A DNA stretch of 64,000 bases from Erythrobacter sp. HL-111 (GTDB lineage Bacteria; Pseudomonadota; Alphaproteobacteria; Sphingomonadales; Sphingomonadaceae), in assembly GCF_900105095.1 (NCBI RefSeq), contig NZ_LT629743.1, positions 2,790,001 to 2,854,000 on the forward strand. The letters are read 5' to 3'. Made by a program: the position numbers and the translations under genes. This document shows positions 1 through 64,000 of the stretch, one piece after another; within the stretch, counting starts at the first letter, position 1, and each line of letters opens with the position of its first letter. The notes beneath the pieces are model-generated. The model saw only the letters and a list, made by a program, of their open reading frames with translations. It had not been told where the DNA came from and made no database searches.

Positions 1-1043
1 TGGAACGCGCGCTGGAGCGTCTCGAGCGGGATCGTGCTGGAGGCGGCCTGTTCGTGGATCTGCGCGGTCTGTTCGCGCAGCAGCGTGCCGGTCGAATCGA
101 TGATGTCGCTGGTGGTCTGGTTCAGCGAGGTGATCTGTTGCAGCACGAGCTTCTGGTTGGTCATCGCCTGCGCCACCGTCACCGCGGTCCGCAGCGCGCT
201 GACCGTGGTGGTGCTGGCGCGGTCGACGCCCTTGACCAGTTCGATGTTGTTCTTCTTGACGAGATCGAGCGCGAGATAGCCCTGCACCGTCACCGCCATC
301 TGCGTGAGCAGGTCCTGCGTGCGCTGGCGGACGTAGAACAGCGCGCTCTCGCGCAGCGCCTTCGCCTTGGCCGGGTCGCTCGAATCGAGCTCGTTCGCCT
401 TCGCCTCTAGCCGGGCGCCGAGCGTCCTGGCGATGTGGATCATCTGTTCGAGCTCGCCCATCGCCTCCCACAGCTTGGCCCGCTCGGTATCGATCGCCGC
501 GTTGTCGAGGTGGAGTTCCTTCTTGCCGCTTTCGAGCCGTTCGAGGATCGCCTGGATGTGCCCCTGCGCGCTGGTGTAGCTGTCGAAATAGTTCTTCAGC
601 CGGTTGCCGAAGGGGATGATGCCGAACAGCTTGCGCGGGGCGAGCAGGTTCTGCTTGCGGCCCGGGTCGAGGTCCTCGACCGTGCGGCGCAGTTCGGCGA
701 GATCCTTGCCGACCGAACTGTCCCCGTCCATCGCGCGCACCGGCCGGTCGAGGAAACGGTTGGAATGCGACGCCGCGGCGCGGATCTGTTCCTGGCCCAT
801 GCGGGTGATGTCGTCGACCTTCGCGCCGAATTCCGGGGAATTGGGATCGGCCGCGACGAGATCGGCCACGAAGGCATCGACCTTGTGGTCGAGCTTCGAT
901 TTCTGTTCCGAGGTGACGGGAACGAGGCCGACCGCCTGTTCCGGTGCGATCTGCGGCACGGGATCGGGCGGGGTCAGCGCGAACCCGGTCTTGGTCGCGG
1001 TGCTCGTCTGCGGGCTCGTCTCCGGCGTCTGCTGCGTGCTCAT
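1..1043 (-). CDS. telA: TelA-family toxic anion resistance protein (3' end beyond the window)
   Basis: Reading leftward from the ATG at 1043 gives a continuous frame of 347 residues that runs off the window edge, so the C-terminus is missing. Recognisable TelA-family stretches are GKDLAELRRTVEDLDPG, KLFGIIPFGNRLKNYFDSY, ALFYVRQRTQDLLTQMAV and KGVDRASTTTVSALRTAV. The family is cytoplasmic and mostly alpha-helical and is associated with tellurite and other toxic-anion stress, but its biochemical activity is not settled. An acidic, proline-rich lead of about 40 residues precedes the conserved part. It has its own promoter about 60 bp upstream and appears monocistronic at this end. Confidence 0.9.
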   Translation of the reverse strand, partial: MSTQQTPETSPQTSTATKTGFALTPPDPVPQIAPEQAVGLVPVTSEQKSKLDHKVDAFVADLVAADPNSPEFGAKVDDITRMGQEQIRAAASHSNRFLDRPVRAMDGDSSVGKDLAELRRTVEDLDPGRKQNLLAPRKLFGIIPFGNRLKNYFDSYTSAQGHIQAILERLESGKKELHLDNAAIDTERAKLWEAMGELEQMIHIARTLGARLEAKANELDSSDPAKAKALRESALFYVRQRTQDLLTQMAVTVQGYLALDLVKKNNIELVKGVDRASTTTVSALRTAVTVAQAMTNQKLVLQQITSLNQTTSDIIDSTGTLLREQTAQIHEQAASSTIPLETLQRAF

Positions 1044-1102
1044 GCGGCTCTTCGTGCTCCCTTGCGATGCCGCACCTGCTGGCGGCGCCCGCCTTGCCTT
1101 GT

Positions 1103-1131
1103 GTATTAGTGACCTAAAACACGCCTTTCAA
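1103..1131 (-). promoter_or_regulatory. sigma-70-type promoter for telA
   Basis: On the minus strand TTGAAA (1131-1126) and TAATAC (1108-1103) are separated by exactly 17 bp. This places transcription start about 50-55 bp upstream of the telA ATG. It is one of the best matches to a vegetative promoter in the window. It is a sequence match only. Confidence 0.6.
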
Positions 1132-1379
1132 GGCCGGCCCAAACTAGCGTCAAGCCGTGGGGCGCGTCCACGCTTTTGGCATCGGCCCGCCGCGCGCCCC
1201 CTGCCGGTGGTGCTGACCGGCAATGGCGAGGATGGCGTGCGCGGGCGGGCGTTTCGCGAGGAACGCGGCTTTCGAGGAACGCGGTTTCACCGTCGAACTG
1301 CGCGATGCGCGCGGGGACTCGAGGCCCGAATGGGGCGCCTGTCCGGCAGGGGAATGAGCCGCCCGCGCTCCGGACCGCG
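1132..1379. other. intergenic interval between telA and the acyl-AMP ligase
   Basis: About 250 bp between the telA promoter and the stop codon of the acyl-AMP ligase gene. Long open frames cross it on both strands but have the skewed Arg/Ala/Pro composition of GC-rich antisense frames. No RNA gene, terminator or repeat was recognised. Confidence 0.5.
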
Positions 1380-3128
1380 TCAGGCCGCGAGCTTGAGCGG
1401 GACGATCTCGCCCGAGAGGTAGAGCTTCTTCGCCTTGGCGCGCGACAGCTTGCCCGAAGACGTGCGCGGCAGGGTGCGCGGGGGGACCAGTTCGACGACG
1501 CAGCTCATCCCGGTGACCGAGCGCACCTTGTCCGCGATCAGTTCGCGCAGGCGGATGCGTTCGGCGGGGTCGGACACGCGGCAATGGACCAGCACCGCGG
1601 GCGCTTCCTCGCCGGTTTCGGTCTCGATCGCGAAGGCGGCGATATCGCCGTGGTTGAACCCGGGCAGCTGTTCCACCGCCCATTCGATGTCCTGCGGCCA
1701 GTGGTTCTTGCCGTTGATGATGATCATGTCCTTCGCCCGGCCGACGATGAACAGGTAACCGTTCGCCATGTAGCCCATGTCGCCGGTGTCGAGCCAAGCC
1801 TTGCCGTCCGCATCGCGCACGAGACAGGCAGTGGTCGCTTCCTCGTTGCGGAAATAGGAATGCATGACGCTCGGGCCGCAGGCCCACACCTTGCCGATCT
1901 GGTGATCGCCGCGGGCGTGCCCGTCCTCGCCGCGGATCTCGACCTGCATGTCGGGAAGCGGCTTGCCGCAATTGACGATCGCGCGGTAGCGGGCCGGGCG
2001 CGAAATGTCGCGCGGGGCGCCCGACAGCCGTTCTTCCTCGACCAGTTCGACCCGGATCCCTTCGCCCGGCGGCATCACCGTCACCGCCAGCACCGCCTCG
2101 GCCAGGCCGTAGGACGGGGTGAAGGCCGAAGCGGAAAAGCCCGCCTCGGCGAACGCGTTGACGAAATTCTGCATCACGTCGGGCCGGATCATGTCCGCGC
2201 CATTGCCCGCGACCCGCCAGCGCGACAGGTCGAAGCGTTCGGCGACGTTCGACTGCGAGGAAATGCGCCGGGCGCAGATGTCGTAGCCGAAGGTCGGCGA
2301 ATAGGAGAGGGTGTAGCCCGGATTGCGGCTGATCATGTCGAGCCAGGCGAGCGGGCGCCGCGCGAAGGCGTCGGGCTTGAGGAAATCGCCCGAAACCTGG
2401 TTCGCGACCAGCGAGAGGAAACAGCCGACGAGACCCATGTCGTGATACCACGGCAGCCAGCTCACGCAGCGGTCGTTTTCGCCGAGATGCATGGTGGTCG
2501 AATGGCCGTAGAGATTGTGCAGCAGCGCCTTGTGCGTGACTGCGACGCCGGTCGGGAAACGGGTCGAGCCGGAGGAATATTGCAGGTAGCAGATATCCTC
2601 GGGATCGGCGGTCGGCAGGTCGCAGGCCGGCGCCTCGACCGCGGCGAAATCCTGCCAGCTCATCGCGTCGCAGCCCTGCCGCGTGGCGGCCGCGGTGGCC
2701 ATTTCCGTTATCTCCGCCGGGTAGAGGAGGAGCCTGGGATCGGAGGATTTCAGCTGCACCGCGAGCTGTTCGATGTAGTTTTCCTTGCCGCCGAAGGTCG
2801 TGGGCAGCGGCAGCGGAACCGGCCAGGCCCCGGCATAGACGCAGGCGCAGAACAGGGCGGCGAAATCGGGTCCGGTCTCGGCGATCAGCGCGACGCGGTC
2901 TTCCTTGCCGATCCCCGCAGCCACCAGCCGGCGGGCCATGACGAGCGCATCCTCGCGCATCTCGCGATAGGGATAGACCCTTGCGAGCACGCCGCGCATG
3001 TCGTGGAAATTGAGGCCCTTCTCGCTCCTGGCGGCGTAGTCGATCGCCTCGCTGAAAGTCGCGAAATCCGCGCGCCGGCGCGGCAAGTCGCAGTCGTTCG
3101 GCGTCGGCTTCAAGACGGCGTCGGTCAT
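1380..3128 (-). CDS. long-chain fatty acyl-AMP ligase (FAAL/FadD32-like)
   Basis: A 582-residue member of the ANL adenylating superfamily. Core motifs are LQYSSGSTRFPTGVAVTHK (the P-loop in its FAAL-type form), LPWYHDMGLVG, the aspartate motif WLDTGDMGYM, and the C-terminal SSGKLSRAKAKK carrying the catalytic lysine. FAALs activate fatty acids as acyl-adenylates and pass them to acyl carrier proteins rather than to CoA, feeding polyketide or lipopeptide assembly. No carrier protein or synthase gene lies beside it, so the acceptor is unknown. An alternative is a general acyl-CoA synthetase, but the SGSTR/WYHDMGL pattern favours FAAL. The ATG at 3128 gives the family's usual length. Confidence 0.85.
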   Translation of the reverse strand: MTDAVLKPTPNDCDLPRRRADFATFSEAIDYAARSEKGLNFHDMRGVLARVYPYREMREDALVMARRLVAAGIGKEDRVALIAETGPDFAALFCACVYAGAWPVPLPLPTTFGGKENYIEQLAVQLKSSDPRLLLYPAEITEMATAAATRQGCDAMSWQDFAAVEAPACDLPTADPEDICYLQYSSGSTRFPTGVAVTHKALLHNLYGHSTTMHLGENDRCVSWLPWYHDMGLVGCFLSLVANQVSGDFLKPDAFARRPLAWLDMISRNPGYTLSYSPTFGYDICARRISSQSNVAERFDLSRWRVAGNGADMIRPDVMQNFVNAFAEAGFSASAFTPSYGLAEAVLAVTVMPPGEGIRVELVEEERLSGAPRDISRPARYRAIVNCGKPLPDMQVEIRGEDGHARGDHQIGKVWACGPSVMHSYFRNEEATTACLVRDADGKAWLDTGDMGYMANGYLFIVGRAKDMIIINGKNHWPQDIEWAVEQLPGFNHGDIAAFAIETETGEEAPAVLVHCRVSDPAERIRLRELIADKVRSVTGMSCVVELVPPRTLPRTSSGKLSRAKAKKLYLSGEIVPLKLAA

Positions 3129-3260
3129 TATCCCTCGCGATACCCGTTATCTGCGGCGCGCCTCTTGTGCGCGATATCGTGCCCGTTCATGGTCCGGGGA
3201 GCCTCCCCCATAAGATCCGGCTTTTCCATTTGATAAGGACTGTGGCACGAATAAGGCGAA

Positions 3261-3950
3261 ATGGTTTCACCTCCCGATCAATCGTCACAGCGCCGTAGCG
3301 AGAAATCCGCCGAGCGCAAGGGGAGAGCGGCCCGGCCGGCCGCCTCGCGCAAGGCGGCGCGCAAGGCTCCGCTCGACGAGGTGTCCCTGCGCGATCTCGC
3401 GCTTTCCTACGCCGCGCGCTTCGCGACAACGGGGGCAAAGCTCGAAGCCTATCTCGCCCGCAAGATGCGCGAACGCGGGGTGGCCGGGGACGATGACGGG
3501 CGCATGGTCGAACTCGACGTGCCCGCGCTCGTCGCGCGGCTGGTCGAACTCGGTTATGTCGACGACGAGGCCTATGCCCGCGCCCGCTCGCGCGATCTCA
3601 CCGCGCGCGGCTACGGCGCGCGGCGGGTCGAACAGGCGCTGTGGGCCGCCGGTGTCGCCGAGGATGCCCGAGCCCAGCACGCCCCCGGCGAGGCGGAGAA
3701 GCGCCGCGCGGCCATGCTGATGGCGAAAAAGCGCGGTTTCGGCCCCTATGCCCGCAGCGAGACGGCAGAGGCGCAGGACGAACCCTTGCCGCCGCTTGAC
3801 CCGGCCATGCGCGAAAAGCGGATTGCGGCAATGCTGCGCGCGGGCCATGATTACGACCACGTCCGCTTCGTCCTCGATGCGCCGGCGCGTTCCGTGCTCG
3901 AGGACTGGCTGGCCGAGGCCGAAGCCGAAGAGGAAAACGACCGCCCATGA
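3261..3950 (+). CDS. recX: regulatory protein RecX
   Basis: 229 residues. The middle and C-terminal part show RecX three-helix repeats, for example LVELGYVDDEAYARARSRD followed by GARRVEQAL. RecX binds RecA filaments and limits recombination and SOS activity. The N-terminal 35 residues are a basic, low-complexity extension. The gene is not next to recA here, which is common in alphaproteobacteria. Its stop overlaps the start of the DUF192 gene (ATGA), so the two are probably co-translated. Confidence 0.85.
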   Translation: MVSPPDQSSQRRSEKSAERKGRAARPAASRKAARKAPLDEVSLRDLALSYAARFATTGAKLEAYLARKMRERGVAGDDDGRMVELDVPALVARLVELGYVDDEAYARARSRDLTARGYGARRVEQALWAAGVAEDARAQHAPGEAEKRRAAMLMAKKRGFGPYARSETAEAQDEPLPPLDPAMREKRIAAMLRAGHDYDHVRFVLDAPARSVLEDWLAEAEAEEENDRP

Positions 3951-4486
3951 CCTTCGCCCCCTTCGGACGCGTGCCCCTCGCCGGGCCTGTCCTCGCGCTC
4001 GTCGCCGGGATCGCGGGCGCCTGTTCCCCGGTGCAGAGCGCCGAGCAACCTGCCCCCGCTGCCGCGACCGAAGCGGCGGCGACCGAGCCTGCGCGCGATC
4101 CGGTCTCGGGACTGCCCCTGATCGAGGTCGCGGTGATGCGCGGCGACCGGCGGATCGCCTTCACCACCGAGGTGGCGAACACGCCCGAGGCGCAGGCCCG
4201 CGGCATGATGTTCCGCACCGGCATGGGCGATGACGAGGCGATGCTGTTCCCGTCCGAAAGGCCGATGCAGCGCAGCTTCTGGATGAAGAACACCCCGCTC
4301 GCGCTCGACATCATTTTCATAGGCACCGACGGGCGGATCAGCAATATCGAGAAGGGCGTGCCCTACGAACTCGAATCGGTCACCTCGGCGGGCGAGGCGA
4401 TCGCGGTGCTCGAGATTCGCGGCGGGCTTTCCAGGGAGCTCGGGATCGTGCCGGGGGACCGGGTGATCTACGACTGGCCGCGGTGA
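3947..4486 (+). CDS. DUF192-family lipoprotein
   Basis: 179 residues. A hydrophobic signal segment ends in a lipobox-like AGAC at about residues 24-27, followed by an Ala/Glu/Pro-rich linker, indicating a secreted, probably lipid-anchored protein. The conserved DUF192 core shows VANTPEAQARGMMFRTGM, the typical RSFWMKNTPLALDIIFI and the end VPGDRVI. The function of this small beta-rich family is unknown. The start overlaps the recX stop codon. Confidence 0.85.
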   Translation: MTFAPFGRVPLAGPVLALVAGIAGACSPVQSAEQPAPAAATEAAATEPARDPVSGLPLIEVAVMRGDRRIAFTTEVANTPEAQARGMMFRTGMGDDEAMLFPSERPMQRSFWMKNTPLALDIIFIGTDGRISNIEKGVPYELESVTSAGEAIAVLEIRGGLSRELGIVPGDRVIYDWPR

Positions 4487-4544
4487 GGCCTGCGGCGACG
4501 GTCGCGCTTGAAGGCGGGGCGGTTTCGCAGTAACCGCGCGGGCC

Positions 4545-4970
4545 ATGGGCATCCTTTCGAAAATTTTCACCTGGTGGGACGGCGCGACGATCGGCACCCA
4601 CTTCTGGGCCAGCCGCGTCGGCGCCGAACACGTCGGCACCGATGCGGAGGGCAACAAGTATTACCGCGCGAAGCCCAGGCATCTCGAGGGCCGGACCGAC
4701 GGGTCCTATACCAGCCGGGAGAAGCGCTGGGTGATCTACGCCGGCAACAACGACGCGAGCCGCGTGCCGAGCGAATGGCACGGCTGGCTCCACGGCGCGT
4801 TCGACGATGTGCCCGAAAGCCACCTGCCCCCGCCCAAGATCTGGGAGACGGATTACACCCCGAACCTGACCGGCACCGCGCAGGCCTATCGCCCGCAGGG
4901 CGCGCTCGAGCGGGGCGGGCGGCGCGCCCCGGCCGATGGCGATTACGAAGCGTGGAGCCCCGAAGGCTGA
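4545..4970 (+). CDS. NADH:ubiquinone oxidoreductase subunit NDUFA12 homologue
   Basis: 141 residues matching the NDUFA12 (B17.2) supernumerary complex I subunit found in alphaproteobacteria and mitochondria. Diagnostic stretches are WDGATIGTHFW, VGTDAEGNKYYRAK, GREKRW-like SREKRWVIYAG, and the tail PNLTGTAQAYRPQGAL. The family sits on the peripheral arm of complex I. The gene lies in the conserved alphaproteobacterial order before DUF2155 and aat. Confidence 0.9.
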   Translation: MGILSKIFTWWDGATIGTHFWASRVGAEHVGTDAEGNKYYRAKPRHLEGRTDGSYTSREKRWVIYAGNNDASRVPSEWHGWLHGAFDDVPESHLPPPKIWETDYTPNLTGTAQAYRPQGALERGGRRAPADGDYEAWSPEG

Positions 4971-4981
4971 GGGCCGGGCCG

Positions 4982-5530
4982 ATGCGCGGGCGCTTCCTTT
5001 CCGGCTTCGCGCCGTTCCTGGCGGCGGGTGCCCTGCTGGTTCCGGCCGCCGCCTGCACCGAGGAAGCGGCTGCCCCTGGCGACGAAGCGGCCGAAACGGA
5101 CGCCGCGCCCCCGCCGCAGGCCGCCGATGCCGAGGCCGCGCCCGACGCGTTCGACGACGCGACCCCGATGGCGGAGCGGGTCGCGACGCTCGGCCTGCTC
5201 AACAAGCGCAACAACCTGTCCGAGGAAATCGAGCTTTCGCCTGGCGAATCGCGCGAGATCGGCCCGGTGATCCTGACGCTTGCCGCCTGCGAGCGCACGC
5301 CCCCCTGGGAAATGCCGCAGGAAACCGGCGCTTTCGTGCAGGTCGACGTGCTCGAGCGGGGCGCAAGCGATCACACCCGCGTCTTTTCCGGCTGGCTGTT
5401 CAAGCAGTCGCCCAGCCTCAACGTGGTCGAACACCCGATCTACGATGTCTGGGTCAAGGACTGCGCGATGCGCTTTCCGGGCGAGGGCGAATCGGAATCC
5501 CCCTCCGCCGCGCCCGACGACGAGGCCTGA
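4982..5530 (+). CDS. DUF2155 domain periplasmic protein
   Basis: 182 residues from the ATG at 4982, 11 bp after the NDUFA12 stop. A signal peptide ends near PAAAC, which could serve as a lipobox. A Glu/Ala/Pro-rich spacer follows, then the DUF2155 core: LNKRNNLSEEIELSPG, LAACERTPPWE, VFSGWLFKQSPSLNVVEHP and a final VKDC, giving two conserved cysteines. The function is unknown. The last 91 bp overlap the end of aat on the opposite strand. Confidence 0.85.
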   Translation: MRGRFLSGFAPFLAAGALLVPAAACTEEAAAPGDEAAETDAAPPPQAADAEAAPDAFDDATPMAERVATLGLLNKRNNLSEEIELSPGESREIGPVILTLAACERTPPWEMPQETGAFVQVDVLERGASDHTRVFSGWLFKQSPSLNVVEHPIYDVWVKDCAMRFPGEGESESPSAAPDDEA

Positions 5531-6180
5531 TCCGCGCCCGTGAAATGCCGCCATGCCGCGCCGAGGCTCGATCGCGGCTCTCCCCGCGCGGCGGCGACCT
5601 GGCGCATGTAGAGCGCCTGCGTGATCTCGCGCGCGCCCATGCTGGCGAGGTGATCGGTCATGAACTGGCAGTCGAGCAGCGCGAATCCCGCCTGCCGCAT
5701 CAGCGCGACGAGCCAGCACAGCGCCACCTTGCTCGCATTGTCGGTGCGGCTGAACATGCTTTCGCCGCAAAACACCCGGTCGAAGGAAACGCCGTAGAGC
5801 CCGCCGACCAGCCGCTCCTCGCCCTCCTCGCCGATCCAGCATTCGATCGAATGGGCATGGCCCGCCCGGTGGAGCTGGCAATAGGACTGCACGATCCGTT
5901 CGCTGATCCAGGTTTCGGGATGGCCCGGGCGCGGTTCCGCGCAGGCGCGCACGACATCCTCGAAGCAGCGGTTGACCGTCACCGCGAAGCTGTTGCGGCG
6001 CAGCACCTTGCGCATGCTCCTGGACACGCGCAGCCCGTCGAGCGGCAGGATCGCCCGGTCGCGCGGTTCGACCCAGAAGATGTCGAGATCGTCCCGCCGG
6101 TCCGCCATCGGGAAGATCCCGCTGCGATAGGCGAGCAGCAGCGTTTCGACCGGTATCGGGGCGCGAAAGGGAGAGTGCAT
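5440..6180 (-). CDS. aat: leucyl/phenylalanyl-tRNA--protein transferase
   Basis: 246 residues. Aat transfers Leu or Phe from aminoacyl-tRNA to N-terminal Arg or Lys of proteins, marking them for ClpAP degradation in the N-end rule pathway. Family motifs are AYRSGIFPMAD near the N-terminus, IFWVEPRDRAILPLDG, LHRAGHAHSIECW, GGLYGVSFDRVFCGESMFS and LLDCQFMTDHLASMGA. A serine-rich tail of about 30 residues follows the usual end and is encoded in the stretch overlapping the convergent DUF2155 gene. The next feature upstream of its start codon is tRNA-Trp, on the other strand. Confidence 0.95.
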   Translation of the reverse strand: MHSPFRAPIPVETLLLAYRSGIFPMADRRDDLDIFWVEPRDRAILPLDGLRVSRSMRKVLRRNSFAVTVNRCFEDVVRACAEPRPGHPETWISERIVQSYCQLHRAGHAHSIECWIGEEGEERLVGGLYGVSFDRVFCGESMFSRTDNASKVALCWLVALMRQAGFALLDCQFMTDHLASMGAREITQALYMRQVAAARGEPRSSLGAAWRHFTGADQASSSGAAEGDSDSPSPGKRIAQSLTQTS

Positions 6181-6339
6181 GATTCTTCACCCATTCTAGC
6201 AGGTCGCGGGCAAGCTTCCAGTAACGTCGAGGCGATAACGCGCACCGGACGCGGGGCGTTCCGCCGCTGATCTCGATGGCGCGCCGTGCCATTGGTGTTG
6301 CCTATCGCGCGGGGCTGGGATAGAGCGCGGCTTCCCTGC

Positions 6340-6415
6340 AGGGGTGTAGCTCAGCTGGTAGAGCATCGGTCTCCAAAACCGAGGGCCACGGGTTCGAATC
6401 CTGTCACCCCTGCCA
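6340..6415 (+). tRNA. tRNA-Trp (anticodon CCA)
   Basis: 76 nt with encoded CCA. The acceptor stem AGGGGTG pairs with CACCCCT. The D-arm is GCTCAGCTGGTAGAGC, the anticodon stem TCGGT/ACCGA encloses loop CTCCAAA (anticodon CCA at 6373-6375), and the T-arm contains GGTTCGAATCC. All arms fold by eye. In many proteobacteria this gene directly precedes secE; here roughly 23 kb intervene, and the serine recombinase stop codon lies inside the tRNA's 3' end. Confidence 0.97.
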
Positions 6416-7978
6416 AATCTCGTTTTTCGCGGATTTGCCGCCGCTTCCTGCACTTAAACGGGCGGCAATGGCCGTCGTTTCCGCCAAGAGATCAAAGGGT
6501 TGGCGGAAGGTGGCGACCACCTCCCCATCCTCCCAAGAGCAGTTCGAAAGTACGAAGTTGAGCAGGCGGCGTTTTTCGCGGGCGGGCTGGCGTTCGAACA
6601 GCGCCTGAGCATTGCGGGCAAGTTCGAGAATCCGGACGCCCTCGTCCATGTAGGACTGCTCGGCCTCCTCGTGGCGGTCGATGTCGCGCTGCAAGCGCCG
6701 CTGTTCCTCTCGCCATTCGCCCGCCATCTTGTCGAAGAAATCGCCCCCGATCTTGCCGTCAAGCTTGTCGACATACATGGCGCTGATCCGCTCGCCGAGC
6801 CGCCTGTGCTCGGCCTGGAGCCGCTTGATCGCTTCCTCGTGCTCGTGGCGTTCGTCCGCGTGGCTGGCGTGCAGCGCCTCGCGCACCCAGTCCAGAACCT
6901 CGTCATCGAACCGAAGCTGGCCAAGCATAGCCGTGAACTGCTGCTCCAGAACCTCCTCGCGCACATACTTGCGGCGACAGGATGCGGGCTCGCCCCGACG
7001 TTTGTCGGCGTAGCCGGTGCAGTGGTAGTAGATGTATTTCTGCTTCTTGATCTCGCCGACCACCGAGCAGCCGCATCGCGCGCAGGCGATCAGGCCAGAG
7101 AAGGCGAAGTCGTGCGTCATGCGCCGGTGCTTGCTGGCGTTCCGGCCGTCCATCACGCCCTGCACCCGCTCCCATGCCTCGACCGAGACCAGCGGCTCAT
7201 GCTTGCCCTGATAGAGCTTGCCGTTCCACTCGAACCAGCCGGTGTAAAGGCGATTGCGCAGGATCGAATGCACGGTGCTGGTGGGAACCGGCGCGCCGCT
7301 CTTCTTGTAGACCAGACCGGCGGCGCGGGCCTTCTTGGCCACCTCTTTCAACGCGAACTCGCCGGTCGCGTACCACTCGAACAGCTTCGAAACGATCGGC
7401 GCAACCTCGGGATCGACGGCGATGACCTTGCGCCCGTCGGGACCGGTGACGTTCAGGTAGCCTAGCGGTGTCTTGGTCGGCCAGATGCCTTGCTCGGCCT
7501 TCTCCTGCTGTCCCTTTCGGGCCTCCTCGGACAGGTTATCGATGTAGTTCTTCGCCATCAGCACCTTGATGCCGTGCATGAACTTTTCCGACGACCGCGA
7601 CTCGCGCGACAGCACCACGCCTTCCTTCGGAAAGTGGATCTCGGCGTCCAGCTCGTCGATCGTTACCCAATCCTTGAGGTTGCGATAGAGCCGGTCCGTC
7701 TTCTCGACGAGGATCACCCGCACATCTGGGTGCGCCCGCAGCCAGGCGACCATCTCGCCGAAAGCGCCGCGGCCGGTCTGCTTGGCGGTCTCCACATCCA
7801 CATATTCCTGCGCGACCGTGAACCCCTCGGCGGCGGCATAGTCCTTGAGCAGCTTCAACTGCGCCGGGATCGAATAGCCCTCCTTCTCCTGCTCCTTCGA
7901 GGAGACGCGGGCATAGATCACGGCCCGCTTGCTCGGCGGCGGGGCGGATGGTTTGAGCGTGTGGGTTCTGGCCGGCAT
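6404..7978 (-). CDS. large serine recombinase (resolvase/invertase superfamily)
   Basis: 524 residues. The N-terminal resolvase domain (about 18-165) has the nucleophile region YARVSSKEQEKEGYSIPAQ. A recombinase domain follows (about 185-290, including GYLNVTGPDG and ILRNRLYTGWFEWNGK), then a zinc ribbon (ACARCGC, then CRRKYVREEV) and a long coiled-coil region rich in Glu/Arg. This is the architecture of integrases that insert and excise genomic islands without a tyrosine nucleophile. The last codons and stop lie in the 3' end of tRNA-Trp. The start codon is 3 bp from a palindromic operator, leaving no clear Shine-Dalgarno sequence. It appears intact. Confidence 0.92.
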   Translation of the reverse strand: MPARTHTLKPSAPPPSKRAVIYARVSSKEQEKEGYSIPAQLKLLKDYAAAEGFTVAQEYVDVETAKQTGRGAFGEMVAWLRAHPDVRVILVEKTDRLYRNLKDWVTIDELDAEIHFPKEGVVLSRESRSSEKFMHGIKVLMAKNYIDNLSEEARKGQQEKAEQGIWPTKTPLGYLNVTGPDGRKVIAVDPEVAPIVSKLFEWYATGEFALKEVAKKARAAGLVYKKSGAPVPTSTVHSILRNRLYTGWFEWNGKLYQGKHEPLVSVEAWERVQGVMDGRNASKHRRMTHDFAFSGLIACARCGCSVVGEIKKQKYIYYHCTGYADKRRGEPASCRRKYVREEVLEQQFTAMLGQLRFDDEVLDWVREALHASHADERHEHEEAIKRLQAEHRRLGERISAMYVDKLDGKIGGDFFDKMAGEWREEQRRLQRDIDRHEEAEQSYMDEGVRILELARNAQALFERQPAREKRRLLNFVLSNCSWEDGEVVATFRQPFDLLAETTAIAARLSAGSGGKSAKNEIWQG

Positions 7979-7980
7979 GT

Positions 7981-8014
7981 TGTTTAGTGTAACCTAAACA
8001 CATTTGAGGCGCAA
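7981..8014 (-). promoter_or_regulatory. operator and promoter of the serine recombinase
   Basis: A perfect 7-bp inverted repeat, TGTTTAG-N6-CTAAACA, occupies 7981-8000. On the minus strand TTGCGC (8014-8009) and TACACT (7991-7986) are 17 bp apart, so the dyad would cover the -10 region. The operator also overlaps the last codons of the upstream DUF429-like gene. A closely related dyad lies at the xre promoter (26778-26797), suggesting that XRE protein controls both. Confidence 0.6.
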
Positions 8015-8847
8015 GCATTCGGGGTGGCGGAAGCATCTCGTCCTTCGCCCGAACGGATCAAGCCTGGAACGCCCAATATCCAGCCCTCCACCTGCGCCAC
8101 GGCCCGCTCGGCGGGCGAAAGATCGGGGTTGAGGAAAGCCGCAAGGCTGCCGTCGCGATCAGCGCGCCAAAGCCAGGCGGCGATGGAAAAGGCGTCGTGC
8201 TGGTCGCCGGTTCGGTCCTCGCGGGCGAAGCTGCGGCTCCACAGCGCGGGATAGACCTCGGCGATCGAGGATCGGCTGGCCGGAATGTCCCAGCCGTCGA
8301 ACGGCCAGAAATGAACCCGGTCGCCGAGTTCACGGCGAATGAATCGCAGCCACGGAATCCCGGCGTGTGTAGATTTTGCCACCTGGCCCTGCACATCGAA
8401 GTGAAAGACCGATTTCGCACCGCCGGCCCTTTCCTCGGTCAAGCGCCGCCAGCGGGCATTTCCCATTCGCGCCGCACCATTGCCGGCGGTACCATTGCGC
8501 ACGAAATCGACGTAGGTGTGGTCCTCATCGGTCGGCCAATGGCGCTGGAAATCGTCCAGGAAGGTGGGCCAGTCGGCCAACAGCCCGTAAACCTCGAAAT
8601 AGCGCAGCGGGAAGGAAAAGCCGTGGTCGATGCCGACCAGCGTGGGAACATCTTCGCCGAGTCGCTCGACAAGCCATTGCGCGATGGCCTTCCGGCTCCA
8701 GTATTTCCGCGGACTTGGCGGCGGCAGAACTTCCACAGGATGCCCGCCGCCCTCGGCCAGATAGACGCGCAGGCCCTTCAGGCTTGCGGTTGGCGTTTCC
8801 GCGCCGGAGTAGTCGATGCCGATAGTGCGGGCGAAGGTGGGTGACAT
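7984..8847 (-). CDS. DUF429-like protein (predicted RNase H fold)
   Basis: 287 residues from the ATG at 8847, chosen because GGGGGTG lies about 10 bp upstream; a TTG two codons earlier is possible. The N-terminus TIGIDYSGAE and the internal VGIDHGFSFPLRYFE are typical of RNase H-like DUF429 and related families, with a later acidic stretch TGDQHDAFSIAAWL. No biochemical role is established. It begins 9 bp after the restored stop of the HNH gene, so it belongs to the same leftward transcription unit as the restriction genes and may be a further defence component. That role is inferred from position only. Confidence 0.65.
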   Translation of the reverse strand: MSPTFARTIGIDYSGAETPTASLKGLRVYLAEGGGHPVEVLPPPSPRKYWSRKAIAQWLVERLGEDVPTLVGIDHGFSFPLRYFEVYGLLADWPTFLDDFQRHWPTDEDHTYVDFVRNGTAGNGAARMGNARWRRLTEERAGGAKSVFHFDVQGQVAKSTHAGIPWLRFIRRELGDRVHFWPFDGWDIPASRSSIAEVYPALWSRSFAREDRTGDQHDAFSIAAWLWRADRDGSLAAFLNPDLSPAERAVAQVEGWILGVPGLIRSGEGRDASATPNACASNVFRLH

Positions 8848-8959
8848 GTTCAAGTTTCACCCCCGATAAGCATGTTCGTTGTGCCAGCGCAGCGCCTCTG
8901 CATCTGGGCGGCGCAAGGCATCTTCAGGTGCGTGGATCGTTTGCCCGTGCAGTTCATAA

Positions 8960-10618
8960 CCTCTCTTATTCACGGCGATGCGGTTGGGCGCCTCTCGGTG
9001 CGAGCTTGACGCCACTGCTGCGTGCGGCGGCGTAGAGCGGGCGTGCGGCACCGCTGGCGTCTGTTTCACCGCGCTGTGATCGATGGGCTTTTCTGGTTGA
9101 AGGACTTGGCTCGGGGTTTCTGCGGCACTGCCGCGCCCGCTACGTCGGCGCAGGCTTGAGCGCGAGAACGATGGCACGCATCAGATCGGCATCGGGGCAC
9201 GCAGAGGCGAACGCTACGCGGATTCGGGTGGCGCTTTCCATGACGCGGGCAGCAACCTTGAGCAGCCGCAGGCGCAGGGTCGTAAACTCGGCTTTTGCCA
9301 GAGCGGTGGTCTTTGGGATCGCCTGCTGAACGCGCCACAGCAGCCAGTAGGCAGCGGTGTGCAGGATCAGGCGCATCTGGTTGGCGTTCGCCGACCGGCA
9401 CGAGGTGCGGTCACTGGCCAGCTGGGTCTTGTGCAGCTTGATCAAGTTCTCGGCCTGCCCGCGCGCACAGTAGAGCGTGTCATAGATGTATTCAGCCGAG
9501 CCTTGGGTTAGCGATGTGACGACATAGCGGATATCCATGCCCAGCGTGCTGGCCTCGATCCTGGCGACGACGCGGCGCTGGCGGTTCCAGCTCTTCGCGC
9601 CGTAGCGGGTCTCGGCATAGCTGTGCAGGACCGGGAGTTGGCACTCGGCGCGGCGGACCGCGCAGGCATCGGCGGCAGTGACGATAACCGGATCAGCGCG
9701 CAGCGCGGCGTTGGTCGGCAGACCGAACACGTAATCGACATGGGCCGCCTCGCAGAAGGCCATGACCTCGGGCCGTCCATAATGCCCGTCACCGCGGATG
9801 GTGATGTGGGTATCAGGCCAGTGGCGGCGAAGATGGCGCACCAGACGCCGGATATGCCCTGCCGCCTCCTTGCCAGAAGGCGTCTTGCCCGTGCGCAGCA
9901 GCATCGCCACCGGCCGGCCCGTTGCCGTGTCGTAGACATGGATCGGCAGGAAGCAGCGCTCCCCATGATGTCCGTTCCAGAAGGAGAGTTGCTGATAGCC
10001 GTGCACGACGTCGCAGGTGTCATCGATATCCAGCGTCACCGCCGCCGGCGGAGTGGGGTAGCTGGCGCAGTAGATGTCGATCATGATCCCCAGCATCTTT
10101 GCCAGCTCGCGCGTGCTCGGCGCATTCTCCCAGCGGCTCATCGTCGGTTGGCTGGCCAACCCCGCACCCGATCCCGGCAGCTTGCCCAGCGCAAGGCGGA
10201 AGCCCGGATCATCGCGCAGAGCGTCGAGATCATCGGCATCCTCATAGCCGCAGGCGATCGCGAACATCCGCGCGCGCAGGATATCTTCAAGCCGATGAAC
10301 CACCCGAGCAGGATCGCGCGGATCGGCAATACACGCCGCAAGCCGCTGGCAGAGCCCCATCATGCGCTCGGCCTGAGCCAGCACCAGGACCCCGCCATCC
10401 GAGGTCAGCCTGCCGCCGTCAAACGCAGCTGTGACCTTCTTGCCGCGCACTGCTGGAAACGAAAATACGGACGCGCTATCATCGCATCCGGCGGGTGTGG
10501 TCTGTGGCATATTTTGCCCCGTTGCAGGTCTGGCTTAAGCAACCACATTCCTACAACAATGCAAATGCTTACGCCACTCCCGCCAACCCGTCAGACCACC
10601 GCCGGTGAATAATCCGGG
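8960..10618 (-). mobile_element. IS1380-family insertion sequence, copy A
   Basis: 1659 bp. The ends read CCTCTCTTATTCACGGCG on one side and, inverted, CCCGGATTATTCACCGGCG on the other, an imperfect terminal repeat sharing TTATTCAC. A 4-bp target duplication ATAA flanks it (8956-8959 and 10619-10622), the length expected for IS1380. One transposase gene reads leftward. It is inserted in the HNH gene. Its sequence is nearly identical to copy B (15173-16831), which lies in opposite orientation; I noticed only two base differences. Confidence 0.93.
9140..10510 (-). CDS. IS1380-family transposase (copy A)
   Basis: 456 residues, full length. The DDE-type nuclease region includes LTSDGGVLVLAQAERMMG, VTLDIDDTCDVVHGYQQLS and HYGRPEVMAFCEAAHVDYVFG, and the C-terminal part has RGQAENLIKLHKTQLASDR, all characteristic of IS1380/ISEcp1-like transposases. 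It differs from copy B at one residue (His in VLHSYAETRYG where copy B has Arg). Intact and presumably active. Confidence 0.93.
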   Translation of the reverse strand: MPQTTPAGCDDSASVFSFPAVRGKKVTAAFDGGRLTSDGGVLVLAQAERMMGLCQRLAACIADPRDPARVVHRLEDILRARMFAIACGYEDADDLDALRDDPGFRLALGKLPGSGAGLASQPTMSRWENAPSTRELAKMLGIMIDIYCASYPTPPAAVTLDIDDTCDVVHGYQQLSFWNGHHGERCFLPIHVYDTATGRPVAMLLRTGKTPSGKEAAGHIRRLVRHLRRHWPDTHITIRGDGHYGRPEVMAFCEAAHVDYVFGLPTNAALRADPVIVTAADACAVRRAECQLPVLHSYAETRYGAKSWNRQRRVVARIEASTLGMDIRYVVTSLTQGSAEYIYDTLYCARGQAENLIKLHKTQLASDRTSCRSANANQMRLILHTAAYWLLWRVQQAIPKTTALAKAEFTTLRLRLLKVAARVMESATRIRVAFASACPDADLMRAIVLALKPAPT

Positions 10619-11442
10619 ATAATAATGCCGACCGTTGTCGAACTCCTCCTTGATACGGCGGCTCACTTCGAAGCGCAGGTCGGGCGTCACCGTCACATAG
10701 CCCGCGTCGAACAGGCTGTGGATGTCGCGCCGAAGCAACAGCCCGTTTTGCGCCTCGTGTGCGCCGCCATCGCCGTAGGGTCGGATATGCGCGGCTTCGA
10801 GCGCTGGAAGGGTTCGCTCCTGTGTGATTGCACAACGACGATTGTAGGTGTCAGTGACAAGCACCCGGAACGCTCCTTGCCCGAGGCGTGGCCGTATGAG
10901 CTGCGGCTCGCCGAACCGTGCCTGGGATTCGGCCATTCCGGGAAAGTCGGGCCGGTTCATCCGCTCGTTCACCGCTTCCCAAAGCGCGATCCCCTCCGCG
11001 TCTCCGGTATTGTAGGTCTTGAATGACACAATATTCGGCGCCCAACTTTGCGGGACGGGAATCCAGTCGGCCTCGGCGAAGAAGAACGGCTGCGTTAGGA
11101 TACGGCAGCCGATCTCGAAATCGCTCCGGTCGCCCGGATCGGCCCGACGGTATCTCGCAATGCGGGCGCGCATCTCTTGCGCCGATCGAGCGCCGTTCGC
11201 CCCGCCAAAGGCTTCCCAGGCCAGCGAACACGGCAGCGCGTTGGCGTAGGCGAAGATGCCGCCGCCGACGATCACGTTGCGCGGTGCATGAAGCTTGAAC
11301 AGGAAGAGCTCGCCCGGCTGAAGCGCTCGGAAATTCGCCGCCGACGGTGCCCAGAAATTGACCTCGCCGAGGTCCGGCTGACGCCGCAGTATCTCGAACC
11401 AGTCTCCGTCGGTGACGGCGATGACGAGATTGATGGCCATGG

Positions 11443-12633
11443 TCAGCCACCGCCCTCTGGCGCGATATCCGGCAGCACCGGCCAGTCCAGCTGATCGAGC
11501 GTTTCCTGCGGAACTATGCCATGCTCGTCGAACGCCGCCTGAAGCCGTTCACCGAGCCAGGAAAATCCCTCCGCTGAAAGCTCGACGGCCGCCTGTTGTA
11601 GGTACGCCCGGCGCGGATTGGTGTTCCCTTCACCGCGCGCCGCATTGCGCTGCGTCGGCGTGAACGAGTCCGCACCCAACGTGTCCATCAGTTCGTTCAA
11701 GGAAACGCCGTTGGCCATCGTCCCCGCAACGAACTCGGCGTGATGGACGCGGATGTATCGCGGCCATTTCTCCTTCCACGGCCGGTGCGCGATGTCGGCG
11801 GGTGTCGCGTCGTCCCGGCCGGGCCGGTGTTTCATGCCGACGGCGCGCCCGAAGATGCGAATGTCGTTCGGGTCGCTGGTCAGCCGGGCGATGAAAATGA
11901 CGGAATCGTCCTGAACCCCGCTCGGCCGCTTGGCGGCGGGATACGCGACGGCCCAGTGACAACCGGCGCGTTCGATCTCCGCTATGGTGGGCCAATCCAG
12001 CGGCTCGCGATTGTCACTTTCCCCCAGGAATTTCACAAAGGCCTGCGGCGCGTCGGCGACCGCTGTCGGCACCTGAACGGGGGGCGTCCCCGTAACGCCG
12101 GCATCGACTCCGAAATCCCCAAGGCCCGCGCGGTTGCCCGGACGCCCGCCCAGGGCGCGGTGGCGAGTGACGGTTTCCGCCCAGGTATCGACCTGATCTG
12201 CCACGAGGTCGGTTTTCCCGCGCCGCCAAAGATCGTCGAAATAGGCGCGGCAGGTCGCAATGACCGTCGCATCCTCGGCAACCAGGCCGAACTCGTGGTT
12301 GCTGTCGAGCGCCGACTTCGTGAGATTGGCCGAGGTGATGACCGCCCGGCTGGCACCGAACAGGTAGAGCTTGGCGTGCAGCTTGCGGATGCCCCGGATC
12401 CGCGCGCCAGCGTCGAGCAGCATCTTCAGCGCCGCGACATCGCTGACGCCCTCGGCGAAGTCGGCGAGGTTGAACCGGGTGATGACCCGAACCTTGCCGG
12501 GGTTAAGGGACAGCAGGCGGTCGAGCGCGCCCGCCTTGATGAAAGGTGAAATCACCCGAAGCTCGCCGGCGTCCGCGCGCAGGGCATCGGTCAGTTCCCG
12601 CCCCCAACCCGCATCGACCAGCCGGACCGTCAC
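11443..12633 (-). CDS. phospholipase-D-like protein of the restriction operon
   Basis: 396 residues from a GTG at 12633 that overlaps the hsdS stop (GTGA), so it is translationally coupled to hsdS. The N-terminal 170 residues form a PLD-like domain with ELRVISPFIKAGALDRLL and a single HxK motif in KLHAKLYLFGASRAVITSAN; the Asp of a full HKD motif is not evident. The C-terminal half (about 225-390) is an uncharacterised region with WAVAYPAAKRPS and RIFGRAVGMKHRPG. PLD-like nucleases occur as DNA-cleaving subunits in some defence systems; here it may add a nuclease to the type I system. The downstream HNH gene starts 2 bp after its stop. Confidence 0.75.
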   Translation of the reverse strand: MTVRLVDAGWGRELTDALRADAGELRVISPFIKAGALDRLLSLNPGKVRVITRFNLADFAEGVSDVAALKMLLDAGARIRGIRKLHAKLYLFGASRAVITSANLTKSALDSNHEFGLVAEDATVIATCRAYFDDLWRRGKTDLVADQVDTWAETVTRHRALGGRPGNRAGLGDFGVDAGVTGTPPVQVPTAVADAPQAFVKFLGESDNREPLDWPTIAEIERAGCHWAVAYPAAKRPSGVQDDSVIFIARLTSDPNDIRIFGRAVGMKHRPGRDDATPADIAHRPWKEKWPRYIRVHHAEFVAGTMANGVSLNELMDTLGADSFTPTQRNAARGEGNTNPRRAYLQQAAVELSAEGFSWLGERLQAAFDEHGIVPQETLDQLDWPVLPDIAPEGGG

Positions 12634-14306
12634 GCCGCGGCCTCCCGTTCCTCGGCCGACGTCAGCGCCTCGTGGAGGAGGGCTTCGAGGAGGCGGGCGC
12701 GGGTGGTGTCGGTGGTGGTGAGGGTGGCCTCCAGCCGGTCGCAGAGGGCCATGAGGGCATCGACCTTCGCCACGATGCGGTGTTGTTCGGCGAGGGGCGG
12801 GAGGGGAAACGGCACTTCCTTCAAGTTTGACGCACTGACCCCCCAGTTTCCCACCGTGGTTGCGCAGAAAACCTCGATACAACCTCGGACGAGATCGCTT
12901 TCGCCAGCCATGCGAATAAACTCAGGCAAGGCAAGCCGTCGATCCAAGCGAATGCGGATCAGCTTGTCAGGATAGATCGGATCGAGGCGAAGGTAGTCAT
13001 TGAACAGCGTCAGACGGCCCACGAACGCCTTGTTGCCGTTGAAACGGCATGCGAGGAGGTCACCGCGTTGAAGGCCATATTGAAAGCGAGTGGCGTCATC
13101 AATTCCGCTAATAAGCTTGTGTTCTTCTTCGGCGACAATACCATCTTGTCGGACTGTTCCGGCGCTAATGCGCAGTATTGGAACTCCGTTCTCGGCATCG
13201 TCTGGGCGTCGTGAGAACCCGTTACGCGTGTTCTCCGCGAGCAGATGGCCGAGGCGTGCGAAGCGCCATCCGCTCGGCAGCGCTTCCGGACCGTCTCCGT
13301 CGCCGGATTGGGGAAGCTTGATTGGCTCTTCGGTCGGGTCCTGTTCCACCAGTTTGCCGCGGACGGCCAGGTTGAGGATGGTCTGGCGGAGGGGTTTGAT
13401 CTGGTCGGGGCGGGTGGTGAGGGCGGGGAGCGCGGCGAGGGCGAAGCGGGCGTGGGCCGGGAAGTCCGCTGCATCCGTGTCGTGTGCGGTCAGGCGGGCG
13501 AGGCTGGCGGCGGTGAGCCGGTCGCGGGTGGCCTCGCGCGCGGTGCGGGCCGCCTCCAGCCGGTCCAGCAGCGCCATCAGTTCCTCCACCTTCGCCACGA
13601 TCCGCCGCTGCTCGGCGAGGGGTGGGAGGGGGAACGGTGAAACGACAGCATCCTCCGTGCGGAGACGCGGCATCTTCGTGCCTTGGCCGAGGCGGGTGAC
13701 ATAGTCCACGAAAGCCGGACGCTTTAGCGCAAGCGCGCAATACTCCGAGCAGAGCGGAAGGAACGGGCGAATTGCCACGATTTCCGTTGTCGAATAGCCG
13801 GGGGCATCCGCCACAAGCACCTTCGTCAGGTATGGCCGGAGCTTGCCGTAGAGAATGTCGCCGACCTGAAACTCGGACTTCGTGCTCTTCGACTCGCGGT
13901 CAGCGACGGAGATGCGCGCAACAAGCCGTCCCGTCTCCTTCTCAATGTCTTCCAGTTCAAGGAGCCAGAGCGAAGGGTCCAGCGACTTGGGTTCGCGCTT
14001 CGCGCCTGCATCGTAAAGGAATACGGTTCCGAGCGAGACCCAGCGCCAGTTCGAGGGAAGCTCGTGCGGCGGCTCGACCATCTTCGGGTTCTGCGCAGCC
14101 TTCTTCCTGATCTCTCCCGCCTTTACCAGCCGCGCCTTCTCAGCAGCAATCCGCTTCAGCAATTCCGACGCCGGTTCGTCGCCCGCCTCCTGCGGCACCA
14201 GCTTGCCTCGCACGGCGAGGTCCAGCACGAAGCGGCGCAGGCGGGGCACCGCGTCGGGCGCCTCGGCCACCTTTTCGTAGAGGGCGAGCAGCCTTTCCGC
14301 ATTCAT
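12630..14306 (-). CDS. hsdS: type I restriction-modification specificity subunit S
   Basis: 558 residues with the usual S-subunit layout: two target-recognition domains (about 80-230 and 335-500), each followed by a conserved region and helices. The two conserved blocks are nearly repeated: PLPPLAEQRRIVAKVEELMA and PLPPLAEQHRIVAKVDALMA. The spacer arms also repeat, with LAVRGKLVPQ and LAVRGKLVEQ. S subunits set the recognised DNA sequence for HsdM and HsdR. The ATG overlaps the hsdM stop (ATGA). The DNA encoding the two conserved blocks (around 12765-12815 and 13588-13637) is very similar and could recombine. The gene is intact although hsdM is not. Confidence 0.92.
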   Translation of the reverse strand: MNAERLLALYEKVAEAPDAVPRLRRFVLDLAVRGKLVPQEAGDEPASELLKRIAAEKARLVKAGEIRKKAAQNPKMVEPPHELPSNWRWVSLGTVFLYDAGAKREPKSLDPSLWLLELEDIEKETGRLVARISVADRESKSTKSEFQVGDILYGKLRPYLTKVLVADAPGYSTTEIVAIRPFLPLCSEYCALALKRPAFVDYVTRLGQGTKMPRLRTEDAVVSPFPLPPLAEQRRIVAKVEELMALLDRLEAARTAREATRDRLTAASLARLTAHDTDAADFPAHARFALAALPALTTRPDQIKPLRQTILNLAVRGKLVEQDPTEEPIKLPQSGDGDGPEALPSGWRFARLGHLLAENTRNGFSRRPDDAENGVPILRISAGTVRQDGIVAEEEHKLISGIDDATRFQYGLQRGDLLACRFNGNKAFVGRLTLFNDYLRLDPIYPDKLIRIRLDRRLALPEFIRMAGESDLVRGCIEVFCATTVGNWGVSASNLKEVPFPLPPLAEQHRIVAKVDALMALCDRLEATLTTTDTTRARLLEALLHEALTSAEEREAAA

Positions 14307-15172
14307 CTTGCGAGCGCCTCGGACAGGATCGCCTTCACCTGGTCGCGGAGCGCCGCCACCTCGGCCTCGGCTTTGGTCAGGTCCTTCAGCAGCGTCTCGG
14401 GATCGCCGTGATCCTCGGCCACCGTGTGCGGGTTCTTGATGTCGAGGTTGTAGCCGCGGGCCTTCACCTCCTCGGCGCTGACCTTCCAGGCGCGGTCATT
14501 CTCCTCCCGCCCCTCGCGCCGCGGCCCGCCCCACCAGGCGGCGCAGTCGGCCAGATGCTCCAGCCGGATGGGCCGGGTCATGGAATAGGCCTTCTGCCCC
14601 TCTGGCACCTGGTGTTCCCAGAACCAGATGTCCTGCGTGGGCGCGCCCTTCTCGAAGAACAACAGGTTGGTGCCGATCGAGGCGTAGGGGCGGAAGACCG
14701 AGTTCGGCAGGCGCACGATGGTGTGGAGGTTGCATTCCGCCATCAGGTGTTCCTTGAGCCGGGTCTTGACGCCCTCGCCGAAGAGCGAGCCGTCGGGCAG
14801 GACCACGGCCGCGCGGCCGCCCGGTTTCAGGAGGCGGATGATCAGGGCGAGGAAGAGGTCGGCGGTTTCGCGGGTGCGGAAGTGCTGCGGGAAGTTGGAC
14901 TCGATCCCGTCCTCCTCGCGCCCGCCGAAGGGCGGGTTGGTCAGCACGATGTCCACCCTCTCGTCCTTACCCCACGATATCAACGGCCGGGCCAACGTAT
15001 TGTCGTGGCGTACGAAGGACGGGTCCTCGATGCCGTGGAGCAGCATGTTGGTGACGCAGAGCATATGGGGAAGCTGCTTTTTCTCGACAGCAAGCAACCC
15101 TGCCTGCATCGTCTCGCGCTGCGCAGGCGTGCGGACGTACTTCTCCTCCATGTGGCGTATGGCGCAGGTTAG

Positions 15173-16831
15173 CCCGGATTATTCACCGGCGGTGGTCTGA
15201 CGGGTTGGCGGGAGTGGCGTAAGCATTTGCATTGTTGTAGGAATGTGGTTGCTTAAGCCAGACCTGCAACGGGGCAAAATATGCCACAGACCACACCCGC
15301 CGGATGCGATGATAGCGCGTCCGTATTTTCGTTTCCAGCAGTGCGCGGCAAGAAGGTCACAGCTGCGTTTGACGGCGGCAGGCTGACCTCGGATGGCGGG
15401 GTCCTGGTGCTGGCTCAGGCCGAGCGCATGATGGGGCTCTGCCAGCGGCTTGCGGCGTGTATTGCCGATCCGCGCGATCCTGCTCGGGTGGTTCATCGGC
15501 TTGAAGATATCCTGCGCGCGCGGATGTTCGCGATCGCCTGCGGCTATGAGGATGCCGATGATCTCGACGCTCTGCGCGATGATCCGGGCTTCCGCCTTGC
15601 GCTGGGCAAGCTGCCGGGATCGGGTGCGGGGTTGGCCAGCCAACCGACGATGAGCCGCTGGGAGAATGCGCCGAGCACGCGCGAGCTGGCAAAGATGCTG
15701 GGGATCATGATCGACATCTACTGCGCCAGCTACCCCACTCCGCCGGCGGCGGTGACGCTGGATATCGATGACACCTGCGACGTCGTGCACGGCTATCAGC
15801 AACTCTCCTTCTGGAACGGACATCATGGGGAGCGCTGCTTCCTGCCGATCCATGTCTACGACACGGCAACGGGCCGGCCGGTGGCGATGCTGCTGCGCAC
15901 GGGCAAGACGCCTTCTGGCAAGGAGGCGGCAGGGCATATCCGGCGTCTGGTGCGCCATCTTCGCCGCCACTGGCCTGATACCCACATCACCATCCGCGGT
16001 GACGGGCATTATGGACGGCCCGAGGTCATGGCCTTCTGCGAGGCGGCCCATGTCGATTACGTGTTCGGTCTGCCGACCAACGCCGCGCTGCGCGCTGATC
16101 CGGTTATCGTCACTGCCGCCGATGCCTGCGCGGTCCGCCGCGCCGAGTGCCAACTCCCGGTCCTGCGCAGCTATGCCGAGACCCGCTACGGCGCGAAGAG
16201 CTGGAACCGCCAGCGCCGCGTCGTCGCCAGGATCGAGGCCAGCACGCTGGGCATGGATATCCGCTATGTCGTCACATCGCTAACCCAAGGCTCGGCTGAA
16301 TACATCTATGACACGCTCTACTGTGCGCGCGGGCAGGCCGAGAACTTGATCAAGCTGCACAAGACCCAGCTGGCCAGTGACCGCACCTCGTGCCGGTCGG
16401 CGAACGCCAACCAGATGCGCCTGATCCTGCACACCGCTGCCTACTGGCTGCTGTGGCGCGTTCAGCAGGCGATCCCAAAGACCACCGCTCTGGCAAAAGC
16501 CGAGTTTACGACCCTGCGCCTGCGGCTGCTCAAGGTTGCTGCCCGCGTCATGGAAAGCGCCACCCGAATCCGCGTAGCGTTCGCCTCTGCGTGCCCCGAT
16601 GCCGATCTGATGCGTGCCATCGTTCTCGCGCTCAAGCCTGCGCCGACGTAGCGGGCGCGGCAGTGCCGCAGAAACCCCGAGCCAAGTCCTTCAACCAGAA
16701 AAGCCCATCGATCACAGCGCGGTGAAACAGACGCCAGCGGTGCCGCACGCCCGCTCTACGCCGCCGCACGCAGCAGTGGCGTCAAGCTCGCGCCGAGAGG
16801 CGCCCAACCGCATCGCCGTGAATAAGAGAGG
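15173..16831 (+). mobile_element. IS1380-family insertion sequence, copy B
   Basis: 1659 bp, same length as copy A and opposite orientation. The left end is CCCGGATTATTCACCGG and the right end is TTATTCAC-containing when inverted. The 4-bp duplication is TTAG (15169-15172 and 16832-16835). It is inserted within hsdM between motif I and NPPF. Two near-identical inverted copies with their own duplications mean two separate transpositions rather than one rearranged element. Confidence 0.93.
15281..16651 (+). CDS. IS1380-family transposase (copy B)
   Basis: 456 residues, identical to the copy A transposase except for Arg in VLRSYAETRYG. Full-length DDE transposase with the same motifs and, as in copy A, about 108 bp between the element's left end and the start codon. 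Intact. Confidence 0.93.
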   Translation: MPQTTPAGCDDSASVFSFPAVRGKKVTAAFDGGRLTSDGGVLVLAQAERMMGLCQRLAACIADPRDPARVVHRLEDILRARMFAIACGYEDADDLDALRDDPGFRLALGKLPGSGAGLASQPTMSRWENAPSTRELAKMLGIMIDIYCASYPTPPAAVTLDIDDTCDVVHGYQQLSFWNGHHGERCFLPIHVYDTATGRPVAMLLRTGKTPSGKEAAGHIRRLVRHLRRHWPDTHITIRGDGHYGRPEVMAFCEAAHVDYVFGLPTNAALRADPVIVTAADACAVRRAECQLPVLRSYAETRYGAKSWNRQRRVVARIEASTLGMDIRYVVTSLTQGSAEYIYDTLYCARGQAENLIKLHKTQLASDRTSCRSANANQMRLILHTAAYWLLWRVQQAIPKTTALAKAEFTTLRLRLLKVAARVMESATRIRVAFASACPDADLMRAIVLALKPAPT

Positions 16832-17426
16832 TTAGGAAGCCGCCGGTGCCGCAGGCGGGGTCGAACAGCGTCTCGCCCGGATGCGGGTCTATCATCTGGA
16901 CCATGAAGGAGGTGACGGCGCGCGGCGTATAGTATTCCCCCGCATTGCCCGCCGACTGCAGGTCGTTGAGCAGCTGCTCGTAGAACTCGCCGAAGTGGCG
17001 GCGTTCGTCGAGATTGTTGAAATCAACCTGATTGATCTTGTTGACAACCTGCCGAAGCAGCTGGCCGGATTTCATGTAGTTGTAGGCATCCTCGAACACA
17101 TCGCGCACGACGCGGCGGCGGTCGCCCGGCTTAGCCGAGACCTGGAGGCCCTTTAGGGCCGGAAACAGCTCGTCGTTGACAAAATCGAGCATGGCCTGTC
17201 CCGTGATCCCTTCGGGATCTGCCGCCCAGTTCCGCCACTGGAAACGCTCGGGGATGGGCGAGCGGTAATCGTCCCGCGTGATTTCGAGTTCCTGATCCTG
17301 ATCGTCGATGATTTTGAGGAAGAACAGCCATGTGAGCTGGCTGATGCGCTGGGCATCGCCATCGACGCCCACGTCCTGGCGCATGATGTCCTGAATGGAT
17401 TTTACGGTGGTGCGGACGATCATGGT

Positions 17427-19887
17427 TCAGGCGGTCTCCTGGTAGAGCGCGTCCTGCAATTCATGGACGGCCTTTTCGAAGCCCGCCTTGCCGCCGAACG
17501 CGTTGATGAGTTGAACGACGCTGCCCATGTCGGTGAAGGGAGTAACCTTCAGCACGTTAGCGTCGTCGAGATTGAGGACGCCCTCGTCGCGGTACTTCTC
17601 CAGCAGCGCATCAAGGACGGCACGAGCTTGCGGCCCGTATTTGGTGAACACGTCGCGCTTCTTCACGTTCTCGGCCCGTTCGCGGCGCGTGAGGGGCTTG
17701 GCGTCGAAGGCGACATGGCAGATCAGGTCGAACGGATCGAGATTTTTTCCAAGCTCGTCAGCGATGGCATCGAGGGCTAAACCTTCGGCCTCCAGTTCCT
17801 CGACGATGGCCTGCTTGCGCTCGGCGGCGTTCCAGCGTTTCAGAAACTCGTCGAGGCTGGCGAAGCGTTTCCTCAGGGCGTTCTTGGTGAAATCGCGCAG
17901 GGATTCGGTGACAAGCTTGCCGTTCTCGTCGAGATATTCCACCCGCTCGGCGATGATGCGGGCGCCGACGCCATCGACGTAGATCTTGCGCACGGGATCG
18001 CCCGTCGGCAGCGGCAGGCCGGGCTGATCGACGATGGTCTTGTCCTCATCCGGCGTCGGCGGAATCGCGTCCTCGCCCTCGGGCGTTGCTGGTTCCTCGT
18101 CGGGCGGCGTCATCGGGTCATCCGCGCCTGGCGCGTAAATCTGCACCGGGTCGCCGTCGAAATCCGGGTCCGCAAAATGCGCGGTCGCGCCACGGAAATC
18201 GATCAGCGTGAAATAGAACTTCCTGGTGTCCTCGTGCACGCGGGTTCCGCGTCCGACGATCTGCTTGAACTCGGTCATCGAGCCGATTTCGCGGTCGAGC
18301 ACGATCAGGCGGCAGGTCTGCGCATCGACGCCGGTGGACAGCAGGCGCGAGGTCGTGACCAGCACGGGCCACTTCGATTCCGGGTCGATGAAGTTGCCGA
18401 GCTGGTCCTGGCCCTCCTTGTCGCTGCCGGTGATCCGCATGACATAGCGCGCGTTCTCGGCCACCAGATCGGCGTTCTCGTTGATCAGCGCCTGACGCAT
18501 GCGGGCGGCGTGTTCCTGATCGACGCAGAACACGATGGTCTTCTGGTAGCGATCGCCGCTCTCCTTGAGGAAGGCCGTGATCTTTTTAGCCGCCAGAAGG
18601 GTGCGATCGTCCAGAACCAAAGTGCGGTCGAAATCCTTGGCGTTGTAGATGCGGTCCTCGACCTCGTTGCCGTCGCGGTCCAACTGGCCCTTTTCCGGCC
18701 GATAGCCTTCCACATCCCGGTCGATGTGAACCTTGATGACCTTGTAAGGCGCCAGAAATCCGTCGCTGATGCCCTGCTTCAGCGAATAGGTGAATACAGG
18801 CTCGCCGAAATATTCCGTATTGGAGACGTATTTCGTCTCCTTCGGCGTGGCGGTCAGGCCGATCTGCGTCGCACCGGAAAAATGGGTCAGAATTTCACGC
18901 CAGGCGGAATCCTCGGCGGCGCTGCCGCGATGGCATTCGTCGATCACGATCAGGTCGAAGAAGTCCTTCGAGAACTCCTTGAACAGCTTCTGCCGCTCTT
19001 CCGGTCCAGTGATCGCCTGATAGAGGCCGAGATAGACCTCGAAGGCGGTGTCGATGCGGCGTTTCCTGTCGAGCGCCAGCGTCAGGTCGACCGAGTCTCC
19101 GTCCTGCCGTTCGATGGTCTTGGCATTGGTTGAAAGCTTCGCCATTGCCGCACCAAAGGGGCGGAAATCGTTCACCATGGTCTGGTCGATCAGCACATTG
19201 CGGTCGGCGAGGAACAGGATGCGCTTGTTGCCTTCGGGGTTCCAGCGCCGCGATTTCCACAGCCGCCAGATGATCTGGAATGCCGTGTAGGTCTTGCCCG
19301 TGCCGGTCGCCATGACCAGCAGAACCCGGTCCTGTCCCTTGGCGATGGCCTCGATCGTGGCGTTGACGGCATTCACCTGATAGTAGCGCGGCTCCTTGCC
19401 GCTGCCGTCGTCGTGGTAGTCCTGAAGAACGATCTCCTCGGATGCGCCGTCCAGTCCTTTCCAGGAGCGAAAGCGCGCCCACAGGTCGGCGGGTGACGGG
19501 AAGGCGTCGAGGCCGAGGTTCGCCTCGCGCGGTGTGCTCGCGCCCGGTGCGGTCATGGAATACGAAGCCGTCGCCGTTCGAACTGAAGACGAAGGGGATC
19601 TTCAGCGTTTCGGCATAGTCGAGCGCCTGCTGCATGCCGTCGCCGACGCTGCGGGAGTTGTCCTTCGCCTCGATCAGCGCGATCGGAATGTTCGGCTTGT
19701 AGTAGAGAACAAAGTCGGCCTTCTTCGCCTTGCCGCGCGTCACCAGCTTGCCGCGCACGATGATGCGGCCCTTGGTGAAATAGACCTCCTCCCGAACCTG
19801 CACCATCTCGTCCCAGCCTGCGCGCTTGACGGCAGGCAGGATGAACTTGGTGCAGATATCGCGCTCGGTGAGGCTTCGCTTGTCCAT
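17427..19887 (-). pseudogene. hsdR: type I restriction endonuclease subunit R with a frameshift
   Basis: From the ATG at 19887 the N-terminal nuclease domain reads [19 protein letters not shown] through [12 protein letters not shown] (the ExK nuclease element) to GFVFHDRTG. It then needs a shift of frame to continue as [20 protein letters not shown]. The shift falls at a CCC run (GGG on the coding strand) at 19543-19545, where one base too many explains everything. The second frame, to 17427, has the translocase motifs [24 protein letters not shown] and IVGRGTR, resembling EcoEI-type HsdR. Reconstructed length is about 819 residues. A sequencing error in the G run is possible. It overlaps no neighbour but follows vapC by 5 bp. 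Confidence 0.88.
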
Positions 19888-19892
19888 ACCGG

Positions 19893-20324
19893 TCAGCCGC
19901 CCTCCGGATGCTGCCATGGATCAATCACCTCGACACCGCAGCCCTCGAAATCGCCGACGTTCCGGGTTGCCATGGCAGCACCGCAGGCGCGGGCTATGGC
20001 CGCAATCTGGCAGTCAGGGAAGCTGATCGGCCGACCCGCGGCGCGGCGGTCGGCGAAGATGTCGGCGAAGGCTTTTGCCGCGGCGCTGTCGAACGGCAGC
20101 ACCCGTCCCGCGAAGTCTTCGCCAACCATGGCGTCGATCTCTGCAATCAGGCGCTCGCGGCGCTTGCCCTCCGGCAGGATCACCGCACCACGCCGCAACT
20201 CGGCCTCCCCCACCGCGCTGAGATGAAGGGCGGCGGCGTCTTGATGTCCGAACCAGTCCAGCACGGCCGGGGCGGGTTTCGACCGCATAAGTTCGGAGAT
20301 GACATTGGTGTCGATCAGGATCAT
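19893..20324 (-). CDS. PIN-domain toxin, VapC/FitB-like
   Basis: 143 residues from the ATG at 20324; the frame opens slightly earlier. PIN-domain acidic residues are visible in [17 protein letters not shown], and in the C-terminal half [20 protein letters not shown] and [20 protein letters not shown]. VapC proteins are Mg-dependent RNases held inactive by their VapB partner, whose gene ends 11 bp upstream. A toxin-antitoxin pair next to a decayed restriction operon may help keep the island in place. Confidence 0.88.
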
Positions 20325-20335
20325 GGCTGCCTGCA

Positions 20336-20578
20336 TCAATCGAAGCGCGGGGGCTCGGGCATCGGCTCGCGGGGCGGCAGATCGAGGTCCACTCCGCCCA
20401 GGGCTGCAAAGCGGCGATGAATGGCTTCACCAAGGTTTTCGGGCGGCGCCCGTCTGCCGACTGCCTGGCGCAGGATTTCCCGCGCCTCCTCTTCCATCGA
20501 GCGGCCGTGCTCGGCCGCGCGGATGCGCAGACTGCGCTTCAACGTGTCGTCGAGATTTCGAATCGTGATGCTGGCCAT
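20336..20578 (-). CDS. ribbon-helix-helix antitoxin, VapB/FitA-like
   Basis: 80 residues from the ATG at 20578 (MASITIRNLDDTLKRSL). The N-terminal ribbon-helix-helix and the segment RIRAAEHGRSMEEEAREILR are the FitA/plasmid-stability pattern. The C-terminus is Pro- and acid-rich and would wrap the toxin. Such antitoxins also bind their own promoter as a complex with the toxin. It is immediately upstream of the PIN toxin gene in the same orientation. Confidence 0.85.
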   Translation of the reverse strand: MASITIRNLDDTLKRSLRIRAAEHGRSMEEEAREILRQAVGRRAPPENLGEAIHRRFAALGGVDLDLPPREPMPEPPRFD

Positions 20579-20872
20579 GATGCCCTCCATCGGCTTCGTG
20601 TGAGATTAGGCGCTGATTGCAGTGCAATCAACCGAGATCGTCCAGCGTGGACAGGCTGGATTCCGGATTCCGATGGATTCCCAAAAAAGGAAGCCAGTCG
20701 CTGGCGATGTCCCGCGCTCCGCCCGCCAGCATAGGAATATCGCCAAGAAGGAACCGCCAATTTCCTCAGGGCGTGGTTAAGTTTAGGCGATGTCAGCTGC
20801 CACGCTGTAGCGGCCTTGCGCCTGGGCTCCCCGCATTCGGAATCCTCCGGGAGGAACCGCGAGAGATGCCCA
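20579..20872. other. intergenic interval upstream of the VapBC-like pair
   Basis: About 290 bp between the antitoxin start and the end of the next gene. GGATTCC occurs twice and a similar GATTCC a third time within 20655-20680. No convincing gene, RNA or terminator was found. It should contain the promoter of the toxin-antitoxin pair. Confidence 0.4.
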
Positions 20873-21124
20873 TTATCCATCCACCTCTTCGATGACACCT
20901 TGCATGGAGCGCAGGAGCGCCGCCAGCTTTCGTCGCTCGGAGATGGCGTCCGCGGTGTAGAGACCGTGCTTGCGCGCATTGTCATTCCCGGTCGGCGCGC
21001 CCGGAGACTTTCCCCCGTGCATCCGGCAGCGGCCGTTCGCCATCGCGGGCGACCTGCACGGCGTCCCTTTCCGCGTCCGAGCCCCACAGCGCGGGCTCAG
21101 GTGCATGGGCAATCTGCTTTGCAT
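20873..21124 (-). CDS. small HGGxSTG-motif protein
   Basis: 83 residues from the ATG at 21124, chosen because GGAGGA lies 8-10 bp upstream. The conserved stretch CGARTRKGTPCRSPAM, then RCRMHGGKSPGAPTGN and ARKHGLYT is the small cysteine/His motif family often found beside phage and integrative-element genes. Its function is unknown. Its first 143 bp overlap the end of the upstream gene in a different frame, and both frames carry recognisable conserved sequence. Confidence 0.7.
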   Translation of the reverse strand: MQSRLPMHLSPRCGARTRKGTPCRSPAMANGRCRMHGGKSPGAPTGNDNARKHGLYTADAISERRKLAALLRSMQGVIEEVDG

Positions 21125-21656
21125 GGGGTTGTTCCTCCATTTTCGTCTGATCCCCACCCCCCGGCCGCTCGACGGTCCCGACCACCGCCTGGCCGCCCGC
21201 GTGAACATGGACATGCTCGACCGTCACCTTCTGCTGGCCCTTGCCGCGATGCTTGTTCAGTGCGTCGAGCAACGTCGCCCAGGTGCGGGACAGCTTGTTC
21301 GCCTGGTTGAGGTTTTCGCGCCTGCCCTCGAAGGTTTGCTCCCCGATCATGGCGCGGCGGTAGCATTCCATCGCGGCGTTGTGAGCCGCGATCAGCTGCG
21401 CCGCCATCATGCCTTCCAGTTCATCCTTCGGGCCAATTCCGGCCAGCCCGGCGACAGTGGCGCTCAACTGGCGGTCCCGTTCCGTCGCATCCGAGTTCTT
21501 CACCCACAGCGCCTGCACCGCCTGGTTGGCCAGCGTGTTGTTCCAGTGGTCGGACTGCGATCCCCCGATCATCTTGAGCGCGCCCTTCCGGTCCTCCGGA
21601 TCATTGGCGACAACGGTCGTCGGTTCATTGGCCTTCTTTGCCTTGCTCTTCGTCAT
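20982..21656 (-). CDS. island-associated hypothetical protein with HVHVH motif
   Basis: 224 residues, not assigned to a named function. The N-terminal part has GGSQSDHWNNTLANQAVQAL and helices; the later part has KVTVEHVHVHAGGQAVVGTV, then EEQPHAKQIAHAPEPALW and a charged tail. The overall pattern recalls uncharacterised proteins of integrative elements that sit beside HGGxSTG genes. It overlaps the TubC-like gene upstream by four bases (ATGA) and the HGGxSTG gene downstream by 143 bp. Confidence 0.65.
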   Translation of the reverse strand: MTKSKAKKANEPTTVVANDPEDRKGALKMIGGSQSDHWNNTLANQAVQALWVKNSDATERDRQLSATVAGLAGIGPKDELEGMMAAQLIAAHNAAMECYRRAMIGEQTFEGRRENLNQANKLSRTWATLLDALNKHRGKGQQKVTVEHVHVHAGGQAVVGTVERPGGGDQTKMEEQPHAKQIAHAPEPALWGSDAERDAVQVARDGERPLPDARGKVSGRADRE

Positions 21657-22159
21657 GTCCCTTTGCTCCTGTCTTCAATCCCCATGGCCTTGAGGGCGGT
21701 GACCGCATCTGCCCTTCTGCCCGCATGCCATGCAGGCCAGCAGCGCGAATGCAGCCAGACATGGCCGGTCGGCTCGACGCCGTGCGGAAGCAGGGCGTCG
21801 TGGGCGCTATCGCCACCTCCGCAGGCGAAGCACCTGCCGGGCGGCGAGCGCTCGAAGGTGCGGTTCAGCCATTCGACGATGCAGCATTCGAAAGCCAGGG
21901 TCTCCGCGTCTGGGCGCGGCAGCCCGCCGTCAAACTCGGCGATGCCGGCGCGCTCATCGAAATGCGCCTGCCAATCCTCGGCCGACCAGCCGTCATCGCC
22001 GGGTCGCAAGAGCACGATCAGGTCCGCCTTGTGGCGGGTCAGCAGATCGAGGACAGCGGCGGGCGGCGGTGCAGATGCTTCCAGAACCAGATCCACGCCA
22101 TCAACATGCAAGCCGATTCCTGCATCGCGGGCGGCCCGCAAGGCGTTCGCGGCGCTCAT
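21653..22159 (-). CDS. hypothetical protein with TubC-N-like and zinc-binding regions
   Basis: 168 residues from MSAANALRAARDAGIGLHVD. The first 50 residues (to LLTRHKADLIVLLRPG) resemble the small TubC_N-type docking domain. The C-terminal region has CFACGGG and VWLHSRCWPAWHAGRR, which could bind zinc. The start overlaps the stop of the primase-like fragment (ATGA). In intact elements of this kind such genes follow a primase. The function is unknown. Confidence 0.65.
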   Translation of the reverse strand: MSAANALRAARDAGIGLHVDGVDLVLEASAPPPAAVLDLLTRHKADLIVLLRPGDDGWSAEDWQAHFDERAGIAEFDGGLPRPDAETLAFECCIVEWLNRTFERSPPGRCFACGGGDSAHDALLPHGVEPTGHVWLHSRCWPAWHAGRRADAVTALKAMGIEDRSKGT

Positions 22160-23279
22160 AGCCGTGCCCTCCAGCTGGTGGCTGCCATTTTTTCCGGCTC
22201 GGAATGAGCAGCGCGGTTTGCGTCCGCACCGTCTGCATCGTCCCGGCAATTGGATTTCAAAGGGTTAGCGCGGACGCTATCGACCTTCCGGCTCGCACAA
22301 CCGTCCGCATCGTTGGCGACCGTCCGCGGGTCAGGTGCCGCGAAGTCGTTGTCAGGAACGGATTTCGGCCTTGGCGCGGACGGTGCGGACGGTGCGGACG
22401 GTTGCACCCCGCCGCGTTCCGGCACCAATTCCGCGCCTGCGGCGGTGATGCGGATGATACGGGTCCGCGCCCGGCCTTCGCGCTCGAATAACACCTCGAT
22501 GCCGATCTTGCGCAGGAAAGTGGCGGCGCGCCGCAGCCGTCCCGAAAGCGCGCGGGGACTGTCGGGCCAGGTCTTGGATTTGGCGATGCGTTCGCCCGCC
22601 GCTTCTCCAAGGGCGCCCAGAAGATCGGAGGCTGTTCCCGTCCACTCCGTCCGCTCCAACATGACGGCGCGCACCGCGGCGGCGACCGGATCGGCGTCGA
22701 TAACGCCCTCGACGGCCTCGTCCCGGTTGCCGCAATAGGCCGACCAGAATGTGCCAGCAGGCCAAATCGCGGTCTCGCAGGCCGAGGCCCAGAGCGCGAA
22801 ATCGGCCATGCGCGGCAACTTGGGCAGATGCGTGTCGGGCAGACGCTTCAGGCCCTCCACCACCGCGTCGAGCAGGACGTCGAAGATACGCCCGCGTTCC
22901 GCCTCGAATGCCGCCCACAATTCCGCCTCGGGTCGGCGGCGCTCTTCTGGGATCGGCTCCAGCGTCAGGAACACCGCGCGGTCGGCAAGGTCGGGCCGGG
23001 TCACGATGTCCTCGATGCCGTTGAGGATCACCGGGCGTGCGGCGTCGAACAGCACCTCATCCTGGTCGGTGTAGAGCTGGCGCACTGCGAAGCCGCCGCC
23101 GGTGGCCAATCGGCAGAGCGTATCCGAAATCCACGCTGGCAGGCCCGACACGTTGTCAAACGCAAGCACATGGCCGTTGCTGGCGGCGATGAAAAGGTCG
23201 CGGTCCTCGCGCGGCAGGGCGCGCAACGGCGCGGTATTGGGATCGAGCAGCGCCCGCAGGATCGCCGAGAAGGTGGATT
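22156..23279 (-). pseudogene. primase/helicase-like gene, 5' part replaced by the IS21-family element
   Basis: The surviving part encodes KSTFSAILRALLDPNTAPL onward, with IAASNGHVLAFDNVSGLP, VILNGIEDIVTRPDLADRA and FLTLEPIPEERRRPEAELW. This is the ATPase half of a primase/helicase-like protein of integrative elements. The IS end falls within the codon for the Walker A lysine, so the nucleotide-binding loop and the whole N-terminus are lost. The long C-terminal tail after about residue 270 is low in conservation. An internal ATG at 23226 could give a shorter product lacking the P-loop. Confidence 0.75.
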
Positions 23280-23391
23280 TGTGGAACGGCGTGCAAAAGG
23301 GACCCCGTTAGCGGGGTGATCGGCGTCTAAAAGGGACCCCTCATTCTGATGGTGTAGCAGGCTGCCTGGTTTTCCAGGTGGTGAGATCGGG

Positions 23392-24906
23392 ATGTTGGTT
23401 GTGGAGACGGTTGTTCGGATTCGGCGGGAGCACGCGGGCGGGAAGGCGATCAAGGCGATTGCGCGGGATCTGCGGTTGTCGCGCAAGGTGGTGCGCAAGG
23501 CGATCCGAGCGCCGGAAGGCGCATTTGATTATCGCCGCACGGTTCAGCCGCTGCCCCGGCTTGGACCGTTTCAGGAGCGGCTCGACGTGCTGCTGACGGA
23601 GAACGAGGCCCGGCCCCGGCGCGATCGGCTGCGCATGACCCGGATCCATGATCTGCTTTGCCGTGAGGGGTTCGAAGGTTCTTACGACGCGGTCCGACGT
23701 TACGCCCGGCGCTGGACGGAAGCGCGGCGCAAGGATGCGGGTGATGGGGCGCCTGCCTTCATCCCGCTCATGTTCAAGCCTGGCGAGGCCTACCAGTTCG
23801 ACTGGAGCCACGAGGATGTGGAGATCGCGGGCAAGCCGATGCGGGTGAAGGTGGCGCAGATGCGGCTGTGCGCGTCGCGCGCGGTCTACGTCAGGGCCTA
23901 TCCGCGCGAGACGCAGGAGATGGTGTTCGACGCCCATGCGCGGGGCTTTGCCTTCTTCGGCGGCGTGCCCCTGCGCGGCATCTACGATAACATGAAGACC
24001 GCGGTTACCACCGTGTTCGTCGGCAAGGAGCGGGTGTTCAACCGCCGCTTTCTGGTCATGGCCGATCATTACATGGTCGAGCCCACGGCCTGCTCCCCGG
24101 CGGCGGGGTGGGAGAAGGGTCAGGTTGAACACCAGGTTCAGACCATCCGAGGCCGCTTCTTCCAGCCTCGCCTGCGCTTTGCCAGCATCGAGGAGCTCAA
24201 CGGGTGGCTGGAAGCTGAGTGCCTGAGATGGGCCGCAACGCACGCGCATCCCGAGCAGAAGGAGCTGACCGTTGCCGAGGCGCTGGAGCTCGAACGGCCA
24301 GCCCTGCAGCCGATGCTGGCACCGTTCGATGGCTTCCATGAGACCGCGCATGCCGTGACCGGCACCTGCCTGATCAGCTTCGACCGCAACCGCTACTCGG
24401 TCATGGCCAAGGCGGCGCGGCGGGCCGTCCAGGTCCGCGCCTATGCCGACCGCATCGTCGTGCGCCTCGGCGACGAGGTAATCGCAGAGCATGCCCGGCA
24501 CTTCGGCCGCGACCGGACGATCTATGATCCCTGGCATTACCTGCCCGTTCTGGCCAACAAGCCCGGCGCTCTGCGGAACGGCGCACCCTTCCAGGGGTGG
24601 GACCTGCCACCGGCACTGACGCGGTTGCGGCGCAAGCTGGGCAGCGGTGATGAAGCCGACCGCCGCTTCGTGCGCGTGCTGGCAGCCATAATGACCGATG
24701 GCCTCGAAGCGGTCGAGGCCGCGGTCCGGGAGGCGCTCGATGCCGGCGCCGTCAGCGACGAGGTCATCCTCAACATCCTGGCCCGATACCGGGACCCGCC
24801 ATCCGAGCGCCCCCTGGACGTGGTCGTCGATCTCAAGCTCAACCATCCGCCGATCGCGGACTGCGCGCGCTACGATACGGTGCGAGGCCTTGATGCAGCG
24901 GCATGA
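23392..24906 (+). CDS. istA: IS21-family transposase IstA
   Basis: 504 residues. An N-terminal HTH ([20 protein letters not shown]) precedes a DDE integrase core with [24 protein letters not shown] and [22 protein letters not shown]-terminal beta-rich region contains SFDRNRYSV. IstA cleaves and joins the element's ends with IstB as helper. The stop overlaps the start of istB. Intact. Confidence 0.95.
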
Positions 24907-25621
24907 GATGATCGAGGCGATGCGCGCACTCGGCCTCAAGGGCATGGCCGGCGCGTTCGACGAGGCGGTCACCACCGGGCTGCAGCGCAAGCGCACGACC
25001 CACGAGATCCTGACCGACCTGCTGCGCGCCGAAGCCGCGCATCGTCATGCCGCCTCGATCCGTTACCGCATGACCGCAGCCAAGCTGCCTGTAATCAAGG
25101 ACCTCGACGCCTTCGCGTTCGAGGGCACCCCGATCAACGAAGAGCTGGTGCGCTCCCTGCACGCAGGTTCGTTCCTGCCCGGTCGCCGCAACATCGTGCT
25201 CATCGGCGGCACCGGGACGGGCAAGACCCATCTGGCCACCGCGATCACCGCCAGCGTCGTGCGTGCTGGCGCTCGCGGGCGCTACTTCAATACGGTCGAT
25301 CTCGTCACCCGGCTCGAGGAAGAAGCTCGCATCGGCAAGGCTGGCGCCATCGCCGCCCAGCTCGGCAGGCTCGATCTCGTGGTGCTCGATGAACTGGGCT
25401 ATCTGCCGTTCGCCCGATCAGGCGGGCAGCTCTTGTTCCATCTGATCAGCAAACTCTACGAGCAGACCTCGGTGATCATCACCACCAACCTCGCCTTCGG
25501 CGAGTGGCCCACCGTCTTCGGCGATCCCAAGATGACCACCGCGCTGCTCGACCGCATCACCCACCATTGCGATATCGTCGAGACCGGCAACGACAGCTGG
25601 CGCTTCAAAAACCGCAGCTGA
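24893..25621 (+). CDS. istB: IS21-family helper ATPase IstB
   Basis: 242 residues from the ATG at 24893, overlapping istA by 14 bp. AAA+ motifs are Walker [18 protein letters not shown], Walker [13 protein letters not shown] and sensor [11 protein letters not shown]. IstB selects target DNA and stimulates IstA, and is related to DnaC. Intact. Confidence 0.95.
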
Positions 25622-25712
25622 CCCGATCAGAAAACCGACTTCGCGCTGCTGACGCCTCCGGTCGGGCTACGCCCTCCCTACGCCGCCAGCAGCGCGAAAA
25701 CCGCGCCCAGCG

Positions 25713-26360
25713 TCAACCGATCCTCGCAACCGCAGAGGGGTCCCTTTTGCGCGCCGATAGGGGGTCCCGATTGAACGCCGATTGACAGAAGGAGTGCGCG
25801 ACTGGCGTTTCCGGTTGGAGGACCCGCTGCTTCCGGTCAGGAAAGAACTCGTCCCATGCGGCAAAGACCATCTTGCGCGGCATCAGCAGGCAGGAGGCAT
25901 AGAAATCGGCCTGCCATTCCACTCGCTCCTTTGCCTCGCTCGACCGACAGATGAACTTGGGTTCGCTCGCGGCATCAAGGAAAGACGTCTGCGCCGTATC
26001 CTGCACGATCAGGTGCTGATGCAGCCGCCAGTGCCCGCCGCCCTCGTGGGCCAGCGTGAAGCGATAGCGGCCCTCCCGCGAGGGGTTCTCCTCAGGATCG
26101 AGGCTTTCGTCGATGAATATGCTGCCGTCGCCGTAGATTGCGCCAAGGATGTCGGGCTGGCCGTTCGGAGGGCGTGGAACATTGTGGCGCGAGTGCATGT
26201 CGTCAAACTCGATCCGCAGCTTGAGGTACTTTTCCACGATGTCCTCAACGGGGATGGGCGGCTCGATCGTCAGGCCCCGAGCGCGCTCATACTCGCCGAT
26301 CAGGGAAGCGGCGTCGCGCTCGATAGCCTCTTCGGCAAGATAGGGAACAAATCGGCTCAT
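25713..26360 (-). pseudogene. ImmA/IrrE-family metallopeptidase truncated by the IS21-family element
   Basis: 191 native residues (26360-25788), then about 24 residues read from the IS end to a stop at 25713. The domain shows PIPVEDIVEKYLKLRIEFDD, GSIFIDESLDPEENPSREGR and the zinc site FTLAHEGGGHWRLHQH, followed by VEWQADFYASCLLMPR. The site is HEGGGH, one residue longer than the usual HExxH; the sequence around it is otherwise normal for the family. ImmA-type proteases cleave XRE repressors to induce mobile elements. It follows the xre gene by 44 bp. The missing C-terminus may make it inactive. Confidence 0.85.
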
Positions 26361-26404
26361 CCGTCATCCTTCATCTGCATCAGTGGGGCCATGCCCCCGT
26401 GGCT

Positions 26405-26758
26405 TCACTTGCCCTTGGCCTTTCCTGCCTCCCGAGAAAGCCGGACCAGGTCCTCGGCGCTCAGACCGTCGGCGGTTCGCAGCAGCGCCGACATTTCGAC
26501 AGGATGCCGCTTGATGATGTCGGCGAGATCGGATGGCACGCGCCCCGCCATCGCCAGCAATTCGTCCGGATCGCATTCGAGAATCTGCGCGATCGACCGA
26601 ACCTTGTCCTCAGTCGGCGGCGTGAACTCGTCGCGCTCCACCTTCGACATATAGGTCGGGCTCACCCCAATCTTCTTGGCCATCTCGCGCAAGCCGATCT
26701 CCCGCGCCTCACGCTCGCGGCGAATAAACGCCCCGAACTTCTCCCTCCCGCTGGTCAT
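26405..26758 (-). CDS. XRE-family transcriptional regulator of the island
   Basis: 117 residues from the ATG at 26758 (GGAG just upstream); a GTG at 26791 would add 11 residues but lies in the operator/promoter region. The HTH is clear: LREMAKKIGVSPTYMSKVER, followed by FTPPTEDKVRSIAQILECDP. The rest is a helical tail that may mediate dimerisation or recognition by ImmA. Paired with the downstream immA, it is the usual repressor/antirepressor control of an integrative element. The shared dyad at its own and the recombinase promoter suggests autoregulation plus repression of the recombinase. Confidence 0.9.
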   Translation of the reverse strand: MTSGREKFGAFIRREREAREIGLREMAKKIGVSPTYMSKVERDEFTPPTEDKVRSIAQILECDPDELLAMAGRVPSDLADIIKRHPVEMSALLRTADGLSAEDLVRLSREAGKAKGK

Positions 26759-26777
26759 GGCTCCTGTCTCCGCTTCC

Positions 26778-26819
26778 TGTTTAGCGTTCACTCTACACTT
26801 GATTCGATAGGCTCGTCAA
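26778..26819 (-). promoter_or_regulatory. xre promoter with operator dyad
   Basis: On the minus strand TTGACG (26819-26814) and TGTAGA (26797-26792) are 16 bp apart. The plus-strand sequence TGTTTAG-CGTTCA-CTCTACA at 26778-26797 matches the recombinase operator, with an identical left arm, the same 6-bp spacing and a right arm matching at 5 of 7 positions. It covers the -10 region and beyond. A further CCAC-TAAACG-GTGG dyad lies upstream near 26824-26837. Confidence 0.55.
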
Positions 26820-26848
26820 CCATCCACTAAACGGTGGCCGGCATGCCG

Positions 26849-26962
26849 TCAGGCAGCAATCTGAAGTTCTCGGTTATCTTCAAGCAAGCGCCTGAAATCT
26901 GGCTCTGGCGCCGCGCACATGGTTCGATACGTGTTCAGGAACGGCTGCCATTTCCCTTCCGA
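26849..26962 (-). pseudogene. C-terminal remnant of an unidentified gene
   Basis: A short minus-strand frame reads SEGKWQPFLNTYRTM, then CAAPEPDFRRLLEDN, then RELQIAA and a stop at 26849. It looks like the conserved end of a real protein but an in-frame stop lies just upstream and there is no start codon or RBS. I could not identify the family. If it is a remnant, the island extends at least to here. Confidence 0.3.
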
Positions 26963-27092
26963 CCGTCATCCGCCGTCCGTTCCGCACGGGCGCAGCCTGC
27001 TGCCCGGCGGAAGGCCGGGAACGATAGCGCGCAGTGCCTGTTGGTTATGGGACGCGAAAGCAAACCGAACGAAATCAGGGAGATGAACGCCG

Positions 27093-27242
27093 ATGACTGC
27101 TGTTCGAATCCATACGAGCGCCCCCGACCGCTGGACCAATCCGCGGCCCCACACCGATGCGGCGATACGCCGGGCGAAGCACGGCCCGATCCGGCCGATG
27201 CACGAGCCGAGCTGGCTCGAGCGGTTGTTCGGAACAGGCTGA
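27093..27242 (+). CDS. 49-residue hypothetical protein
   Basis: An ATG at 27093 with AGGGAGA 9 bp upstream opens a 49-residue frame: MTAVRIHTSAPDRWTNPRP, then HTDAAIRRAKHGPIRPM and EPSWLERLFGTG. The pattern of a basic middle (RRAKHGPIRPM) and an ending ERLFG resembles short uncharacterised proteins of sphingomonads. A strong terminator follows 26 bp after the stop, which supports its being a real transcription unit. A competing longer frame covers the same DNA but has poor composition. Confidence 0.6.
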   Translation: MTAVRIHTSAPDRWTNPRPHTDAAIRRAKHGPIRPMHEPSWLERLFGTG

Positions 27243-27268
27243 CACGGCGCCCGACACGATGACGGGAT

Positions 27269-27304
27269 GCGCCCGGTTCTCGGTGACGGGGACCGGGCGC
27301 TTTT
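27269..27304 (+). terminator. Rho-independent terminator
   Basis: GCGCCCGGT (27269-27277) pairs with ACCGGGCGC (27292-27300), extendable by a T-G and a C-G pair, followed directly by TTTT. It ends the 49-residue gene and may also serve the leftward symporter/zinc-ribbon operon. Confidence 0.8.
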
Positions 27305-27323
27305 CGTCCGGATCTCCGCATTC

Positions 27324-27653
27324 TCAGGCACCCGCCTCGGGCTCGGCCAGTGCGATGGGCGTGTTCCGGCGAGCGTCGCGCACCAGGGCGGCGGCGACGG
27401 CGACGAAGGCTGCCGCCTTCGGCCACCACGCGCCGGTCGTCGCCTCGAACGCGATCAAGGCGATGATGGCCGCCACCACGGCGAAGGGGCGGGCGGAGGT
27501 CTTGACCAGGCGGGCGGCGCAGGCGCCGCATTCGAACGGCTTGCGGTTCGCGCGGTGCGCCGCGTCCCCCCGGCCGATCCGCGCCGAACAGGCGGGGCAG
27601 CGCGCCCGCGCCGCTCTTCGCGTCGCCGTTCCCGGGGAAGCCGCCTTCCTCAA
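27324..27653 (-). CDS. zinc-ribbon membrane protein
   Basis: 109 residues. Four cysteines in CPACSARIGRG and FECGACAARLV form a zinc ribbon in the first half. Two hydrophobic stretches, PFAVVAAIIALIAFEA and PKAAAFVAVAAALV, are likely membrane helices. The role is unknown. It starts within the stop region of the upstream symporter gene (four-base overlap), so it is its operon partner. Confidence 0.75.
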   Translation of the reverse strand: MRKAASPGTATRRAARARCPACSARIGRGDAAHRANRKPFECGACAARLVKTSARPFAVVAAIIALIAFEATTGAWWPKAAAFVAVAAALVRDARRNTPIALAEPEAGA

Positions 27654-29167
27654 TACTCCTGCGGCTCTTCGGGCGTGTCAGCGGTGTGGTTGCGCCCGGC
27701 ATCGCGGATCCCCTGCGCGAGCTTGAACACCACGCCCGACAGCAGCAGCAGCGCGACGAGGTTGGGCAGGGCCATCGCCGCGTTCGAGATGTCGCCCAGC
27801 CGCCAGACCAGTTCCGAAGGCTGCGCCGCGGCGAGCCAGATCACCACGCACCACAGCACGCGCCAGATGATATGCAGGATACGTTCCCCGCTGCGGGTCG
27901 AGCCCGGGATGCGATCGTAGAGGAAGGTGATCGCCCGCTCGCCGTAATAGCTCCAGGTCAGCAGGGTCGTGAACACGAACAGGATCAGCGCGACGCTCGC
28001 GACGAGCGTACCGATCGACACGCCCGCCAGTTCGACCGGGAAGGCCGCGGCGAAGGCACCGCTCGTCATCTCGAAGCCGACCCGGTCCGATTGCCAGGCG
28101 TGCAGCACCGCTTCGCCCCCGGCGGTGAAGTCGCCGCGCACGGTGAGGATGACGAGCGCGGTCATGGTGCAGATCACGATCGTGTCGATGAAGGTGCCGA
28201 GCATCGCCATGCGGCCCTGCTGTTCGGGGTCGTTGGTCTGCGCGACGGCATGGGCGATCGCGGTCGAGCCCTGTCCGGCCTCGTTCGAGAACAGCCCGCG
28301 CGCGACGCCTGCGCGGATCGCAATGATGAGCGCCGCGCCCGCAAACCCGCCGCTCGCGGCCTGCGGATTGAACGCGCCGTGGAAGATCAGCCCGAAGGTT
28401 TCGGGCAGGTCGCCCAAATTGAGGACCAGCGCGGTGACCGCCATGATGACATAGGCCCCGGCCATGAAGGGGATGACCTTCTCCGCGACGCTGCCGATCG
28501 ACTTGATCCCGCCGATGATGACGACGAACACCAGCACCGCGACGATCGCCCCGCCGATCGCTTCCTCGATGCCGAAGAGTTCCTTCAATCCGTCGGCGAC
28601 CGCATTGGCCTGGATCGAATTGCCGGTGACGAGCGCGGAGAACAGCGTGCCGAGGCAGAAGATCACGGCGAGCCAGGTCCATTTCGGCCCGAGCCCCATC
28701 ATGATGTAGGTCATCGGCCCGCCGCGCAGCGTGCCGTCGCTGGTTCTTTCACGATAGCGGATCGCAAGGCTGCCTTCCGCGAAGGCGAGCGCCATGCCGA
28801 ACAGGGCGGTGATCCACATCCAGAAGATCGCCCCCGGCCCGCCCAGCGCGATGGCGGTCGCGACTCCGGCGAGATTGCCGGTCCCGACCTGTCCCGAAAG
28901 CGCGGTCGAAAGCGCGGCGAAGGGGCTGATCTCGCCCGCGCCCTGGCCCTTGCGGCCCGCGAACAGTCCCTTGAACGCGCTGCCCAGCTTGACGACGGGG
29001 TAGAACCGCAGACCGATCATCATCCACAGCCCGATGCCGAGCAGGATGATCGTCATCGGCGGGAAGGCGATCACCTCCTCGCCTTTCCACGTGCCTCCCC
29101 AGATGAAATCGGAAACATTGGTGATCGGCTCGATCCATGCGTCTGGACCGGACGGCGCTGGAGCCAT
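27650..29167 (-). CDS. alanine/glycine:cation symporter family protein
   Basis: 505 residues with about 10-11 predicted membrane helices, a typical AGCS (AlsT/DagA-type) carrier that takes up Ala or Gly with Na+ or H+. Family stretches are FAALSTALSGQVGTGNLAGV, WMWITALFGMALAFAEGSLA, LRGGPMTYIMMGLG and FSNEAGQGSTAIAHA. It is transcribed away from secE and is followed by the zinc-ribbon gene. It is either chromosomal or part of older material between the island and secE. Confidence 0.93.
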   Translation of the reverse strand: MAPAPSGPDAWIEPITNVSDFIWGGTWKGEEVIAFPPMTIILLGIGLWMMIGLRFYPVVKLGSAFKGLFAGRKGQGAGEISPFAALSTALSGQVGTGNLAGVATAIALGGPGAIFWMWITALFGMALAFAEGSLAIRYRERTSDGTLRGGPMTYIMMGLGPKWTWLAVIFCLGTLFSALVTGNSIQANAVADGLKELFGIEEAIGGAIVAVLVFVVIIGGIKSIGSVAEKVIPFMAGAYVIMAVTALVLNLGDLPETFGLIFHGAFNPQAASGGFAGAALIIAIRAGVARGLFSNEAGQGSTAIAHAVAQTNDPEQQGRMAMLGTFIDTIVICTMTALVILTVRGDFTAGGEAVLHAWQSDRVGFEMTSGAFAAAFPVELAGVSIGTLVASVALILFVFTTLLTWSYYGERAITFLYDRIPGSTRSGERILHIIWRVLWCVVIWLAAAQPSELVWRLGDISNAAMALPNLVALLLLSGVVFKLAQGIRDAGRNHTADTPEEPQEY

Positions 29168-29484
29168 TGGCGGCTATCCCCTGAAAGCGTGTATCCCCGT
29201 GAACGGCCCCGGTCTTGCATCCCCGGTCCGCGACGCGGCGCACGCTAGGGGCGCGGACCGGGCATGGCTAGCCCAAATGTTGCAATGCGGTGTCAGCAGT
29301 CGGCGGGGCACGCGCCCGCTTGCCTTTCCCCGGCGACGCGCCTATGCGTGTCGGGATTTTCCGACATCGGCAGCTTTCCCAGCCCCTCCGGCGACCTTGT
29401 CCCGGGCGGCGCGGAAACCTACCTCAAAGACTTTCGGGATGCGGCCCCTCCGCCTCCCTCCACCGCAATTCAAGGCGCCCAGCA
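29168..29484. other. divergent intergenic region between the symporter and secE
   Basis: 317 bp that must hold both leftward (symporter) and rightward (secE-nusG) promoters. A perfect 6-bp inverted repeat, TGTCGG-GATTTT-CCGACA, lies at 29349-29366. A weak rightward promoter candidate is TTGCCT followed 17 bp later by TATGCG at about 29319-29347. No gene was seen. Confidence 0.4.
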
Positions 29485-29706
29485 ATGGCCGAACCGAAGA
29501 CCGAACCGAAAAAGCGCAAGACCAGCGTCGCCGAATTCGTCAACCAGGTGCGTACGGAGACCTCCAAGGTCGTCTGGCCCACCCGCGAGGAAACGGTCCG
29601 CACCGCGATCTTCGTGTTCATCCTGACCGTGCTGCTTTCGCTTTTCTTCCTCGGCGTCGACAGCCTGTTCAACGCCATCGTCAATTTCCTCCTGACGCTC
29701 GCCTGA
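29485..29706 (+). CDS. secE: preprotein translocase subunit SecE
   Basis: 73 residues from the ATG at 29485. The short bacterial form has the conserved amphipathic stretch VAEFVNQVRTETSKVVWPTR followed by one membrane helix (IFVFILTVLLSLFFLGV). SecE stabilises SecY in the SecYEG channel. nusG follows after 55 bp in the classical order. Confidence 0.95.
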   Translation: MAEPKTEPKKRKTSVAEFVNQVRTETSKVVWPTREETVRTAIFVFILTVLLSLFFLGVDSLFNAIVNFLLTLA

Positions 29707-29761
29707 CCGCTGCGCCGGGGGCCACAACAACAAACGCACACAATACGGGACGAACCGATAA

Positions 29762-30298
29762 ATGGCTCGCTGGTACATCATCCACGCTTATTCGGGTTTC
29801 GAGAACAAGGTGAAGGAAGCGATCCTCGCCGAGGCGGAACGGCTCGGCCTGTCCGAAGGTGTCGAGGAGATCGAGGTCCCGACCGAGACCGTGACCGAGG
29901 TCAAGCGCGGCAAGAAGGTCCAGGTCGAGCGCAAGTTCATGCCGGGCTACGTCCTCGCCAAGCTCAACATGACCGACGACATTTACCACCTCGTCAAGAA
30001 CACGCCCAAGGTGACGGGCTTCCTCGGATCGGGGAACAAGCCGCAGCCGATCTCCGAAAAGGAGGCGGCGCGCTATTTCGGCGGGGTCGAGGAAGCCAAG
30101 GCCGCGCCCAAGAAGGACGTTCATGTAGATTACGAGATCGGCGACCAGGTCAAGGTGCTGGACGGCCCCTTCGCAAGCTTCAACGGGGTCGTCGAGGAGC
30201 TCGATTTCGACAAGGCCAAGGTCAAGGTCAGCGTGTCGATCTTCGGCCGCGCGACGCCGGTGGAACTCGATTTCGAGCAGGTCGAACTGGTCAAGTAA
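29762..30298 (+). CDS. nusG: transcription termination/antitermination protein NusG
   Basis: 178 residues. The N-terminal NGN domain begins [19 protein letters not shown] and includes [12 protein letters not shown] and [11 protein letters not shown]. The C-terminal KOW domain is [20 protein letters not shown]. NusG binds RNA polymerase, suppresses pausing and couples to Rho or ribosomal protein S10. It is the second gene of the secE operon. Confidence 0.96.
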
Positions 30299-30356
30299 GG
30301 CGGTCGGCATCGCCGGCTTCATCGGAACCCGGCTGCCCGCATCTCATTGATTCGGC

Positions 30357-30917
30357 ATGAACATGCCGGATTCCGCCACGCCCTCCCGCGCCATGCCCAG
30401 CCGCCGCGAGCGGCTGCGCGTAATCATGCGGCTCAGGTCGCAGCGCCAGCTGCTGATGCTCGGCATGGCTGCCTTCGCTCTGCTGGCGATCGCGCTCGCC
30501 GCGATGCTGTGGACGCGCGAGGAGCCGCGCGAAATGGTCCGGCTGGGCAAGGGCGGAGTGAGCGTCGAGGCGATGGCCCCCGAGGCCCTGCCCGATCCGG
30601 ACGAAGCGGCGTCCGCGAGCGAGGCGATCGGCGGCGGCGCGGCGAGCTATTACGGCAACGAACTCGCCGGCAACCCGACCGCGAGCGGGGAGCTTTTCGA
30701 CCCCGAACAGCTCACGGCCGCGCACCGCACCCTGCCGCTGGGCAGCAAGGTCAGGGTCACCAATCCCGCCAATGGCGAAAGCGTCGTCGTCAGGATCAAC
30801 GACCGCGGCCCGTTCCACGGCAATCGCGTGATCGACCTCTCCTTCGCCGCCGCGCGCGAGATCGGCCTGCTGCGGACGGGCGTGGCGCAGGTCCGCATGG
30901 CGCTGCAGCTCGACTGA
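30357..30917 (+). CDS. RlpA-like double-psi beta-barrel protein
   Basis: 186 residues. A basic N-terminus precedes one membrane segment (LMLGMAAFALLAIALAAML). The C-terminal RlpA/DPBB domain has ASYYGNELAGNPTASGE, LTAAHRTLPLGSKVRVTN and the catalytic-type VVRINDRGPFHGNRVIDLS. RlpA proteins act as septal lytic transglycosylases on peptidoglycan lacking stem peptides. There is no SPOR domain, unlike classical RlpA, and the anchor is a helix rather than a lipobox. Confidence 0.88.
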   Translation: MNMPDSATPSRAMPSRRERLRVIMRLRSQRQLLMLGMAAFALLAIALAAMLWTREEPREMVRLGKGGVSVEAMAPEALPDPDEAASASEAIGGGAASYYGNELAGNPTASGELFDPEQLTAAHRTLPLGSKVRVTNPANGESVVVRINDRGPFHGNRVIDLSFAAAREIGLLRTGVAQVRMALQLD

Positions 30918-31002
30918 TTCCTTCCGGAGCGTGCGCTCGGCGCCGACGGGCACCCGCCCGAGATCCGGCGGGCCGCAGCTTCGGCACGATGCCGGGCAGG
31001 CC

Positions 31003-32208
31003 CTAGGACCGCGCGAGTTCGCGCCACAGCGCCGCGGCCGCCATCGCACCTGCCAGCGTCTTGCGCCGGGCAGGCGATCCGATCGCCACGACGCAATCGA
31101 TCACCTCCCGCCGGTCGGGCCAGAACGGGTCGGGCGCGGAGCCTTCGCCATTGCAGGTGTCGAAGGGCAGGCCGGGGTCGCTTTCGAGTTCTTCGGCCAC
31201 CGCCCGCATCAGCAGGCGGCCCGGCGCGTGGCGGCGCGCGGTTTCGTCATGCGCCATCTTGAAACCGAAGGCCTGCCCGCCGCTCACGAACCACGTGGTC
31301 ATGGCGAGCACCTGCCCGCCCGCGCTGAGGCTGGCGAGCCGCGCGAGGCCGAGGCGGTGGCCCTCGCGCACCGCGTCGCGGAACAGCGCCGCGTTGCACG
31401 GTTCGCAGGCGAGCGCGCTGCCGCCGCGGCCCTTCCACCCGGCCCGTTCGAGCGCGAGGAAGCGCGCGATCCAGTCCCCCGGGTCGGCCTCGGCCGGATG
31501 GCGTTCGATCCGCACCTCTCCCATCTCCCGCGCCAGCCGCCGCTCGAGCGAGGCGAGGCGCGCGCGGGCCTTCCTGAGCGCGGGCGAAACCTTGTCCGCG
31601 GCCGCCTGCGCTGCGCTTCGGGCATGGCGGGCCGGGCGTTCGTGGCGGTGCGGGATCCAGACCCGCCGCCCGTCCCCGGCCGCCGCGGAAAGCAGCGCGA
31701 GCGTCGCCGGGTCGTCCATGGCCAGCCCCTCGCACACCAGCGCGAGCCCCGCGCCCGGCCGCACATCGAGCGCGCCGAGCAGGACCTGCCAGAACGTCCG
31801 TTCCGCCCCCGCCGCGACGAGCGGCCCGCCGAGGAACTGGTTGGTCGCGCGCCAGCCCTGCCAGTGCGGGATCGGCGCGCGCCCGATCCGCGCGCCCCAC
31901 GCGATCGGCAGCGCGCCGAGCCATTCGCCGTCCGCCTGCCGCACCGCGGCCAGCCGCACCTGCGGGAACCTTGGCCGGCAGTGGGCGAGCGCGGCGCCCG
32001 TGAACCAGTCGAGCGCGAAGACATTGCCGCCGAACGAACGTGCCGACAGCCGGGCCCAGCGCGCCTGTTCGGCGGGCGCCAGCGCTTCGGGGGCCAGCAG
32101 CGCAAGCGAAAGCCCGGCCTGCGCCCCTGCGCCGCCCGCGCCGCGGATCGCCGCCGGCGGAACGGCTGTGGGGAGGGCAGGCGCGAAACGCGTCTCCGCG
32201 CGCATCAC
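31003..32208 (-). CDS. BioF2/FemAB-like GNAT acyltransferase
   Basis: 401 residues. The C-terminal half is a GNAT-fold Acetyltransf_6 (BioF2-like) domain with ERAGWKGRGGSALACEP, LSAGGQVLAMTTWFVSGG, AFGFKMAHDETARRHAPGRL and FDTCNGEGSAPDPFWPDRRE. Related proteins occur in exopolysaccharide and cell-envelope loci. The substrate is unknown. The start overlaps the stop of the cupin-like gene, so they are a two-gene operon. Confidence 0.75.
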   Translation of the reverse strand: MMRAETRFAPALPTAVPPAAIRGAGGAGAQAGLSLALLAPEALAPAEQARWARLSARSFGGNVFALDWFTGAALAHCRPRFPQVRLAAVRQADGEWLGALPIAWGARIGRAPIPHWQGWRATNQFLGGPLVAAGAERTFWQVLLGALDVRPGAGLALVCEGLAMDDPATLALLSAAAGDGRRVWIPHRHERPARHARSAAQAAADKVSPALRKARARLASLERRLAREMGEVRIERHPAEADPGDWIARFLALERAGWKGRGGSALACEPCNAALFRDAVREGHRLGLARLASLSAGGQVLAMTTWFVSGGQAFGFKMAHDETARRHAPGRLLMRAVAEELESDPGLPFDTCNGEGSAPDPFWPDRREVIDCVVAIGSPARRKTLAGAMAAAALWRELARS

Positions 32209-33083
32209 CCGGGGCTCCGGCCGCGCCCGGCCAGCCGCTCAGCGCGCTGCAGCGCCCGGCTCGCCAGCGCGGCGAGGCGCGGGGGGCGGCCGGTCGGCGC
32301 CGGGTCGGCCAGCACCAGCCCGCAGCGCCGCAGCATCGGCGCGATCCGCAGGGCATCGGCGACATCGCGGCTCCACGCGCTCTGCCAGGTGAGCGAGAGC
32401 GAGATCGACGCCGCCGGCCCGCTGCGGACCCAGTGCGGCGCGCAATAGGGCACGAACAGCGCATCGCCCGGTGCGAGTTCGTGCCGCCGCTCCCCCGCCG
32501 CATGGGCGGCGGTCATCTCGAGCAGGTTTTCGCCCGTGCGGTGATAGGCTTCGCGCGCGGCGCGGGTCACGAAGGGTTCGCGCGCCGGGAAGGTGGCGAA
32601 GGTCTTGGTCCCGGCGACCTGGAACAGGACATTGTATTCGGCATCGAAATGGAGCGGCGTGTGGGTATGCGGCGCGGACAGGAAGACGAAGCTCCTGAGC
32701 TCCTGCGGGGCACCTGTCGCGCGCAGGACTTCCTTCGGCAGCGCGGCCATCAGCCGGGCGAACAGCGCCGCGTATTCGGGCAGGCGTTCCAGCTGTTTCA
32801 GCATCACCCATTCGTCCTGCGGGCCGTGCTCGGCGAGGCGCTGCGGCAGGTCGGCGAGCGGGGGGAGGATGCGGAACCCCGCCCCGTCGGCGGCATCGTG
32901 GACCCGGCGTTCGATCGCGTCCTGTGGCAGGCGCGCGGCGGCGACGGCGAGCGCGTCCAGCTGCAGCAGCGGCTCGGCGGCGAGGTCATGGCAGAGCCGC
33001 GCCGCGTCCTGCGCGAGGTCGGCCGCGACCTGGGGCGCGGCGCCGCCTCCCGAGCGAGGCGAAACGGCGTCGATGAACGACAT
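32205..33083 (-). CDS. cupin-like (JmjC-type Cupin_8) protein
   Basis: 292 residues from MSFIDAVSPRSGG (ATG at 33083); an upstream in-frame ATG near 33130 would add about 15 residues. The jelly-roll domain shows LRSFVFLSAPHTHTPLHFDA (His and Asp of a possible iron site), YNVLFQVAGTKTFATFPARE and APGDALFVPYCAPHWVRSG. Cupin_8 proteins are Fe(II)/2-oxoglutarate hydroxylase relatives. It is coupled to the following acyltransferase gene, suggesting they modify the same product. Confidence 0.7.
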   Translation of the reverse strand: MSFIDAVSPRSGGGAAPQVAADLAQDAARLCHDLAAEPLLQLDALAVAAARLPQDAIERRVHDAADGAGFRILPPLADLPQRLAEHGPQDEWVMLKQLERLPEYAALFARLMAALPKEVLRATGAPQELRSFVFLSAPHTHTPLHFDAEYNVLFQVAGTKTFATFPAREPFVTRAAREAYHRTGENLLEMTAAHAAGERRHELAPGDALFVPYCAPHWVRSGPAASISLSLTWQSAWSRDVADALRIAPMLRRCGLVLADPAPTGRPPRLAALASRALQRAERLAGRGRSPG

Positions 33084-33185
33084 GACCCTTACCGACCCTC
33101 TTGCGCTAGCCTCCTGACGAGACATCATATCGCCGCAGCGGGTGAAAAGCGCGTTAACCGGGTTCCGGGGCGCGCGCCGCTGCGC

Positions 33186-33213
33186 TTGCAATCCGCCGCG
33201 AAGCCGCTATTGG
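33186..33213 (+). promoter_or_regulatory. possible promoter for rplK-rplA
   Basis: TTGCAA (33186-33191) and TATTGG (33208-33213) are separated by 16 bp, about 135 bp ahead of rplK. The match is moderate. The leader between here and rplK is the place for ribosomal-protein feedback control, but I see no certain L1-binding structure. Confidence 0.35.
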
Positions 33214-33349
33214 CGCCCCCTCGCCCTTAGCGGGGCGAATCCGTGCGGGAGCCGCCTTTCATCGGGCGGCGCATGACCGCTTAACAGGAGAGCGCCTTTC
33301 TCCGCCTTGCGGCGGGACGTGCGTTCGACAGTGCGAAAGGAGTGGCCTC

Positions 33350-33781
33350 ATGGCCAAGAAGATCGAAGGCTATATCAAGCTGCAGGTGCCCGCGGGCACC
33401 GCCAACCCCTCGCCGCCCATCGGCCCGGCGCTGGGCCAGCGCGGCGTCAACATCATGGAATTCTGCAAGGCGTTCAACGCCGCGACGCAGGAACTCGAAA
33501 AGGGCGCGCCGATCCCGACGGTGATCACGGTCTATGCCGACCGCAGCTTCACCTTCGTCACCAAGACCCCGCCGGCGAGCTTCTACCTCAAGAAGGCGGC
33601 CAAGCTGAAATCGGGTTCGAAGGAGCCGGGCAAGGTCAGCGCGGGCACGATCAAGTCGAGCCAGATCAAGGAAATCGCCGAGGCCAAGATGGCCGATCTC
33701 AACGCGAACGACATCGACCAGGCCATGAAGATCATCGAGGGCTCCGCGCGCTCGATGGGCCTCGACGTGGTGGAGGGCTGA
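33350..33781 (+). CDS. rplK: 50S ribosomal protein L11
   Basis: 143 residues. Diagnostic stretches are [37 protein letters not shown] and the RNA-binding C-terminal part ending [20 protein letters not shown]11 binds the GTPase-associated region of 23S rRNA. GAAAGGAGTGG lies just before the ATG. rplA follows 4 bp after the stop. Confidence 0.97.
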
Positions 33782-33785
33782 TCCG

Positions 33786-34478
33786 ATGGCTACCATGACC
33801 AAGAAGCAGAAGACCCTCGCCGAACTCGACCGCGAGAAGCTCTACACCTTCGAAGAAGCCATCGCCCTGCTGCGCGAGCACAAGGCGAAGTTCGACGAGA
33901 CGGTCGAAATCTCGATGAACCTGGGCGTCGACCCGCGCCATGCCGACCAGATGGTGCGCGGCATGGTCTCGCTGCCTTCGGGCACGGGCAAGACCGCCCG
34001 CGTCGCGGTCTTCGCGCGCGGCGACAATGCCGAAAAGGCGCTCGCCGCCGGGGCCGACAAGGTCGGTGCGGAAGACCTGATGGAAGACATGCAGGCCGGC
34101 AATGTCGACTACGACCGCGTCATCGCCACGCCCGACATGATGGGCGTCGTCGGCCGGCTCGGCAAGCTGCTCGGCCCCAAGGGGCTGATGCCGAACCCCA
34201 AGCTCGGCACGGTCACCCCGAACGTCGAACAGGCGGTCAAGGACGCCAAGGGCGGCCAGGTCGAATTCCGCGTGGAGAAGCAGGGCATCATCCATTCCGG
34301 CATCGGCAAGCTCTCCTTCGACGACGCGGCGCTGAAGGCGAACTTCAAGGCGCTGACCGACGCGGTGGTGAAGGCCAAGCCTTCGGGCGCGAAGGGCAAG
34401 TATGTCCGCAAGGTCTCGCTCACCTCGACCATGGGCCCGGGCCTCAAGCTCGACCTCGCCGAGGTCGAAGGGGCGTGA
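33786..34478 (+). CDS. rplA: 50S ribosomal protein L1
   Basis: 230 residues with the L1 signature features: [60 protein letters not shown] and ISNLTMGPG-like [14 protein letters not shown]1 forms the stalk at the E-site and represses translation of its own operon by binding the L11-L1 mRNA. No rplJ-rplL follow within this window; two small membrane genes lie downstream. Confidence 0.97.
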
Positions 34479-34486
34479 TTTTCGAC

Positions 34487-34516
34487 GCAGCGGGGGCGCA
34501 TTCGCGTTCCCGCTGC
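34487..34516 (+). terminator. hairpin after rplA, no T-run
   Basis: GCAGCGGG (34487-34494) pairs with CCCGCTGC (34509-34516) about 9 bp after the rplA stop. No T-tract follows, so it may be a processing or Rho-dependent site rather than an intrinsic terminator. Confidence 0.4.
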
Positions 34517-34695
34517 CTCGCTCCCGCGGGTTTCGTTCGCCTGGTTCATTCGCCCCGGTCGTTTCGTTCCGACGACCCGAAATTTCCAACAGGGCAGCGC
34601 GGCTTGAACGGCACGCGCCGCGGCTTGCGGCCTCTGCATCGCCCTTCCCGGATAGAAGCCGCGCCCAATGCATTGAGTCATCGAAGGAGTTTTCG

Positions 34696-34962
34696 ATGAA
34701 AGTCTTTGCATGGTTCATCTTCGCGCTGGCCGCGATCGGCTTCGCGCTCAGTTTCCTGCTCGACACGCGCCTCGCGCCGGTGCTGGGCGCGATCGGCCTG
34801 TTTCTCGCCATGGCCTGGGCCACCTTGCGGAACAGGGCGGCCGGCAAGGCCAATTACGAGCGCGCCGAGCGCGCCGCGCGGGAAAACCGGCTCGAACGCG
34901 AACGCAAGGCGGAAATCGCGGCGAGGCAGGAAGAACGCATGAAGCGCGGCGAGGCGCGCTAG
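34696..34962 (+). CDS. small membrane protein with charged C-terminal helix
   Basis: 88 residues from the ATG at 34696 with GAAGGAGT upstream. Two membrane helices ([19 protein letters not shown] and [19 protein letters not shown]) precede a strongly charged helix of Arg, Glu and Ala. No family was recognised. It resembles the next gene in layout (an IGFAL helix, a loop with an Asp-x-Arg, a second helix, then a basic tail), so the two may be diverged paralogues. Confidence 0.6.
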
Positions 34963-35220
34963 GCAGCGCCGCACGCGGACCGGCGCGTCGCCGATCCTTC
35001 GCTGCTTGCCGATGCGAGCCCGCGCGCGCATCCCTTTCGCGCCGCCACGTCGTCCCGACACGCTGCGGCCATGCCGAATTGCGGCGTTCGGCCTAAAAAC
35101 AATCGCTTCGTGTCTTGTTTCGGCGCTGAAAAACCTCACATATGTCAACGAGGCCGCGGCACGCCCGCAAAGGGCGGCTGCGCGGTCTCGCGTTCCACCC
35201 TCTCCTAAGGACATGATCCC

Positions 35221-35538
35221 ATGCCACTTCCGTCTTCCACGTCGGACTGGTCGTTCGACCCCAAATGGCTCGTGATCGGCTTCGCGCTCGGCGCGCTCGT
35301 GATGGTGCTGTCCTTCGACCTGAGGCTCGGCGGCGCGGTCGCGGCGGGCTTTGCCCTCATCGGCGCCTTCTACCTCTGGCTGCGCCTGCGTTTCGCGCCG
35401 CCCCCGGGGGAGCCTGCCTCCGAACGCGATGCCATGATCCAGCGTTTCGCCCGGCTGCGCGAACAGCGCCAGCTTGCCGCGTCGCGCGAGAACGCCTCAA
35501 GCGCGCAGGCGCGCCCGCGCTCCGGCGAGGAGGCCTGA
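35221..35538 (+). CDS. small two-helix membrane protein
   Basis: 105 residues. Helices KWLVIGFALGALVMVLSF and GGAVAAGFALIGAFYLWLRL flank the short loop DLRL, followed by a polar tail with MIQRFARLREQRQLAASRE. The function is unknown. Its end overlaps the end of the convergent acyltransferase gene by 42 bp. Confidence 0.6.
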   Translation: MPLPSSTSDWSFDPKWLVIGFALGALVMVLSFDLRLGGAVAAGFALIGAFYLWLRLRFAPPPGEPASERDAMIQRFARLREQRQLAASRENASSAQARPRSGEEA

Positions 35539-36471
35539 CCGCGCGGCGAGCGCCCTGGCTCCCGCCACCGCCGCATCGAACCCGCCGCGCGCCGCGATCA
35601 GCGCGCGGTTGGCCGCCGTCGGGCGGAGCAGGACGAAGCTTGCACTGGGCACGCAATCGGTCGCGAACATCGCCTTGTGCGCGCCGTCGCCTTCGGTGAA
35701 ATCGAAATGGCTGAAACGCTCCTCGGCATAGAGCCGCTCCAGCGCCTCCATCTGCAGCACCGTGCCCGGTGAAAGCCGCGCCCAGTCGGGATCGTGACCG
35801 ACATGGGCATAGGCGATTGTCCGCCCCTCGACCGGGAGCGCGAGATAGGCGATCGCGCGCGCGTCGCTGCCGGTCCCGGCGTGGAGGAGGAAGCAGCGCA
35901 TCCGGTCGGCCTCGGCCGCCTCCAGCATGGCGCGGCGCGCCTCGGGCGTGTCGGGCAGGCCCGCATCGAGCAGGCGCGCCTGGTAGGTCCGCGCCGAAAG
36001 CGGCAGGGCGAGCGCAAGGAAGTCCTCGATCTCCCGCGGCGAACGGTGTTCGCTGATCCGCATTCCACCCGCCTCGCCCGCGAGCTTCCTGGCCTTGCGC
36101 CTGAGGGTCGAGCGGGTCTTGCCGGAAAAGCGCGCCATGTAGGCGGCGAAATCGGCGGCGCCGGCCGGTCCCATGTCGATGTAGTGGCGCGGGTAATCCT
36201 GCCGCGATCCGGCGAGGAAGCCGGCGAAGCGCGACTTGATCGCGGGGACGGCGGCCTGCGGCGCGGAAAGGACGCGCAGCCCGTCCGGGCCTGGCTCCGG
36301 GCAGGCGGGCAGGGGACAGCCCGACCCCGCGGCGAGCACGTCGACTAGGGAGAAGCGCCAGGTCGACAGGCTCCGCTCCACCCCCGCTATGCGGCGCGCG
36401 CCGATGGTGAAATCGATCGTCACGCGCGCGATCGGGGGGCGCGGCCGGGGCGGCTCGATCGGGGCGTTCAC
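35497..36471 (-). CDS. BioF2/FemAB-like GNAT acyltransferase
   Basis: 324 residues if translation begins at the GTG at 36471 (VNAPIEPPRP), 10 bp after the deacetylase stop; longer in-frame starts would lie inside the deacetylase gene. The GNAT core has FSGKTRSTLRRKARKLAGEA, ARAIAYLALPVEGRTIAYAH, GHDPDWARLSPGTVLQMEAL and FDFTEGDGAHKAMFATDC. It pairs with a polysaccharide deacetylase, as in envelope-polysaccharide loci. The substrate is unknown. Confidence 0.75.
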   Translation of the reverse strand: MNAPIEPPRPRPPIARVTIDFTIGARRIAGVERSLSTWRFSLVDVLAAGSGCPLPACPEPGPDGLRVLSAPQAAVPAIKSRFAGFLAGSRQDYPRHYIDMGPAGAADFAAYMARFSGKTRSTLRRKARKLAGEAGGMRISEHRSPREIEDFLALALPLSARTYQARLLDAGLPDTPEARRAMLEAAEADRMRCFLLHAGTGSDARAIAYLALPVEGRTIAYAHVGHDPDWARLSPGTVLQMEALERLYAEERFSHFDFTEGDGAHKAMFATDCVPSASFVLLRPTAANRALIAARGGFDAAVAGARALAARSGLLAGARARLRA

Positions 36472-36481
36472 GCCGCCACCC

Positions 36482-37456
36482 CTAGAGCGCGCCGTAGAGC
36501 GTGTTGGAGACGAGCTGCTCCGCGACGCGCAGCCCGGTGCGGACCGGGTGGGCGGGGAGCGGCTCGATCGCCCCCGGCGCGGGCGCGGGTTCGGGCGGGT
36601 TTTGGGCATAGGTCGCCGTCTCGACCCCGCGCATCGCCGCCAGTTCGCGGCACAGCGCGTTGAAGCGGCGCCGCACGATCCGGTTAACGGCGAGGCGGCG
36701 GCGGTTGATGAGTTCGAAGGAATGGCTGACGAGGGTGAAACAGGCGGACCCGCTGTCCCTCGCATGGCGGATCGCCGAGGTCATCTCGGCCAGCGAAAGC
36801 GCGGTGATCTGCGCGTGGCGCTGGCCGCCGCCATGCGTGCCGATGCTGCCGACCGGCACCTCGATGACGCCATGGCGAAGCACCGGGTCGCGGTCCTCGG
36901 GGCCGAGCGCGATGCGGCTCGCGCCGGGAAGCGCCGGGCAATGGCTGGTGTCGTAGCGCAGCCCGATCGCGGCAAGCGCGCGCAAGGTGTCGTCGTTCGC
37001 GCCGTAATTGCCCGCCCGGAAGGCGACGGGTGCCGGCGCCCCGGCGGCGACCAGCGTGTCGCGCGCCCAGGACAGGATCGCGCACTGCTCCTCGAAGGGG
37101 AAATCGGCGATGTTCCGCCCCGTCCCCACGGGCGCCAGCAGGCTCGCCGCGCCCGCGATTTCCAGCCATTCGGTGTGGCAATGCAATTGCACGTCCTGCC
37201 CGGCCTCGAGAATCGGCGCGACCACGTCCTCGATCGCGGCGACGCCCCAGACCAGCGCGGGCATGGGATCGACGAAGAACACCGCGCGCTGCCCGTGCTC
37301 TGCCAGCAGGCGCAGCTTGTGGGTGATGCCCGCCGGTCCGTCGGGCGTGAGGCACGCGATCGAGCGGGCGTAGTTCTCCGCCCGGTCGGCCGGCCCCGGC
37401 CCGGTCATGAGCCCCGAGGAATACTCGGTGTCGATGGTGATGTAGACGCGCGTCAT
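36482..37456 (-). CDS. polysaccharide deacetylase family protein
   Basis: 324 residues starting MTRVYITIDTEYSSGLM. The NodB-type fold is shown by the TIDTEYSSG motif (catalytic Asp region), QDVQLHCHTEWLEIAG (metal-binding His), FRAGNYGANDDTLRAL and FTLVSHSFELINRRR. Such enzymes remove N- or O-acetyl groups from polysaccharides or peptidoglycan. No signal peptide is apparent, so it may act in the cytoplasm. It is followed by the acyltransferase gene in the same operon. Confidence 0.85.
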   Translation of the reverse strand: MTRVYITIDTEYSSGLMTGPGPADRAENYARSIACLTPDGPAGITHKLRLLAEHGQRAVFFVDPMPALVWGVAAIEDVVAPILEAGQDVQLHCHTEWLEIAGAASLLAPVGTGRNIADFPFEEQCAILSWARDTLVAAGAPAPVAFRAGNYGANDDTLRALAAIGLRYDTSHCPALPGASRIALGPEDRDPVLRHGVIEVPVGSIGTHGGGQRHAQITALSLAEMTSAIRHARDSGSACFTLVSHSFELINRRRLAVNRIVRRRFNALCRELAAMRGVETATYAQNPPEPAPAPGAIEPLPAHPVRTGLRVAEQLVSNTLYGAL

Positions 37457-37514
37457 CGCCGGAGCGCATAGCGCGGCGAAGGTTAAGGCGGGGTTTGGCC
37501 TCCTGCCGGCAGGG

Positions 37515-38276
37515 TCAGATCCCGCCCGGCGTGAAGTCGTAGCCGCTGGTGGCGAGCCCGTCGCACAAGGTGTGGACGCAGGAGGCGAGGTCTTCCGCGT
37601 CGGTCGACCGGATCACGAAATTGGCGCCCACGCGCCCCTCTCGGAAGAAGGGGTAGGAGCCGATCTGGCAATTCTCGTGCGCCTGTTCGACCTCGCGCAG
37701 GAGCTGGGCGATCTCGCTTTCGGCGACCCAGCAGCCGATGGTTTCGGACAGGAGCGGCGCGCCGCCCTCCAGCTTGCCGGTGAGCGCGTCGAGCATTCCT
37801 GCCGTGATGTGCGGCACGCCGGCCATCAGGATGACATTGCCCCGCCGGATGCCGGGCGCCCCCGACATGCGGTTGGGGATGAGGTCGGAGCCTTCGGGCA
37901 CGCGCGCCATCCTCAGGCGCCCTTCGTTGAGGCCGCCCTTGTCGGCGTAATAGCGTTCGAGCAGCGCGCGCGCGTCGGGATGGATGACGACCGGCACGCC
38001 CAGCGCCTCGGCCACGGCGTCGACGGTGATGTCGTCGTGCGTCGGCCCGATCCCGCCGGTGGTGAAGAGGTAGTCATGGGCCGCGCGCAGGGCGTTCACC
38101 GCCTCGACGATGCGCGCCTGGACGTCGGGGACGACGCGCACTTCGGCGAGGCGGATGCCCTGCACCTGCAGCCAGCTGGCGACCTGGGCGATGTTCTTGT
38201 CGTGGGTGCGGCCCGACAGGATCTCGTCGCCGATGATGACGAGCCCTGCGGTCCAGATCTTGTCGGGGGACTTCAT
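37515..38276 (-). CDS. molybdopterin-binding domain protein (CinA N-terminal-like)
   Basis: 253 residues. The MoCF-biosynthesis fold is marked by TAGLVIIGDEILSGRTHDKN, LFTTGGIGPTHDDITVDAVA and VILMAGVPHITAGML. This stand-alone form, without the C-terminal CinA deamidase domain, is common in alphaproteobacteria and annotated as competence/damage-inducible protein A-like. Its real substrate is uncertain; full CinA proteins act on damaged NAD derivatives. Confidence 0.85.
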   Translation of the reverse strand: MKSPDKIWTAGLVIIGDEILSGRTHDKNIAQVASWLQVQGIRLAEVRVVPDVQARIVEAVNALRAAHDYLFTTGGIGPTHDDITVDAVAEALGVPVVIHPDARALLERYYADKGGLNEGRLRMARVPEGSDLIPNRMSGAPGIRRGNVILMAGVPHITAGMLDALTGKLEGGAPLLSETIGCWVAESEIAQLLREVEQAHENCQIGSYPFFREGRVGANFVIRSTDAEDLASCVHTLCDGLATSGYDFTPGGI

Positions 38277-38462
38277 GCAACGGGGTTAGGCGAGTTTTCG
38301 GGAGAGCTAAAGAGGTTCCTCGCAGCCCGGCCCGCCGGCGGGCATTTTGTCGGCGCCCCCGTCCGCGCGAAACATATCACCGCCGCCGGAGCGGGAAAGC
38401 GGAGCGACCGGGCGGCGCCGCCCGTCCCCGGTTCCCGCCTGCACGGGAAAGGCGCCGGGGGG

Positions 38463-39971
38463 CTATTCCGCCGCTTCGAGTTGTTCGTCGCTTGTGCGCG
38501 CGTTCGCGCCCGCGCGGGTGAAGGTGAGCAGGCCGTCCTCGACCGGGCTTTCCTTCAGCTCCTTGCGGTCGGAAAGGTAATCCTGGTTGAGCCGCCAGGG
38601 ATAGCGCACGGCGTTCCGCGGCATGATGTGCTTGGAGCGCTGGATGTACCCGCTCGAGAAATCGAACACGTCGTCCTCCTCGATCCGCGCCTCGGCCTCT
38701 TTGGTGAGGACGGGGGTTACGATCGCGGCGCCCTTGTCGCGCTGGAGGTTGAGCACGCGGCAGATGTAGTCCGCATTGATGTCGGCGCGCAGGGTCCAGC
38801 TCGCGTTGAGATAGCCGAACACCACCGCGAGGTTGGGCAGGTTCGAGAACATGCAGCCCTTGTAATAGAACCGCTCGTTGAAGGCGACGGGCTCGCCATC
38901 GAGGCTGACCGCGATCTTGCCCGCGACCGCGAGCCTGAGGCCGGTCGCGGTGACGATGATGTCGGCCTCGATCAGCGTTCCGTCGGTGAGCCGTGCGCCG
39001 GATTTTTCGAACCGCTCGATATGGCCGGTGACGATCTCGGCCTTGCCCGCCTTCATCGCGTTGAACAGGTCGTCATCGGGGACGAGGCAGAGGCGCTGTT
39101 CCCACGGGTTGTAGGGCGGGGTGAAATCCTCCGGATTGAACTTGGAGCCGAGCGCCTTCTCGATCCGCTGGTGGAGGTTCCTGCGCACCTTTTCGGGCTT
39201 TTCGCGCGCGGTCCTGAAGCCGATGTCCTGCATCCGGATGTTCTTGAACCGGGTGATCCTGTAGGCGATTTCCTCCGGCAGGACCTTGCGCAGCAGGTTC
39301 GCGATCCGGTCCTTTGCCGGGCGCGCGAACATCCAGGTCGGCGTGCGCTGGAGCATGGTGACCTTGGCCGCCCTGTCGGCCATCGAGGGCACGATGGTGA
39401 CCGCGGTCGCGCCCGATCCGACCACCAGCACCTTCTTGCCCGCATAGTCGAGCTTTTCCGGCCAGAACTGCGGGTGGATCACCTCGCCTTCGTAGTCCGA
39501 GAAATCGAAGCCCGCGTCATAGGGATCGTCGTAATCGTAATAGCCCGCGCCGAGATAGAGCCAGTTCGCGGTCATGTGCGTCCGGCTGCCGTCCTCGCGC
39601 TCCATCTCGACGTGCCAGCGCGCCTCGTCCGTGCGGAAATCGGCGCTGACGACCTTCATCCCGAAGTGGATGTGCTGGCGGATGCCGCGCTCGTCGACGA
39701 TCCTGTTGAGGTAATCGAGGATCGCAGGTGCATCTGCGATCGATTTCTCGTGCTTCCACGGTTCGAAATCGAAGCCCAGCGTGTGCATGTCGCTGTCGGA
39801 ACGGATCCCGGGATAGCGGAACAGGTCCCAGGTCCCGCCGAGATTCTCGCGCCGCTCGACGATGGCATAGGAATGGTGCGGGGCCTTCATGCCCATATGG
39901 GCGGCCATGCCGATGCCGGAAATGCCGGCGCCGACGATCAGCACGTCTACATCGGGAGGCGTGGCTAGCAT
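38463..39971 (-). CDS. flavin-containing monooxygenase, Baeyer-Villiger type
   Basis: 502 residues from MLATPPDVDVLIVGAGISG (ATG at 39971, GAGAGGAA upstream). An FAD-binding GAGISG lies near residue 15. A Baeyer-Villiger fingerprint [F/Y]xGxxxHxxxW[P/D] is present as YEGEVIHPQFWP, and a NADPH-binding VLVVGSGATAVT follows. These enzymes oxidise ketones to esters or lactones, or heteroatoms. The substrate is unknown. The gene is divergent to the first TonB receptor, and no dedicated catabolic partner is adjacent. Confidence 0.88.
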   Translation of the reverse strand: MLATPPDVDVLIVGAGISGIGMAAHMGMKAPHHSYAIVERRENLGGTWDLFRYPGIRSDSDMHTLGFDFEPWKHEKSIADAPAILDYLNRIVDERGIRQHIHFGMKVVSADFRTDEARWHVEMEREDGSRTHMTANWLYLGAGYYDYDDPYDAGFDFSDYEGEVIHPQFWPEKLDYAGKKVLVVGSGATAVTIVPSMADRAAKVTMLQRTPTWMFARPAKDRIANLLRKVLPEEIAYRITRFKNIRMQDIGFRTAREKPEKVRRNLHQRIEKALGSKFNPEDFTPPYNPWEQRLCLVPDDDLFNAMKAGKAEIVTGHIERFEKSGARLTDGTLIEADIIVTATGLRLAVAGKIAVSLDGEPVAFNERFYYKGCMFSNLPNLAVVFGYLNASWTLRADINADYICRVLNLQRDKGAAIVTPVLTKEAEARIEEDDVFDFSSGYIQRSKHIMPRNAVRYPWRLNQDYLSDRKELKESPVEDGLLTFTRAGANARTSDEQLEAAE

Positions 39972-40101
39972 TGGTGGTTCCTCTCTTCTCTCTCTTTTGC
40001 ACGCGATAAAACCACAGGCGCGCCGCAAAAGCGAGTCCTGCATGGCAAATCGCAACTTATTGCCGGGTGACGCGGGCGGAGCGAGCCGCTAGGCGCGAGC
40101 C

Positions 40102-42138
40102 ATGAAATGCCTTCGCCCGCTCGCTGCCAGCGTCTCCTTCCTCGCCCTTGCCCCCCATGCCCCGCTTGCCGCGCAGGACACGCGGGAGGACGAGCCCCGC
40201 GCGCGGGCCAAGCGCATCGTCGTCACCGGGGGGGGGCTGGAGCAGGCCCCGTCCGAAGGCGCCTATGCGGTGACCGAGATCGAGCGCGAGCGGATCGTCA
40301 GCACTGCCTCGGGCCGGATCGAGGACGCGCTGCGCGATGTCGCGGGCTTCCAGCAGTTCCGCCGCTCGGACAGCCGCTCGGCCAATCCGACCGCACAGGG
40401 GGCGACCCTGCGCGCGCTGGGCGGCAACGCGACGAGCCGCGCGCTGGTGCTCCTCGACGGCGTGCCGATCGCCGATCCCTTCTTCGGCTACATCCCGTTC
40501 AACGCGATCCAGCCGGAAACGCTGAGCGCCATCCGCGTGACCCGCGGCGGCGGGGCGGGGCCGTTCGGGGCGGGCGCGCTCGCCGGGACGATCGCCCTCG
40601 AAAGCGCGGGGGCAGCGCAGCTCGATCCGCTGCTCGCCAACATCGCCGTCAACGACCGCGAGGAGAGCGAGGCGAGCCTCGTCGCGGTGCAGGATCTCGG
40701 CGCGGGTTTCGCGGTCGCGAGCGGGCGCTGGGACCGGGGCCGCGGCTTCTTCACCACGCCCGATGACCAGCGCGTCCCCGCCAGCGCGCGCGCCGCGTTC
40801 GACAATTGGCAGGCGGGTCTGCGGGCGGTCGCGCCGCTTGCCGACCTGATCGAAGTGCAGGCGCGGGTCAACCTCTTCGAGGACCGCCGCACGCTGCGCT
40901 TCGACGGCGCGGATTCGACCAATCAGGGCCAGGATGCGAGCCTGCGGGTGGTCGGGCGGGGCGACTGGGCCTTCGATGCGCTCGCCTATGTCCAGGCGCG
41001 CGATTTTTCCAACATCGTGATCTCCTCCACCCGGTTCACCCGCGTGCTCGACCAGCGCAGCACGCCTTCGACCGGCCTCGGCGGCAAGTTCGAGCTGCGC
41101 CCGCCGGTCGGCGGGGATCACACCCTGCGGCTCGGGCTCGATTACCGCCGCGCCGACGGGGAATTGCAGGAAGAGGCCTACAACGCCTTTTCGGGCGCGC
41201 TCAACGAAAGGCGGCGCGCGGGCGGGGTCAATTCCAACCTCGGCCTGTTCGTGGAGGACGACTGGAGCATCGGTCGCCTGCTGCTGACCGGCGGGCTGCG
41301 CGCCGACCGGACGGTGATCGCCGACGGGTTCTACCGGGCCGTGGACGCTTCGGGCGCGCTGGTCGCGGAAACCCTCGCCGAAGACCGTTCCGACTGGACG
41401 CTGAGCTGGCGCGCGGGCGCGGCCTACGCGGCGTCGGACGGCCTGCGCCTGCGCGCGGCGGCCTATACCGGGCTGCGCCTGCCGACACTGAACGAACTCT
41501 ACCGCCCCTTCGTGGTTTTCCCTGTGGTGACGCAGGCCAATGCCGCGCTGGAGAACGAACGGCTCGAGGGGTTCGAGGTCGGGGTCGACTGGCAGGCGGG
41601 CGAAGCGCTGGCGGTTTCGCTGACCGCGTTCGACAACCGGGTGGAGAACGCCATCGCCAACGTCACCATCGCCGAGAACCTGCGCCAGCGCCGCAACCTT
41701 CCCGCGATCGACGCGCAGGGGGTCGAGGGCAACCTGCGCCTCGCGCTCGGGACGGTCAGCCTCGACGCCAGCCTCGCCTATACCGACGCCGTGATTGACG
41801 GGCAGGGGCCGGCGCTGCCGCTGGACGGCAACCGCCCGCCCCAGACCCCCGACTTCGCGGCCTCGGCGACGCTCGCCTGGCGACCGGCGGCGGGCTGGCG
41901 GCTGGCCGCGACCCTGCGCCACACGGCCGCGCAGTTCGAGGACGACCAGGAAAGCGACGTGCTTCCCGCGGTCACGACTCTCGACGCCTTCGCCGAGATT
42001 CCCGTCTGGCGCGAATTTTCCGTCGTGCTGCGCGGCGAAAACCTTACCGACGAGGACATCGTCACCCGCAACGCGGGCGGATCGATCGATCTCGGCGTGC
42101 CGCGGACGGTCTGGGCGGGTTTACGCTACGGCTTCTAG
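40102..42138 (+). CDS. TonB-dependent outer-membrane receptor
   Basis: 678 residues. A signal peptide (MKCLRPLAASVSFLALAPHA) precedes a plug domain with IEDALRDVAGFQQFRRSDSR, LRALGGNATSRALVLLDGVP and IRVTRGGGAGPFGAGALAGT. The beta-barrel ends in VWAGLRYGF, with a C-terminal Phe. Such receptors take up iron complexes, cobalamin or other large nutrients using TonB energy. The putative TonB box is near RIVVTGG. The size is that of a vitamin B12/siderophore-type receptor, but the substrate cannot be told from sequence alone. Confidence 0.92.
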   Translation: MKCLRPLAASVSFLALAPHAPLAAQDTREDEPRARAKRIVVTGGGLEQAPSEGAYAVTEIERERIVSTASGRIEDALRDVAGFQQFRRSDSRSANPTAQGATLRALGGNATSRALVLLDGVPIADPFFGYIPFNAIQPETLSAIRVTRGGGAGPFGAGALAGTIALESAGAAQLDPLLANIAVNDREESEASLVAVQDLGAGFAVASGRWDRGRGFFTTPDDQRVPASARAAFDNWQAGLRAVAPLADLIEVQARVNLFEDRRTLRFDGADSTNQGQDASLRVVGRGDWAFDALAYVQARDFSNIVISSTRFTRVLDQRSTPSTGLGGKFELRPPVGGDHTLRLGLDYRRADGELQEEAYNAFSGALNERRRAGGVNSNLGLFVEDDWSIGRLLLTGGLRADRTVIADGFYRAVDASGALVAETLAEDRSDWTLSWRAGAAYAASDGLRLRAAAYTGLRLPTLNELYRPFVVFPVVTQANAALENERLEGFEVGVDWQAGEALAVSLTAFDNRVENAIANVTIAENLRQRRNLPAIDAQGVEGNLRLALGTVSLDASLAYTDAVIDGQGPALPLDGNRPPQTPDFAASATLAWRPAAGWRLAATLRHTAAQFEDDQESDVLPAVTTLDAFAEIPVWREFSVVLRGENLTDEDIVTRNAGGSIDLGVPRTVWAGLRYGF

Positions 42139-42242
42139 GGCTCGCGCCGTGTCCTTTGCGACACACTTGCGCATCGCGCAACTTTCCGCGTGTTTCTTGG
42201 GCCTTGCCGAACTTATGCTGCGCTGCGGCAGCGTTTGTTGCA

Positions 42243-42264
42243 TTTTTGCACCTCTCTGCAAAAA
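42243..42264. promoter_or_regulatory. inverted repeat upstream of the second TonB receptor
   Basis: A perfect 8-bp dyad TTTTTGCA-N6-TGCAAAAA lies about 100 bp before the receptor start codon. It could be an operator for a dimeric regulator or a hairpin in the leader. It has no T-run position consistent with a terminator of the upstream gene. Confidence 0.5.
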
Positions 42265-42366
42265 GCCGCGCGGCGACTCTTGGCAGGCGCAAACGCGCTG
42301 ATAGTCTCCCCATCGCGTCACGCGCCCGAGGTCAAGAGGCCCGGTTGGGATGGAGAGAGGAAATCT

Positions 42367-44940
42367 ATGACACGTAAGCTTGCAGCCTATGCTGCCGGCC
42401 TCCTGGCCTGCAGTTCGTTCACCGTGCCGGTTTTCGCGCAGGACGCGGAAGCGCCCGAAATGCCCGAAATGCCCGACGCGTCCCAAACGGATAACAGCGT
42501 CATCATCGTCACCGCCACCCGCCGCGCGCAGGACGTGCAGGACATTCCCCTCGCCGTGACCGCGGTTTCGCCGCAGCAGCTCGACAACCAGGGCGTCGAC
42601 AACATCCAGGAAGTCGTCGCGGTCGCGCCCAGCTTCACCGCCTCCAACGCGCAGGTCGCATCGGGTTCGGTGGTGCTGCGTATTCGCGGCATCGGCACGA
42701 CCTCGAACAATATCGGTTTCGAAAGCGCGGTCGGCATCTTCATCGACGGCACCTATCAGTCGCGCCCGGGCGTCGCGCTGACCGAACTGGTCGACCTCGA
42801 ACGGGTCGAGGTGCTGCGCGGGCCGCAGGGCACGACCTTCGGCCGCAACACCTCGGCGGGCGCGCTCAACATCACGACGCGCCGGCCCGACCTCGACGAG
42901 GTGGGTGGCTTCGTCAACGCGGGCTACGGCAATTTCGACGAGATCAGCCTGCAGGGTGCGGTCAACGTGCCGATCGTCGAGAATGCGCTTGCGCTGCGCG
43001 TGACCGGCGCGTTCCGCCAGCGCGACGGCTTCATCACGCTGGTCGACGAAACCGGCACGCCGTTCGACGATTCCAACGACGCCGACCAGTGGCTGGTCCG
43101 CGCGCAGCTGGGTTTCGAAACCGAGGGCGGGGTGCGCGGCCGCATCATCGGCGACTATTCGAAGAGCACGTCGAGCTGCTGCAGCCCGATCGAGCTGTAC
43201 CAGTCGCCGCTGGTGACCGGCGGCGCCTATGCCGCGGTCGGCCTCGGCGCGAACGGCGGCAACGGCCAGCCGGCGGTCGCGACCACGCCGTTCGAGGCCG
43301 GGGTCTTCCGCGAAGCTTTGAACGACCGGGTCGCCTCGGCCAATTTCGCGCCGATCGTCGACATCGACAACTGGGGCCTCACCGGAGAGGTCGAATTCCC
43401 GGTCGGCGACAGCGCGGACCTCATCTTCATCGGGTCCTACCGCAAGTTCGAATCGAACGAGACCTACGATTCCGATTTCACCGCGCTCGATATCTTCAAC
43501 GTCGACCTGATCGACCTCGAACTCGAGACGATCACCGCCGAACTGCGGCTGCAGGGCGAGGCGTTCGGGGGCAGGCTCGACTACATCATCGGCGGTTTCT
43601 ACTCGGACGAACAGATCGACCAGTCGGTGGACTTCGGCATCGGCACCGATTTCGAGGGCAATTTCGCCGCGCTGCTCCAGGGGGCGCTCGGGCCGGACCC
43701 GCTGCAATTGTTCACCGGCGTCGACCCGGCGGGTACAACCAACACCAACCGCTTCCAGCAGAGCGCGCAGAGCTATTCGGTATTCACGCACAACACGCTG
43801 GAAATCGCCCGCGGGCTCGAATTCACGGTCGGCGCGCGCTATTCTTGGGAGGACAAGGAAGGCGGCTTCACCCAGACCGCGGTGAACAACCAGGTCTGCC
43901 CGGCGACGCTCGCCGCGCTGGACGCGATCGGCGGGGCGGACCCGGCGCTCGTGCCGCCCTTCATCGGGATCGGCTGTTTCGGCTTCACCGCACCGGCCGA
44001 CCTGCCGCAGGCCGCCGCGCTGCCGCTGCCGCGGACCTTCCAGGAAAACTTCAACGACGAGGCACTGATCTACACGATCCGGCTCGGCTATGAAGTGAGC
44101 CCGGAAGTGAACCTCTACGGCAGCTTCACCAGCGGCTACAAGGCGGGCGGGATCAACCTCGACACCACCGCCGCGGTGGGCGGGGCGGACCCGACCTTCC
44201 TTTCGGAAGAGGTCGACGCTTTCGAAGTCGGCCTCAAGAGCCGGTTCCTCGACAATGCGGTGACGTTCAACCTCGCCGCCTTCTACGAGGAATTCCAGAA
44301 CTTCCAGGTGCTCGAATTCACCGGCACCGCGTTCGAGACCTTCAACGTGCCGCTGGCCGAATCGAAGGGCGTCGAGATCGAGAGCGTCATCCGACCGCAT
44401 CCCGAACTGACCTTCAACGCCGCCGCGACCGTGCTCGACGCGAGCTATCCGGAGGATTGCGCGGGCGATCAGGCGGATGTCGCGATCGTCGCCTCGCTGT
44501 GCGGGTTCGATCTGACCAACGCGCCGCAGGTGATCGCGATCTTCGGCGGGCTGTGGGAAAAGCCGATCGACGCCTCGACCGAATTCTTCCTGTCGGGCCA
44601 GATCCGGATCGAGAGCGACCAGCGCACCTCGACCCAGGGCATCGTCCCGCCCGATGCGGCAGCGATCGCCGCGGCGGGCAGCCTGGAGGCGGCGATCGAC
44701 GCGGCCCCGCTCATCATCGCGGACGTGCAGGACGGAAACGAGTTCATCAACCTGCGCGCCGGGCTTCGCTTCAACGACGGGGCCTATTCGATCGAGGGCT
44801 TCGTCAACAACCTCACCGACAACGTGGCGCGCGGGGTGACCTTCAACACCACCCTGCGCGGGAGCGGCGCGGCGAATTCGCGGTCGGCCTTCCCGCTGCA
44901 GCCGCGGACCTACGGGGTGGTGCTGCGCGCCCGGTTCTGA
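42367..44940 (+). CDS. TonB-dependent outer-membrane receptor
   Basis: 857 residues from MTRKLAAYAAGLLACSSFTV (ATG at 42367, GAGAGG upstream). A TonB-box-like IIVTATRRAQDVQDIPLAVT is followed by a plug with LRIRGIGTTSNNIGFESAVG, VEVLRGPQGTTFGRNTSAGA and TRRPDLDEVGGFVNAGYG, typical of the large sphingomonad TonB receptors. The barrel ends in VVLRARF. This subclass in sphingomonads is often linked to uptake of aromatic or lipid substrates, but nothing specific shows here. A strong terminator follows. Confidence 0.93.
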   Translation: MTRKLAAYAAGLLACSSFTVPVFAQDAEAPEMPEMPDASQTDNSVIIVTATRRAQDVQDIPLAVTAVSPQQLDNQGVDNIQEVVAVAPSFTASNAQVASGSVVLRIRGIGTTSNNIGFESAVGIFIDGTYQSRPGVALTELVDLERVEVLRGPQGTTFGRNTSAGALNITTRRPDLDEVGGFVNAGYGNFDEISLQGAVNVPIVENALALRVTGAFRQRDGFITLVDETGTPFDDSNDADQWLVRAQLGFETEGGVRGRIIGDYSKSTSSCCSPIELYQSPLVTGGAYAAVGLGANGGNGQPAVATTPFEAGVFREALNDRVASANFAPIVDIDNWGLTGEVEFPVGDSADLIFIGSYRKFESNETYDSDFTALDIFNVDLIDLELETITAELRLQGEAFGGRLDYIIGGFYSDEQIDQSVDFGIGTDFEGNFAALLQGALGPDPLQLFTGVDPAGTTNTNRFQQSAQSYSVFTHNTLEIARGLEFTVGARYSWEDKEGGFTQTAVNNQVCPATLAALDAIGGADPALVPPFIGIGCFGFTAPADLPQAAALPLPRTFQENFNDEALIYTIRLGYEVSPEVNLYGSFTSGYKAGGINLDTTAAVGGADPTFLSEEVDAFEVGLKSRFLDNAVTFNLAAFYEEFQNFQVLEFTGTAFETFNVPLAESKGVEIESVIRPHPELTFNAAATVLDASYPEDCAGDQADVAIVASLCGFDLTNAPQVIAIFGGLWEKPIDASTEFFLSGQIRIESDQRTSTQGIVPPDAAAIAAAGSLEAAIDAAPLIIADVQDGNEFINLRAGLRFNDGAYSIEGFVNNLTDNVARGVTFNTTLRGSGAANSRSAFPLQPRTYGVVLRARF

Positions 44941-44963
44941 GGCGCGGCGTCAGGAACGAAAGC

Positions 44964-44996
44964 GGGGCGGCCCGGTTGCCCGGGTCGCCCCTTTTT
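44964..44996 (+). terminator. Rho-independent terminator
   Basis: GGGGCG(G)CCCGG and CCCGGG(T)CGCCCC form a long GC stem with a short loop, followed by TTTTT at 44992-44996. It lies 23 bp after the stop of the second TonB receptor. Confidence 0.85.
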
Positions 44997-45168
44997 CCTG
45001 TCTGCCCTCAGGCGAAAGGAGCGCGTCCCCGACCGAGCGTTCTGCCTGCCCCGTGGGCGACCAGACAGCCGGCTGCGCCGCAGCCGCAAAGGCCCGCGGC
45101 CGCACCGCAGGTGCCCGGGGCAGAGCCGGAACAGCACCGAGGACGTGCCCCCGGCCGGGCGCGGGCGC

Positions 45169-46332
45169 TCACATCGAACGCGCGATCAGCATCTTCATGA
45201 TCTCGTTCGAGCCGCCATAGATCCGCGCGATGCGGGTGTCGCGGTACATCCGGGCGATCGGGTAATCGTTGATGTAGCCCGCTCCGCCGTGGAACTGCAG
45301 GCACTTGTCGACCACTTCCGACTGGAGTTCGGTCACCCAGTATTTCGCCATGCTCGCGGTCGCCACGTCGAGCTTGCCCTCGAGCAGCTTGGCGATGCAG
45401 TCGTTGACGAACACCCGTGCCGCCGTGCCGCGCGCCTTGAGGTCGGCGAGGGTGAACTGCGTGTTCTGGAAGTCCCAGATCGTCTTGCCGAAGGCCTTGC
45501 GGTTCTTGACATATTCGACCGTCACCTCGAGCGCCTTCTCGATCCCCGTCATCGCGCCCATCGCGATCACCAGGCGTTCCTGCGGCAGTTCGCCCATCAG
45601 CTGGTAGAACCCGCGCCCCTCGACCCCGCCGAGCAGATTGTCGGCGGGAATGAAGACGTTGTCGAAGAACAGTTCGGAGGTGTCCTGCGCATCCAGCCCG
45701 ATCTTGTCGAGCTTGCGCCCGCGCTGGAACCCTTCCGCGCCCTCGGTTTCGAGCAGGAGCAGCGAAATGCCCTTCGCGCCTTCGGACGGATCGGTCTTGG
45801 CGACGACGATGATGAAATCGGCGAGCTGCCCGTTCGAGATCCAGGTCTTCGACCCGTTGAGGCGGTACCCGTTGCCGTCCTTCAACGCGGTCGTCTTGAT
45901 CGCCTGGAGGTCCGAGCCCGCATCGGGTTCGCTCATCGCGATCGCGCTGACGAGGTCGCCGGTGACGAGCCGGGGGAGATACTTCTTCTTCTGCTCCTCG
46001 GTCCCGTGGCGCACCAGGTAGGGCAGGATGATGGTGTTGTGGAGCGAGGCGGCGAAGCCTTCGACGCCGTGCTTGGCCTGCTGATCGATCACCACCATGT
46101 CATGCCGGAAATCGCCGCCGTGGCCGCCGTATTCCTCGGGAACCGAGACGCCGAGCAGGCCCGCCGCGCCCGCCTCGCGCCAGAATTCGCGTTCGACCTG
46201 CCCGTCCTCGCGCCATTTGTGGATGCGCTTTTCGGGGGCGTGCTGGGCGTAGAACTTGCCCACGGCATCGGCGAAGATCGAGATTTCCTCGTCCTCCATG
46301 AAAGCGGGCTGGGGTACGTCGATGACGGGCAT
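45169..46332 (-). CDS. acyl-CoA dehydrogenase, long-chain type
   Basis: 387 residues of the ACAD family: SAIAMSEPDAGSDLQAIKT, YRLNGSKTWISNGQLADF, the segment GELPQERLVIAMGAM and LQFHGGAGYINDYPIARMYR. The Glu in LPQERL occupies the catalytic-base position of long-chain and isovaleryl-type dehydrogenases, while the end IYGGSNEI lacks the Glu of the short/medium-chain type. FAD-dependent first step of beta-oxidation, passing electrons to ETF. The neighbouring crotonase and thiolase genes form the later steps. Confidence 0.93.
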   Translation of the reverse strand: MPVIDVPQPAFMEDEEISIFADAVGKFYAQHAPEKRIHKWREDGQVEREFWREAGAAGLLGVSVPEEYGGHGGDFRHDMVVIDQQAKHGVEGFAASLHNTIILPYLVRHGTEEQKKKYLPRLVTGDLVSAIAMSEPDAGSDLQAIKTTALKDGNGYRLNGSKTWISNGQLADFIIVVAKTDPSEGAKGISLLLLETEGAEGFQRGRKLDKIGLDAQDTSELFFDNVFIPADNLLGGVEGRGFYQLMGELPQERLVIAMGAMTGIEKALEVTVEYVKNRKAFGKTIWDFQNTQFTLADLKARGTAARVFVNDCIAKLLEGKLDVATASMAKYWVTELQSEVVDKCLQFHGGAGYINDYPIARMYRDTRIARIYGGSNEIMKMLIARSM

Positions 46333-46482
46333 TTCTCTCTCCTCGTTTCACTCGGCCGGATCGGCCATCCGGCCGATCCGTGGCACCGGGCCGCCCGCTC
46401 CCGGCCCGTTCTCCCGGAGTGGTATACTCAAGGGCGGAAGGGCGGTTGAGCGGGCGGCCCGGCACACGCAATCAAAAGACTC

Positions 46483-47256
46483 TTATTTCCCCTTCCAGTT
46501 CGGCTTGCGCTTCTCGGCGAAGGCAGCGGCACCTTCGCGCGCGTCCTCGGAAACGAAGACCGGGGCGATCAGGTCGCCCTGCTTCTTGTAACGATCCTCC
46601 ATCGCCCAGCCGCGCGATTCCTTCATCACCTGCTTCGACACCTTGACGGCGAGCGGGCCGTTGGCGGCGATCTTCGCGGCGAGCGCCTTGGCCGCGTCGA
46701 GCGCCGGGCCGTCGGTCACCTGGTTGATGAGGCCGATTTCATAGGCGCGGCTTGCATCGATGAAATCGCCCGTCAGCGCGAGTTCCATCGCGATTCGTTC
46801 GGGGATCTGGTCGGGCAGCATCATCACCCCGCCGGCCGCCGCGACGAGCCCGCGCTTGACCTCGGGAATGCCGAATTTCGCGCCCGCATTGGCCACGACG
46901 AGATCGCACGCGATCATCAGTTCGAGCCCGCCGGCCAGCGCATAGCCCTCGACCGCGGCGATCAGCGGCTTGGCGGGCGGGGCCTGGACCACGCCGCCGA
47001 AACCGCGCCCTTCGACCGTCGGGCTTTCGCCGCGCAGGAAGCCCTTGAGGTCCATCCCCGAACAGAAGGTCCCGCCCGCACCGGTCAGGATGCCGACGCG
47101 CAGGTCGTCCTCGGAATCGAGCCGGTCCATGGCCGCCGCGATGCCTTCGGCCGCGGCCTTGGACATGGCGTTCTTCGCCTCCGGACGGTTGATCGTGACG
47201 ATCAGCACGCCGTCGTCGACTTCGGTCAGGACCTCGGGGGTTTCGGTGTCGCTCAA
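46483..47256 (-). CDS. enoyl-CoA hydratase/isomerase (crotonase) family protein
   Basis: 257 residues. The oxyanion-hole stretch is CSGMDLKGFLRG, and the hydratase glutamates appear in GGLELMIACDLVV and FGIPEVKRGLVAAAGGVMML. This fits crotonase-type hydratases. It lies 150 bp upstream of the acyl-CoA dehydrogenase in the same direction and is divergent from the thiolase gene. Confidence 0.92.
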   Translation of the reverse strand: MSDTETPEVLTEVDDGVLIVTINRPEAKNAMSKAAAEGIAAAMDRLDSEDDLRVGILTGAGGTFCSGMDLKGFLRGESPTVEGRGFGGVVQAPPAKPLIAAVEGYALAGGLELMIACDLVVANAGAKFGIPEVKRGLVAAAGGVMMLPDQIPERIAMELALTGDFIDASRAYEIGLINQVTDGPALDAAKALAAKIAANGPLAVKVSKQVMKESRGWAMEDRYKKQGDLIAPVFVSEDAREGAAAFAEKRKPNWKGK

Positions 47257-47402
47257 TTTGCTCTCCTATCAAATTTCGGCGTTTCGAATTGCAACTGAAT
47301 TCTTGTGCGAGTGGTGCAGTGGGCTTACGGAAACGTCAACCGCGATTTCGCTAATCCGTTCACCGAGCCAAACCTGTCTCAAGCAAAGAGGATACCTGAA
47401 CC

Positions 47403-48671
47403 ATGGGCGAAGCCTACATCATCGACGCAGTCCGCACCCCGCGCGGGATCGGCAAGCAGGGCAAGGGCGCGCTGGCCGAGCAGCACCCGCAGCATCTCGC
47501 CGCGACCGTTCTGAAAGCCATCGCGGAGCGCAACGGGCTCGACACCTCGACCGTCGACGACGTGATCTGGTCGGTTTCGACGCAGGACGGGATGCAGGCG
47601 GGCGACCTCGGGCGCATGGCCGCGCTCGACGCGGGCTACGACATCACCTCGTCCGGCACCACGCTCGACCGCTTCTGCGGGGGCGGGATCACCAGCGTGA
47701 ACCTCGCCGCGGCGCAGGTGATGAGCGGGATGGAGGACTGCATCGTCGCCGGCGGGACCGAGATGATGAGCCTCACCGCCGCCATGGCGAAGGAGAAGAT
47801 GCAGGCGGGTCTCAAGCCGCCGATGATGGGCAGCTACAACGAGCGGCTCCAGCGCGTGCATCCGCAGTCGCACCAGGGCGTTTGCGGCGATGCGATCGCG
47901 TCGATGGAAGGCTTCACGCGCGAGGAGCTGGACGAGGTCGGCTACCGCTCGCAGCAGCGCGCGGCGGAGGCGATCGGCGAGGGGCGTTTCGCCAGGTCGG
48001 TCGTGCCGGTGGTGGACGATGACGGCAATGTCGTGCTCGACCGCGAGGAATATCCGCGCCCGCAGACGACGATGGAGGATCTCGCCAAGCTCGAGCCCGC
48101 CTTCACCAAGATCGCCGACGTGCCGCTCGACCAGGACGGCACGACTTTCCGCAGCCTCATCAACCGGAAATACCCGGACCTCAAGATCGAGCATTTCCAC
48201 CATGCCGGCAATTCCTCGGGCGTGGTCGACGGGGCGGCCGCGGTGCTCGTCACCAGCAAGGAATACGCGCAGAAGCACGGCCTGAAACCCCGCGCGCGGA
48301 TCGTCGCGACGGCGAACATGGGCGATGACCCGACGCTGATGCTCAACGCTCCGGTCCCGGCGGCGAAGAAGGTGCTGAAGAAGGCCGGCATGACCCTCGA
48401 GGACATCGACCTGTTCGAGATCAACGAAGCCTTTGCGGTCGTCGCGGCCAAGTTCGTGCGCGATCTCGGGCTCGACTGGGACAAGGTCAACGTCAACGGC
48501 GGCTCGATCGCGCTGGGCCACCCGATCGGCGCGACGGGGTCGATCCTGATCGGGACGATCATCGACGAACTCGAACGCCGCGACCTCAGGACCGGCCTCG
48601 TCACCATGTGCGCCGCCGGGGGCATGGCGCCCGCGATCATCGTCGAACGCGTCGACGGCTTCGCGGACTAG
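47403..48671 (+). CDS. acetyl-CoA C-acyltransferase (thiolase)
   Basis: 422 residues. The nucleophilic Cys is in LDRFCGGGITSVNLAA, and the catalytic His and second Cys are in GGSIALGHPIGATGS and VTMCAAGGMAPAIIVE. NEAFAVVAAKF is also typical. It cleaves 3-ketoacyl-CoA in beta-oxidation. It is followed after 10 bp by a thiolase-like gene and is divergent from the crotonase gene, sharing a 146-bp promoter region. Confidence 0.95.
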   Translation: MGEAYIIDAVRTPRGIGKQGKGALAEQHPQHLAATVLKAIAERNGLDTSTVDDVIWSVSTQDGMQAGDLGRMAALDAGYDITSSGTTLDRFCGGGITSVNLAAAQVMSGMEDCIVAGGTEMMSLTAAMAKEKMQAGLKPPMMGSYNERLQRVHPQSHQGVCGDAIASMEGFTREELDEVGYRSQQRAAEAIGEGRFARSVVPVVDDDGNVVLDREEYPRPQTTMEDLAKLEPAFTKIADVPLDQDGTTFRSLINRKYPDLKIEHFHHAGNSSGVVDGAAAVLVTSKEYAQKHGLKPRARIVATANMGDDPTLMLNAPVPAAKKVLKKAGMTLEDIDLFEINEAFAVVAAKFVRDLGLDWDKVNVNGGSIALGHPIGATGSILIGTIIDELERRDLRTGLVTMCAAGGMAPAIIVERVDGFAD

Positions 48672-48681
48672 GACCGGAGCA

Positions 48682-50223
48682 ATGGTCGCCGACAGCACGC
48701 CCGTCGTCATCGGGGTCGGGCAATATTCCGAACGGGTCGGGGAGCCGGGCTACGCGGGTCTCAACTACATGGACCTTGCCGGGCGGGCGCTGTCGGCGGC
48801 GATCGCGGACAGCGGGGCGAGCGGGTCCGTGGCCGAGGCCATCGACACGCTCGCCGCGATCCGCGCTTTCGAGATGTCGCGCCCGGGAAAGGAGCCGCCC
48901 TTCGGCGCGCCCGACAACATCCCGCGCGCGATCGCGCAGCGCGTCGGCGCCGACCCGGCGCGCGCGATCCTGACGCCGACCGGCGGGCAGACCAATCAGC
49001 AGCTCGTCGGCGAGTTCGCGAGCGCCATCGCGGCGGGCGATTCGCGCTGCGCCGTGGTGGTCGGTTCGGAAGCGATCTCGACCGTGCTCGCGCTGGCCGC
49101 GAAGGGGGAGACGCCGGACTGGTCGGAAGAGGTCGGCGGCGACTTCGAGGACCGGGGCTACGGCATCGAGGACCTGCTGGAACCCGCCCTGTTCGCCCAC
49201 GGCGCATCCGGCGCGATCCCGCTCTATGCGCTGGCCGAGAACGCGCGGCGGGCGAAGCTCGGCAAGAGCCTCGAGGAATACAGGCTCGAGATCGGCAAGC
49301 TGTTCGAGCCCTTCACCCGCATCGCCGCCGCCAATCCGCACGCCGCCGCGCCGGTCCAGCGCAGCGCCGTGGAACTCGCGACGGTAACCGAGCGCAACCG
49401 CATCGTCGCCGAGCCCTATCCGCGCATGACTGTCGCGCGCGACCAGGTGAACCAGGCCGCCGCCATCATCGTGGCGAGCGTGGGGCTGGCGCGCGAACTC
49501 GGCGTGCCGGAGGACAGGTGGGTCCACATCCACGCCGTCTGCGCCGCGAGCGAATTGAAGCTGTCCGAGCGCCCCGATCTTTCCGCCGCGCCCGCGTCCA
49601 TCGCCAGCGTCGAAGCGGCGCTCGCGCGGGCGGGCAAAGGGATCGAGGATATCGGCCATATCGATTTCTATTCCTGCTTTGCGATCCCCGTGTTCAACCA
49701 GGTCGATCATTTCGGGCTTTCGATCGAGGATCCGCGCGGGCTGACCCTGACCGGCGGGCTGCCCTTCTTCGGAGGGGCGGGAAACAATTATTCCGCCCAC
49801 GCCATTGCCGAGGCGGTCGACCGCGCCCGGCGCGATCCGGGCGCATTCGCGCTGGTCGGGGCGAATGGCGGCTGGATGAGCAAATACGCCACCGGCATCT
49901 ATTCGACGGCGCCGGCCGACTGGTCCGCGAATGACCGTTTCGAGAAGCTGCCGCTGGCGCAGGACGCGGTCCCGCTCGCCCGGGAGCCGGGCCAGCGCGC
50001 CACGGTCGAAACCTACACGATCAACCACGGCAAGTCCGCCAGCGATGCGATCTTCATCGGCCGGGGCGAGACGGGCGAACGCGTGATCGGGAACGCCGAC
50101 CTGTCGGACGAGGCGACCCGCGAGCTGTTCGAGAGCGGGGAACCCTTCGGCGATACGCTCGCGCTCGAAACCGACGAACGCGGGCGGACCATCGGCCGCC
50201 TCGCCCCGATGCCGGGATTGTAG
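48682..50223 (+). CDS. SCP-x-type thiolase-like protein
   Basis: 513 residues with thiolase-fold blocks: TPVVIGVGQYSERVGEPG, LTPTGGQTNQQLVGEFASAI, HIDFYSCFAIPVFNQVDHFG and LTGGLPFFGGAGNNYSAHAI. The position of the usual nucleophilic cysteine (around GGQTNQ) has no cysteine, so classical thiolase chemistry is doubtful. An extra C-terminal region (about 400-513) resembles the beta-barrel extension of such proteins. It is co-transcribed with the thiolase. Whether it is an enzyme or an acyl-CoA-binding partner is not known. Confidence 0.78.
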   Translation: MVADSTPVVIGVGQYSERVGEPGYAGLNYMDLAGRALSAAIADSGASGSVAEAIDTLAAIRAFEMSRPGKEPPFGAPDNIPRAIAQRVGADPARAILTPTGGQTNQQLVGEFASAIAAGDSRCAVVVGSEAISTVLALAAKGETPDWSEEVGGDFEDRGYGIEDLLEPALFAHGASGAIPLYALAENARRAKLGKSLEEYRLEIGKLFEPFTRIAAANPHAAAPVQRSAVELATVTERNRIVAEPYPRMTVARDQVNQAAAIIVASVGLARELGVPEDRWVHIHAVCAASELKLSERPDLSAAPASIASVEAALARAGKGIEDIGHIDFYSCFAIPVFNQVDHFGLSIEDPRGLTLTGGLPFFGGAGNNYSAHAIAEAVDRARRDPGAFALVGANGGWMSKYATGIYSTAPADWSANDRFEKLPLAQDAVPLAREPGQRATVETYTINHGKSASDAIFIGRGETGERVIGNADLSDEATRELFESGEPFGDTLALETDERGRTIGRLAPMPGL

Positions 50224-50232
50224 GGGCGGCCG

Positions 50233-50874
50233 TTAGCCCCGCCGTTCCCCGCCGAGGAAATCGAGCGCGTCGAAGCCTTCGGGCGCGGGCACTTCGGTGA
50301 CGGGATCGTCGCGGTCGTCGAATTCGGTGCGCAGCGCGCGGCTCATCACCGCGTGCATCTGGTAGAGGCAGGTGATGTAGGTCAGCTCGAGGATTTCCTC
50401 GTCGCTGAATTCGGCCTTCACCTGCGCGAAAAGGGCATCGGGAACCCGGCCCGCGTGGCACACCAGCCTGTCGGCATAGGCGAGAACCAGCCGTTCCTTC
50501 GGCGAGAAGACGTCCGCGGTCTGCCAGGTCGGGATCGCCTCGATCTTCTCCTCGGACACGGCGAGGCCGCGCAGGGACTTGCAATGCTGCGAGAAGACGA
50601 ACCGGCTGCCCGTCGCCCAGCCCGCCCAGGTCTGGCCCAGCTCGCGCAGGACGGGGTCGAGCCGCCGCTCGGGCGAACGATAATAGGCGAAGCCCTGCGC
50701 CGCGTGTTTCAGGGTGGCAGGCGAATTGGCGAAGACGGTCCACCAGTCGCCGGGCGTGCCGGTCGCGGTGCCGGGCTCCGCCACCGGGTCGCGGTCGCCG
50801 AACAGCATCCCGTAGAGCGGCAGGACCGTCTCCCGCTCCGCCTCGGCCCTCGGCACCTGCCTCAGCCGCGGCAT
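50233..50874 (-). CDS. carboxymuconolactone decarboxylase family protein (AhpD-like fold)
   Basis: 213 residues. The CMD core is FVFSQHCKSLRGLAVSEEKI, then LVLAYADRLVCHAGRVPDAL and ILELTYITCLYQMHAVMSRA. The paired CxxC of peroxidase-type AhpD is absent, so a redox role is unlikely. It overlaps the upstream VOC gene by one base, suggesting a shared aromatic- or fatty-acid-related pathway. Confidence 0.8.
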   Translation of the reverse strand: MPRLRQVPRAEAERETVLPLYGMLFGDRDPVAEPGTATGTPGDWWTVFANSPATLKHAAQGFAYYRSPERRLDPVLRELGQTWAGWATGSRFVFSQHCKSLRGLAVSEEKIEAIPTWQTADVFSPKERLVLAYADRLVCHAGRVPDALFAQVKAEFSDEEILELTYITCLYQMHAVMSRALRTEFDDRDDPVTEVPAPEGFDALDFLGGERRG

Positions 50875-51407
50875 CAGGCGTCCGCCCGTTCGGCCGCCGT
50901 TGCCGGTTCGTGCGCCACGTCCGCAGGCCCGAACGCCTTGGTCGTCGCCGCGAATTCGAGCAGGATCCCGTCGGGGTCGGTGAAGTAGACCGAGCGCACG
51001 AAGACGCCTTCGTGCATCTCCTTCGCATAGCCCGACGGGCTGTCATCGTGGTTGAACACCATGTGGGTGTGTTCGACTCCGGCCTCCTGCAGCCGGTCGA
51101 GCGCCGCCTCGAGTTCGTCCTCCTCCATGTGGAAGGCGAGGTGGTTCATCGAGCCGTGCGCGGTCTTGGCGTCGAAGGGGAATTTCCTGACCGAGGCGAT
51201 GCCCGGCGCGGCGGGCGGCGCGTCCTTCCACCAGAAGAAGGCGATCGAGGCCCCGCCGCCGCAATCGAAGAAGAAGTGCTGGCCGCCGTCGGGCAGCTGC
51301 ACCGTCTTGAACAGCGGCATCTCCAGCACCTCGGTGTAGAAGCGGACCGTCTCCTTCATGTCGCGGCAGACGAGCGCGACGTGGTTGATGCCTTTCGTGC
51401 GGATCAT
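50874..51407 (-). CDS. VOC-family (glyoxalase/dioxygenase-like) protein
   Basis: 177 residues from MIRTKGINHVALVCRDMKET (ATG at 51407, GGAGG upstream). The two-module metal-binding fold shows NHVALVC, SMNHLAFHMEEDELEAALDR and FVRSVYFTDPDGILLEFAA, including the usual His and Glu ligands. The substrate is unknown. It is divergent to hppD and co-transcribed with the CMD-family gene. Confidence 0.8.
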   Translation of the reverse strand: MIRTKGINHVALVCRDMKETVRFYTEVLEMPLFKTVQLPDGGQHFFFDCGGGASIAFFWWKDAPPAAPGIASVRKFPFDAKTAHGSMNHLAFHMEEDELEAALDRLQEAGVEHTHMVFNHDDSPSGYAKEMHEGVFVRSVYFTDPDGILLEFAATTKAFGPADVAHEPATAAERADA

Positions 51408-51477
51408 GGGCGTGCCTCCTTCGCCCGGCAGACTGCACCGCGCGCGCGCCTCATGCAATCGGGCGCGGGGGATTCCT

Positions 51478-51520
51478 TTGACAAGCCGGTGCGATTCCCC
51501 TAGATAGTTACAGTTGTAAC
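51478..51520 (+). promoter_or_regulatory. hppD promoter with palindromic operator
   Basis: TTGACA (51478-51483) and TAGATA (51501-51506) are 17 bp apart, a near-consensus vegetative promoter. Immediately after the -10, GTTACA-GT-TGTAAC (51507-51520) is a perfect palindrome that would cover the transcription start, a good position for a repressor. The same intergenic region serves the leftward VOC/CMD genes. Confidence 0.65.
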
Positions 51521-51559
51521 CAATTCGCTTGACCCTTTTGCATCCATGTGAGCCCATTG

Positions 51560-52678
51560 ATGAGCCAGCACCCTTCAGACCTGTTCGAAAACCCCGCCGG
51601 CCTCGACGGCTTCGAATTCGTCGAGTTCTGCGCCCCGGAACAGGGCGTGATCGAACCCGTGTTCGAAGCGATGGGCTTCACCCGCGTCGCCCGGCACCGT
51701 TCGAAGGACGTGCACCTCTGGCGGCAGGGCGGGATCAACCTCATCGTCAATTACGAACCGCGCAGCGCGGCGTGGTATTTCGCGCGCGAACACGGCCCTT
51801 CCGCCTGCGGCATGGCGTTTCGCGTGCGCGACGCGGCGGCGGCCTATGACCACCTGCTCGAACGGGGTGCCGAACCGGTCGAGGTGGCGACCGGCGTCAT
51901 GGAGCTGCGCATCCCCGCGATCCGCGGGATCGGCGGCGCGATCCTCTACCTCGTCGACCGCTATGCCGGGGCCGAGGGCAAGAGCCTGACGATCTACGAC
52001 ATCGATTTCGATTACCTTCCCGGGGTCGATCCCTATCCCGAAGGCGCGGGCTTCCACACGATCGATCACCTCACCCACAACGTCTACACCGGCCGGATGA
52101 AGTACTGGGCCGATTATTACGAGACGCTGTTCAATTTCCGCGAGATCCGTTTCTTCGACATCAAGGGCGAATATACCGGCCTCACGTCGAAGGCGCTGAC
52201 CGCGCCCGATGGCAAGATCCGCATTCCGCTGAACGAGGAGGGCGAGGGCGGAAAGGGCCAGATCGAGGAGTTCCTGCGCCAGTTCAACGGCGAGGGCATC
52301 CAGCACATCGCGCTGATCTGCGATGACCTGGTGGCCTGTTATGACCGGCTCAAGCAATACGGCGTGCCCTTCATGACCGCGCCGCCCGCGACCTATTACG
52401 AAATGCTCGACGAACGCCTGCCCGGCCACGGCGAGGATGTCGATGCGCTCAGGACGCGGGGCATCCTGCTCGACGGGAGCACGCAAGGCGGCCAGCCGCG
52501 CCTCCTGCTCCAGATCTTCGCCGAAGCGCAGGTCGGGCCGGTCTTCTTCGAATTCATCCAGCGCAAGGGCGACGAAGGTTTCGGCGAGGGCAATTTCAAG
52601 GCCCTGTTCGAAAGCATGGAACGCGACCAGATCCGCCGCGGCGCGCTCGATGTCACGGCGAAGGAACCGGCCGAATGA
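51560..52678 (+). CDS. hppD: 4-hydroxyphenylpyruvate dioxygenase
   Basis: 372 residues from [17 protein letters not shown]; a GTG 12 bp earlier is possible. HPPD converts 4-hydroxyphenylpyruvate to homogentisate in tyrosine degradation, using Fe(II). Ligand regions are [13 protein letters not shown] (His), [20 protein letters not shown] (His) and [20 protein letters not shown] (Glu). The ending [18 protein letters not shown] is diagnostic. It is the first gene of an operon with a VOC gene whose start overlaps its stop. No homogentisate dioxygenase was seen in this window. Confidence 0.94.
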
Positions 52679-53244
52679 ACGATGCCAGCCATCCGGTGAA
52701 ACTGGGCGGCATCCACCACGTCGCCTATCGCTGCCGCGACGCGAAGGAGACGGTGGAGTGGTACGGCCGCGTGCTCGGCATGGGCTACACCACCGCCTTT
52801 GCCGAGGACCACGTGCCCTCGACCGGGGAATACGACCCCTATATGCACGTGTTTCTCGATGCGGGGAACGGCAACGTCCTCGCCTTCTTCGAATTGCCCA
52901 ACCAGAAGGACATGGGCCGCGACGAGAACACGCCCGCATGGGTGCAGCACCTCGCCTTCAAGGTGCCTTCCGAAGAGGCGCTGCTGTCGGCCAAGGCCCA
53001 TGTCGAGGCGCAGGGGATCGAGGTGCTCGGCCCGACGCATCACGGCATCTTCAAGTCGATCTATTTCTTCGATCCCAACGGCCACCGCGTCGAACTCGCC
53101 GCGGATATCGGGACGGACGAACAATACGCCGAACTCGCCCGCGTTGCGCCGCTGATGCTGGAGGAGTGGAGCGAGACCAAGAAGGCCCCGCGCCACGCCG
53201 ACTGGCTCCACGAAATCGCGCGCGAGGAACACGCGAAGGCTTAG
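52675..53244 (+). CDS. VOC-family protein of the hppD operon
   Basis: 189 residues, ATG overlapping the hppD stop. The fold shows [58 protein letters not shown] and [20 protein letters not shown] with metal-ligand His and Glu. The coupling suggests a role in tyrosine-derived aromatic breakdown. The exact reaction is unknown. Confidence 0.82.
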
Positions 53245-53415
53245 AGCCGCGGTGATTCCCTCCCCCTGGGGAGGCTGGGCGTGAGTGTTCCGCCCTCTCG
53301 ACCGCAGAACCCCAATCCCTTTCCCCGATGGAAGGGGCGCAAGATTTGACTCAACGCAAAGCGCCTCGCTGCCGCCTCCCCCACTCTGGGCAAATCAAGT
53401 GAGGGGAGTCGGTCC

Positions 53416-55044
53416 ATGCGTATCCTGTTCGTCCATCCCAATTATCGCTCCGGCGGGGCCGAGATCGCGGGGACCTGGCCGCCCGCCTGGGTCGCCTATC
53501 TCACGGGACCGCTGAAGCGCGCGGGCTTTACCGACATCCACTTCATCGACGCGATGACCGAGGAGGTCGACGACGAGGAATTGCGCGACCGGATGCTCGC
53601 GCTCCAGCCCGACGTGGTGGGCACGACCGCCATCACCCCCTCGATCTACGCCGCCGAGCGCGTGCTGGAGATCGCGGCGCTCAACGTGCCCTCGGCGGTG
53701 CGGGTGCTGGGTGGGGTGCACGCGACCTTCATGTACAAGCAGGTCCTGTCCGAAGCGCCGCATATCGACGTGATCGTGCGCGGCGAGGGCGAGGAGATCG
53801 CGGTCGAACTGTTCAGCGCGATCCAGCGGGGCCGCTGGAAGGAAGAACGCGCCGGGATCAAGGGCCTCGCTTTCCGCGACGGGGACAAGATCGTCGCGAC
53901 ACCCGCCGCCGACACGGTCAAGGACATGAGCACGCTGAAACCCGACTGGGACGTGCTCGACTGGAACCTCTACAAATATCTCCCGCTCGGCACCCGCGTC
54001 GCCATCCCCAACCTCGCGCGCGGCTGCCCCTTCACCTGTTCGTTCTGCTCGCAATGGAAATTCTGGCGCGACTACCGCATCCGCGATCCCAAGGACGTGG
54101 TCGACGAGATCGAGGAACTGCATGAAAGGCACGGCGTCGGCTTCTTCATCCTCGCCGACGAGGAACCGACCATCAACCGCAAGAAATTCATCGAATTCTG
54201 CCAGGAGCTGATCGACCGCGGCCTGCCCGACAAGGTCAAGTGGGGGATCAACACCCGCGTCACCGACATCTACCGCGACCGTGAATTGCTGCCCTTCTAC
54301 CGCAAGGCGGGGCTGGTGCATGTGAGCCTCGGCACCGAGGCGGCGGCGCAGATGAAGCTCGATCGCTTCAACAAGGAAACCAAGGTCGAGGAGAACAAGC
54401 AGGCGATCAAGCTGCTGCGCGATGCCGACATCTTCGTCGAGGCGCAGTTCATCGTCGGCCTGGACAACGAGACGCCCGAAACGCTCGAAGAGACCTACCG
54501 CATGGCGTGGGACTGGCAGCCCGACCTTGCCAACTGGGCGATGTACACGCCCTGGCCCTTCACCCCGCTGTTCGAGGAGATCAAGGACCAGGTCGAGATC
54601 CACGATTTCTCGAAATACAATTTCGTCACGCCCATCATGAAACCCGCCGCGATGGAGCGTGGCGAGCTTTTGAACGGGGTGATGAAGAACTACCGCCGCT
54701 TCTACATGCAGAAGGCGCTGTTCCATTACCCGTGGCGCGGGACCGGCTTCAGGCGGCGCTACCTGCTGGGCTGCCTCTATGCCTTCCTGCGCGCCGGCTT
54801 CAAGCGCACGTTCTACGATCTCGGCAAGGCCGGGTACTGGGGCCCGCAGACGGCGAAGAAGGTCGATTTCCAGTTCGACGAAAGCCGCGCTGCGGCGCAG
54901 GACGCGGCGACCGACTGGCAGACCAATGCCGACCGCGCGGCCCAGGCCAAGGCCCGGCGCGAGGCGGTCCGCAAGCAGATGAAGGAACGCGGGGCGGAGC
55001 GTCGCCGCGATCGGCTCGACGTGGGTGCGGGCGGGGATGCGTGA
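53416..55044 (+). CDS. bchE: Mg-protoporphyrin IX monomethyl ester anaerobic cyclase (BchE-type radical SAM)
   Basis: 542 residues. An N-terminal B12-binding-like domain reads [20 protein letters not shown] and [17 protein letters not shown]. The radical-SAM core has the 4Fe-4S motif [20 protein letters not shown] (CxxxCxxC) and [20 protein letters not shown]. The C-terminal DUF4070-like part has [19 protein letters not shown]. The sequence follows known BchE proteins closely from end to end. It forms ring E of bacteriochlorophyll using water as oxygen source. The next gene is bchJ, overlapping by 8 bp, the order of purple bacterial clusters. A GAGGGGAG ribosome site lies just before the ATG. 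Confidence 0.9.
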
Positions 55045-55702
55045 GGCTGCCGCCGCGCCGCCGGGCGAGGCGGAGATCGGGCCGAACGCCGTGCTCCAGA
55101 CCATGCGCGTCATCGAGACGCGGCTTGGCGCAGGAGCGGGCGCGGCGATCCTCGCCGAGGCCGGGCTCGCGCGGCTGCCGGACGGGACGGGCATGATCCG
55201 CGAGGCCGACGCGATCGCGCTCCACCGCGCCATTGCCCGCCGCTTCCCGCACGAGGCCGAGGCGATCGCCCGGGCTTCGGGCGCCGCCACCGCCGACTAC
55301 ATCATCGCCCACCGCATCCCCGCCCCTGCGAAGGCGCTGCTGCGCCTGCTCCCGGCGGCGCTCGCCGCGCCGCTGCTGATGGCGGCGATCCGGCAGCACG
55401 CCTGGACCTTCGTCGGGGCGGGGCGCTTCACGCCCGCGGGCGGCTGGGCCTTCACCATCGACCGTGCTGCCGCCCGCGACGACCCGGCCCCGCCGCCGAG
55501 CCTCTTCACCTGGTACGGCGCGGTCTTCACCCGCCTGTTCCGAAAACTCGTCAGCGCGCGCGCCGAATGCCGCGTGGTGGCGTGCGAACGCGACGGGCTC
55601 GCCCGCCGCTACCGGATCGGGCGGGCAGGGCGCGCGTTCCCGGCGCCCTTCGCGGTTTCCCGCCGCGGCCGGCCGGACGAAAGCGGGATGACCGCGCCCT
55701 AA
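55037..55702 (+). CDS. bchJ: BchJ-family protein (bacteriochlorophyll 4-vinyl reductase-like)
   Basis: 221 residues from the ATG at 55037, overlapping the end of bchE; a GTG at 55025 is also possible. It has [18 protein letters not shown], then [20 protein letters not shown] and [16 protein letters not shown], matching the BchJ/V4R-type family. BchJ was first assigned as an 8-vinyl reductase but is now thought to help substrate handling for chlorophyllide enzymes. The pair with bchE indicates bacteriochlorophyll synthesis capability or its remnant. Confidence 0.85.
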
Positions 55703-55708
55703 CGGAAA

Positions 55709-55735
55709 TTGTCATCGCCCTGACACGGCTTGTCA
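55709..55735. promoter_or_regulatory. TTGTCA repeats and TGACA-N5-TGTCA dyad before the Slam gene
   Basis: TTGTCA occurs at 55709-55714 and again at 55730-55735, 21 bp apart (two helical turns). The second is also the right arm of TGACA-CGGCT-TGTCA (55721-55735). The same dyad recurs at 61439-61453. It lies about 70-95 bp before the Slam gene start. It resembles a binding site for an OmpR-type response regulator, such as the one encoded at 62522. Confidence 0.5.
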
Positions 55736-55804
55736 GCGGACGGCGCCGCGCGCCCGGTCCATGCCTTCCCCGAGGTTCACGCACGACCGGGGGGCTGGCA
55801 CCAA

Positions 55805-57142
55805 GTGGAACGCAAACTGTCAGGGGGAGCGCGCGCGGCGGCGCTCGGGGCGGCATCCGCCATCGTCATCGCGCTGGCCGGGACGCCCGCGCCTGCCGCG
55901 GCGCGGCAGGCCGATGCCGCAGGCGAGGCCTCCGCCGCGCGCGAGCAGGCCGAGGCCGAATACGCCCGCCTTTCCGCCGAGGTCGCGCAGCGCGCAGGCG
56001 ATCCGGCGTTCGATTACGCGCTCGGCATCGCGGCGCTCGACAGCGGCCGTTACGGCGAGGCGATCATCGCCTTCCAGCGCGTCCTCGCGGTCCAGCCCGC
56101 CAACGCGGCGGCCCGCGCCGAGCTGGCGCGGGCCTTCGCCCTCGCCGGGGACATCGACACCGCGCGCGACGAGTTCGCGACCGTGGTCGACGATCCCTCC
56201 CTTCCCGATCCGGTGCGCCAGCGCTTCACCGGCTTCGTGCGCCAGTTCGACCGGCGCATCGCGGGCGGCGGCTCGGACGTGAGCGGCTTCGTCGACGCGC
56301 GGATCGGGCATGACAGCAACGTCAATTCGGCGACCGCGCAGGACACGATCGTCATCCCGCTGTTCAGCTTCCTCGGACCGGGCCAGCTCGGGGCGGAGGC
56401 GGTCGAGCAGGCCGACGAGTTCGCCGACATCACCGCAGGCGTTTCGGCGGTCGCCGCAATCTCGCGGCAGGACCGGGTGTTCTTCTCGGCGCTCGGCAAC
56501 CTGCGCGAAAACTGGAACCGCGGGTTCGACCAGGCCGCGCTCACCGCGACCGCGGGCCTCGCCCACAGCTTCGCCAACGAGGACGTGCTTTCGCTGTCGG
56601 CGCAGATCCAGGAATTCTGGCTCGACGATGCCAGTTTCCGCACCTCCTACGGGCTGACCGCGCAATACACGAAACCGCTTTCGGACGGCCGCGCGCTGAC
56701 CGCCTCGGCGCAGTGGAACCGACTCGACTTCGCGGGCGATCCGCTGCGCGATGCGGACCGCTATGCGCTGGGCGTCGGCTTGGTCGGCAAGGTCTTTGCG
56801 GCAAGCGTGACCGGCGGCAAGGAGGAGACGCGCCGCGCGGCGGGCGATCACCTGTCCTTTTCCTTCATCGGCGCGAATATCGGGGCCGAACTGCCGGTCG
56901 CGCCGCGCCTCGCCGCGGTCGGCGGGGCGGCGTTCGACATCCGCCGCCACGATGCCGACGACCCGCTCTTCCTGACGAGGCGCGAGGACGAACGGCTCGA
57001 CCTGTCCGCGGGACTGAAGTTCGCGCTGACCCGGCGGCTCTTCCTCCAGCCGACCGCAACCTGGTCGCGCAACTGGAGCAACATGGCGCTGTTCGATTTC
57101 GAGCGCTGGACCGCCTCGGTCGGCGCGCGCTTCGAGTTCTGA
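55805..57142 (+). CDS. Slam-like TPR/beta-barrel outer-membrane protein (surface lipoprotein assembly modifier family)
   Basis: 445 residues from the GTG at 55805. A signal region (AALGAASAIVIALAGTPAPA) leads to a TPR domain of about 100 residues with FDYALGIAALDSGRYGEAII and LARAFALAGDIDTARDEF. From about residue 155 a DUF560-type barrel follows, with FVDARIGHDSNVNS, FSALGNLRENWNRGFDQAAL and the end WTASVGARFEF (C-terminal Phe). Slam proteins translocate TbpB- or fHbp-like proteins to the cell surface (type XI secretion). The gene directly precedes its likely cargo by 25 bp. Confidence 0.8.
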   Translation: MERKLSGGARAAALGAASAIVIALAGTPAPAAARQADAAGEASAAREQAEAEYARLSAEVAQRAGDPAFDYALGIAALDSGRYGEAIIAFQRVLAVQPANAAARAELARAFALAGDIDTARDEFATVVDDPSLPDPVRQRFTGFVRQFDRRIAGGGSDVSGFVDARIGHDSNVNSATAQDTIVIPLFSFLGPGQLGAEAVEQADEFADITAGVSAVAAISRQDRVFFSALGNLRENWNRGFDQAALTATAGLAHSFANEDVLSLSAQIQEFWLDDASFRTSYGLTAQYTKPLSDGRALTASAQWNRLDFAGDPLRDADRYALGVGLVGKVFAASVTGGKEETRRAAGDHLSFSFIGANIGAELPVAPRLAAVGGAAFDIRRHDADDPLFLTRREDERLDLSAGLKFALTRRLFLQPTATWSRNWSNMALFDFERWTASVGARFEF

Positions 57143-57167
57143 TTGCTCAACCGGGGGAGACCACGAG

Positions 57168-60100
57168 ATGACTGCACCTGCGACCACCCGTCCCGCCCGC
57201 CTGCTGCTGCTCGGCGCCTCCGCGCTGGCGCTCGCCGCGCCGCTCTCCGCGAACGAGGTGATCTTCACCACCGCCGAGGCGCCGCCGACGACCGGCGAGC
57301 GCGTCGCCCAGACCGGCGGGCTCACCCAGGTCGCGCTGACCGGCGGGGGGACCGTCTCGATCGTCGATGCAGCCGACTACCGGATCAATCCGGACGGCTC
57401 GATCGACCTCTACGAAGGGTCAATCACGGTCGCAGGCACGGGTATCGCCACGGGATCGGGCGGGCGCGAAATTGTGGTGCGGATGCCCGGCGGGCTCGAG
57501 GGCCGCATCGCGGGCGCGGGTTCGGCCGGCAATTTCTCGGTCGGCGCGAGCGACGGCGAGGAAGGTGGCGAGGCGAGCGGCCACGCGCTCACCGGTGCGG
57601 TGCGGATCGGGCGCGCGGACGATCTCGAACGCTTCGCCGCCGGGCAATCCTGGCGGGCGCGCCGCGACAGGGGGCCTCGCCGCGTGGTCGCGAACGGGCC
57701 GATGGCGAGCCCCGACGCCGCGCCCGCAACGCCCGACGGCCCCGGCCCCGACACCGGCCCCGGCCCAGACACCGGCCCCGGCCGCGTGGTCCCGATCGGC
57801 GGGGATGCCGGCCCGGTCGCCGCCGCGCTCAACGGGATCCCGGTGACCTTCGCCGACCAGCTCGCCGCCGCGGGCGCGTCGAGCGACATCCTCGCCGCGG
57901 CGCGACGGCTGGAGGCGGTGGTCGGCAATCCAGCACTCGACACTTTCCCGAGCGGGGATTTCGCCCTGCTCGTCGCCGCCGCCGCGCGGCTCGAGAACGC
58001 CTATGGCGGCCAACCCTTCGCCGAGGCGCGAGCGGACATTATCCGCACCTACCTGCGTTTCCTCAGCGAAGGCGGAGCGGGGAGCGGTTTCGTCGCGGCC
58101 TACAGCGGCTTCACCCTCGCCTATCTCGACTTCCTGCGCGCGGGCGGCCTGCCGAGCTCCTTCGCCGACGCCCGCCCCGCGGACATCGAGGCGTGGCTCG
58201 CCTATGCCGGGCGCACCGGCGCGCTCGCCGAGCTTGCCGCGCGCGACCGCGTGCTGGCCGAGGCCTATCTCGACTTCCTGCGCGAGGGGGGCAGCCGCGA
58301 CCGCTTCACCGCCTCCTTCACCGAACTGACGGGCGCCTATTTCGCCTTCGTGCGCGGCGGCGGCGATCCGGCGGACTTCACCGGGGCGAGCGAGGCGGTG
58401 CTGGCCGGGACCATCGCCTTCCTTTCGGACAGCGGGCTCGCGGCGCAGCTCGGCGCGGCCGACCGGGCGCTGATCGAGGCCTTCCTCGCCAATGGCGGGC
58501 TCGCCTTCGCGGCGCAGTACGAAGCCGCGCTCGGCGGCTACTTCGCCTTCCTCGCCAGCGGGCGCCTGCCGAGCGATTACGCCGCGCTCGACCAGGCGAC
58601 CTTGCGCAGCTATCTCGAAACCCTCGCCGACACGGGCCTGTTCGAGGCCGTGCTCGGCGAGCGTGCAGGCTTCTTCGCCGACTATCTCGCCTTCCTGCGC
58701 GCGGGCGGCCCGGTCGATGGCTTCGCGGGCCTTCCGGCCAACATCTTCTCCGCCTACGCGGCCGATCTTGCCGCCTTCTACGCCTTTCTCGAAGGCGGCG
58801 GCGTGCCCTCGAGCTATGCCCTGCTCGATCCGGCGACCCTGCGCGAATACGTCGCCGCGCTCGAAGCCGCGGAGGCGAGCGGGCGGTTCCTCGGCGACCT
58901 CGCCGGGTTCTGGCGCGACTACGCCGCGTTCCTCGCGGGCGGTGGCAATCCCGACACCTTCGCGCAGCTTCCGGTCCCGCCCGATTTTTCCGCCTTCGCC
59001 GCGGCGCTCAACGCCTATGCGACCTTCCTCGCGGGCGGGGGGCTGCCGTCCGATTACGACGCGGCGGCGCTCGCCGATCTCGCCGCCTTTCTCGAAGCGG
59101 TTGCATCGGCGGGTCGGCTGGAGGAACTGCTCGGGGCCAATGCCGATCTCCTGTCGGCCTATTTCGCCTTCCTCGAAGGCGGCGGGAGCGTGGACGGCTT
59201 CGCGGGCCTGCCGCTCTACGCCGATTACGTCGCGGCGCTGAACGCCTATTTCGATTTCCTCGCGGGCGGCGGCGTGCCGAGCGACTACACGCTGCTCGAT
59301 GCGGCGACGATCGAGGCCTACCTCGCCGCGCTCGCCGCCCTGCAAGGCGGGTTAGGCGGGATCGGCGATCTCAACGACTTCTTCGTCGAATACTTCGCAT
59401 TCATCTCGGGCGGGGGCGATCCCGACCTGTTCGCGGGGCTTCCGGGGACCGGCGGTGGCGGCGGCACGGGCGGCGATCCGGACGTGCCGACCATGCTCGC
59501 GGGCTACACCGGCGGGTTCGATCCGGCCACGGCGCGGATCGATTTCATCCTCGGCGGAGTGCTAGCCGGCGGGACCTTCGTCGGCAGCGAGCGCGGGTTC
59601 GGGGCCTCATCCTACACGCTCGACCCGAACGGGGGCCTTGCCTCCTACACCCGCCAGCCGGGCGGCCAGGTCCGCAATCGCGGCGCGGCCGTGCAGACCG
59701 ACGTCTTCGGCAATGCCGATGCCGTGATCGGGCGCTGGACCGACGGGACGATCACGATCCCCAACAGCTTCACCTTCGATGCGAACCAGGGCCTGCACTA
59801 CATGCTCGCGCGCCCGGTCGGACCGGATTTCAGGCCTTCGCTGAGCGGGCGCGTGGACTATTACCTGATCGGCGCGACCCGCCCAACCATCGCCGACGGC
59901 ACGCTCGCCCCGGGCGAGTTCGAGGCGGGGCTCGCGCTGCTGTTCGGCAGCGACATGTTCCTCGCGATGGAGGGCAGCATCACGATGCCGGATCCAGCGC
60001 CGGACGGAGCCGACCCCTACGTCTTCGCCTTCGCGACCGAGGGCGGCCTTGCCGACCCGGCGCAGTCCGCGAGCCTGTTCAGCGCCAATGGCGAGGGGGC

Positions 60101-61430
60101 CTTCTCCGGATCGGTCCCGGGCAGCGACAATCGCGGCAACTGCGATGCCAGTCCCGACCTGTGCTTCTTCAATTTCCGGGCCAATTTCGCCGGGAGCGAG
60201 GATACGCTCGGCATGACCTACGAAGCGCGCACCGGCGGCACGGAGACGACCATCGTCGGTGCGGCGATCCTCGAGCGCGGGGCAGAGCGTTCCTTCGATG
60301 GCGGCGGGAGCGGCGGCGATCCCGGGACCGGGCCGGATGCGGGCACCGGGACCGGCAATCCGGTCAGCGCGACCGTGTTCGACGATCACACCTTCGCCAT
60401 CGGTCTTCGCAGCCCTGCGCGCAACCTGTCGACCCTGAACGGGGTGGACCTCGTGGGATACGATACCGACGAGGCCAGGCAGATCATCGCCATTCGCACG
60501 AGCCCTTCGGAAGAAATCGGAACATTCCTCGGCAGCGCGCAGCAGGCCGACACCGGACTGACCGGGTCCGGGCTCTTGCGGTGGACGCGCTGGACGGATG
60601 GAGCGATCGAGGCGCGCGAGACTTCGGGAACGCAGGCGGTCCCGCTCGATGCGAACCAAGGCTACCACATCATCGTCGGCGAAAACATCGCGAGCCTGCC
60701 CCTGCCGACGACCGGCCGGGTGGATTACGACCTTGTCGGAGGCACACGGCCGACGTCGGTCGGCGGCGATTTCGCTCCCGGCGAACTCCTCGACGGCGCA
60801 GCGGCGATCGAATTCGGTTCGGTCAGCCGGATCGGCATCGAACTGGCGTTCCGCTACGCTGGCGAAACCTTCAGCGCAGCGACGCTCGGCGGGGTGGCCA
60901 ACGTGTCCGAGAGCGAGCTGTTCGCAACTGCCAATGCCGCGACCTTCTTCGCCAATTCGGAATTCGGGAGCGTGACCAGCAGCGGCAGCTATTGCGCCGC
61001 GTCATGCCGGATGAGCTGGCAGGGCTTCCTCTCCGGCGAGGCCGCGCGAGAGATGGGACTGTGGTATCTCGTCACGGTGAACGGCGATGCCGATCGCAAC
61101 ATCCTCGGCACCGCGGCCTTCGCCAGCACAGCGCCCGCGCCGACGCCCGCGGCGGCGAGCGGGATCGTGCCGAACGCCGCGGCCCCCGTGACGGGCGCGG
61201 ACTGGAGCCGCTGGGGCGGGAGCGGCGGCGCCTCGCCGCAGGCCGTGGCGGGCCCTGGCGGGGGCGCCGGGTCGGGCGGGGGCACGGGCGCGCTCTCGCT
61301 CCTGCCGCCCGGCGCGGCAAATCCCTCGGACCGGGCGGAGCCCCTCGCAGGGCGCATCGACCCGCGCGCGGCCGAGCGCTGGCTGGGCGGTCTCGTGACC
61401 TTCCCCGCCGCTGCGCCCAAGGCGCGTTGA
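57168..61430 (+). CDS. giant exported protein: FecR-like region, helical repeats and two TbpB-like beta-domains
   Basis: 1420 residues. A signal peptide ends near LAAPLSANE (about 28) and there is no lipobox. Residues 46-165 look FecR-like (GSIDLYEGSITVAGTG, VRMPGGLEGRIAG, RFAAGQSWRA). A Pro/Gly-rich linker (186-206) is followed by helical repeats (about 290-760). Two related beta-rich domains (about 778-1035 and 1066-1320) share a repeated block: DANQG, then GRVDYYLIGATRPT in the first and GRVDYDLVGGTRPT in the second; each has a cysteine pair (NCDASPDLC; YCAASC). The ending of each domain (a strand ending TTIVGAA or RNILGTAAF) resembles the TbpB/Slam-cargo barrel. I infer Slam-dependent surface display. 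Confidence 0.72.
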   Translation: MTAPATTRPARLLLLGASALALAAPLSANEVIFTTAEAPPTTGERVAQTGGLTQVALTGGGTVSIVDAADYRINPDGSIDLYEGSITVAGTGIATGSGGREIVVRMPGGLEGRIAGAGSAGNFSVGASDGEEGGEASGHALTGAVRIGRADDLERFAAGQSWRARRDRGPRRVVANGPMASPDAAPATPDGPGPDTGPGPDTGPGRVVPIGGDAGPVAAALNGIPVTFADQLAAAGASSDILAAARRLEAVVGNPALDTFPSGDFALLVAAAARLENAYGGQPFAEARADIIRTYLRFLSEGGAGSGFVAAYSGFTLAYLDFLRAGGLPSSFADARPADIEAWLAYAGRTGALAELAARDRVLAEAYLDFLREGGSRDRFTASFTELTGAYFAFVRGGGDPADFTGASEAVLAGTIAFLSDSGLAAQLGAADRALIEAFLANGGLAFAAQYEAALGGYFAFLASGRLPSDYAALDQATLRSYLETLADTGLFEAVLGERAGFFADYLAFLRAGGPVDGFAGLPANIFSAYAADLAAFYAFLEGGGVPSSYALLDPATLREYVAALEAAEASGRFLGDLAGFWRDYAAFLAGGGNPDTFAQLPVPPDFSAFAAALNAYATFLAGGGLPSDYDAAALADLAAFLEAVASAGRLEELLGANADLLSAYFAFLEGGGSVDGFAGLPLYADYVAALNAYFDFLAGGGVPSDYTLLDAATIEAYLAALAALQGGLGGIGDLNDFFVEYFAFISGGGDPDLFAGLPGTGGGGGTGGDPDVPTMLAGYTGGFDPATARIDFILGGVLAGGTFVGSERGFGASSYTLDPNGGLASYTRQPGGQVRNRGAAVQTDVFGNADAVIGRWTDGTITIPNSFTFDANQGLHYMLARPVGPDFRPSLSGRVDYYLIGATRPTIADGTLAPGEFEAGLALLFGSDMFLAMEGSITMPDPAPDGADPYVFAFATEGGLADPAQSASLFSANGEGAFSGSVPGSDNRGNCDASPDLCFFNFRANFAGSEDTLGMTYEARTGGTETTIVGAAILERGAERSFDGGGSGGDPGTGPDAGTGTGNPVSATVFDDHTFAIGLRSPARNLSTLNGVDLVGYDTDEARQIIAIRTSPSEEIGTFLGSAQQADTGLTGSGLLRWTRWTDGAIEARETSGTQAVPLDANQGYHIIVGENIASLPLPTTGRVDYDLVGGTRPTSVGGDFAPGELLDGAAAIEFGSVSRIGIELAFRYAGETFSAATLGGVANVSESELFATANAATFFANSEFGSVTSSGSYCAASCRMSWQGFLSGEAAREMGLWYLVTVNGDADRNILGTAAFASTAPAPTPAAASGIVPNAAAPVTGADWSRWGGSGGASPQAVAGPGGGAGSGGGTGALSLLPPGAANPSDRAEPLAGRIDPRAAERWLGGLVTFPAAAPKAR
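58122..59447 (+). repeat. tandem helical protein repeats of about 77-80 residues
   Basis: The unit alternates a long part (for example YFAFLASGRLPSDYAALD, then helices ending LLGE) and a short part (YLAFLRAGGPVDGFAGLP). The long-part motif begins at about residues 319, 391, 458, 537, 617 and 694, giving spacings mostly of 77-80. The DNA period is about 230-240 bp but the copies have diverged. They would form an extended alpha-solenoid or spacer. Confidence 0.8.
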
Positions 61431-61438
61431 GGCGATCC

Positions 61439-61453
61439 TGACAGGTCTTGTCA
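61439..61453. promoter_or_regulatory. second TGACA-N5-TGTCA dyad
   Basis: TGACA-GGTCT-TGTCA, the same arms and spacing as at 55721-55735, 8 bp after the stop of the giant gene and about 85 bp before the next start codon. It suggests that the CsgG-like gene has its own promoter under the same regulator as the Slam gene. Confidence 0.5.
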
Positions 61454-61536
61454 TGAAGATGGCAGAGCCTGTGTGTGGGCCGGCGCGGGCCGAGGGCGCA
61501 TGATCGGGGCACCTTGAAGACGAAGGGGGAATGACA

Positions 61537-62415
61537 ATGACGACCACTCTTGCGCCCGGCTCCGCCGCCAGGCTTGCCGCGATCCTTGCGGCCTCGGCCG
61601 CCCTTGCCGCCGCTCCCGCCGCGGCCCGAGACGAGGTCGAACTCGTCACCTGCGAGACCAGTCTCGGCACGATCGCCGTCGTCGACGGCGACACCCAGGG
61701 CTGGTCCGAATACGGGCTCGGCTCCCCGCGCGCGCTGGTGAACGCGCTCGCCGTCGAAAGCGGCTGCTTCACCCCGCACAGCCCGGCAAGCGGCGAAGCG
61801 GCAGATTTCCTGATGAACGTCATCGCCGGGACCAGCGAGGAGGTCGACCAGTCGATCGAGGTCGCCAAGGGGGCGGCGATGGAAGGCCTCGTGCGATCGG
61901 GCGCGGCGGGATCGCTGCTCGGCGGCGTACCCGGCGCGGGCGCGGTGCTCGGCATGTTCGGCGGCTTCGGCGGCAAGAAGAAGCGCTACGCCGCGGGGAT
62001 CAAGCTGCTGAGCCCGGCAAGCGGGCAGACCATCGTGACCGGATCGGGCGAGGTGAAGAAGACCTCGATCGACTTCGGCGGCGGGGCACCCTGGGACGCC
62101 GGTGCGAACGCCGCGGGCTATGCCGGCAACAAGAAGGGAAAGATGCTGGTCGAGGCCTTCGTCATCGCCTTCAACCAGGTCGTCGCCCAGCGAGAGACCA
62201 TCGCCTCCGTCCCGGCCGCCGCGGCGGCGCCCGACTACGCCACCGTCGCCGCGGCGACGACGATGCTCGCCGCGCCCGCCGCCGATGCCGAGGCGCTCCG
62301 CAGCCTGAGGGTCGGCACCACGCTCACCCCGACCGGCCGGCGCGAGGGCCTCTTCATCGAGGCCGAGGACAATTTCGGCACGAAGGGCTGGGTCTCGATC
62401 GAGGCCCTCGACTGA
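61537..62415 (+). CDS. exported protein, possibly CsgG-like, with C-terminal SH3-like region
   Basis: 292 residues from the second ATG (61537), which sits at better spacing from GGGGG than the ATG at 61531. A signal peptide ends near AAAPAAARDE. The middle has SPRALVNALAVESGCF, a Gly-rich stretch (GSLLGGVPGAGAVLGMFGGFGG) and then KKGKMLVEAFVIAFNQVVAQ, reminiscent of the CsgG/HfaB secretin-lipoprotein fold but without a lipobox. The last 60 residues (LRVGTTLTPTGRREGLFIEA...) look SH3-like. The function is inferred weakly. It may assist surface assembly with the upstream locus. Confidence 0.55.
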   Translation: MTTTLAPGSAARLAAILAASAALAAAPAAARDEVELVTCETSLGTIAVVDGDTQGWSEYGLGSPRALVNALAVESGCFTPHSPASGEAADFLMNVIAGTSEEVDQSIEVAKGAAMEGLVRSGAAGSLLGGVPGAGAVLGMFGGFGGKKKRYAAGIKLLSPASGQTIVTGSGEVKKTSIDFGGGAPWDAGANAAGYAGNKKGKMLVEAFVIAFNQVVAQRETIASVPAAAAAPDYATVAAATTMLAAPAADAEALRSLRVGTTLTPTGRREGLFIEAEDNFGTKGWVSIEALD

Positions 62416-62521
62416 CGCCCGCACGCCCCGCGGCCGCTTTGCCGCCGCTTGCGCGCCCGGGCGAGTGGTGGCAGCTAGCGGCGAAGGGGCGTGCGCACGC
62501 TGGCACGGGCGGGGGGCGACG

Positions 62522-63232
62522 ATGGATCGAAAGCCTTTGCGGATCCTCCATGTCGAGGACGACGCGCGCAGCGCCGCCGCGGTCGCGGACATCCTCGCCG
62601 CATCGGGCGACGTGCTCGTCTGGGAGGACAAGGGCAGCGCCGCGCTCCTGCGCGCGGGGCTGGAGCCGTTCGACGTGATCATCCTCGACCGGATGCTGGG
62701 CGATATCGACGGGCTCACCATTACCCGGCGCCTGCGGGAAAGCGGCATCGGCACGCCGATCCTGATCCTGTCCGCGCTGGGCCGAACCAGCGACCGCGCC
62801 GACGGGCTCGACACGGGCGCGGACGATTACCTCGCCAAGCCGTTCGAGCCCGAGGAACTGGTCGCCCGCCTGCGCGCCCTCCACCGCCGCGCGGCCGGGC
62901 GCGAACACAGCGCGGTGATCCTCTACGGCGCGTTCGAATGCCACGTGAAGGCCCGCACCGCCTTTCGCGACAACCGGCACGTTCCGCTCAGCCCCAAGGA
63001 ATTCGAGCTGTTCCGCTATTTCATGGAGAACGCGGGCGAGATCGTGACCCGCGAGATGCTCCTGCGCGACGTGTGGAACATGGATTTCGATCCCCAGACC
63101 AACGTCGTCGACGTCAATATCGGGCGGCTGCGGCGCAAGCTCGAGGACGGGTTCGAGGTCCCCGCGCTGGAGACGATCTGGGGCTCGGGCTACCGGCTGC
63201 TCGGCGGGCAGGCACCCGAAAGGCGGCGATGA
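62522..63232 (+). CDS. OmpR/PhoB-type response regulator
   Basis: 236 residues from MDRKPLRILHVEDDARSA. The receiver domain has the acidic pair in VEDD, phosphoacceptor Asp in VIILDRMLGDIDGL and Lys in DYLAKPFEPEELV. The C-terminal winged helix has LSPKEFELFRYFMENAG and NVVDVNIGRLRRKLEDGF. The stop overlaps the kinase start (ATGA). It is a plausible regulator of the neighbouring Slam/giant-protein genes. Confidence 0.93.
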   Translation: MDRKPLRILHVEDDARSAAAVADILAASGDVLVWEDKGSAALLRAGLEPFDVIILDRMLGDIDGLTITRRLRESGIGTPILILSALGRTSDRADGLDTGADDYLAKPFEPEELVARLRALHRRAAGREHSAVILYGAFECHVKARTAFRDNRHVPLSPKEFELFRYFMENAGEIVTREMLLRDVWNMDFDPQTNVVDVNIGRLRRKLEDGFEVPALETIWGSGYRLLGGQAPERRR

Positions 63233-64000
63233 GCGAGGCCCGCCGGTCGATCTTCACCCGCATCGTCGCCGCGGCGATCGCGCTTTCGCTGGTGCTGCTC
63301 GCGCTGCTGTGGTGGTTCACCCACCAGACCGTCGCCGCGACGATCGAGCGCGCGGCCGCGGCCGAGGTCGATGTCGACCTCGCCGGGCTCGTCGACATCC
63401 ACGCGAGCGGGGGCCAGGAGGAACTCGCCGCGCGGATCGCCGACCGCATCGCGCTCACCCCGTCGGAGGGCAGCGCGCCGCATTACCTCCTCGCCGACGA
63501 CGCGGGTCGCCGGATCGCGGGCGATCTCGCGCAGTGGCCCGATCTCGACCCGATGGTCTCGGAAAGCGGCGTGATCGCGATCGGGGCGAATTCGCGCGGC
63601 TATGCGCGGGCGGTGCAGCTCGCCCCGGACCTTCGCCTGGTGGTCGCGCGGACGACCGATCTCAAGGCCCCGGTGCTGTTGGGCATCGCCTTCTCCTTCG
63701 CCGCGGGCGGCGCGGTCTTCGTCGCGCTGGTGGCGCTCGGCGGGCGGTTCGCCGCGCTCGGCCTCGCCCGCCGGATCGAGCGCATCAATCTCGCCTTCCG
63801 CGAGCCCGAGGAGGCCGCGCGCCTGCTGCCCGCCCGGCCCGAAGGCGGGGACGAGATCGACGAGCTGACCGCCCGCAGCGCCGCCGCGCTCGCACGGGTG
63901 GGCGACCTCGTCGAAGCCTACCGCGACACGTCCGAGCAGCTGGCCCACGAGATCAGGAGCCCGCTCGCCCATCTCGACAACCGGCTGGTCCAGGCGCTCG
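63229..64000 (+). CDS. sensor histidine kinase (3' end beyond the window)
   Basis: 257 residues visible. Two membrane helices (IVAAAIALSLVLLALLWWF and VLLGIAFSFAAGGAVFVALV) enclose a periplasmic loop of about 105 residues. A HAMP-like linker follows (RIERINLAFREPEEAARLL), then the H-box start QLAHEIRSPLAHLDNRLVQA with the phosphorylatable His. The ATPase domain is outside the window. It is translationally coupled to the response regulator. Confidence 0.9.
   Translation, partial: MSEARRSIFTRIVAAAIALSLVLLALLWWFTHQTVAATIERAAAAEVDVDLAGLVDIHASGGQEELAARIADRIALTPSEGSAPHYLLADDAGRRIAGDLAQWPDLDPMVSESGVIAIGANSRGYARAVQLAPDLRLVVARTTDLKAPVLLGIAFSFAAGGAVFVALVALGGRFAALGLARRIERINLAFREPEEAARLLPARPEGGDEIDELTARSAAALARVGDLVEAYRDTSEQLAHEIRSPLAHLDNRLVQAL

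Follow-up and report, generated by a model that had tools for sequence, protein, structure and literature searches.

The question raised by this locus is whether a gene for a Slam-like outer-membrane protein and the gene for a 1420-residue exported-looking protein behind it form a two-gene type 11 secretion (Slam) locus, with the giant protein as the cargo of its upstream neighbour. The window, the whole stretch of 64,000 nucleotides that was analysed, lies within the single-contig genome (3.19 Mb) of Erythrobacter sp. HL-111. A Slam locus with a giant cargo had been suggested in the original prediction, and this reading, to which we assign a probability of about 0.78, is supported by the predicted folds, the gene order and the co-inheritance of the two genes.

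Layout of the locus and domains of the giant protein

The following features were assigned.

55730-57142, + strand: longest frame of the Slam-type gene (TTG start, 470 aa)
55805-57142, + strand: divergent Slam-type protein (GTG start at 55805, 445 aa) with signal-like N-terminus, TPR, presumed barrel and RFEF end
about 56015-56188, + strand: TPR of the Slam-type protein (TPR_16 profile match)
57153-57159, + strand: GGGGGAG, resembling a ribosome site, read from the sequence
57168-61430, + strand: giant exported-looking protein, candidate cargo (ATG start, 1420 aa)
57168-57251, + strand: signal-peptide-like start without lipobox cysteine, residues 1-28 (judged by eye and by a cysteine survey)
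57291-57689, + strand: predicted FecR-fold domain, residues 42-174 (predicted structure)
57690-57845, + strand: flexible Gly/Pro-rich linker, residues 175-226 (pLDDT below 50)
58032-59432, + strand: alpha-helical solenoid, residues 289-755 (AF2 pLDDT mostly above 90; sequence periods)
59523-60299, + strand: predicted handle-barrel unit 1, TbpB-lobe fold, residues 786-1044 (AF2; TbpB alignment in two-lobe rows only)
60351-61157, + strand: predicted handle-barrel unit 2, TbpB-lobe fold, residues 1062-1330 (AF2 and PDB; single-lobe rows cover unit 2)
61158-61427, + strand: tail, for the most part disordered, that closes with a motif of the form GG-hydrophobic-ITF (low pLDDT; family motif count)

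Both frames were present as first described, with a gap of 25 bases between them, and the genome contained a single match for each of the two proteins. Among the best 7986 candidates scored, at least 109 database proteins were related to the giant; these relatives and the conserved gene order exclude chance.

Two TbpB-like beta-domains had been proposed for the C-terminal part from sequence pattern, and structure prediction had been named as the check. AF2 and PDB comparison agreed with this assignment. A handle and an 8-stranded barrel were predicted in the C-terminal units with pLDDT values mostly above 80 to 90, and the best PDB matches were TbpB, NHBA, HpuA, fHbp and hemophilin, with TbpB in first place. 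The whole two-unit model fitted TbpB only loosely (TM about 0.2, rmsd 13 to 19 A), so the lobes are either arranged differently from TbpB or their arrangement is poorly predicted. None of 32 barrel units matched the Pfam family TbpB_B_D (PF01298) and no match was found in the own genome, and the units were therefore not filed under this family; the profile-profile probability was only 54%. Three of 322 units, each shorter than 200 residues, were excluded from the barrel profile. Relatives carried between one and five barrel units. A tail motif of the form GG-hydrophobic-I/V/M/L-T/S/R/K-F/W followed the last barrel in 68 of 119 barrel-bearing family proteins, while 25 of the 119, some of which may be truncated, ended no more than 10 residues past it. 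P0062 has no barrel in its domain map. The one canonical cargo frame that was read to its end (L101) stops at the barrel.

Judged by eye, the N-terminus of the giant looks like a signal peptide. Cysteines occur only at residues 992, 999, 1276 and 1280, so the giant lacks the lipobox of surface lipoproteins, as had been stated. An LxGC-like string within the signal-like stretch was present in 10 of 120 family proteins. Comparison of predicted structures supported a FecR fold for residues 42-174. By sequence, Pfam FecR matched 3 of 11 members (best E 0.0042) but not the window copy, and Cupin_3 matched members equally often (3 of 11, best E 0.0035). The FecR-like region of the original prediction thus holds as a predicted fold, but its sequence is no closer to FecR than to Cupin_3. 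FecR anti-sigma proteins require an N-terminal anti-sigma domain and an inner-membrane segment. Neither was found in the giant, which differs in this from the FecR/PupR regulators; only about 41 signal-like residues precede its FecR domain and leave no room for an anti-sigma domain.

The solenoid was confidently predicted by AF2 as about 20 helices. Sequence periods of 48, 24 and 157-159 residues exceeded the 99% level of 100 shuffles, but the period of 79-80 residues was slightly below it, and a BLAST search of the helical region against itself returned the trivial match only. The repeat number of about six that had been given is therefore no more than plausible; the helical solenoid itself is a confident prediction. 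The helical repeats of some relatives matched Pfam DPC2, a diatom pyrenoid component, below the cut-off (L037, 6782-12061, 2e-10), and DPC2 also appeared in the precomputed domains of several family proteins.

The architecture had further been called undescribed. Among the matches listed, the Slam/T11SS literature contained no FecR-headed Slam cargo; the main texts of PMC8406197, PMC12282271 and PMC5449769 (Hooda 2017) have 0 occurrences of 'FecR', and that of the last has 0 of 'sphingo'. Within the literature searched the claim holds for the FecR head, but the giant may partly overlap with the Sphingomonas surface proteins of PMC12282271, which like the giant combine several TbpB barrels and come from sphingomonads. 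That the giant is already covered by this published group of T11SS cargoes is a real possibility, though an unlikely one. The main text of PMC12282271 describes the group as multi-barrel, phylogenetically restricted and including 12 soluble members, and of the 57 downstream frames retained from related loci, 16 had alternating Pro runs. The published proteins, however, carry Pro-Thr repeats on the N-terminal side, and the same text mentions no FecR head, whereas the window giant has a solenoid and no Pro-Thr run. Moreover, the published set was found through its sequence resemblance to known cargo domains, and the present barrels show no such resemblance at the level of Pfam. The locus appears to be a type 11 secretion pair of a known kind with a cargo architecture new to the literature searched, the FecR front end being unlike described cargoes.

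Occurrence of the two genes in other genomes

Within 199 genomes of the bacterial family, the giant was found in 11, including its own, and in all 10 others the Slam gene lay directly upstream on the same strand. In a larger set of 397 genomes, which includes these 11, barrel units were detected in 23 genomes and a full close Slam (at least 634 bits) in 22. The same 22 genomes carried both, on the same strand and within a few kilobases of each other. Barrel units without a Slam occurred only in G308, where the frame has 291 residues and the genome is 78% complete and divided into about 680 contigs; a Slam fragment without a giant was seen in G131 (19 kb fetched), and G306 and G242 each gave a weak Slam match (E around 1e-31). 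The giant, whose co-occurrence with Slam had been proposed as a check, is thus not widespread without this neighbour, as 22 of 23 genomes with barrel units have a close Slam beside them.

The Slam profile was also run against 84,980 named species genomes and yielded 65 loci, all of them close relatives because the scan requires exact short patterns. Their titles name Erythrobacter, Porphyrobacter, Sphingopyxis, Novosphingobium, Sphingomonas, Hephaestia, Qipengyuania, Pacificimonas, Rhizorhabdus and other sphingomonads, and a few give a higher rank only. A FecR-type frame followed the Slam gene immediately in 62 of the 62 loci with downstream sequence; in the other three (L162, L167, L171) the sequence stops no more than 265 bases from the Slam match. 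Barrel units were present in all 58 loci with enough sequence, in two of them in split frames, and four loci (L124, L135, L157, L159) end before the barrels. Seven loci had been missed by the start-codon rule of the first script and were recovered by a second one. The named and unnamed counts are not independent, since some loci are the same genomes (e.g. L118 is G016). In L144 and L173 the FecR part and the barrel part are encoded by adjacent frames, which resembles the effect of a frameshift.

A Slam gene beside a handle-barrel cargo gene was found almost throughout, and the pair is strictly co-inherited across sphingomonads. Co-inheritance alone does not prove secretion, and the giant could in principle be a periplasmic or peptidoglycan-side protein in which the barrels are structural only, while the Slam serves another substrate. 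This is very unlikely in our judgement: the giant shows no anchor and its export is something we infer, but in the own genome neither a TbpB_B_D match nor, apart from those of the giant, a related barrel was found, and the pairing is strict.

The Slam-type protein and the neighbouring genes

An N-terminal TPR was found in the window Slam-type protein by TPR_16 (36.8 bits, Pfam cut-off 32.7), while TPR_Slam remained below its cut-off (23.5 against 35.2 bits). The protein ends in RFEF, and a terminal aromatic residue is frequent in outer-membrane barrels. A C-terminal 14-stranded outer-membrane barrel was assumed. SlipAM (PF04575, DUF560) did not reach its cut-off in the own genome, the window protein included, or in the orthologs of G100 and G165. 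It was above the cut-off in 8 of 10 orthologs (G016, G040, G089, G099, G102, G161, G172 and G174), in G016 only with neighbouring pieces added, and at E <= 0.01 it matched 9 of the 11 aligned members. Across the 199 genomes, SlipAM genes were present in 60, the cargo-paired group included. It is highly improbable that the upstream protein is another outer-membrane TPR/barrel protein, e.g. a BBP2/EpsL-like one of polysaccharide export, and that the pair acts in polymer export or envelope assembly. In favour of this reading, the window protein alone gave matches to DUF2860, OMP_b-brl, BBP2_2 and EpsL, all weak and below their cut-offs. Against it, 8 of 10 orthologs match SlipAM above its cut-off, several of the next-closest full-length relatives (e.g. 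G008, G092, G150) are SlipAM proteins, and the partner has the predicted fold of a Slam cargo.

In a tree of 105 Slam-type proteins, the 68 from cargo-paired searches were separated with an SH-aLRT of 100 from the 37 others, which come from the same bacterial family. The tree comprises the different sequences among the 123 that 125 loci yielded. It was built quickly, the branches among the 37 others are long, and because each sequence took its group label from the search that retrieved it, some separation is expected. In this tree the window Slam and its cargo-paired relatives stand apart, and we read them as a separate Slam clade.

Directly upstream of the pair (53416-55702) lie bchE and bchJ of bacteriochlorophyll synthesis, both named by NCBIfam above cut-offs, and the genome probably belongs to a phototroph. 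A link of the pair to photosynthesis was rejected, and the two genes were not counted in the locus, because they were present in 0 of the 65 named loci. The pair is followed (61531-64000) by an SH3_3-like protein, an OmpR-type response regulator and a histidine kinase. The 65 named loci contained a match for the regulator in 46 (E 1e-20, a few distant), for the kinase in 42 and for the SH3 protein in 30. The SH3 protein was considered as a third partner; at E < 1e-70 it occurred in 17 of the 199 genomes, 7 with and 10 without the pair, and it was therefore treated as a neighbour. At E <= 1e-40 the histidine kinase was found in 27 of the 199 genomes, including 7 of the 11 with the pair, and in all 7 its coordinates placed it within about 10 kb of the pair, although the copy of G040 was only 35% identical. 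This is suggestive of the two-component pair as a component of the locus, more so than the SH3 protein, but the kinase is not claimed as a part because 20 genomes have it without the pair. Clustering of 47 loci of at least 20 kb revealed no other widely recurrent neighbour.

Proposed export and comparison with known systems

With the giant as the cargo of the upstream Slam-type protein, it would be exported by Sec into the periplasm, where its C-terminal handle-barrel units would dock on the Slam-type protein. By analogy with Slam biology, including that described in PMC12282271, the Slam would recognise these units as the signal for export, and the working part of the protein would be the N-terminal one. 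The units would then pass through or along the outer-membrane barrel of the Slam-type protein. Solenoid and FecR-fold domain would in this way be displayed on the cell surface or set free from it. On the surface the giant would probably be a long adhesive or ligand-binding protein. As it has no lipobox, it would be either released or held by non-lipid means.

In canonical cargoes, the lipid at the N-terminus is the last part to remain at the outer membrane. The FecR domain stands at the place of this lipid, with a flexible linker behind it, and occurs in every testable named locus. As a stably folded domain it might therefore replace the lipid anchor and be held back by its own Slam, on the periplasmic face or at the TPR, with solenoid and barrels reaching the surface through the pore. 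We regard this as quite unlikely; if true, it would be a non-lipid, self-plugging tether that anchors a type 11 cargo as a surface fibre and is matched to the Slam clade of that cargo.

PMC12282271 (Grossman 2025) places all seven experimentally verified type 11 outer-membrane proteins in one animal-associated cluster, and PMC8406197 (Grossman 2021) describes a subcluster drawn largely from environmental Sphingomonadaceae without a characterised member. In the present locus a sphingomonad exporter is strictly paired with its candidate cargo, and with a cargo of 1420 residues it makes testable the size limit of a Slam, the selection of cargo once the barrel sequence has drifted past Pfam recognition, and the retention of cargo on the cell without a lipid.

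Slam1 and Slam2 of Neisseria and HrpB of Xenorhabdus likewise have an N-terminal TPR, a presumed C-terminal barrel and a gene beside that of a handle-barrel cargo, but the window group differs from this type in its separation from the 37 other Slam-type proteins and in the window member's SlipAM score below the cut-off. TbpB_B_D genes were found in 48 of the 199 genomes of the family, with lipoproteins and multi-barrel proteins among the TbpB_B_D and SlipAM genes. Ten of these 48 genomes were represented by fetched loci (L101-L110); a lipobox was present in all six frames with the start in view (five LAAC, one LSSC), the other four frames being cut by the locus end. The frames at the TbpB_B_D matches listed measured 232 to 978 residues, compared with 1420 for the giant. 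Hemophilin, HphA and HrpC, the soluble Slam cargoes, are small and have one unit according to the main text of PMC8406197, whereas the giant has two. TbpB and LbpB also have two tandem handle-barrel lobes, but the giant differs from them in the missing lipobox, in the number of units among its relatives, and in the FecR domain, linker and solenoid added in front.
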